A stretch of 35,558 bases of DNA, from positions 1 through 35,558 of the forward strand of contig SKNG01000341.1 in assembly GCA_007120685.1 (NCBI GenBank), given 5' to 3'. This DNA comes from Paracoccaceae bacterium. Its GTDB lineage: Bacteria; Pseudomonadota; Alphaproteobacteria; Rhodobacterales; Rhodobacteraceae. Positions within the stretch are counted from its first letter, which is position 1; every line of letters begins with the position of its first letter. The notes under the pieces were generated by a model, which saw nothing but the letters and a program-made list of their open reading frames with translations, was not told the DNA's origin and ran no database searches. A program made the position numbers and the translations under genes. This document shows positions 1-35,558 of the stretch, piece by piece.

Positions 1-1228
1 CGCGCGTGGCCCATAGCAGATTGGTCAGAAAGGCGCGGGGGTTATAGTCGCGCAGGCTGGCGCTGTCGGACAGCCCGCCGGCAAAGACCTTCGCGCGCCC
101 GGCGAATTCGGCCTTGCGCGGGGCGAAGAGATGGCCATGCACCCGCGCGCCGCTGACCGCGCCCAGCCAGTCCTCGAAATCCCGGAACACCTCGGCAAAG
201 CCCTGAAACACCGAATAGGGCTCTGCCGTCCGGCCGTTCTCATGCCCCGGCAGCGGGAACCGGCTGACCATGTACAGCCCCGGCCGCCCGCGCGTTCGCT
301 GCTGCGTGGCGCGGGCGAAATGGCGGTCGATCCGGCTGGGCTGCGGTTCGGCCTGCGGGGCGGGGGCGTCGCGCCGCTCGGACAGGAAATGCGCGTAAAG
401 CCGGTCGGCGCCGGGCCAGACCTTGCGCGCCATGAAACAGTCGGACCGGCGCAGCAGTTGCAGATGGTCGTCATAGAACACATGCGGCTTGCCCTGATGG
501 TCGAACTTGCCCAGCGTCAGCGAGCGGCTTTCGATGCGCCGGCCATGCAGCCGCGCGAGCGTCTGGAAATAGCTTTCATCCGGGATCCAGGTGCGGCGGA
601 AGTAACGGTCGAAGCCCGGCGCATCGGGGTCGTTCAGGATCGCGCTGAGCGTCTGGCGGGTCAGGCACCACCATTGCGAGCCGATATGCGGCGCCAGCCC
701 CTGCGGCAGATTACGGCGCAGGCCCAGGCGGCGTTGCAGGTCGACGCTGCGGTCGAACAGCCATCTGTTGCGCTTGTAGGCGAAGGGGAAATACAGCGTG
801 AAGCGTTCCTCGGACAGCCCGCCCTTGGTCCAGTTCACATCGGCAACGCTGACCGATTCGATGAAATCGGTATCGCCATGGCGCGCCAGATAGCCCGCCA
901 GATGCGAAACCGGGCGCAGCGGCAGGCAGGCGCCGGAAAGCGTGTAGACATGGCGCACCTGCGGGAAGCTGTCCAGCATCAGCCGCGCCGCCCGGGACAT
1001 CGCCTTGACCAGCGACCAGGTGCCCCATTCGCAGGCCACCCGGGGCGCGAAACGCACAGCCGGCAGGTCGGCCAGCGCCGCCTCCAGCCCCTTGCGGGCC
1101 TCGGCCGGGCTGCGGGCATCGACATGGATTACCACCGGGCTGCCGGCTGCGGCCAGATAGCGCGCCACCTGCGCCGTGCGATGCAGCGCATCATGCACCA
1201 ACAAGACGAAGCCCAGTTCCGCGCTCAT
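1..1228 (-). CDS. Core-2/I-branching beta-1,6-N-acetylglucosaminyltransferase-like protein (GT14 / DUF5928-like), C-terminus cut by left window edge
   Basis: Absent from the ORF track because no stop lies within the window. Reverse-complement reading from ATG at 1228: MSAELGFVLLVHDALHRTAQVARYLAAAGSPVVIHVDARS...VYTLSGACLPLRPVSHLAGYL...FIESV...WKGG-like...GSQWWCLTR...DESYFQTL; open to position 2. ATG overlaps the stop of the upstream GT (1225-1228). Confidence 0.85.
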   Translation of the reverse strand, partial: MSAELGFVLLVHDALHRTAQVARYLAAAGSPVVIHVDARSPAEARKGLEAALADLPAVRFAPRVACEWGTWSLVKAMSRAARLMLDSFPQVRHVYTLSGACLPLRPVSHLAGYLARHGDTDFIESVSVADVNWTKGGLSEERFTLYFPFAYKRNRWLFDRSVDLQRRLGLRRNLPQGLAPHIGSQWWCLTRQTLSAILNDPDAPGFDRYFRRTWIPDESYFQTLARLHGRRIESRSLTLGKFDHQGKPHVFYDDHLQLLRRSDCFMARKVWPGADRLYAHFLSERRDAPAPQAEPQPSRIDRHFARATQQRTRGRPGLYMVSRFPLPGHENGRTAEPYSVFQGFAEVFRDFEDWLGAVSGARVHGHLFAPRKAEFAGRAKVFAGGLSDSASLRDYNPRAFLTNLLWATR

Positions 1229-2268
1229 GCCCAGCTGCCCTTGGACATCAGGCCCATGATTTCCAACTGGCGCCAGTTGATGAAGCGTTCCGACCAGTTG
1301 GTCCACAGATCCGCGCCCTCAGCCAGCCCCTCGGCATAGGCGCGGTATTCGCGGCTGGCGCCGTAATGCTGACCGCGCTGCAATTCCTCCTGCGCCTTGG
1401 TGCCCAGCGTTGCCAGGAATTTCGCGTGCAGCAGGCAGCCCGAGGCCTTTTCGCCGCCCCGCGCCTCGTACACCAGGTTCAGCCCGCGCGGCAGCAGCAT
1501 ATGGGTGGAACTGACAAAGACATGCCCGCGCTGCCATTTCACCAGCGGCACCTTGTTCAACGCCGGCGCGTCCTGCGGGCTCTCGGCAAAGAAGGCCCGG
1601 GCGCGGGGGCCGCCCTGGATCCACAGGTTGCGGTAGCGGGGGTTGCGGGTGATGGTGTAATTGGCGCTGTCGAACCAGGCCGCGATCTCGAACGGGTTCT
1701 GCCCCTCCAGACAGGGCTGACCGGCCACCGCGCCCTTGGGGTACATGTCCAGCAGCAGGGTGCCGAAGGACCGGATGCCGCTGTCATCCAGCCAGTCGGT
1801 CAGCGCCGGCAGCGGGCGGGTATCGCAGAACGGATAGACCAGAAACTCGTCGGTATCGACGACCAGCGCCCAGCGGCCGTGCGCATGGCGCGAGAGCAGG
1901 TGGTTGACCCAGTCCATGCCGAAATTCGCCGCCTTGTAGCTGGCCTGCGTCCCCCAGACCGAGCAGTCGGGCTGATCGGCAAGGTATTCGCGCGAGCCGT
2001 CGTCCGAGCCGTTGTCGACGAACAGGAAATGCCCGATGCCCATGTCGCGGTAGTATTTCAGGAACCAGGGCAGGCGCACCCGTTCGTTGCGCAGGGTGCA
2101 CAGCAGCAACCGGGCGTCTGGCGCCATGCCGGCGGTCCGGTCGGCCACAGGCTGCAGGTTGCGCCCGGCGGCGCGGGCCCGCCGCAACCAGCCCGTCCGC
2201 AGCCGCCGCAACCGCCATGTCGAAACCAGCCCCAAGAACGCCCCATTCCGCAAACAGGCCCGATGCAC
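1225..2268 (-). CDS. Glycosyltransferase family 2 protein (PF13704-like)
   Basis: LLLCTLRNERVRLPWFLKYYRDMGIGHFLFVDNGSDDGSREYL...VVDTDEFLVYP: GT-A fold start plus DxD-type motif. Confidence 0.85.
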   Translation of the reverse strand: MHRACLRNGAFLGLVSTWRLRRLRTGWLRRARAAGRNLQPVADRTAGMAPDARLLLCTLRNERVRLPWFLKYYRDMGIGHFLFVDNGSDDGSREYLADQPDCSVWGTQASYKAANFGMDWVNHLLSRHAHGRWALVVDTDEFLVYPFCDTRPLPALTDWLDDSGIRSFGTLLLDMYPKGAVAGQPCLEGQNPFEIAAWFDSANYTITRNPRYRNLWIQGGPRARAFFAESPQDAPALNKVPLVKWQRGHVFVSSTHMLLPRGLNLVYEARGGEKASGCLLHAKFLATLGTKAQEELQRGQHYGASREYRAYAEGLAEGADLWTNWSERFINWRQLEIMGLMSKGSWA

Positions 2269-2327
2269 CGGGCCCCTGTATCCCGTCTAGACCCTAACGA
2301 ATCGCTTTTGAATCCCCAACATGTCCC

Positions 2328-3353
2328 TCACGCCCATTCCCCGCGTGACATGATCCCCTCTGCCTCCAGCTGCCGCCAGCCCAGATAGCGGGTCGAGGCC
2401 TCGCACCACAGGTCCGGCGCCCCGGTCAGCGCCTCGTGATAGGCGTCGAACACGCCCGGCTCGCCGAAATGCTGGCGCCGCAGCCGTTCCTCGGCGGATT
2501 TCTCCACCACCTGAGGCAGGAACTTGGTGTGCAACAGCACCCCGCTCAGCTTTTCGCCGCCGCGGTCGTCATAGATGGCCCTGTTCATGGCGGGCGGCAG
2601 GATCGAATGAGTGGAGTTCAGATAGACATGCCGGCGGTTCCAGCGCACCAGCGGCACCTTGGTCAGCGTCGGCCCCCGCCGCGGCCGGTCGTGCAGGAAC
2701 ACGCGCGAGCGCGGCCCGCCCTGGATCCACAGCGCCTCCAGCCCTTCCTTGCGGGTGATCGTGTAATTGGCGAGGTCGAACCATTCCAGCACCTCCAGCG
2801 GGTCCTGGCCGGCGCGATAGGTCCGGGCATCCAGCGCGCCCCTTGGGTAAAGCTCCAGCATCAGCGCGCCCAGCGCGCAGTCGCCCCGCGCCGCCAGCCA
2901 GTCTGTCAGGGCAGGCAGCGGGCGGGTGTCGTGATGAGGGTAGAGCAGCAACTCATCGGCATCCACGGTCAGGCACCAGCGCCCGTGGCCATGCCGGATC
3001 AGCAGCCATTGCAGCCAGTCCTGTCCGAAACGCGACGCGCGGTAACTGGCCCGGGTATGCCAGACCGAGGCATCGGGCTGATCCAGCAGCATCTCCCGCC
3101 CGCCATCATCGCTGTCGTTGTCGACGAACAGGAAATGCCCCACCCCCAGCGCCCGGTAATGCGCCAGAAAATGTGGCAGCCGCAGCGCCTCGTTGCGCAG
3201 ACAGCAGAACAGGGCCACATCACCCGGCCGGATCGCCCGCGTCCGGTCTGCCAGACAGCGCATCTCGCGCCGCGTCCACAGCGCGCGCATCAGCCGGTTC
3301 TGGCGCTTGCGCCGCCAGCGCCAGGCCTCTCGCAGCGCGCGCAGCCGCTTCAT
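2328..3353 (-). CDS. Glycosyltransferase family 2 protein (PF13704-like), paralogue of the neighbouring gene
   Basis: ALFCCLRNEALRLPHFLAHYRALGVGHFLFVDNDSDDGGREMLLDQPDASVWHTRASY...TVDADELLLYPHHDTRPLPALTDWL; aligns along its length with 1225-2268. Confidence 0.85.
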   Translation of the reverse strand: MKRLRALREAWRWRRKRQNRLMRALWTRREMRCLADRTRAIRPGDVALFCCLRNEALRLPHFLAHYRALGVGHFLFVDNDSDDGGREMLLDQPDASVWHTRASYRASRFGQDWLQWLLIRHGHGRWCLTVDADELLLYPHHDTRPLPALTDWLAARGDCALGALMLELYPRGALDARTYRAGQDPLEVLEWFDLANYTITRKEGLEALWIQGGPRSRVFLHDRPRRGPTLTKVPLVRWNRRHVYLNSTHSILPPAMNRAIYDDRGGEKLSGVLLHTKFLPQVVEKSAEERLRRQHFGEPGVFDAYHEALTGAPDLWCEASTRYLGWRQLEAEGIMSRGEWA

Positions 3354-3375
3354 GCCATCCTTGCTCCTGCACTTT

Positions 3376-3454
3376 CCTTGTCATCTTGCCACAAATACTC
3401 GCGGGGGTGAATTCGCGCTTGGCACAAGCGCGAAGAGGGGGCGGCAGCCCCCTC
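3376..3454. repeat. Intergenic double-hairpin element, possible dispersed Rhodobacteraceae repeat and/or terminator downstream of galU
   Basis: Perfect 10-bp stem ttcgcgcttg(gca)caagcgcgaa at 3412-3434 immediately followed by perfect 8-bp stem gagggggc(ggca)gccccctc at 3435-3454; flanked by cttgtcatcttgccacaaatactcgcggggg. Confidence 0.6.
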
Positions 3455-3479
3455 CCCCAGCCCGTCACAGGCGCATCCG

Positions 3480-4373
3480 CTATTGAGCAGCCTGCCGCAT
3501 CGCCACCATGTCGAACAGGAATTCCTCCAGTTCCTCGCGCAGTTCGTCCCGCGCCAGGCCAAAGGCCAGCGTCGCCTGCAGGAACCCGGCTTTCGACCCG
3601 CAGTCATAGCGCTGCCCCTCGAAACGAAAGCCACGCACGTTGCCCGCCCGCGCGATTTCCTGCGCAATGGCATCGGTCAGCTGGATCTCGCCGCCTGCGC
3701 CGGTCTGCTGACTGTCCAGATGCGTAAGGACCTGCGGCGACAGGATGTAGCGGCCGATCACCGCCAGGTTCGACGGCTCGGTGCCCGGGGCGGGCTTTTC
3801 CACCATGCCGCGCACCGGCAGCACCGGGCAGATCCCGGCCGGCACGTCCAGCACGCCATAGCTCGATACCCTGTCGGCAGGCACTTCCATCGCCGCCACC
3901 ATGTTGCCGCCGCTTTCGGCATACGCCTCGACCATCTGCTGCAGGCAGGGTTTGTCGGCGGCGATCACGTCATCGGGCAGAAGCACCGCAAAAGGCTCAT
4001 TGCCGATCAGATGGCGCGCGCACCATACCGCATGACCCAGACCCAGCGCCTGATGCTGACGCACATAGGCAATCGCGCCGGAATCCATATAGGTCTCGCG
4101 CAGCACCTTCAGCAGCGCCGTCTTGCCCTTGGCCGCCAGCGAGGCCTCCAGTTCCGGCGCGTGGTCGAAATAATCCTCCAGCGCGCCCTTGCCACGCGAG
4201 GTAACGAAGATGAATTCCTCGATCCCGGCGGCGCGGGCTTCGTCGATGGCGTATTGAATCAACGGCCGGTCGACCAGGGTCATGATCTCCTTCGGCACCG
4301 CCTTGGTCGCGGGAAGAAACCGCGTGCCCTGACCGGCCACGGGGAAAACGGCTTTCTTGACTTTGTGCTGCAT
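3480..4373 (-). CDS. galU: UTP--glucose-1-phosphate uridylyltransferase
   Basis: KKAVFPVAGQGTRFLPATKAVPKEIMTLVDRPLIQYAIDEARAAGIEEFIFVTSRGKGALEDYFD; full length. Confidence 0.95.
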   Translation of the reverse strand: MQHKVKKAVFPVAGQGTRFLPATKAVPKEIMTLVDRPLIQYAIDEARAAGIEEFIFVTSRGKGALEDYFDHAPELEASLAAKGKTALLKVLRETYMDSGAIAYVRQHQALGLGHAVWCARHLIGNEPFAVLLPDDVIAADKPCLQQMVEAYAESGGNMVAAMEVPADRVSSYGVLDVPAGICPVLPVRGMVEKPAPGTEPSNLAVIGRYILSPQVLTHLDSQQTGAGGEIQLTDAIAQEIARAGNVRGFRFEGQRYDCGSKAGFLQATLAFGLARDELREELEEFLFDMVAMRQAAQ

Positions 4374-4518
4374 GGGCCTTCCTCACCTATCCTGCCTGTG
4401 GCGGAGTATCCGTCGCTGCCGCAATATCTCGGTAACCATTCGGGCAGCTTCGTGGCACAACCTTGAAGGGAAGCAGGTGATTGTCGGACCGTTTTCAGGC
4501 GGGAAACAATCAAGGCCC

Positions 4519-5313
4519 TCAGCGCAGCACCACCCCCGGCGCGCGGACAACGAAGAACGGGTTTTCATAGCCCGGCTTGCCATAGGTCAGCGGCTTGGCG
4601 TCGTTCAGCCGCAGCACCTCGGCGCCGGCGCCCTGCGCCACGGCATGACCGGCGGCCGTGTCCCATTCCATGGTGCGACCAAGGCGCGGATACAGATCGG
4701 CCTCGCCCGCCGCCACCAGACAGAATTTCAGCGACGACCCGGCCGAGTTGAAATCGGCCACGCTGTAGCGCGCGATGTACTCGTCGGTCGCCTGATCGCG
4801 GTGCGATTTCGACGCCACCACCACCAGCGCCGCGTTATCGGGCACCCGCACTGCCAGCGGCGTCACGGCGCCGGGTTCAGCGCCGAAGGGCGCGGCCTCC
4901 TCCACGCTCTGCCCATTGGCGCGGGTATAGAAAAGCCGTTCGCGCGCCGGGGCATAGACAACACCGCGTTGCGGCACGCCACCTTCCACCAGCGCGATGT
5001 TGACGGTGAAATCGCCGCGCCGCTGGATGAATTCCTTGGTGCCGTCCAGCGGGTCCACGATGATGAAACGATCCGCCTGGCGGGCATGGCTGGCGGCCTG
5101 TTCCTCGGTCACGATCAGGATATCGGGGAAAGCGGCGCGCAGCCCGTCAGCGATCAGCGCGTCGGCGGCCTCGTCGGCTTCGGTCACCGGGCTGTCGTCG
5201 GCCTTGGTGCGGGTGGCGAAATCGGGGCTGTGGTAGACCTGCATGATCCGCGCCCCGGCCTGCAGCGCCAGGGCCCGGAACACCTGTTCGACCTTGTCAT
5301 GAAATGCTGTCAT
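4519..5313 (-). CDS. cysQ: 3'(2'),5'-bisphosphate nucleotidase
   Basis: FIIVDPLDGTKEFIQRRGDFTVNIALVEGGVPQRGVVYAP and WDTAAGHAVAQGAGAEV (inositol monophosphatase family). Start trimmed to MTAFHDK at 5313; the track ORF extends to 5361. Confidence 0.9.
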   Translation of the reverse strand: MTAFHDKVEQVFRALALQAGARIMQVYHSPDFATRTKADDSPVTEADEAADALIADGLRAAFPDILIVTEEQAASHARQADRFIIVDPLDGTKEFIQRRGDFTVNIALVEGGVPQRGVVYAPARERLFYTRANGQSVEEAAPFGAEPGAVTPLAVRVPDNAALVVVASKSHRDQATDEYIARYSVADFNSAGSSLKFCLVAAGEADLYPRLGRTMEWDTAAGHAVAQGAGAEVLRLNDAKPLTYGKPGYENPFFVVRAPGVVLR

Positions 5314-5492
5314 TCGAACCCTCGCTATTCTCTTCGCGCAAATGTCATCGGTTCCCCGCATTTCCGCCCCTTTCCGGGCGCATCCATGCAGGTTGATCGA
5401 TCACGGCGCAACGCCTAACCTGATGCATGCGAAAAGGGAACGGCGCCAGAATCGGCACCAGAACACGGCACCGGGACAGCAAGGAAGGCCAG

Positions 5493-6314
5493 ATGCTCGG
5501 CAACCCCACAAGACGCTCTGCCGCCGCCCGGGCATTCACGCTGTTCGAACTCAGCTTTCACGCCGCAGTCCGGCTGATCCGGAAAAGCCACGGCAATGCC
5601 ATCATCGGCCTGGGCATCAACATCGCCCAGACGCTGATCCTGGTGGTGGTGTTCTATGCGATGTTTCTGCTTCTGGGCTTCACCTCGCGCGGGATCCGCG
5701 GCGATTTCCTGCTTTTCGTGATGACCGGGATCTTCCTGTTCATGTGCCATGTGAAGGCCATGCAGGCGGTGGTCGGCGCCGAGGGGCCGACATCGGCGAT
5801 GATGAAACACGCACCCATGAACACCATGGTGGCGATCGTCGCGGCGGCGCTCAGCCAGCTCTACATCCAGCTTCTGTCGATGTTCGTGGTGCTGTTTCTC
5901 TACCACGCCATCTGGCAACCGCTGGAGGTGCACAACCTGCTGGGCGTGCTGCTGATGCTGCTCTTGTCATGGTTCTCCGGCGTTGCCATCGGCATCGTGT
6001 TTCTGGCCATCAAGCCCTGGGCGCCGGCGGCGGTGACGCTGATGTCGCAGATCTACGCGCGGGTAAACATGGTCGCCTCTGGCAAGATGTTCGTGGCCAG
6101 CATGCTGCCGGGTTTCCTGCGCGTCTATTTCGACTGGAACCCGCTGTTTCACACCATAGACCAGGCGCGGGGCTTTGCGTTCCTGAACTATACCGCAACC
6201 ACCACGTCATGGACCTATCCGCTGATGATCACGGCGGTGGCGCTGGTCATCGGCATGATGGGCGAGTTCTACACCCGCCGGCGTGCCTCGCTCAGCTGGG
6301 GCGCAAAGGCCTGA
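5493..6314 (+). CDS. ABC-2 type transporter permease (KpsM-like polysaccharide/polyol-phosphate export permease)
   Basis: Multiple TM segments; C-terminal WNPLFHTIDQARGFAFLNYTATTTSWTYPLMIT typical of KpsM-type permeases; AAGGAAGG ribosome-binding site before ATG 5493. Confidence 0.75.
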   Translation: MLGNPTRRSAAARAFTLFELSFHAAVRLIRKSHGNAIIGLGINIAQTLILVVVFYAMFLLLGFTSRGIRGDFLLFVMTGIFLFMCHVKAMQAVVGAEGPTSAMMKHAPMNTMVAIVAAALSQLYIQLLSMFVVLFLYHAIWQPLEVHNLLGVLLMLLLSWFSGVAIGIVFLAIKPWAPAAVTLMSQIYARVNMVASGKMFVASMLPGFLRVYFDWNPLFHTIDQARGFAFLNYTATTTSWTYPLMITAVALVIGMMGEFYTRRRASLSWGAKA

Positions 6315-6349
6315 CACGCCCGCAAGGGACGATAGGGAGAAAGCCTGCC

Positions 6350-6973
6350 ATGCGCATTATGTTGTCCATCCTCGCCGCAACCTTTCTGGCCTGGCCCGCC
6401 GCCGCACTGGCCGACAGCTTTCCGGCCCTGCACCGGGTTGTCGGCGTCGCGCATGACGATGTGCTGAACATCCGCACCGAACCCAATGCGCGGGCCCAGA
6501 TCATCGGCAGTTTCGCGCCCGACGAGCGCGGGATCGAGGTGATTGCCCTGGCCGACAACGGGCGCTGGGGGCTGGTCAACACTGGCGAACGGTCCGGCTG
6601 GTCGCACATGCGCTATCTGGCCCGCGACATGGAGGGCAGTTGGCGTGACGGCACCCATCCGCTGGGCTGTTTCGGCACCGAACCCTTCTGGCGGCTGGAT
6701 CTGTTCCTACCCGGCCATCAGGCCGAGTTCTTCGGCCTGCACGACCCCGAGGCCGAGGGCGGGTTCGAACTGGTCACCGACGCCGGCGCGCTGCCCGCCA
6801 CGCGCTTTCCACCGACCCTGGCGGTGCCATTTTCCGGCACGCGCGAGGGCATGGCGGTGATGCGGGGCGAGGCCTGCAACGACGGGATGAGCGACCGGGA
6901 TTACGGCATTTCGGTGCTGCTCTACTGGCGCGGGGACACCGAGGGGCTGTCCGGCTGCTGCGCGTTGAACTAA
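6350..6973 (+). CDS. Secreted SH3-like domain protein with COG3650-like C-terminal domain
   Basis: Signal peptide MRIMLSILAATFLAWPAAALA; bacterial SH3-like VLNIRTEPNARAQIIGSFAPDERGIEVIAL; C-terminal CFGTEPFWRLDL. Confidence 0.75.
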   Translation: MRIMLSILAATFLAWPAAALADSFPALHRVVGVAHDDVLNIRTEPNARAQIIGSFAPDERGIEVIALADNGRWGLVNTGERSGWSHMRYLARDMEGSWRDGTHPLGCFGTEPFWRLDLFLPGHQAEFFGLHDPEAEGGFELVTDAGALPATRFPPTLAVPFSGTREGMAVMRGEACNDGMSDRDYGISVLLYWRGDTEGLSGCCALN

Positions 6974-7099
6974 GCGCGCGGGACTGGCAGAAAGGGACGC
7001 GGTGCGGGTCTGGCCCGCGCATCAACCGCGTGAAGGAAAACCCTTGCACCCCTTCTGCAACGAAACAGCCCAGCGGCGCCGGCAGCGCCGCACACGGCG

Positions 7100-8029
7100 A
7101 TGACCCGCTCGCCTGCCCTGCTGGGCACGCTTTGCGTTATCGGCGCCTCGGCAGGCTTTACCTTGAACGACATGGCGGTAAAGGCCCTGTCCGAGGACAT
7201 GGCGCTGCATCAGGTCATCCTCTTCCGTTCGATCATCGGCCTGGCGCTGCTTCTGTTGATCGTCATCCCGCTGGCCGGCGGGATGGCGCAATTGCGCACC
7301 CGCCGACCGTTCGTGCACATGCTGCGCGGCCTGATGGTGCTGTCGGCCAATTTCTGCTTCTTCATGGCGCTCGCCGCGATGCCGATCGCCGAAGCCACGG
7401 CAATCTTCTTCGTCAGCCCGCTTGTGATCACCGTGTTCTCGGTGATCTTTCTGGGCGAAACCGTGGGGCCGCGCCGTTGGCTGGCCGTGCTGATCGGCTT
7501 TCTGGGGGTGTTGATCATCATCCGCCCGGGCACCGAGGCCTTTACCCCCATCGCGCTCTTGCCGCTGCTGGCCGCCACCTTCTATGCCGCGCTGCACATG
7601 ATGACCCGTGTCATCCGCGTGACCGAAACCGCCGTCACCATGGGCTGGTACATCCAGCTGATGTTCCTTGTGGTGTCCATCGGGGTGGGGCTTTCCATCG
7701 GCGACGGACGCTTCGATACCGGCGCCGGGCAGACGCTTTCCTTTCTGACCCGCGCCTGGGATTGGCCGGCTGACAGCGCGTGGTTTCTGCTGCTTCTGAC
7801 CGGGATCGGCAGCGCGCTGGGCGGGGTGCTGATTTCGCAGGCCTACAGGCTTTGCGAGGCGGCGCTTGTCGCCCCGCTGGAATATATCGCCATGCCGATG
7901 GCCATTTTCTGGGGCTTCGTCGTCTTCAACGAACTGCCCGATGCCGTTTCATGGCTCGGCATTGTTCTGATCGTCGGTGCCGGGCTTTTCATGATCTGGC
8001 GGGAAACCAATGCACGGGAAGCCGCATGA
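7100..8029 (+). CDS. DMT superfamily (EamA) transporter
   Basis: About ten TM segments in two EamA-type halves (DMAVKALSEDMALHQVILFRSIIGL; ISQAYRLCEAALVAPLEYIAMPMAIFWGFVVFNELPD). Confidence 0.9.
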   Translation: MTRSPALLGTLCVIGASAGFTLNDMAVKALSEDMALHQVILFRSIIGLALLLLIVIPLAGGMAQLRTRRPFVHMLRGLMVLSANFCFFMALAAMPIAEATAIFFVSPLVITVFSVIFLGETVGPRRWLAVLIGFLGVLIIIRPGTEAFTPIALLPLLAATFYAALHMMTRVIRVTETAVTMGWYIQLMFLVVSIGVGLSIGDGRFDTGAGQTLSFLTRAWDWPADSAWFLLLLTGIGSALGGVLISQAYRLCEAALVAPLEYIAMPMAIFWGFVVFNELPDAVSWLGIVLIVGAGLFMIWRETNAREAA

Positions 8030-8051
8030 GCCAATAATGGCTCATTTTCTT
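8026..8051 (+). terminator. Rho-independent terminator overlapping the stop codon of the EamA gene
   Basis: Perfect 8-bp stem atgagcca(ataa)tggctcat followed by tttctt; the TGA stop (8027-8029) lies in the left arm. Confidence 0.7.
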
Positions 8052-8128
8052 GCCGGATTAAGAAAGGGCAATTGCAATGCACCCGCCGCTGATCTATCCC
8101 TCTTGGCAACAATATTGGAGAGGGCAGA

Positions 8129-8437
8129 ATGATCGATCTTGAAGACCTGTCGATGAAGGAGCTGAAGCAGCTTCAAAAAGACGTGGATGCGGCCATAAAG
8201 GGCTACAAGGAGCGCGAGCGGCGCAAGGTTCTGGCAGAGGTAGAGGCCTTCGCCCGCGACCGCGGATTGACCGCCACCGATCTGAAGGCGCTGCTCGGCC
8301 GCAGCCGTACCGGCTTGCCGGCGAAATATGCCAACCCCGCCAATCCGTCGCAGACATGGTCCGGACGCGGCCGCCGTCCGCGCTGGGTGGAAGCGGCGCT
8401 GGCCGATGGCAAGACGCTGGACGACCTGAGTATCTGA
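8129..8437 (+). CDS. H-NS family nucleoid-associated regulator (HvrA-like)
   Basis: MIDLEDLSMKELKQLQKDVDAAIKGYKERERRKVLAEVE coiled N-terminus and C-terminal AKYANPANPSQTWSGRGRRPRWVEAALADGKTLDDL (TWSGRGRRPRW DNA-binding motif). Confidence 0.92.
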   Translation: MIDLEDLSMKELKQLQKDVDAAIKGYKERERRKVLAEVEAFARDRGLTATDLKALLGRSRTGLPAKYANPANPSQTWSGRGRRPRWVEAALADGKTLDDLSI

Positions 8438-8450
8438 CCGGCGCTGACCT

Positions 8451-9317
8451 TTGCGGTTGAGGCCGGTCATAAGCCATGCCGCAGGAGTGTGGACCCTGGC
8501 GGGCGAACGCCACCTTGGCCTGATCGCGGCCGGGGTGGCATTCTTCGCCATGCTGGCAATCTTTCCCGCCATCGGCGCGCTGATCGCCCTTACCGGACTC
8601 TGGACAGATCCGGAGACGGTATCAGAACTGCTTGAAACCACGTCCGATTTCCTGCCGGATGAGGCGTTCGGGCTGATCGCCCAGCGCGCCGATACGTTGG
8701 TTACAACCACCAGCACCACGCTGGGCCTGACCTCGGCGGTATCGCTTCTGGTGGCGCTATGGTCGGCGCGGCTGGGCACCGGCGCGCTGGCCGAGGGGCT
8801 GACCGCCATCTATGGCGGCACGCCGCGCGGCGGGGTCTGGGGGGCGGTGATCGCGCTGATGCTGACCGGCCTGATGATCGGCGTGGGGCTGGTCGCCATT
8901 GTCGCCATGCTGGTCGTGCCGGCAATTATGGCCATCGTCGGTATGTTCATCAACGAGGGCCAGTTTCTGCTGATCATCGCCGAAATCATTCGCTGGGCGG
9001 TGGCGCTGGCCTCGCTGGTTGTGGGGCTGGGCATTTTCTATCGCTACGGCCCAAACCGCCCGCATGGCCGGCGCAGCCCGTTCCTGTCTCCTGGCCTTTT
9101 TCTGGCGATCGGTTTGTGGACCGCCGCATCGCTGGCCTTCACTTTCTACATGGCGAATTTCGGCAATTATGACGAGGTCTATGGCTCGATCGGCGCCGCC
9201 ATCGTGCTGATGCTGTGGTTCTATCTTTCCGCCTATGCGGTGTTGTTGGGCGCGGCGCTCAATCAGCGGCTGGAAGCGCGAGAGGCAACCGGAAGCGATC
9301 AGCCCATCGACGGATAG
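8451..9317 (+). CDS. YihY/virulence factor BrkB family membrane protein
   Basis: ERHLGLIAAGVAFFAMLAIFPAIGALIALTGLW...YRYGPNRP...GSIGAAIVLMLWFYLSAYAVLLGAALNQRLE. TTG start uncertain. Confidence 0.88.
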   Translation: MRLRPVISHAAGVWTLAGERHLGLIAAGVAFFAMLAIFPAIGALIALTGLWTDPETVSELLETTSDFLPDEAFGLIAQRADTLVTTTSTTLGLTSAVSLLVALWSARLGTGALAEGLTAIYGGTPRGGVWGAVIALMLTGLMIGVGLVAIVAMLVVPAIMAIVGMFINEGQFLLIIAEIIRWAVALASLVVGLGIFYRYGPNRPHGRRSPFLSPGLFLAIGLWTAASLAFTFYMANFGNYDEVYGSIGAAIVLMLWFYLSAYAVLLGAALNQRLEAREATGSDQPIDG

Positions 9318-10159
9318 AACCGTCCTGCCGGCGACAGGGTAAAGATATCCACCCCGCTTGCCGTTACCCCCACCGAATGTTCGAACTGTGCCGAAAGCGC
9401 GCGGTCTCGGGTAATCGCCGTCCAGTCGTCGGCCAGAACCTTGGTTTCCGGTCGGCCCAGATTAACCATCGGTTCGATGGTGAAGAACATGCCCTCTTCC
9501 AGCGTCGCCTCCCGCCCCGGCCGGCCGTAATGCAGCACGTTCGGCGGCGCATGAAACACCCTCCCCAGCCCGTGCCCGCAGAAATCGCGCACCACCGACA
9601 TGCGCTGCGCTTCCACATAGGCCTGAATGGCATGGCCGATATCGCCGAAGGTATTGCCGGGACGTACCGCCTCGATCCCCTTCATCAGCGCGTCATGGGT
9701 GACCTTCACCAGCCGCTCGGCAAAGGGCTTCGGCCGCCCGGCGACGAACATGCGCGAGGTGTCGCCGAACCAGCCGTCCACGATGACTGTCACATCGATA
9801 TTCAGGATATCGCCGTCGATGAGCACATCATTGCCGCGCCCGCGCCCCTCGTGCTTGCTGGGCGGGATGGGGCTGCCGGGGATGCCGTGGCAGACCACGT
9901 GATTGACGCTGATGCAGCTGGCATGCTGATAGCCGCGGTAGCCGATGGTGGCGGAGGTGGCGCCATGCGCGGCAACCATCTCGGTGATCAGGCGGTCCAG
10001 TTCGCCCGTGGTCTGGCCGGGAAAGACATGCTCGGCGATGTCGTCGAGGATCCGCGCGGCGACCTGGCCTGCGCGATGCATGCAGGCGAAATCCTCGCGC
10101 GCATGAATGCGGATGCCCTCGCGCGTGGTCCTGCCGTCATGGCTGCCGGTTTCGAACAC
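9299..10159 (-). CDS. map: Type I methionine aminopeptidase
   Basis: CISVNHVVCHGIP, DILNIDVTVIVDGWFGDTSRMF, FCGHGLGRVFH, FFTIEPM, AQFEHSVGVT supply the metal-ligand residues. GTG start at 10159; the track's upstream extension to 11062 overlaps cinA-like antisense and is rejected. Confidence 0.95.
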   Translation of the reverse strand: MFETGSHDGRTTREGIRIHAREDFACMHRAGQVAARILDDIAEHVFPGQTTGELDRLITEMVAAHGATSATIGYRGYQHASCISVNHVVCHGIPGSPIPPSKHEGRGRGNDVLIDGDILNIDVTVIVDGWFGDTSRMFVAGRPKPFAERLVKVTHDALMKGIEAVRPGNTFGDIGHAIQAYVEAQRMSVVRDFCGHGLGRVFHAPPNVLHYGRPGREATLEEGMFFTIEPMVNLGRPETKVLADDWTAITRDRALSAQFEHSVGVTASGVDIFTLSPAGRFYPSMG

Positions 10160-10288
10160 GGTTGCTCCTTTCCTGTTTCCCGCCCTAGATAGCGCCGGGC
10201 CCGCTTGAATGCCAGAGCGTCGGGGCAATTGGAAAGCCCCGCGCCGGCTGATAAGGATCGGGCCGGAAATTCCTTGGAAGGGCGCGAC

Positions 10289-11017
10289 ATGACCAACCCC
10301 ACCGCGGCGATGCTGGTGATCGGCGATGAGATCCTGTCCGGCCGCACGCGTGATTCGAACATGCACCATCTGGCGCGCGAACTGACCGCGCATGGTATCC
10401 GCCTGGTCGAGGCGCGCATGGTCGCCGACGATCACGCCGGTATCGTGGCGGCGCTGAACGAGTTGCGCGGGCGGGTGGATCACCTGTTCACGTCGGGCGG
10501 GATCGGCCCCACGCATGACGACATCACCGCCGATGCCGTGGCCGCGGCCTTTGACGTGCCGATCGGTATCCGCGACGATGCCCGCGCCCTGCTGGAAGCG
10601 CATTACCAGCGCACCGGGCTGGACCTGAACGCGGCGCGGCTGCGCATGGCGCGCGTGCCCGATGGTGCCAGCCTGATCGACAACCCTGTCTCGGCGGCGC
10701 CGGGGTTCACGCTGGGCAATGTCCATGTCATGGCCGGCGTGCCCGCTATCTTCCAGGCGATGCTGGCCAGCGTCCTGCCCGGCCTGACCAGTGGCGCGGC
10801 ACTGCTCAGCCAATCGGTCGATGTGCATCGCGGCGAGGGCGAGATCGCCGGCCCGCTGGGCGATCTGGCCGCGCGCTATCCGGCGCTCAGCTTCGGCTCC
10901 TACCCCTGGATCCGCGATGGCGCGCATGGCACGCAGATCGTGGTGCGCGGCACCGATGGCGGGCAGCTGGATGCCGCGATGGTGGAACTGATGACGCTGC
11001 TGGATCAGCGCGGATGA
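10289..11017 (+). CDS. CinA N-terminal/MoaB-like (molybdopterin-binding) domain protein
   Basis: AAMLVIGDEILSGRTRDSN...LFTSGGIGPTHDDITADAVA...LMAGVP-like MAGVPAIFQAML; start trimmed to ATG 10289. Confidence 0.9.
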   Translation: MTNPTAAMLVIGDEILSGRTRDSNMHHLARELTAHGIRLVEARMVADDHAGIVAALNELRGRVDHLFTSGGIGPTHDDITADAVAAAFDVPIGIRDDARALLEAHYQRTGLDLNAARLRMARVPDGASLIDNPVSAAPGFTLGNVHVMAGVPAIFQAMLASVLPGLTSGAALLSQSVDVHRGEGEIAGPLGDLAARYPALSFGSYPWIRDGAHGTQIVVRGTDGGQLDAAMVELMTLLDQRG

Positions 11018-11766
11018 ACCTGCCCGCCGCCCCTGCGCTGCATGCCGCGCTGGAAACCACATGGCCCCCGGCCGAGCGGCGGCCTTGCGGCCCGTTCCGG
11101 CTGCGGCACGGGGCAGGGGGTGGCAAGCGGGTCAGCGCCGCAACGCTGGATGGCGAAGCCGCCGGCGCGGCGGAAATTGACACCGCAGAGGCGGCGATGC
11201 AGACCATGGGGCAGGCGCCGCTGTTCATGATCCGCGATGCCGACGCCTGGCCCGGCGATACCGCGCTAGATGACGCCCTGGATGCGCGGGGCTACCGGGT
11301 GGTCGATCCGACGGTTTTCTACTGCGCCCCCGTTGCCGCCGTCGCTCAGGTTCCCCGGCCCATGACGACCTTTCCGGTCTGGCCGCCGCTGGCACTGCAG
11401 ACAGCGCTTTGGCAGGATGCCGGGATCGGCCCCGAGCGCCGGGCGGTCATGGCCCGCGCCGCCGACCCAAAGACCGCGTTCATGGCCCGCCACCGCAACC
11501 GCGCCGCCGGCGTGGCCTTCGTCGCGCTGGACCGGCAGACCGGCATCGCCATGCTGCACGCGCTGGAGGTCACGCCATCGTTTCGCCGCGAAGGCGTGGC
11601 GCGTGAACTGGTGGGCGCCATTGCCCATTGGGCGCAGGGCCAGGGCGCGGCGCATTTCGCCCTTGCCGTGACCGAAGCCAATGCCGAGGCAGGCGCGCTT
11701 TATGCTGGCCTCGGGATGACCAGGACTGCCGGCTACCATTACCGGCAAAAGCCGCCAGCCCCGTGA
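11014..11766 (+). CDS. GNAT family N-acetyltransferase
   Basis: Acetyl-CoA binding region HALEVTPSFRREGVARELVGAIAHWAQGQGAAHFALAVTEANAEAGALYAGLGM; 4-bp ATGA overlap with upstream gene. Confidence 0.85.
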   Translation: MNLPAAPALHAALETTWPPAERRPCGPFRLRHGAGGGKRVSAATLDGEAAGAAEIDTAEAAMQTMGQAPLFMIRDADAWPGDTALDDALDARGYRVVDPTVFYCAPVAAVAQVPRPMTTFPVWPPLALQTALWQDAGIGPERRAVMARAADPKTAFMARHRNRAAGVAFVALDRQTGIAMLHALEVTPSFRREGVARELVGAIAHWAQGQGAAHFALAVTEANAEAGALYAGLGMTRTAGYHYRQKPPAP

Positions 11767-11778
11767 AAGGAGCCTCCG

Positions 11779-12345
11779 ATGAGCGACCGCATCACCGCCC
11801 TGGACCTGCCCGCCGCCGACCCGCTGCCCGAAGCCACGGCGCGCTATTTCGACATCTGCCGCGAGAAGCTGGGCATGGTGCCGAATGTGCTGCAGGCCTA
11901 TGCCTTCGATATCGAGAAGCTGAACGCCTTCACGGCGATGTACAACGACCTGATGCTGGCGCCATCGGGCCTGACCAAGCTGGAGCGAGAGATGATCGCG
12001 GTGGTGGTCTCCTCGATCAACCGCTGCTGGTATTGCCAGGTGGCGCATGGCGCGGCGGTGCGCCAGCTTGCCGGCGACCCGGCCTTGGGCGAGGCGATGG
12101 TGATGAACTGGCGCGCGGCCAAGCTGGACGCGCGGCAGAGCGCGATGCTGGCCTTTGCCGAGAAGGTCACCAAGGCCTCGGCCGAGGTGGTCGAGGCCGA
12201 CCGGCAGGCGCTGCGCGACCAGGGATTCAGCGACCGCGACATCTGGGACATCGCCGCGGTGACCGGGTTTTACAACATGTCGAACCGCGTCGCCTCGGCC
12301 GTCGGCATGGAACCGAACCCGGAATATCACGCCCAGGCGCGTTGA
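11779..12345 (+). CDS. Peroxidase-related enzyme, carboxymuconolactone decarboxylase/AhpD-like
   Basis: EREMIAVVVSSINRCWYCQVAHGAAVR: CxxCxxxH AhpD-type motif. Confidence 0.88.
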   Translation: MSDRITALDLPAADPLPEATARYFDICREKLGMVPNVLQAYAFDIEKLNAFTAMYNDLMLAPSGLTKLEREMIAVVVSSINRCWYCQVAHGAAVRQLAGDPALGEAMVMNWRAAKLDARQSAMLAFAEKVTKASAEVVEADRQALRDQGFSDRDIWDIAAVTGFYNMSNRVASAVGMEPNPEYHAQAR

Positions 12346-12373
12346 CCAAAGCGGCCCGACCTGCGCGATGCTC

Positions 12374-13570
12374 TCAATCGAGCCCAGCGATCTGGCGCAA
12401 ATGAGCCATTCGGCGGGAAAAGACCGTCTCGAAGGTGTTGGCGCGGGCGTAGTCCAGCGCCCTCGCCGAGGCCTCGATGATTGCCTCGCGCTGTTTGTCC
12501 AGACGCAGGATTTGCCGCGCCATTGCTCTGGCCCGCGCCGGCACTTGCCAGCCGCCGCCGGACTGCGCCAGCACCCGGCGCCACAACGGGTTGCCATAGC
12601 CCAGCACCGGCAGCCCGCAGCCCATCGCCTCGACATAGCTTGACACCGGATCGGCCAGCCGCATCGGCGCCAGGAACAGATCGGCGCTGCGGCGCAACTG
12701 CGGCACCAGCGCGGTATCGAAACCGGGGGCGTCGCTCATCGCCACCCGGTCCTGCAGCCCCATGCTGGCGATCCCGTCGCGCAGCCGCTGTTCCAGCGAC
12801 CCGGTGCCGAATAGCTGCAACCGGAAATCCATCCCGGCCGCAGCCAACGCTTGGGCCACAGCCAGCAGATCCTGCACCCCTGCCTCGGGTTCCAGCGGCC
12901 CATACCAGGCCAGCGAAAGCGGCGCGCCCGCGCGCAGCCTTTCGGCCCGCGCCGCCAGGTCGGGGCCACGCGCCAGCATCGGCAGGCGCATGCGGTTGTC
13001 GAAATAGCCCAGCGCGTTCGGGTTCACCCGCGCGTAGGCATCCGCCGCCAGCGGCCCGTTGCAATGCAACCCTTCGGCCCCGGCCAGGGCGCGGCGCAGC
13101 GCCCCTTCGCGGCCCAGCGCCCATTGCATGCCGCGAAGCTTGCTCAGCGCGCCCCGGCGGCTGTCGAAGGCCGCCTGACGCAGCCGCCCCGAAAGCGGGC
13201 GCTCGATGGTATAGACCAGCTGCGCCAGCCGCCCGCGCAACCGTTCCGGCATGTCCAGATACCGCATGTCATCGGCCGCGCAATAGATCAGGCTGGCCTC
13301 GTCCAGAAGCGATTCGGGGATGGCGTCCGCTTGATCCTGGACGATCAGATTGAACGCCAATTGCCGGCGCGAGAAACGCATGCCGCGCGGGATTGCCCCG
13401 GCGCCACGCCGCATCAGGCAATGCACCCTTCCGGGCCAGAGCTGGCAATGCAGCTTCATCCCCTCCACGAAGCCCACATCCAGAATCACCTCGCCCGCAG
13501 GTGTTTCCATGACCGGAGCCGGCGATATGATCAGCAGCGTGGGCATGACTGGCTTCGGTTTCTCCGGCAA
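12374..13570 (-). CDS. Glycosyltransferase (GT4-like)
   Basis: GT-B C-terminal features: LAWYGPLEPEAGVQDLLAVAQALAAAGMDFRLQLFGTGSLEQRLRDGI...LFLAPMRLADPVSSYVEAMGCGLPVLGYGNPLW. Start may be MPTLL at about 13546. Confidence 0.75.
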   Translation of the reverse strand: MPEKPKPVMPTLLIISPAPVMETPAGEVILDVGFVEGMKLHCQLWPGRVHCLMRRGAGAIPRGMRFSRRQLAFNLIVQDQADAIPESLLDEASLIYCAADDMRYLDMPERLRGRLAQLVYTIERPLSGRLRQAAFDSRRGALSKLRGMQWALGREGALRRALAGAEGLHCNGPLAADAYARVNPNALGYFDNRMRLPMLARGPDLAARAERLRAGAPLSLAWYGPLEPEAGVQDLLAVAQALAAAGMDFRLQLFGTGSLEQRLRDGIASMGLQDRVAMSDAPGFDTALVPQLRRSADLFLAPMRLADPVSSYVEAMGCGLPVLGYGNPLWRRVLAQSGGGWQVPARARAMARQILRLDKQREAIIEASARALDYARANTFETVFSRRMAHLRQIAGLD

Positions 13571-13701
13571 TCACGGGTGGCGCCTGAATGGCTTTGGCGC
13601 GCGGTCGTGCGCATGAGACGGAAAGAACCAGAAGAAACTCCGTCGAAAATCTGGCGGTTTCCGAGTATTTACCGAAAAACCGATGCGGGAAAGGCCCGAA
13701 T

Positions 13702-14688
13702 ATGGGAATGAATGCGATCTATGGTCTGGCCGCGGCGGCGGTTCTTCTGCTGCTGGCGGCGGGCGGCTGGGCGGCGTATCGGCATCTGGCCACCCCGGCC
13801 CTGCCGCCCGTCACCGATATGACGCCCAACGCCCCGCCGCTGTCGCCGCCGCCGGCGGGCATGGCGGTGTTCCATCTGGGCCACAGCCTGGTCAACCGTG
13901 ACATGCCGGCGATGCTGGCGCAGCTTGCCCATGCGGCCGGGTTTGTCGCGCATGAGCACCACCTGCAACTGGGCTGGGGCGCCACCCTGCGCTCGCATTA
14001 CGACCCGCTGGTGGAAATCCCCGGATTTGACAGCGAAAACGCCACGCCGCAGCATCGCCCGGCGCGCGAGGCCATTGCCAGCGGCGCCTATGACGCGGTG
14101 GTGCTTACCGAAATGGTGGAACTGCGCGATGCCATCCGCTGGCATGACGGCCCCGCCTATCTGCACCGCTGGGTGCAGGCGATCCGCGCCGCGCGGCCAG
14201 ATACGCGCGTCTATCTCTATGAGACCTGGCACGGGCGCGAGGATACCGAAAGCTGGCTGGCGCGGCTGGATGGTGATCCGGCCGCGTTGTGGCAGGGCCG
14301 GCTTCTGGCGCCGGTCTGGGCTGACGGCGACGCCGGCCCGGTGCATGTGATCCCGGCCGGGCGGGTGCTGGCCGCCTTCACCCGCGCCCTGGCCCGGGCC
14401 GGCGGTCTGCCGGGCATGGCTGACGAGACCGACTTGTTCCTGCGCGAGCCCGATGGCACGCTTGACGCCGTTCACATGAACGATCTGGGGAATTATCTGG
14501 TGGCGCTGACGCATTTCGCCGTGCTCTATCACCAGGCGCCGCAGGGCCTGCCGCATGAACTGACCCGCGCCGATGGCAGCCCGGCCGATGCGCCCTCGCC
14601 CGAGGTGGCGGCGCTGATGCAGGGCGTGGTCTGGCAGGTGGTCAGCGATCTGCCCGTGACCGGGGTGCAGACGGGGGCAGCGCCATGA
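13702..14688 (+). CDS. Membrane-anchored SGNH-hydrolase-like protein
   Basis: N-terminal TM MGMNAIYGLAAAAVLLLLAAGGWAAY; FHLGHSLVNRDMPAML (SGNH block-I-like) and DAVHMNDLGNYLVAL (D..H block-V-like). Confidence 0.6.
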   Translation: MGMNAIYGLAAAAVLLLLAAGGWAAYRHLATPALPPVTDMTPNAPPLSPPPAGMAVFHLGHSLVNRDMPAMLAQLAHAAGFVAHEHHLQLGWGATLRSHYDPLVEIPGFDSENATPQHRPAREAIASGAYDAVVLTEMVELRDAIRWHDGPAYLHRWVQAIRAARPDTRVYLYETWHGREDTESWLARLDGDPAALWQGRLLAPVWADGDAGPVHVIPAGRVLAAFTRALARAGGLPGMADETDLFLREPDGTLDAVHMNDLGNYLVALTHFAVLYHQAPQGLPHELTRADGSPADAPSPEVAALMQGVVWQVVSDLPVTGVQTGAAP

Positions 14689-16424
14689 AGGCAATCGGTG
14701 TTCTGGCCATCTTCCTTGCCGTTCTGGCCTTTCCCGGCCTGTTGGGCGCCCCGCCGGTGCCGGGGGCTGACGCGCAGACCGAAGCCCGGTCTGATCTCGT
14801 CCGGGTGGCCCCGCGCGAGGGGCGGCGCAATCTGGCGTTCAATCTGGCCAACAATGGCGACTGGGCCAGCCAGCAGCCCTTCATCGACCTGATGCGCTTC
14901 GCCCGCCCATGGGAGGGGCATCTGCGCGGCCAGTGGAGCGGGGTCAGCGAGGCCGAACTCATCGCCGCCGGTCATCTGGACGAAAACGGCTGGGTGCTGT
15001 CGGTGCCGGGCAATGTGGTCAAGCTGGGCGCGCTGATCCTGGTGGACATGCCGTCAGAGATGACCTCGCTCGCCGGGCGCTATCATGTGCGCTGGGAAGG
15101 CTCTGCCTATCTGGGCTTTTCGGGCCTGGCGCGGAATGTGCGCTATACCGGGCGCAACAGCGCCACCTTCGAATACACGCCGGGGCCGGGGCTGGTGATG
15201 CTGGAATTCAACCGGGGCGACCTGCGCAACCTGACCGTCGTGCATGAGCGGCATCTGCAGCGGTTTCAGGCCGGCGAGATCTTCAATCCGGACTGGCTGG
15301 CGGTGATCGGCGATGCCGAGAACCTGCGCCTGATGGACTGGATGGCAACGAATGATTCCGAGGTGGTCGAATGGGCCGACCGGCCGCGGGTCGAGCACTA
15401 TACCTGGGCACGCGGCGTGCCGCTGGAGATCATGCTGGAACTGGCCAACCAGACCGGCGCCGAGCCCTGGTTCACCCTGCCGCATCTGGCCAGCGACGAT
15501 TACATCCGCCGTTTCGGCGAGGCGGTGCGCGACGGGCTGCGCCCGGATCTGCGCGCCTGGGTGGAGCTTTCCAACGAGGTCTGGAACTGGAGCTTCGCGC
15601 AGGCGCATTGGGCCGAGGATCAGGGCCAGGCACGCTGGGGGCAGGAACACGCCTGGGTGCAGTTCTATGCCCTGCGCGCGGCCGAAATGGTGCGCATCCT
15701 GGATCAGGTCTTTGCCGATCAGCCCGAACGGTTGGTGCGGGTACTGGGGGTGTTTACCGCCTGGCTGGGTCTGGAAGAGGCGATCTTGGACCCGCCCCTG
15801 CTGCGCGCCGAGGACCCGGCGGCGCCCGCGCCCTACACGCTGTTCGATGCCTATGCCGTCACCGGCTATTTCAGTGCCGAGCTTCACACGCCTGACCGCC
15901 AGCCGATGGTGCAGGCCTGGCTGGCTGAAAGCCGCGAGCGGGCCGAGGCCCGGGCCGAGGATCAGGGGCTGGCCGATCAGGCGCGCGCGGAGTTCATCGC
16001 CGCGCATCGGTTCGACCATGCCATCGAGATGGCCGCGCGCGAGTTGATGGCGGGCGCGGTCTCGGGTGATCCGGCGATGACCGTGCAGGGCCTGCTGGAC
16101 CGCCAGTTGACCCATCATGCCGCCATGGCCGCCGCGCATGACATGGCGCTGGTCATGTATGAGGGCGGCACGCATGTCGTGGTCTCGCCTGAACAGCATG
16201 ACGACGAGGAACTGATGGCCTTCTTCACTGCGCTCAACTACAGTGCGCCGATGGGCGATCTGTATCGGGCGCTGATCGAAGGCTGGAATGCGCTGACCGA
16301 CGCGCCGTTCAACGCCTTTGTCGATGTTGCTGTCGCCAATCGTTGGGGCAGTTGGGGGCACCTGCGGCATCTCGATGACGACAATCCGCGATGGCGCGCG
16401 CTGATGCAGGCCACCGCCCCATGA
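14685..16424 (+). CDS. Secreted glycoside-hydrolase-like (clan GH-A-type TIM barrel) protein
   Basis: Signal peptide MKAIGVLAIFLAVLAFPGLLGAPP; WVELSNEVWNWSFAQ (NE acid/base-like motif) and ALVMYEGGTHV (possible nucleophile Glu). 4-bp overlap with upstream gene. Confidence 0.6.
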   Translation: MKAIGVLAIFLAVLAFPGLLGAPPVPGADAQTEARSDLVRVAPREGRRNLAFNLANNGDWASQQPFIDLMRFARPWEGHLRGQWSGVSEAELIAAGHLDENGWVLSVPGNVVKLGALILVDMPSEMTSLAGRYHVRWEGSAYLGFSGLARNVRYTGRNSATFEYTPGPGLVMLEFNRGDLRNLTVVHERHLQRFQAGEIFNPDWLAVIGDAENLRLMDWMATNDSEVVEWADRPRVEHYTWARGVPLEIMLELANQTGAEPWFTLPHLASDDYIRRFGEAVRDGLRPDLRAWVELSNEVWNWSFAQAHWAEDQGQARWGQEHAWVQFYALRAAEMVRILDQVFADQPERLVRVLGVFTAWLGLEEAILDPPLLRAEDPAAPAPYTLFDAYAVTGYFSAELHTPDRQPMVQAWLAESRERAEARAEDQGLADQARAEFIAAHRFDHAIEMAARELMAGAVSGDPAMTVQGLLDRQLTHHAAMAAAHDMALVMYEGGTHVVVSPEQHDDEELMAFFTALNYSAPMGDLYRALIEGWNALTDAPFNAFVDVAVANRWGSWGHLRHLDDDNPRWRALMQATAP

Positions 16425-17287
16425 ATGCCGATGAGCCGGCAGCAGAGGGGCTGGCAGCAGAGGGACCGGCGATCAGCGTCATCATCCCGGCCAGTAACGA
16501 GGCGGGCTGGATCGAACCCTGCCTGCGCGCGCTGCTGGCGTCCCGGGGCGTGGCGCTGCAGGTCGTCGTTTCGGCCAATGCCTGCCGGGATGACACCGTC
16601 ACCCGAGCCCGCGCCATGGCGCCCGATTTCGCCGCGCGGGGCTGGCGACTGGATGTTCTGGACCGGCAAGAGCCTGGCAAGCCCGGCGCGTTGAACGCTG
16701 GTGACGCTGCCGCCCGGCACGCGTTGCGCGCCTATCTGGATGCCGATGTCAGCGTCTCGCCACCGCTTATGGCGCAACTGGCCGCGGCGCTGGCGGGCGG
16801 TGCGCCGCGCTATGCCTCGGGCACGCCGCGGGTCACGGCGCGGGGCTGGGTGGCGCGGTCCTATGCGCGGTTCTGGTGCCGGCTGCCCTTTGTCGCCGAC
16901 GGGGTGCCCGGTTTCGGCCTGTTTGCCGTCAATGCCGCCGGCCGGGCGCGTTGGGCGGCGTTTCCGGATATCATTTCCGATGACACCTTCGCCCGGCTTC
17001 AATTCCGCCCCGACGAACGCCGAAGTGTGCCGGCCTCCTATGACTGGCCGATGGTCGAGGAGCTGGGCCGGCTGGTGCGTGTGCGCGCGCGGCAGGATCA
17101 GGGCGTTGCCGAGATCGCCCGGCTTTATCCGCATCTGCTGGCCAACGAAGGCAAGACCCGGCCCGGCACCGGCTGGCTGATTGGCCGGGCGCTGGCCGAC
17201 CCGCTGGCCTTTGGTACCTATGCCGCCGTCGCCCTGGCGGTAAGGCGCGGCACCGGCGGTCAGTCCGGCTGGGTGCGCGGGCGCTGA
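16421..17287 (+). CDS. Glycosyltransferase family 2
   Basis: ISVIIPASNEAGWIEPCLRALLASRGVALQVVVSANACRDDTV...YLDADVSVSPPLMAQLAAAL; ATG 16421 overlaps upstream TGA. Confidence 0.9.
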   Translation: MNADEPAAEGLAAEGPAISVIIPASNEAGWIEPCLRALLASRGVALQVVVSANACRDDTVTRARAMAPDFAARGWRLDVLDRQEPGKPGALNAGDAAARHALRAYLDADVSVSPPLMAQLAAALAGGAPRYASGTPRVTARGWVARSYARFWCRLPFVADGVPGFGLFAVNAAGRARWAAFPDIISDDTFARLQFRPDERRSVPASYDWPMVEELGRLVRVRARQDQGVAEIARLYPHLLANEGKTRPGTGWLIGRALADPLAFGTYAAVALAVRRGTGGQSGWVRGR

Positions 17288-18480
17288 GCGAAAAGCGCGG
17301 CGAGTTGCCCTGCCGCGTCGTCGATATCATGGCGGGCCAGCGCCCGGGCGCGGGCGGTGCGGCCCATCCGGGTCAGCGTCTCGGGAGGGGTTAGCGCCAA
17401 CTCGCAAATCGCATCGGCCAGTGCCTCGGCGCTGCCCGCCGGCACCAGCCAGCCGCAGCGACCCGGCTGCACCAGTTCCGGAATGCCGGCGACCCAGGTG
17501 GTGATCACCGGCCGCGCCGCCGCCATCGCCTCCATAACCACCATCGGCAAGCCCTCGGCAAAGGACGGCAGCACCAGGGCGTGCGCCTGGTCCACCTGCG
17601 CCCGCACCCCGGCCTCGTCCAGCCAGCCGGTCAGTTCCACCTGCCCGGCCATGTCATGCCGGGAAATAGCGCGTTCCAGGGCGCCGCGCAGCGGGCCGTC
17701 GCCGACCAGCGCCAGCCGCAGATCGACCCCGCGCCGAGCCGCCTCGGCGAGCGCCTCGATCAGCAGCAACAGCCCCTTCTGCTCGGCGAACCGCCCCACG
17801 CTGACCAGACGCAAGGGACGGCGCGGCGGCATCGCCCGGGGCGCGGCGTAATGGGCGGTCTCGATCCCGCAGTGCACCACCTTCAGCTTCGGCCAGTGCC
17901 GGTGATCCACCCAGCGGCAAAGCTGGCTGAGCCCGAAGCTGGATACCGCAACCGCGAAATCCGCGCGCCGCAGCTTCATGCCCAGCGCGATACGTTCCGG
18001 CCGGTCGAATTCTTCCGGCCCGTGCACGGTGAAGCTGAAGGGCGGCCCGCCCAGCGCATGGGTCAGCATCGCCACGCTCGCCGAATTGGTGCCGAAATGC
18101 GCATGCAGCCGGTCCAGCCCCAGCGCGCGCGCGCGCCGCGCCAGCCAGGCGCCCTCGGCCAGATAGATCAGATGCCACAGCCGGCCCTTCTGCGCGCCGC
18201 GCGCCGCGCGCAGGGCCAGCGCCAGGGCGCCGACGAAGCGCCAGGGCGCCGACAACGCGGCGGCCAGCAGCGCCAGCGCCAGCGCCGCCGCGCCCTTTTC
18301 CAACACGTATTCGGTGGCTGCCGCTTCCGCCTGATCGCCCTCGTCGGTCAGCGGTCCGTCATGGCGGCGCATGGCGAAACGGTGCAGCGTCACGCCGCGC
18401 CGTTCCAGCGCGCGGATCTCGCGGCGGATGAAACTGTGCGACGGCGACGGGTAGGTATTGATGACGTAACCGATCTTCAC
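17260..18480 (-). CDS. Glycosyltransferase family 4 protein
   Basis: KIGYVINTYPSPSHSFIRREIRALERRG...LHAHFGTNSASVAML...LRLVSVGRFAEQKGLLLLIEAL...LVLPSFAEGLPMVVMEAMAAARPVITTWVAGIPELV; GTG start at 18480 inferred. Confidence 0.93.
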   Translation of the reverse strand: MKIGYVINTYPSPSHSFIRREIRALERRGVTLHRFAMRRHDGPLTDEGDQAEAAATEYVLEKGAAALALALLAAALSAPWRFVGALALALRAARGAQKGRLWHLIYLAEGAWLARRARALGLDRLHAHFGTNSASVAMLTHALGGPPFSFTVHGPEEFDRPERIALGMKLRRADFAVAVSSFGLSQLCRWVDHRHWPKLKVVHCGIETAHYAAPRAMPPRRPLRLVSVGRFAEQKGLLLLIEALAEAARRGVDLRLALVGDGPLRGALERAISRHDMAGQVELTGWLDEAGVRAQVDQAHALVLPSFAEGLPMVVMEAMAAARPVITTWVAGIPELVQPGRCGWLVPAGSAEALADAICELALTPPETLTRMGRTARARALARHDIDDAAGQLAALFAQRPRTQPD

Positions 18481-18671
18481 GCGGCACCCCGGCTTGGTCT
18501 TGCGGCCCGTGACCATGGCGCTACAAGCCGAATGGGGCCATTTCAAGTTGCCCTGCCGGCGCCGCAGGGGCGTTTCGCCGAGATTGCCCGCGCCGGGCGG
18601 CCGGGTCAAATATCTGCCGTATTCCCCGGGCAGAAAGACGCCGCTACGGGGCGGCGATCCAGGAAAGACAG

Positions 18672-20036
18672 GTGACAGCGATCGACAGCGCAGAAGGCAG
18701 ACCGCAGGAAGGCGCGAAGCCCTTGGGCCTCGCGGCCCGTGTCATGCGCGGGTCTTTCGTGATGGTTGGCGGCTTTGCCCTGACCAACATCCTGCGGCTG
18801 GGCAGCAACCTGCTGCTGGCCCGCCTGCTGTTCCCCGAGGCATTCGGCCTGATGGCGCTGGTAACGGTGCTGCTGATCGGATTGCAGATGTTCTCCGATA
18901 TCGGCCTGACCCCGGCCATCCAAAGCTCCAAGCGGGGCGATGATCCGGCCTTTCTGAACACGGCCTGGACGGCGCAGGTCCTGCGCGGGGTGTTCCTGTG
19001 TCTGGTTGCGGCGGTGCTGGCATGGCCGATGGCAGAATTCTACGGCGAACCGATCCTGTTCGAGCTGATCCTGGCATCGGCGCTCAGCCCGCTGATCCTG
19101 GGCTTTGCCAGCATCAGGGTGGAATACGCGCTGCGTCACATGATGGTCGGCCGGATCACGGCGCTGGAACTGACCGTGCAGACCGTGGGCATTTCGGTGA
19201 TGCTGGCGCTGGCCTGGGCCACCGGGTCGGTCTGGGCGCTGGTGATCGGCAATCTGGCCAGTTCGGTGACGCGGGTGCTTTACAGTTGGCTGCTGATGCC
19301 CGGCCCGCCGGGACGGCCGGGTTTCGACCGCGCCGCCGCGTCAGAGCTGTTCGGTTATGGCAAATGGGTGTTCCTGTCCACCATTGCCGGGTTCTTCCTG
19401 CTGCAAAGCGACAAGCTGATCCTTGGCCATTTCCTGACCATGGGCGACCTGGGAATCTACAACATCGCCTTCTTCCTGGCCAGTTTTCCGCTGATCCTGG
19501 GTCGGTCGATGACCGGTTCGCTGTTCATGCCCGTCTATCGCGAAACCCCGCCCGGCCTTTCGGTGGAAAGCGACCGGCGCCTGCGCCGGATCCGCGCCGG
19601 GCTGACGGCCATGCTGTTTGCGTTCTGCCTGCCGCTGGTTCTGGCCGGGCACTGGCTGGTCGACTTGCTGTACGATCCCCGCTATGCCGCCGCAGGCCCG
19701 CTGCTGATCCTGCTTGCGCTGGCCCAGATGCCGCAGTTGATCGGCCTGACCTATGACCAGGCGGCGCTGGCCGGAGGCGATTCGCGCGGGTTCTTCCTGC
19801 TCAGCGCCAGCCGCGCCTGCTTCATCGTCATCGCGCTGCTGCTGGCGGTGCCGGCCTATGGCCCGCAAGGCGCTGCCCTGGCCCTGTTTCTGGCCGGCCT
19901 TTTGTCCTATCCGCTGCAGGTCCGGCTGGCGCTGCGGCATCGGGCCTGGGACGGTCTGCATGACGGCGTTGCGGCAGCCATTCTGTTGGCGCTGTTGCTG
20001 ATCGCCCTCATCCTGCATGGCGAAACGCTGCTTTGA
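18672..20036 (+). CDS. Polysaccharide flippase (Wzx-like, MOP superfamily)
   Basis: Many TM segments; RVMRGSFVMVGGFALTNILRLGSNLLLARLLFPEAFGLMALVTVLLIGLQMFSDIGLTPAIQ typical of Wzx/ExoP-type flippases; GTG start. Confidence 0.92.
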   Translation: MTAIDSAEGRPQEGAKPLGLAARVMRGSFVMVGGFALTNILRLGSNLLLARLLFPEAFGLMALVTVLLIGLQMFSDIGLTPAIQSSKRGDDPAFLNTAWTAQVLRGVFLCLVAAVLAWPMAEFYGEPILFELILASALSPLILGFASIRVEYALRHMMVGRITALELTVQTVGISVMLALAWATGSVWALVIGNLASSVTRVLYSWLLMPGPPGRPGFDRAAASELFGYGKWVFLSTIAGFFLLQSDKLILGHFLTMGDLGIYNIAFFLASFPLILGRSMTGSLFMPVYRETPPGLSVESDRRLRRIRAGLTAMLFAFCLPLVLAGHWLVDLLYDPRYAAAGPLLILLALAQMPQLIGLTYDQAALAGGDSRGFFLLSASRACFIVIALLLAVPAYGPQGAALALFLAGLLSYPLQVRLALRHRAWDGLHDGVAAAILLALLLIALILHGETLL

Positions 20037-20177
20037 CCGGCTGGCGCCGCGCACCGTAAGCGGGCGGGTGCCCCAGGCCAGGGGAAGAAAACAGCCATGC
20101 TCCTGCCTAAATTGTGACAGTGTTGATTGGCAGTGTTCTGTTGAGAAGGCGACCCTTGAGCTGCATGGTGCTGGACT

Positions 20178-21110
20178 ATGGTGAACACGCGTATCCTTGA
20201 AAAGCGGCTGGGCTGGGGTCGGCAGCATTCGGGTGCCGATGCCGAAGGGCCATCCGGGGACGAAAAGGCTATCTCCATGCCGGAAGCGCGCGGCATTGGC
20301 CACGATCCGCTGTTGCAGGGCCGGGTCGCCGCCACGCGCAGCCTGGCCGAGGCTCTGCCGGCCGCGCGGCAGGGGGCCGAGGCGTTTTGGCAAAGCCTGC
20401 CCTGCGTCGCCGACAGTGCCGATATGTTGCGCGCGCGGCGCGGGGCGCTTCATTCGATGGATGCCAACAGCGTCGCCGCCGCCGCACTGGATACGCTGCG
20501 CGCCAAGCTGCTTCAGGTCGTCAGGGAAAGGCGCTGGCGCCGGGTTGGCGTTACCGCGCCTCAGCGTGACAGCGGTGCAACCTTCGTGGCGGCCGGTCTG
20601 GCTGCCAGCCTGGCGCGCCTTGCCTCGATGCGGGTTGTCCTGCTGGACATGGACCTTGATGCGCCGTCGCTGGCAGAGCGGCTGGAACTGCCCGCCCCGC
20701 CCCATTTTTCCGATGTCTTGCGCGGGGCTGAGCCGCCGGAGGCGCAGCTTCAGCGCATTGGCCAAAATCTGGCGATCATGACCAATGATGCGCCCCTCCC
20801 GGATAGCGCGGAACTGGTGCATGGCGCGGGGCTCGACAACATGATGAGAAGCCTGACCGTCGCGCTGGCGCCCGATCTGATCATCGTCGATCTGCCGCCG
20901 CTGCGCGATGATGGCACTGTCCAGGCCATGCTGCGATCGCTCGATACCGTCCTGCTGGTGGCCGATGGCACGCGCAACACCGCGCGCGACATCACGGAGG
21001 CCGAGGGCATGCTGGAAGGGACGGTTCCGCTTCTGGGGATCGTCTTGAACAAGTCCGAAGATTCCGTCAGGCCCGCCTCTCGGCGCGTGCAGCGCCGGGG
21101 CCGGAGGTAA
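20178..21110 (+). CDS. Polysaccharide-associated BY-kinase/MinD-like ATPase homologue with degenerate Walker A
   Basis: Walker A'-like MRVVLLDMDLDAPSLAERL and Walker B-like PDLIIVDLPP and LVADGTRNTARD; Walker A position reads RVGVTAPQRDSGATFVAAGLA with no lysine. Sits next to a Wzz-like gene. Confidence 0.8.
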   Translation: MVNTRILEKRLGWGRQHSGADAEGPSGDEKAISMPEARGIGHDPLLQGRVAATRSLAEALPAARQGAEAFWQSLPCVADSADMLRARRGALHSMDANSVAAAALDTLRAKLLQVVRERRWRRVGVTAPQRDSGATFVAAGLAASLARLASMRVVLLDMDLDAPSLAERLELPAPPHFSDVLRGAEPPEAQLQRIGQNLAIMTNDAPLPDSAELVHGAGLDNMMRSLTVALAPDLIIVDLPPLRDDGTVQAMLRSLDTVLLVADGTRNTARDITEAEGMLEGTVPLLGIVLNKSEDSVRPASRRVQRRGRR

Positions 21111-21113
21111 GCG

Positions 21114-22415
21114 ATGGGCCCGGTTCAAACTGTCAGGGAACTGAAAAGCTGGCTGCGGCGCAGTTTCCGGCTGATCCTGCTGTGCGTGGTGCTGGGCGCC
21201 GTTGCCGGGGTGATTGCGGCAACGCAAAGCGAACGGGTGTATTCGGCAACCGCGGTGCTGCAGGTGGTCAACCCGGTGATCGCGGACGGAAGCAGCGCAC
21301 TGGGCCAGGCCAGCGCCCTGCGCCGCGCCCAGATGATCGAGCAGCGATTGACCACCAGCGAAAACCTGCTCGCCCTGGCCGAGCGCTATGGCCTGTTCAC
21401 CGGTCTGCCGCTGTCGCGCAGCGAGATCGTGGCCGCCATGCGTGCCTCGATCCGGATTGAAAGCGTGACCGCCGCGCAGGGCAGCGCGACCATCGGGCGC
21501 GACGGGTCGCTTTCGGCGATCATCGTCACCGCGAACCTGAACGATCCGGACGCCGCCGCGGCGGTGGCGAACGAACTGGCAGAGGCGGTGGTGGCGGAAA
21601 GCACCGAGGCAGCGCGCGCAAGGATCGGGCGTGCCCTGACGTTCTTTCAGCAAGAGGAAGACCGGATCGCCCAGGCCATCGGCGAACTGGACTCAAGGAT
21701 CATGGCGTTTCAGTCCGAGAACGAGGACTTGATGCCTTCGGCGACCGTGATCCGCCGCGAGGAACTGACCCGCCTGGAAGACGACCTGTTGCGCATCACC
21801 CGAGAGCTTTCACAGTTGCGCGCCGAGCGCGGTGTGCTGGAGGCGGATGCGGGCAGGGCGGTCAGCCGGCGCCGGATCAGCGAGCTTGACGATCAGATCG
21901 CGCAAAGGGCGGCAGAGGAGTTGCTGCTGGCCGAAAGGGTGGCCAATCTGGAAAGCCTCTTGCGGCGCGCGCCGGCTGTGGAGCGCGAGCTTGGCGGCTT
22001 CCACCGGCAGATGGAGCAGCTTCAGTCGCAGCTTTCCGACGTCGCCCAGCAACGCCGCGAGGCCGAGATCGGTCAGCGGATAGAGATTGACCAGCAGTCG
22101 GAACGTTTCGTGCTGCTGGAGGCCGCTGTGGTGCCGGATTACCCGATCTCCCGCCCGCGTCGGACGATTGCGCTGCTGGGTTTGGTGGCTGGGCTGATGG
22201 CCGGAGTGGGCCTGGCCTATCTTCTCGAGGCCTTGCGACCGGTCCTGCGCACCGCCGACCGCATGGAGCGCGAGTTGCAGTTGCGGCCGGCGATCAGCAT
22301 CCCGCTTGGCCGCCCAACGCTGGAACGGCGCAGGCGCAGGTTGATCTGGGGTTTCGGTCTGCTGGTGATGTTGCTGGCGGCGCTGGCGCTGGCCATGCAA
22401 CTGGCCCCACTGTAG
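21114..22415 (+). CDS. Polysaccharide co-polymerase (Wzz/GumC-like chain-length determinant)
   Basis: TM1 LILLCVVLGAVAGVIAATQSERVYSATAVLQVV, central coiled-coil region, PISRPRRTIALLGLVAGLMAGVGLAYLLEAL TM2. Confidence 0.88.
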   Translation: MGPVQTVRELKSWLRRSFRLILLCVVLGAVAGVIAATQSERVYSATAVLQVVNPVIADGSSALGQASALRRAQMIEQRLTTSENLLALAERYGLFTGLPLSRSEIVAAMRASIRIESVTAAQGSATIGRDGSLSAIIVTANLNDPDAAAAVANELAEAVVAESTEAARARIGRALTFFQQEEDRIAQAIGELDSRIMAFQSENEDLMPSATVIRREELTRLEDDLLRITRELSQLRAERGVLEADAGRAVSRRRISELDDQIAQRAAEELLLAERVANLESLLRRAPAVERELGGFHRQMEQLQSQLSDVAQQRREAEIGQRIEIDQQSERFVLLEAAVVPDYPISRPRRTIALLGLVAGLMAGVGLAYLLEALRPVLRTADRMERELQLRPAISIPLGRPTLERRRRRLIWGFGLLVMLLAALALAMQLAPL

Positions 22416-22533
22416 GGCGCGGGCCGCGCCATACTGGCAGGAATGCAACACCTTCCGGGCCTTCCGCCCCGCGGCGTGGCGGTCGGCATAATCCCGCTTG
22501 TCAGCATTCGAAATCCTGCAATATGCCAAAACC

Positions 22534-23520
22534 ATGGGGGAGTCCGCCGGCAGCAAACGCAGCAGCGTCCACCAGCGTGTCGATGCGGTCGTCATCGGCC
22601 GCAACGAAGGCGCGCGGCTTGTCGCCTGTCTTGACTCGCTCGCCGGACAGGTGCGGCGCATTGTCTATGTGGACTCCGGGTCGGACGACGGCAGCCCCGA
22701 GGCCGCCCGGCAGGCCGGAGCCCAGGTGATCGCGCTTGACATGACGCAGCCCTTCACTGCCGCGCGGGCCCGCAACGCCGGGCTGGCGGCGCTGGCTGCC
22801 GATCCGCCCGGTTTCGTGCAGTTCATCGACGGCGACTGCATGCTGCGCGACGGCTGGATCGACCGCGCCGTGGGATTTCTGGATGAAAACCTGCGCGCCG
22901 CGGTGGTCTGCGGCCGTCGGCGCGAACGCTTCCCCGAAGCCTCGGTCTACAACGCGCTGTGCGATGCCGAATGGGACACGCCTGTGGGCGAGGCGCGAGC
23001 CTGCGGCGGTGACGCGCTGATGCGCTACGGCCCGCTGGCCGCCGCCGGCGGTTTCCGTGACGACCTGATCGCCGGCGAGGAGCCGGAACTGTGCCTGCGC
23101 CTGCGCAAGAGTGGCTGGACGATCTGGCGCATCGACGCCGAAATGACCTGGCACGATGCCGGCATCCTGCGGCTGGGCCAGTGGTGGCGCCGGGTGGAGC
23201 GTGCGGGCTATGCCTTTGCCGAGGGGGCCACCCGCTTCGACAGCCGCAACGAGCCGTTCCAGCGGCGGGAATACGGCCGTATCCTGTTCTGGGGCCTGCT
23301 GCTGCCGCTGGTCGCGCTGGTTCCGGCGGTTGCGCTGCATCCGGCGGCGCTGGCCCTGTTTCTGCTTTATCCACTGCAGGTTTTGCGGTTGCGCCGCCGG
23401 ATGGGGCTGGCTGCGGCCTTCTTCAACACGCTCGGCAAGTTCCCCGAGGCGCTGGGCGCGCTGCGTTTCCACGTCCGCCGTCTGCGTGGGCGCGAGGCGC
23501 GATTGATCGAATACAAGTAG
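22534..23520 (+). CDS. Glycosyltransferase family 2
   Basis: VDAVVIGRNEGARLVACLDSLAGQVRRIVYVDSGSDDGSPEAARQAGAQVIALD...FIDGDCML; ATG 22534 preferred, TTG at 22498 possible. Confidence 0.92.
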   Translation: MGESAGSKRSSVHQRVDAVVIGRNEGARLVACLDSLAGQVRRIVYVDSGSDDGSPEAARQAGAQVIALDMTQPFTAARARNAGLAALAADPPGFVQFIDGDCMLRDGWIDRAVGFLDENLRAAVVCGRRRERFPEASVYNALCDAEWDTPVGEARACGGDALMRYGPLAAAGGFRDDLIAGEEPELCLRLRKSGWTIWRIDAEMTWHDAGILRLGQWWRRVERAGYAFAEGATRFDSRNEPFQRREYGRILFWGLLLPLVALVPAVALHPAALALFLLYPLQVLRLRRRMGLAAAFFNTLGKFPEALGALRFHVRRLRGREARLIEYK

Positions 23521-23564
23521 CTCTGGCGCACGGACCGGACATCGTGCCCCAAAAACCGCGCGGC

Positions 23565-24317
23565 CTACAGGCGGCGCTGGCGTAATGCGGCAACCACATG
23601 ACCCGGCAGGACGGCCGCGCAGGCAGCATAGCGCGCCGCGAACCGTCGCGGGTCGCCCAGCATGCGCCACAGCCATTCCATGGCGATGGCACGCACCCAA
23701 CCGGGCGCCCGGCGTTGTTTTCCGGCAAGAAAATCCAGCCCCGCGCCGATCGAGGCGAAGCCCAGTTGCGGCTGCCGCTGGCGACCGTAGGCGGCAAAGG
23801 TTTCCTGTTTCGGCGCACCCAGCGCCAGGAAGCAAAGCCTCGCGCCGGAACGCGCCAGCGCGTCCAGGATCGCCGCGGCCTCGGGCCCCTGCGGCTGAAA
23901 GTCCATCGGCGGCGCGATCCGCGCGGCGATCTGCAAGCCCGGCACCTGACGGCACAGCGCCTCGGCGGCGGCATCGAGCACCGGCGCGGTGGAGCCCACC
24001 AGCGCCACCGGCACCCCGGCCTGACAGGCGACCCGGGCGAGGGGCACCACCAGGTCCGAGCCCGGCACCAATGATACCGGCCTCCCGGCCAAGTACGAAA
24101 GCCAGACGATGGGGTTGCCATCGGCCACCACCAGGTTCTGCGCCGAATAGGCGGTACGAAACTGCTTGCAGCGCGCCAGTTTGGCCAGGTGATCCAGATT
24201 GATCGTCGCCAGCGCGAACCCTTCCCCCGTTGTCAGCGCCTGCCCGACCCGCGTGAGCAATGCCGCCTGATCGGGCACGTTGACCGCGATCCGAAGCGGG
24301 GGATAATCAAATGTCAT
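23565..24317 (-). CDS. WecG/TagA/CpsF family glycosyltransferase
   Basis: ATINLDHLAKLARCKQFRTAYSAQNLVVADGNPIVWLSYLAGRPVSLVPGSDLV...LVGSTAPVLDAAAEAL...LCFLALGAPKQETFAAYGR...GAGLDFLAGKQRRAPGWVRAIAMEWLWRML. The 551-aa track ORF is a spurious extension. Confidence 0.93.
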   Translation of the reverse strand: MTFDYPPLRIAVNVPDQAALLTRVGQALTTGEGFALATINLDHLAKLARCKQFRTAYSAQNLVVADGNPIVWLSYLAGRPVSLVPGSDLVVPLARVACQAGVPVALVGSTAPVLDAAAEALCRQVPGLQIAARIAPPMDFQPQGPEAAAILDALARSGARLCFLALGAPKQETFAAYGRQRQPQLGFASIGAGLDFLAGKQRRAPGWVRAIAMEWLWRMLGDPRRFAARYAACAAVLPGHVVAALRQRRL

Positions 24318-24346
24318 GACGGGGTTCCGAAGCGGAAGGCAATGGG

Positions 24347-24375
24347 CAGACAGGGGCGATACGCTCTGGTATAGT
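24347..24375 (+). promoter_or_regulatory. Candidate sigma70-like promoter for the Wzy-like gene
   Basis: cagaca - 17 bp - tatagt in the divergent wecG-like/wzy-like intergenic region; weak -35. Confidence 0.3.
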
Positions 24376-24542
24376 AGCAAGTGCGGGTCGAAGAAAGCCT
24401 CGCCAGCAGGCTCCGACCGCACAAGGCGGCAGGTGATGGCAGCAGCAGAATCTCTACTCAACCCCCTGACCGGCGGCCCAGAGCCGCGTGCCCGGCCAGC
24501 AGGGTCTTGCTTCACGCGGGACGGCGGGCGGCGCGTGCCGGC

Positions 24543-26147
24543 ATGGTGAATATCGGCAATTCCCTGGCCGTAGGCATGCTGTTGGCCTGGCCCCTGGTCA
24601 TTGTCCTGATGTTCCGCGTCATGACGCTGGAGCGTGCGCTGATCTGGTCGATCCTGGGCGGCTACATGCTGCTGCCGCAGGTGACCGAGATCAACTTTCC
24701 CGGCATTCCCGCCTTCAACAAGACATCCCTGCCCAACCTGACAGCCTTTGTGGTGATCGTCGTCATGGCCGGGCGATTGCCGCATCTGCTGCCCCGGTCG
24801 CTGATCGCCAGAGCTCTGGTGCTGCTGCTGGCGCTCAGTCCGGCAATGACGGTGCTGAACAACCTGGATTCCATCCGCTTCGGGCTGCAAAGCGTCGGCG
24901 GATTGCAGGTCTACGATCCCAGCAGATTGGTGCAGGGCGATCTGCCGGGGCTGCGGGCCTACGACTCCGCCTCTGAACTGGCGCGGCAGCTTATCATGCT
25001 GATGCCCTTCTTTCTGGCCCGCCACTACCTGCGCAGCGAGGCCGCGATCACAGAAATCCTGCGCGCGTTGGTGGTCGCCGGGCTGATCTATGCGCTGCCG
25101 ATGGTCTTCGAGGTGCGCTTCAGCCCGCAGTTGCACACCTGGGTCTACGGGTTCATCCAGCACGACTTCATCCAGGCGATCCGTGCCGGCGGCTTCCGGC
25201 CCTTCGTTTTCATGCCACACGGGCTGTGGGTGGCCTTCTTTGCCTTCATGACCGCCATGGCCGGCGTGGCGCTGACGATGACGGCGAAACCAGGCAAGCG
25301 CCGTCAGATGGTCGTCGTCACGCTGATCCTCGTGGCGCTGGTGCCGCTGTGCAAGTCACTTGGGGCGATCGTCTTCGCGCTTGCCCTAATCCCTGCCCTG
25401 CTTTTCCTTCCCGCCCGGGTGCATCTTCTTTTCGGCCTGTTGGTTTCGGTTCTGGTTCTGGCCTATCCAATGATGCGGGGGGCCGGGCTGATCCCAACCG
25501 CGCAGATCGTCGAGCGTGTCGAGCGTATCAGCGAGGAGCGGTCGCAATCCCTGCAATACCGTTTCGACAACGAAGACCGCGTTTTCGAGCATGTCCGCGA
25601 AAAGCCGGTCCTGGGCTGGGGCAGCTGGGGTCGGTTCATGCCGCGCGATCCGATGACAGGCGAAACCCGCGTGGTGGTCGACGGGCTGTGGATCATCACC
25701 ATCGGGCAGTTCGGCTGGTTAGGGTATCTGGCACTGTTCGGCCTGCTGGTGATGCCGCTGATGTCGATCTGGTGGCAGGGGCGACGCGCACAGGCCCCGC
25801 CGATCCCGATTTCGGTATCAGCGCTGGTTCTGATTTATGCGGCGAACGTGCTGGATCTGCTGCCGAACGCCACATTGGTGCCGTTTTCGCTGCTCATTGG
25901 CGGCGCGTTGCTGGGTTATGCCGAAGATCTGCGTCGGGTCCTGGACGCACGCCAAAGCCAGCCTGGGGTACGTGGTCATGACAATGTGATCCTTGGAAAA
26001 GCTGCCGCGGGCAGGCCGCCGCTTGCGCAACCCTGGGCGCCGGGCGGTCTTCTCAACGTCAGGCGCGCGCGCGCCAACCCGCCGCATCAACCGGATCAAC
26101 CGGATCAACCGGATCGACAATCGCCCGGCCGGCGCACCCTGCTGTAG
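24543..26147 (+). CDS. O-antigen ligase/polymerase-like membrane protein (Wzy-like)
   Basis: Many TM helices with Wzy/WaaL-like loop ...IVERVERISEERSQSLQYRFDNEDRVFEHVREKPVLGWGSWGRF; ATG 24543 preferred over the track start. Confidence 0.82.
   Translation: MVNIGNSLAVGMLLAWPLVIVLMFRVMTLERALIWSILGGYMLLPQVTEINFPGIPAFNKTSLPNLTAFVVIVVMAGRLPHLLPRSLIARALVLLLALSPAMTVLNNLDSIRFGLQSVGGLQVYDPSRLVQGDLPGLRAYDSASELARQLIMLMPFFLARHYLRSEAAITEILRALVVAGLIYALPMVFEVRFSPQLHTWVYGFIQHDFIQAIRAGGFRPFVFMPHGLWVAFFAFMTAMAGVALTMTAKPGKRRQMVVVTLILVALVPLCKSLGAIVFALALIPALLFLPARVHLLFGLLVSVLVLAYPMMRGAGLIPTAQIVERVERISEERSQSLQYRFDNEDRVFEHVREKPVLGWGSWGRFMPRDPMTGETRVVVDGLWIITIGQFGWLGYLALFGLLVMPLMSIWWQGRRAQAPPIPISVSALVLIYAANVLDLLPNATLVPFSLLIGGALLGYAEDLRRVLDARQSQPGVRGHDNVILGKAAAGRPPLAQPWAPGGLLNVRRARANPPHQPDQPDQPDRQSPGRRTLL
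26084..26119. repeat. 9-bp tandem repeat (ggatcaacc, four near-perfect units) in the 3' end of the Wzy-like gene
   Basis: gcatcaacc-ggatcaacc-ggatcaacc-ggatcgaca, encoding PHQPDQPDQPDRQ. Confidence 0.85.
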
Positions 26148-26260
26148 TCTACCGGGGGGTAATACCGGACGATGCCTTGTTCTTGCCCGCTTTGCGGGCC
26201 AATTCTGCCAGTGCATCCGGACAGGATGGCGAATTCATAGTAGAGTAAAGCCAAAGGTCG

Positions 26261-29200
26261 ATGACCGGTAGTGCAATGACAGAACCGCGGGACACCGATA
26301 TCGCAATCGTTGGTATGGCCGCCCACCTTCCCGGCGCGCCGTCGATTGGTGCCTACTGGACGAATCTGCGCGACGGTGTCTGCTCCATCCGCCGGCTGGA
26401 AGAGGCGGGGCTTCTGGAACAGGGCGAGGATCCGGCCCTGCTGCGCCATCCGGATTACGTGCCCTTCGCAGCGCCGCTTGACGGGTTTTCTGGCTTCGAC
26501 GCGGAATTCTTCGGCTTTTCACCCAAGGAAGCCGCCATCCTGGACCCCCAGCACCGGCAGTTCCTGGAGGTGGCATGGGAGGCACTGGAAAACGCCGCCC
26601 AGCGCGCAATGCCGGGGGACGGGCGCGTGGGTGTCTATGCCGGCTGCGGGATGGGCACCTATTTCTTCGTCAACCTGTGCTCCAACCGCGATCTGGTACG
26701 CGATGTGGGTCTGTTCCTGCTGCGCCATACCGGCAACGACAAGGATTTCCTGTCCACCCGCGTCAGCCATATCCTGGACCTTCGCGGCCCGGCGGTGAAT
26801 GTGCAGACAGCCTGTTCCACCTCTCTGGTCGCCGTGCATCAGGCGGTGCAAGCGCTTCTGGGTGGCGAATGCGACATGGCGCTGGCCGGGGGCGCGACCA
26901 TCGAACTGCCGCACGCGCGCGGCTATCTCTACAAGGAGAACGAGATCCTGTCGCCCGATGGCGCCTGCCATGCTTTCGACCACCGCGCGCAGGGCACGGT
27001 GTTCGGCTCTGGCGCGGGTTGCGTGGTGCTGAAGCGGCTGGCGGATGCGCAGCAGGACGGCGATCATGTCTGGGCGGTGATCAAGGGCAGCGCCATCAAC
27101 AATGACGGCGCACAGAAGGCCGGCTATCTGGCGCCCAGCGTTGAAGGACAGGCAGCGGCGGTGGCCGAGGCGCTGACGGTGGCCGGCGTCACGGCCGATT
27201 CCGTGGACTACGTCGAATGCCACGGCACCGGCACCTATCTGGGCGACCCGATCGAGGTGGCCGCGTTGACCCAGGCGTTCAGGGAAAGCACCGATGCCAG
27301 GGGTTTCTGCCGCATCGGATCGGTGAAAACCAATATCGGCCATCTGGACACGGCCGCCGGCGTGGCCAGCCTGATCAAGGCCGCGCTGGCGGTGCATCAC
27401 GGGCAGATGCCCCCCTCTCTGGGCTATGAGGCCCCCAACCCGGCCATCGACTTCGACAGCAGCCCGTTTCGCGTCAACGACAGGCTGACTGACTGGCCAA
27501 AGGCCGACCATCCGCGCCGGGCCGGGGTGAACAGCCTGGGCGTGGGCGGCACCAATGCCTTCGTTGTGCTGGAAGAACCGCCGGCGCCGGCGCCATCCGA
27601 AGAGTCCGACTGGCCGTTCCAGCTTCTGACCCTTTCCGGCCGCTCGAAGAACGCCCTGGATCAGGCCGGGGCCAATCTGGCCGCCCATCTGCAGGCACAG
27701 CCGGATCAGGCGCTGGCCGATGTGGCCTTCACCCTGATGGAGGGGCGCCGCCCGCAGCCGCGCCGCCGTGTGCTGGTGGCCGAGAACCACGCCGAAGCCG
27801 CCCGCCTGCTGGAAACCGGCGACAGGGGCCGGGTCTTTACTCATACCGCGCTGGATGACCCCGATATCGCCTTCATGTTCCCCGGCGGCGGCGCGCAATA
27901 CGCCGGCATGGCGCGCGACCTCTACGCCACCGAGCCCGTCTTTGCCGACTGGATGGACAAGGGTCTGGCGGTGCTGGAGCCAAAGCTGGATTATAACCTG
28001 CGCGCGCTCTGGCTGCCGGAGCCGGGGCAGGAAGGGGCGGCGAATGAGACGCTGAAGAAGCCCTCGGTGCAACTGCCGCTTATCATGATCACCGAATACG
28101 CGCTGGCGCAGATGCTGATCAGTTGGGGCGTGCGGCCCTCGGTGCTGATCGGCCATTCGATGGGCGAGAACACCGCCGCCTGCCTGGCCGGGGTGATGGG
28201 GTTCGAGGATTGCATCGGGCTGGTGCATCTGCGCGGGCGGCTGTTCGACACCGTGCCGGCCGGCGGCATGCTGTCGGTGCCGTTGTCGCTTCAGGCGCTG
28301 CAACCCCATCTGGACGATGATATCGACATCGCCAGCCTGAACGCGCCGGACCTGACGGTGGTTTCCGGCCCCGATGCCGCGCTGGATGCACTGGCCGCGC
28401 GGTTGGCAGGGCAGGACATCGCCACCCAGCGCATCGCCATCGACATCGCCGCGCATTCACGCATGCTGGAGCCGATCCTGGCCGATTTCCGCGCCTATCT
28501 GGCGCGGGTCCCGCTGCACGCGCCCAACCTGCCGATCATCTCCAACCGCACCGGCAAACCGCTGACGCCTGAGCAGGCGCAAAGCCCGGACTACTGGGTC
28601 GATCACCTGCGCCAGACGGTCCGTTTTGCCGACGGATTAGCGACCTTGGCCGAGCGGCCAGGCCGGATTTATATCGAGGTCGGCCCGGGCAAGGCGCTGT
28701 CCTCGCTGGCGCGGATGCAGGGCACGATCCCGGCTCAGCAGGTGCTGGCCGCGCTGCGCCACCCGGATGAGGATATCGCGGACGATCTCTATCATGTCGG
28801 GCTTCTGGGCCGAATCTGGGCGCTGGGCGGCAGCTTCGACACCGCCCAGCTTTGGGGCGAGGCACGCCGGCGCAGGGTGCCGCTGCCGACCTATCCTTTC
28901 CAGCGCAGCGACTATTTCATCCAGCCCGCCGCCGCGCAGGCCGCAAAAACGGTTAGCGAACCGATGCGGCTGGACGATATCGCCGACTGGGGCACGCGCC
29001 TGCACTGGCTGCCGCAGGGCGCGGCGCTGGATATCGATATCGAGACGGAACTGGGCGCGCGGCCGATCAACTGGTTGGTCTTCGCCGATGATGCGGGCGT
29101 CGCCGCCCCGGTAATCGACCGGCTGCGCGCGGCGGGGCATGGCCTGCAGGTGGTGCGCGCGGGCGATGTGTTCCGCCGGGTGGATGACGGCTGGCAGATC

Positions 29201-32200
29201 GCGCCGGAGCAGGGGCGGGCCGATTACGACCGGCTGGTGCAGGAGTTGATGGCCACGGGCACCATGCCCGATCGGATCGCGCATTTCTGGCTTGCCGAGG
29301 GCAAACCGCGCCACCGACCCGGGTCCAACCCCTTTCAGCACCATATGGAGCGCGGTTTCTACAGCCTGTTCTTCCTGGGCCAAGCCCTGGCAGATGAAGG
29401 GGTGAGCGACCCCCTGCACATCACCGTGGTTACCTGCGGCGCTGCGGCAGTGCGGGGTCAGGCGCTGGCCTTCCCGGAAAAGGCCACAATCGCCGGGCCG
29501 GTGGGCGTGATCCCGCGTGAATTGCCCGGAGTGACGGTGGCGACGCTGGATATCGAACCGGTAACGCGTAGCACGCCCCCGGCCGTTGACGCGGTGCTGG
29601 AAGAGATGCTGTCCACCCCCACCAACACCCGCGCCGCGCTGCGCGGCGGTCGGCGGATGGCGCAGGTGCTTCGGCCGCTGCCGCTGGAGCCGGGCATGGG
29701 GCCGGACATGCCGCAGGGTGCCGTATGGGTCATCACCGGCGGGTTCGGCGGCATCGGGCTGCGTCTGGCCGAGGAACTGCACCGCCGCCACGGTGCGAAA
29801 CTGGCGCTGATCGCCCGCACCCCGTTGCCACCGCGCGAGGAATGGGCGCGGCTAAAGGCCGACCCTGCAGACCCGCGCTCGCCACGCATCGCCGCCGTGG
29901 AACGGCTGGAGTCGCTGGGCGCGCAGGTCATGGTCGCCGGCGCCGATGTCTGCAACATCGTGCAGATGGGCGCCACGCTGGATCAGGTGCGCGCCACCCT
30001 CGGCCCCATCCACGGCGTGATCCACGCTGCCGGCCATATCGACGACGCCCCGCTCGCCGCGAAATCTCCCGCCGATATCGACGCGGTGCTGGCGCCGAAG
30101 CTGCACGGGCTGCGGGTGCTGGATCAGTTGCTGCCGGACGGGGCGATTGCCGAACTGATCCTGTTCTCCTCCACCTCCACTCTCACCACGCCGCTGGGCC
30201 AGGTCGATTATGTGGCAGCCAACGCCTATCTCAACGCCTTCGCCCAGTCCCGCGCGGGCGGCAAGACGCGGGTGATGGCGCTGGACTGGGGCATCTGGGC
30301 CGAGGTCGGCATGGCGGCCGAGGCGATGGCCGAGCGGCTGGGCAGCCCGAAACCCGCCCCGCTGCAACCCGTCGGTCTGCCGCTTCTGGCCCAAAGCGGG
30401 CAGGACGTGCGCCGGAACCGCCGCTTCAGCGCCCGCTATGACACGGCCATGTGGCTGCTGGACGAGCATCGCACCCGCGACGGCCGCGCGTTGGTGCCCG
30501 GCACGGGAATGGTGGAGATCGCTGCCCAGGCGCTGCGGGCACAGGGCGAAGAAGGGTCTTTCGAAATCCGCGACCTGATGTTCCTGCGCGCACTGGAAAT
30601 CGACGCCCCGCGCGATATCGCCGTGACGCTGGAACGCAGCGACGAGGGGTATGACTTCACCCTGCAATCGGTGGTCGAGGTCAAGGGCCGGCGCGGCCTT
30701 GTGACCCATGCACAGGCGCGGTTGGTGCTTGGCCAGACGGACGCGGCGCCGAAGCTCGACCCGGCGGCGATAGAAGCGCGCTGTGCGCAGGGGGTTGAGC
30801 AAAGCGCTGCCGGGCTGCCGGTCGCGCAAGAGGTGCATCTGGCCTTCGGCCCGCGCTGGCGGGTGCTGAACCGGCGCGGCTATGGCGCGGGCGAGGGGTT
30901 TGCGCGGCTCTCATTGCCGCAGGCGTTCCGCCAGGAGGCTGGCAACGGCTATGTTATGCACCCGGCGCTGATGGATATTGCCACCGGCTGGGCCATGGCT
31001 CTGGCGCCGGGCTATGACGTCGGCGCGCTTTGGGTGCCACTGTCTTACGCGCGGGTGCAAGTGTTCCGCGCCCTGCCTGCGCTGATCGTCAGCTGGGTGC
31101 GGGCGGTTCCCTGCGAGGCCGGTTTTGCGCGGTTCGACATCACGTTGGCCAGTCCAAATGGCACGGTCTGCGCCGAGATCACCGGCTTTTCCATGAAGCA
31201 ACTGGCCGAGGGGCTGGGCGCCCCCGCGCCCTTCCTGCCCGGTGAGATCGTCTATGAGGACGGCCCGGCGCAGGCCGCGCGCGACCTGAACGAGGCCGAG
31301 GCGCGGCTGGCGCGGAACCTGACCATGGGTATCCGGCCGGACGAGGGGGCCGAGGCTTTTTTCCGCGCTCGGGCGGCGGGGCAGGCGGTGGTGGTCGTCT
31401 CGTCGATATCGCTGCCGGAACTGATTGCCGAGGCCGAGGCCGGCATGGTCGAAGAACCGGGCGAGGGCCAGAGTTTCGACCGGCCGGATCTGGACAGCGC
31501 CTATGTCGCGCCGCGCAACGAGATCGAGGCGCGGCTGGTGGGTTTCTGGGAGGAACTGCTGGGCGTCGGCGGCGTGGGGGTGGAGGATTCCTTCTTCGAC
31601 CTCGGCGGGCACTCGCTGATCGCCGTGCGGCTGTTTGCGAAGATCAAGAAGGCGTTTGCCGTGGAATTCCCCATCTCGGTCCTGTTTGAGGCGCCGACGA
31701 TTGCCGCCTGCGCCGCGATGATCGCCGAACGCACCGGCATCGACACCGGCGCCCCCGACAGTGACGCCCCGGCAAAACCCGCCCGGCGGTTCGAGTTCCT
31801 GGTGCCGATGCATCAGGGCGAGGGAGGCGCGAAAACCCCCTTCTTCCTGGTCGCTGGCATGTTCGGCAATGTGCTGAACCTGCGCCATCTGGCCGGGCTT
31901 CTGGGCCGAGACCGGCCGTTCTACGGGCTGCAGGCGCGCGGGCTTCTGGGCGATAGCGAACCGCACAGCCGGCTGGACGACGCCGCGCGCGACTATATCG
32001 CCGAGCTGCGCCAGGTGCAGCCGCATGGCCCCTATCTGATCGGCGGGTTTTCCGGCGGCGGGCTGACCGCGCTGGAAATGGCCCGCGCGCTGCGCGCCGA
32101 GGGCGAGGAGGTCGCGCTGCTGACCCTGCTCGATACGCCGGTGCCCCTGCGCCCGGGCCTGAGCCGCGCCGACAAGGCGCTGATCAAGCTGCAGGAATTC

Positions 32201-32692
32201 AGGCGCAAGGGGCCGGGGTATCTGACCGAGTGGCTGCGCGCGCGGCGCGACTGGAAGGTCACAGAGGCGCGCATGGCGGCAGAGGCAATGGGCGAGGGCG
32301 AAGGTGCCTTTCACAACCGCCGGATCGAAGCCGCCTTCCGCGAGGCGCTGCCGCATGTGGTGATGGCCGAGTATGACGCGCCCGTGGCGCTGTTCCGCCC
32401 GCCGCTGGACCGGCACTGGAAGGTCACGGGCGGACGCTGGGTCAGCCGCGAAAAGGAGTTCGTCAGTCCCGACAACGACTGGTCACGATGGATGCCGCGG
32501 CTTTCGGTGCACGAGGTGCCGGGCGATCACGATTCGATGGTGCTGGAGCCCAATGTGCGCGTGATGGCGGCAACGCTGCGCGCCCTGATCGAAAGCGCCG
32601 AGGAAGCGCAGGCATCGGCGGGCCGGCAAAAGGCAACCGACACGCCCGCGCCCGAGGCGTCCATGCCGCAATCGCTGCGCGGGGCGGCGTGA
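26261..32692 (+). CDS. Type I polyketide synthase, KS-AT-KR-DH-carrier-TE
   Basis: KS (about 26294-27580): QTACSTSL, VECHGTGT, KTNIGHL. AT (about 27862-28770): GHSMGENTAAC, AAHSRMLEP. KR (about 29716-30310): VITGGFGGIG, HAAGHIDD, SS...VDYVAANAYLN. DH-like (about 30430-31230): HRTRDGRALVPGTG, MHPALMD. Carrier (about 31516-31730): DSFFDLGGHSLIAVRL. TE (about 31800-32600): GGFSGGG, GDHDSMV. Confidence 0.95.
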   Translation: MTGSAMTEPRDTDIAIVGMAAHLPGAPSIGAYWTNLRDGVCSIRRLEEAGLLEQGEDPALLRHPDYVPFAAPLDGFSGFDAEFFGFSPKEAAILDPQHRQFLEVAWEALENAAQRAMPGDGRVGVYAGCGMGTYFFVNLCSNRDLVRDVGLFLLRHTGNDKDFLSTRVSHILDLRGPAVNVQTACSTSLVAVHQAVQALLGGECDMALAGGATIELPHARGYLYKENEILSPDGACHAFDHRAQGTVFGSGAGCVVLKRLADAQQDGDHVWAVIKGSAINNDGAQKAGYLAPSVEGQAAAVAEALTVAGVTADSVDYVECHGTGTYLGDPIEVAALTQAFRESTDARGFCRIGSVKTNIGHLDTAAGVASLIKAALAVHHGQMPPSLGYEAPNPAIDFDSSPFRVNDRLTDWPKADHPRRAGVNSLGVGGTNAFVVLEEPPAPAPSEESDWPFQLLTLSGRSKNALDQAGANLAAHLQAQPDQALADVAFTLMEGRRPQPRRRVLVAENHAEAARLLETGDRGRVFTHTALDDPDIAFMFPGGGAQYAGMARDLYATEPVFADWMDKGLAVLEPKLDYNLRALWLPEPGQEGAANETLKKPSVQLPLIMITEYALAQMLISWGVRPSVLIGHSMGENTAACLAGVMGFEDCIGLVHLRGRLFDTVPAGGMLSVPLSLQALQPHLDDDIDIASLNAPDLTVVSGPDAALDALAARLAGQDIATQRIAIDIAAHSRMLEPILADFRAYLARVPLHAPNLPIISNRTGKPLTPEQAQSPDYWVDHLRQTVRFADGLATLAERPGRIYIEVGPGKALSSLARMQGTIPAQQVLAALRHPDEDIADDLYHVGLLGRIWALGGSFDTAQLWGEARRRRVPLPTYPFQRSDYFIQPAAAQAAKTVSEPMRLDDIADWGTRLHWLPQGAALDIDIETELGARPINWLVFADDAGVAAPVIDRLRAAGHGLQVVRAGDVFRRVDDGWQIAPEQGRADYDRLVQELMATGTMPDRIAHFWLAEGKPRHRPGSNPFQHHMERGFYSLFFLGQALADEGVSDPLHITVVTCGAAAVRGQALAFPEKATIAGPVGVIPRELPGVTVATLDIEPVTRSTPPAVDAVLEEMLSTPTNTRAALRGGRRMAQVLRPLPLEPGMGPDMPQGAVWVITGGFGGIGLRLAEELHRRHGAKLALIARTPLPPREEWARLKADPADPRSPRIAAVERLESLGAQVMVAGADVCNIVQMGATLDQVRATLGPIHGVIHAAGHIDDAPLAAKSPADIDAVLAPKLHGLRVLDQLLPDGAIAELILFSSTSTLTTPLGQVDYVAANAYLNAFAQSRAGGKTRVMALDWGIWAEVGMAAEAMAERLGSPKPAPLQPVGLPLLAQSGQDVRRNRRFSARYDTAMWLLDEHRTRDGRALVPGTGMVEIAAQALRAQGEEGSFEIRDLMFLRALEIDAPRDIAVTLERSDEGYDFTLQSVVEVKGRRGLVTHAQARLVLGQTDAAPKLDPAAIEARCAQGVEQSAAGLPVAQEVHLAFGPRWRVLNRRGYGAGEGFARLSLPQAFRQEAGNGYVMHPALMDIATGWAMALAPGYDVGALWVPLSYARVQVFRALPALIVSWVRAVPCEAGFARFDITLASPNGTVCAEITGFSMKQLAEGLGAPAPFLPGEIVYEDGPAQAARDLNEAEARLARNLTMGIRPDEGAEAFFRARAAGQAVVVVSSISLPELIAEAEAGMVEEPGEGQSFDRPDLDSAYVAPRNEIEARLVGFWEELLGVGGVGVEDSFFDLGGHSLIAVRLFAKIKKAFAVEFPISVLFEAPTIAACAAMIAERTGIDTGAPDSDAPAKPARRFEFLVPMHQGEGGAKTPFFLVAGMFGNVLNLRHLAGLLGRDRPFYGLQARGLLGDSEPHSRLDDAARDYIAELRQVQPHGPYLIGGFSGGGLTALEMARALRAEGEEVALLTLLDTPVPLRPGLSRADKALIKLQEFRRKGPGYLTEWLRARRDWKVTEARMAAEAMGEGEGAFHNRRIEAAFREALPHVVMAEYDAPVALFRPPLDRHWKVTGGRWVSREKEFVSPDNDWSRWMPRLSVHEVPGDHDSMVLEPNVRVMAATLRALIESAEEAQASAGRQKATDTPAPEASMPQSLRGAA

Positions 32693-33636
32693 TGACGCGG
32701 GTCAACTGCATCGTCCTGAACTGGCGCACGGCAGAGATGACGCTGCAGGCCGTGACGGCTGCCGAGCGCGCGATGGAGGGGATCGAGGGCGCGATCACGG
32801 TTGTCGACAACGATTCGCAGGATGGCTCCTTCGAGCGGTTGCACGCGGCGCTGTCCGACCGGCCCCTGGTGCAGGTCATCCAGTCCGGGCGCAATGGCGG
32901 CTTCGGCGCTGGGAACAATGTCGGCATCCGTGCCTGCCTGCCGGGTGGGGCGCGCGCGGATTATGTCTATATCCTGAACTCGGATGCCTTTCCCGCGCCG
33001 GATGCCATCAGCCAGCTGCTGGCCCATATGGAGGCAAACCCCCGCACCGGTTTCGCCGGCAGTCTTATCCACGGCCCAGACGGCGCGCCGCATGTATCTG
33101 CCTTCCGCTTTCCCGGCATCGCCAGCGAATTCGAGGGCGCGGCAAAGCTGGGCCCGGTCTCTCGGGCGCTGGCGCGCTACATCGTGCCGCTGCCGCCACC
33201 GCAAGGCACCACCCGGGTGGATTGGCTTGCCGGGGCCAGCGTGATGATGCGGCAGTCGATGCTGGACAAAATCGGTCTCTTTGACGAGACCTTCTTTCTG
33301 TATTTCGAGGAAACCGACCTGATGCTGCGCGGCGCGCGCGCAGGCTGGGCTACCAACTATGTGGTTGAAAGCCGGGTAATGCATATCGGTTCGGCCAGCA
33401 CCGGCATGAAGCAATGGCGGCGCGTGCCGGGATACTGGTTCGATTCGCGATGGCATTACTTTGCCAAGAACCATGGCCGGTCGTATGCTGGCTTGGCCAC
33501 TGTAGTGCATCTGGCGGGACTGGGCCTGCACCGGTTGCGCATTGCAGTGCAGCGCGGCAAGGCAAGCAACGCGCCACATTATTTTCGCGATCTTGTGAAA
33601 CACAGTCTGGGATCACCCATGCGCCCGGAGAAATGA
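32692..33636 (+). CDS. Glycosyltransferase family 2 (rhamnosyltransferase-like)
   Basis: VNCIVLNWRTAEMTLQAVTA...ITVVDNDSQDGSFERL...GRNGGFGAGNNVGIRA...YILNSDAFPAPDAI...FFLYFEETDLMLRGARAGW; start codon overlaps PKS stop (TGATG). Confidence 0.92.
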   Translation: MTRVNCIVLNWRTAEMTLQAVTAAERAMEGIEGAITVVDNDSQDGSFERLHAALSDRPLVQVIQSGRNGGFGAGNNVGIRACLPGGARADYVYILNSDAFPAPDAISQLLAHMEANPRTGFAGSLIHGPDGAPHVSAFRFPGIASEFEGAAKLGPVSRALARYIVPLPPPQGTTRVDWLAGASVMMRQSMLDKIGLFDETFFLYFEETDLMLRGARAGWATNYVVESRVMHIGSASTGMKQWRRVPGYWFDSRWHYFAKNHGRSYAGLATVVHLAGLGLHRLRIAVQRGKASNAPHYFRDLVKHSLGSPMRPEK

Positions 33637-33637
33637 C

Positions 33638-35558
33638 ATGACCGCCTTTTCCGCCGTCCTGGTCGGCAATGAAACCCTTCTGGTAGAATGCGGAAATGTC
33701 CTTCTGCAGCGTGGCAACAGTATCGCCGCGGTGGTGAGCGACAGTCCGGACATTCACAACTGGGCCGCAGAGGCGGGCCTTGCCGCCATCGATCCCGGCC
33801 CGGGACTGGAAACGCGGCTGGCCGACACCGTGGCGGGCTTTGACTGCCTGTTTTCCATCGGCAATACCCGGCTCTTGCCGTCTGCCGTGCTGGAGGGCGC
33901 GCGCGTCGGTGCGATCAATTTCCATGACGCTCCGCTGCCGCGCTACGCCGGGCTAAATGCGCCGGTCTGGGGTCTGCTCAGGGGCGAGACGCGCTGGGGA
34001 ATCACCTGGCATATGATCACCCCGGGCGTGGACATGGGCGATATCGTTGAACAGGTGATGTTCGACATCGACCCGGGCGAGACCGCGCTGAGCCTGAACA
34101 CCAAGTGTTTCGCGCGGGGGATAGAGAGTTTTCCGGCGGTGGTGGCCGGGATCGAGGCCGGCACCCTGCGCCGCCAGCCGCAGGACATGAGCCAGCGCAG
34201 CCAGGTGCTGCGCGACGACCGGCCGGCGGCGGGCGGGCGGGTCGATTTCGCGCAACCGGCTCAGGCCGTCGCCCGTTTCGTCAGGGCGCTGGATCACGGC
34301 GGCTACAGGAACCCGCTGACACTGCCGAAGATCGAAACCGGGGCTGGCGTTTTCGCGGTCACCACGGCAGAGCCTTGCGCGATGGAGGGCGAGGATGGCA
34401 CGGTGCTGGCCGTTTCGGCAGAGGGTGTGACCGTTGCTTGCGGCAGTGGCGCCGTCCAGCTGGGCGGGCTATCCTGCCCGCAGGGTCTGCCGGTGGATCC
34501 GGTGGTCGTCTGCCAGACGGGCGAGCGGCTGAACACCGGTGACACGCAGCCCGTGGACGCCGCCCTGCGCCGCATCGTGGGGGGCGAGGCGCATTGGCGC
34601 ACGGCGCTGGCCGGCTTCACCCCGGCCCGCCTGCCCGGCGCTACCGATCCTGACTCGAACGCAACAGCGTACACTACCAGCCGCCTGCCCGCCGGGATCA
34701 CTGCCCGGCAGGCGGCGGCGGTTCTGGCGGCCTATGCGGGCTTCGATGGCGAGCCGGCGGGCATGGCCTATGCCCCCGCCGCGCTGGCCGACCTGACCCG
34801 CGCCGCCCCCGCCGATATCCTGCCCTGGCTGCCCATGCAGCCAACAGGCGATTCCCTGGCCGATCTGGAGGGCGCGATCTGGGCCACTGCTGATAGCGCC
34901 CAACGCCACCCGGGCATTGCCCGCGACCTGATCGCCCGAGAGCCCGATCTGGCGCCCCTCTCGGTCCCCGCGCTGGGCCTTTCAGAGACCGGCGCGCCCA
35001 TCGACGGCTGCGCGCTCTGTGTGGTCGATGGGCCGGAGGGCGTGGCCCTGGCCGCCGATACCGCCCGGCTGGATGCGGCGATGATGGACCTCTGGGCGGA
35101 TCGCATCGCCCATCTGGCGCAGGCTGATCCCGAAGCACCGCTGGCCGGGCTGGACATGCTCTCGGCCGCCGAGACGGCGCTGATCGACCGGCTGAACGAT
35201 ACCGGCTGCGATTTCGACCGTGGCGCGACGATCAGCCGACTGTTCGAACACCAGGTCGCCCGCACCCCCGATGCCATCGCGCTGGCATTTGAGGGCAGTG
35301 AGATCAGCTACCGCGAACTGGACCGCCGCGCCAACCGCGTGGCGCATGTGCTGCAGGGCATGGGCGTCGGTCCGGATGTGCCGGTGGCGCTGTGCACGCG
35401 GCGTGCGCCTGCCATGCTGATCGGCGCGCTGGGCATCCTGAAGGCGGGCGGCGCCTATGTGCCGATGGACCCGGCCTATCCCGCCGACCGGCTGGCGCAT
35501 TACCTGACCGACAGCGGCGCGCCGGTGATCGTCACCCAGGCCGCGCTGGTGGACGGGC
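33638..35558 (+). CDS. Nonribosomal peptide synthetase with N-terminal formyltransferase domain, condensation-domain remnant and adenylation domain; truncated by right window edge
   Basis: Not in the ORF track (no stop before window end); 640 codons read open from ATG 33638. Formyl_trans_N: INFHDAPLPRYAGLNAPVWGLLRGETRWGITWHMITPGVDMGDI (N, H, D present). Formyl_trans_C-like: DGTVLAVSAEGVTVACGSGAVQLGGL. A domain: RLFEHQVARTPDAIALAFEGSEISYRELDRRANRVAHVL...LGILKAGGAYVPMDPAYPADRLAHYLTDSGAPVIVT. Confidence 0.93.
   Translation, partial: MTAFSAVLVGNETLLVECGNVLLQRGNSIAAVVSDSPDIHNWAAEAGLAAIDPGPGLETRLADTVAGFDCLFSIGNTRLLPSAVLEGARVGAINFHDAPLPRYAGLNAPVWGLLRGETRWGITWHMITPGVDMGDIVEQVMFDIDPGETALSLNTKCFARGIESFPAVVAGIEAGTLRRQPQDMSQRSQVLRDDRPAAGGRVDFAQPAQAVARFVRALDHGGYRNPLTLPKIETGAGVFAVTTAEPCAMEGEDGTVLAVSAEGVTVACGSGAVQLGGLSCPQGLPVDPVVVCQTGERLNTGDTQPVDAALRRIVGGEAHWRTALAGFTPARLPGATDPDSNATAYTTSRLPAGITARQAAAVLAAYAGFDGEPAGMAYAPAALADLTRAAPADILPWLPMQPTGDSLADLEGAIWATADSAQRHPGIARDLIAREPDLAPLSVPALGLSETGAPIDGCALCVVDGPEGVALAADTARLDAAMMDLWADRIAHLAQADPEAPLAGLDMLSAAETALIDRLNDTGCDFDRGATISRLFEHQVARTPDAIALAFEGSEISYRELDRRANRVAHVLQGMGVGPDVPVALCTRRAPAMLIGALGILKAGGAYVPMDPAYPADRLAHYLTDSGAPVIVTQAALVDG

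Follow-up and report, generated by a model that had tools for sequence, protein, structure and literature searches.

The window analysed here, 35,558 nucleotides of contig SKNG01000341.1 from a Paracoccaceae bacterium of the genus Pararhodobacter, contains a polysaccharide gene cluster in which a 310-aa protein is encoded at 20178..21110 (+ strand, stop codon inside the range). 'BY pseudokinase' is the best reading of this protein from its residues. Upstream lies the gene for a Wzx flippase (18672..20036, +), assigned by Pfam and conserved synteny, and the gene for a Wzz-type co-polymerase of the PCP-2 class (21114..22415, +; 433 aa) starts 3 bases past the pseudokinase stop. A Wzy-type O-antigen ligase/polymerase (24381..26147, +; Pfam Wzy_C 1.2e-7) and glycosyltransferases complete the signature of a Wzx/Wzy-dependent pathway; an export (OPX) protein is encoded on other contigs only. 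Across the 14 genus loci that were read, Wzx, pseudokinase, and Wzz follow one another in this order behind upstream genes that the loci share, except that locus L033 gave no Wzx match. The same genome (G000) encodes two more Wzz-like proteins on contigs C227 and C360 (loci L206 and L208; frames of 529 and 542 aa), and a single BY-kinase-like match.

Several neighbours are of interest in their own right. Beside Wzy is a 2143-aa type I polyketide synthase (26261-32692, +; KS-AT-KR-DH-ACP-thioesterase), whose location inside a polysaccharide cluster suggests that the polymer is modified with acyl or polyketide groups; matches 69-87% identical to it follow pseudokinase-Wzz-Wzy in several relatives, including Natronohydrobacter (L046 and L049). 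A 364-aa protein with one tyrosine (17581-18675, +) is conserved in the cluster across the genus at 40-57% identity, as are, with good conservation, proteins of 366 and 579 aa (13588-14688 and 14685-16424, +); none of the three has a Pfam or NCBIfam match.

The start of the pseudokinase gene is supported by an N-terminal motif conserved in the genus alignment, MVNTRILExRLGW (20178..20216, +), which backs the ATG at 20178. The Walker A position is occupied by TAPQRDSGATF (residues 126-136; 20553..20585, +), with Ala134 (codon GCA, 20577-20579) in place of the lysine, as seen both in the translation and in a phmmer alignment to Etk. Walker A' (VVLLDMDLDAPS, residues 153-164; 20634..20669, +) retains both aspartates, D157 and D159, and Walker B (LIIVDLPP, residues 234-241; 20877..20900, +) retains D238. 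The tyrosine cluster is replaced by a C-terminal tail, DSVRPASRRVQRRGRR (21060..21107, +), that has seven arginines and no tyrosine and ends in RRVQRRGRR. The translation contains no tyrosine at all, where 5.4 would be expected from the 1.75% tyrosine content of neighbouring genes (probability of none, ~0.004). The altered Walker A, the retained Walker A' and B, the absence of tyrosine, and the Arg-rich tail had been described in a sequence-only reading of this DNA, and each one stands. A helix at residues 99-118 (20472..20531, +) is the counterpart of the helix carrying the EX2RX2R octamer-interface motif (described in PMC3795738); it carries A102, D105, and R108, of which R108 is invariant family-wide, and the motif is altered throughout the family, Lys-intact members included.

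The BY-kinase-like identity proposed at the outset is backed by profile, alignment, and structural comparisons. Among PDB chains, phmmer aligns A134 with the P-loop lysine of Etk (3cio, 1.7e-9), setting 'dsgatf' over 'DSGKTF'. An AlphaFold2 model built from 78 homologues has pLDDT >90 across most of residues 61-290; when it is compared with the PDB by Foldseek, the top 50 matches are BY-kinases without exception, headed by the Wzc kinase (8e-14). NCBIfam gives TIGR03018 (XrtA-associated tyrosine autokinase; 2e-17) and TIGR01007 (5e-14), both far under their curated cut-offs (for TIGR03018, 63 bits against 231). A ParA/MinD-type ATPase was considered and rejected, given its weaker family scores and the uniformly BY-kinase structural matches. 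Compared with an active autokinase, the protein has the BY-kinase fold (in the predicted structure) and the acidic residues of Walker A' and B; it lacks the Walker A lysine, the C-terminal tyrosine cluster, and the EX2RX2R motif.

Loss of the catalytic lysine and the tyrosine cluster is a property of the genus. Full-length orthologues are present in 16 of 19 Pararhodobacter genomes (window included), the other 15 being 46-65% identical to the window protein. The lysine position holds arginine in 10, alanine in 4, serine in 1, and cysteine in 1, and lysine in none; each orthologue has zero or one tyrosine and none has a tyrosine cluster. The codons used elsewhere in the genus (CGC, CGG, GCC, TGC, or AGC) would, like that of the window protein, each need two or three substitutions to become a lysine codon, so a single read error is no explanation, and a sequencing error or local mutation is ruled out by the 16 orthologues, several of them from named isolates. 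Orthologues with an intact P-loop and tyrosines, which would have spoken for such an error, do not occur within the genus; such forms appear only among remoter homologues (about 28-41% identity). R130 is kept in 15 of the 16 members. When L036-L044 are set beside the window, Pararhodobacter splits at the lysine position into an Arg group and an Ala/Ser/Cys group, and the Arg group has several extra kilobases between Wzz and the next glycosyltransferase.

A decaying, functionless relic, as lost catalytic residues and a variable N-terminal region might suggest, is hardly credible for a gene that is full-length and syntenic in 16 of 19 genomes, conserves its remaining Walker positions, and has dN/dS well under 1 (about 0.07-0.30 by Nei-Gojobori in nine pairs of Lys-less genes), which indicates purifying selection.

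The pattern extends beyond the genus. By profile search, 231 of the 398 genomes in the bacterial family to which the window belongs yielded homologues; with the genus alignment as query homologues were recovered from genome contigs, and a single protein as query gave none. Among 136 distinct proteins, a non-random sample taken from the top of the ranking and from earlier searches, the lysine position is K in 75, A in 31, R in 11, T in 11, S in 5, and C, N, or G in one each. Exclusion of a fragment (L051) leaves 60 Lys-less proteins for later counts; that fragment comes from a record titled Exiguobacterium profundum (MAG; CP059262.1), which is probably mislabelled or chimeric because it contains a Rhodobacteraceae-like homologue. 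Two or more tail tyrosines are found in 58 of the 75 Lys-intact proteins versus none of the 60 Lys-less ones (Fisher p 5e-23, uncorrected for kinship, the independent pairs being too few for a kinship-corrected decision). With few or no exceptions, Lys-less members keep the P-loop glycine (G133), S/T135, D157, and D238; D159 is retained in the genus and is asparagine in 84% of other Lys-less proteins. The association with a Wzz partner that had been proposed from the window holds in all 61 Lys-less loci of the sample, each of which has a Wzz gene immediately downstream in the same orientation. The identical gene order is found for 16 Lys-intact genes, whose products have one or two tail tyrosines apiece.

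The lysine has likely been lost more than once in the family, judging from the tree of Lys-less and Lys-intact homologues. The best tree requires four changes between presence and absence of the lysine (3-5 across bootstraps), two of which are forced by well-supported branches, and a single Lys-less clade, and hence one origin of the loss, is rejected at the borderline (p-AU 0.044). Most homologues outside the family retain the lysine. In another alphaproteobacterial family, BY-kinase homologues at L187-L190 and L204 (9789-10631) have valine (alanine in one) at the Walker A lysine position and no tail tyrosine, and probably form a separate pseudokinase lineage; the L204 homologue adjoins an XrtA/PEP-CTERM ATPase.

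The Wzz partner is recognized by Pfam Wzz (6.5e-7) and TIGR03007 (8.4e-26; 90 bits versus a cut-off of 279), and its AlphaFold2 model (pLDDT 89) finds Wzc as best Foldseek match (6.5e-11), with WzzE also matched. The 433-aa protein has no kinase domain of its own, and three membrane helices are predicted, the third at residues 410-433 (22341..22412, +; helix prediction and model). Between helices 2 and 3 is a cytoplasmic juxtamembrane segment (PVLRTADRMERELQLRPAISIP...; 22230..22340, +), which is the best-conserved part of the protein in the genus (80% versus a mean of 69%) and has near-invariant residues family-wide. The CapA activator segment and the Wzc juxtamembrane region contact their kinases (PMC3795738); since the segment of the window's Wzz is placed like these, it is a fair inference that it is the binding site of the pseudokinase.

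The surroundings of the fused kinases of the genus differ from those of the pseudokinase. Canonical fused Wzc proteins over the TIGR01007 cut-off occur in 8 of 19 genus genomes, and in 7 of these 8 the kinase domain has a strong low-molecular-weight (LMW) phosphatase gene at a distance of about 1.6 kb; no LMW-phosphatase gene was found near the pseudokinase at any of the 16 genus loci. The contrast speaks for a pseudokinase locus without a phosphorylation cycle, but it is valid only with the genus's own fused Wzc as reference, because the stand-alone Lys-intact BY-kinases of the family have no phosphatase gene nearby either; for that reason the presence of such a gene was dropped as a sign of kinase activity in general. 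In three genomes rated 100% complete (G005, G008, and G016) the pseudokinase is present, and both a canonical Wzc over the cut-off and a strong Wzb-type phosphatase are missing. Since the genome from which the window comes is 80% complete, absences there say little.

The BY-kinase fold and the genus-wide loss of lysine and tyrosine cluster sustain the earlier reading of the protein as a pseudokinase; with both missing, kinase activity would be expected to be absent, and the likeliest function is that of a binding partner, not of an enzyme. The further suggestion of that reading, control of the co-polymerase by another mechanism, is a hypothesis. The favored explanation, to which we assign a probability of roughly 0.7 (0.72), is that it is a phosphorylation-independent scaffold of a bipartite PCP-2 co-polymerase, probably bound to Wzz. 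The pseudokinase would dock on the conserved cytoplasmic segment between helices 2 and 3 of its partner and would stabilize or template the Wzz oligomer; polymerization in the Wzx/Wzy pathway could then run without a tyrosine phosphorylation cycle. In Wzc, the unphosphorylated form is an octamer that falls apart as the tyrosine tail becomes phosphorylated, and the octamers of the K540M mutant, which is no longer phosphorylated, are homogeneous (PMC8285477); in terms of its residues, the window protein is a natural equivalent of K540M combined with removal of the tail. The scaffold role itself is suggested by analogy with EcpK/EpsV and HfsB/HfsA. Counting against this explanation, the canonical octamer motif is altered in Lys-intact members too, and conservation of the Walker A' and B aspartates, the P-loop glycine, and Ser/Thr goes beyond what a pure scaffold needs, so that a nucleotide-dependent role is possible.

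That role could be a nucleotide-gated switch, in which binding of Mg-ADP or Mg-ATP alters the grip on the Wzz oligomer without phosphorylation; this would refine the scaffold explanation and does not exclude it. Loss of the lysine does not imply loss of ATP binding, as the structures of BY-kinases with lysine-to-methionine substitutions, CapA1B2 K55M and Wzc K540M, contain Mg-ADP (PMC3795738; PDB titles of 2VED, 3LA6, and 9exq). The conservation of D157, D238, G133, and S/T135 in nearly all Lys-less members, arginine at the lysine position in ten genus members, and R130 in 15 of 16 point the same way. However, asparagine in place of the second Walker A' aspartate in most Lys-less proteins outside the genus, and drift of the lysine position among A, T, S, N, G, R, and C, suggest relaxed constraint, and a switch of this kind is a tentative proposal.

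The retained active-site acidic residues and P-loop Ser/Thr would also fit an active kinase or ATPase of unusual chemistry that targets Tyr, Ser, or Thr of another protein, but Wzc phosphorylation needs the P-loop lysine K540 (PMC8285477), the protein contains no tyrosine target of its own, and the replacing residue varies across clades, all of which makes such activity improbable. The fused Wzc of some genus genomes and the active/inactive pairing suggested for CapB1/CapB2 (PMC3795738) would fit a role as modulator of a separate, canonical Wzc-type kinase in the same cell; this role is very improbable, given that the pseudokinase has a Wzz and a Wzx of its own at its locus and is kept in four genomes (G001, G005, G008, and G016; 99-100% complete) that have no canonical Wzc.

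In the standard model, co-polymerases of the PCP-2 type require cycles of tyrosine phosphorylation. The Rhodobacteraceae offer close relatives with and without the catalytic lysine and tyrosine cluster in the same gene pair, in a large and cultivable family, which makes it testable whether the phosphorylation cycle or mere physical contact matters. A broader proposal, which we regard as speculative, is that repeated losses of the lysine and tyrosine cluster, with the acidic residues and Wzz retained, led the stand-alone BY-kinases of this family from Tyr-rich active kinases through forms with one or two tyrosines to Tyr-free, perhaps nucleotide-gated, non-phosphorylating regulators. No pseudokinase from Rhodobacteraceae was found in the open-licence literature, and a graded series within one bacterial family, in which lysine and tyrosines are lost and the active-site aspartates kept, may be new.

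Among known systems, Wzc of Escherichia coli (PCP-2a) shares its kinase fold with the pseudokinase and its Wzz-like fold with the partner, but is fused, catalytically active, and controlled by a phosphatase. TIGR03018 with TIGR03007 provides the best family profiles for the two proteins, both of which nevertheless score far under the curated cut-offs. CapA/CapB of Staphylococcus aureus and other PCP-2b/BY-kinase pairs resemble the window pair in that the kinase-fold protein is separate from its modulator, a transmembrane protein bearing a juxtamembrane segment on the cytoplasmic side; CapB2, however, is active, with Lys55 and a tyrosine cluster (PMC3795738). Closer are the published BY pseudokinases HfsB and EcpK (PMC12004946). 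HfsB/HfsA of Caulobacter crescentus is likewise an alphaproteobacterial pair of a stand-alone pseudokinase without a tyrosine tail and a kinase-less PCP-2 (PMC12004946), but serves the holdfast pathway; HfsB is compared here by its published description alone. The C-terminus of EcpK of Myxococcus xanthus is rich in Lys and Arg; the protein interacts with EpsV in two-hybrid assays and is required for EPS, and a scaffold role has been proposed for the pair (PMC12004946). EcpK/EpsV and the window pair have in common a stand-alone BY-kinase fold without Walker A lysine or tyrosine tail, a basic C-terminus, a PCP-2 partner without kinase domain, and a Wzx/Wzy pathway. They differ in that EcpK has none of the three Walker motifs and is missing several elements of secondary structure, whereas the window protein keeps A' and B; in that the ecpK gene is apart from epsV, whereas the window's pseudokinase and Wzz genes are adjacent; and in that the EcpK-EpsV interaction has been demonstrated, whereas contact within the window pair is predicted. 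With a kinase fold lacking catalytic lysine and tyrosine tail, a kinase-less PCP-2, and a Wzx/Wzy pathway, the window pair belongs by its sequence features to a kind already known from EcpK/EpsV and HfsB/HfsA, that of the stand-alone BY pseudokinase in a bipartite PCP-2.
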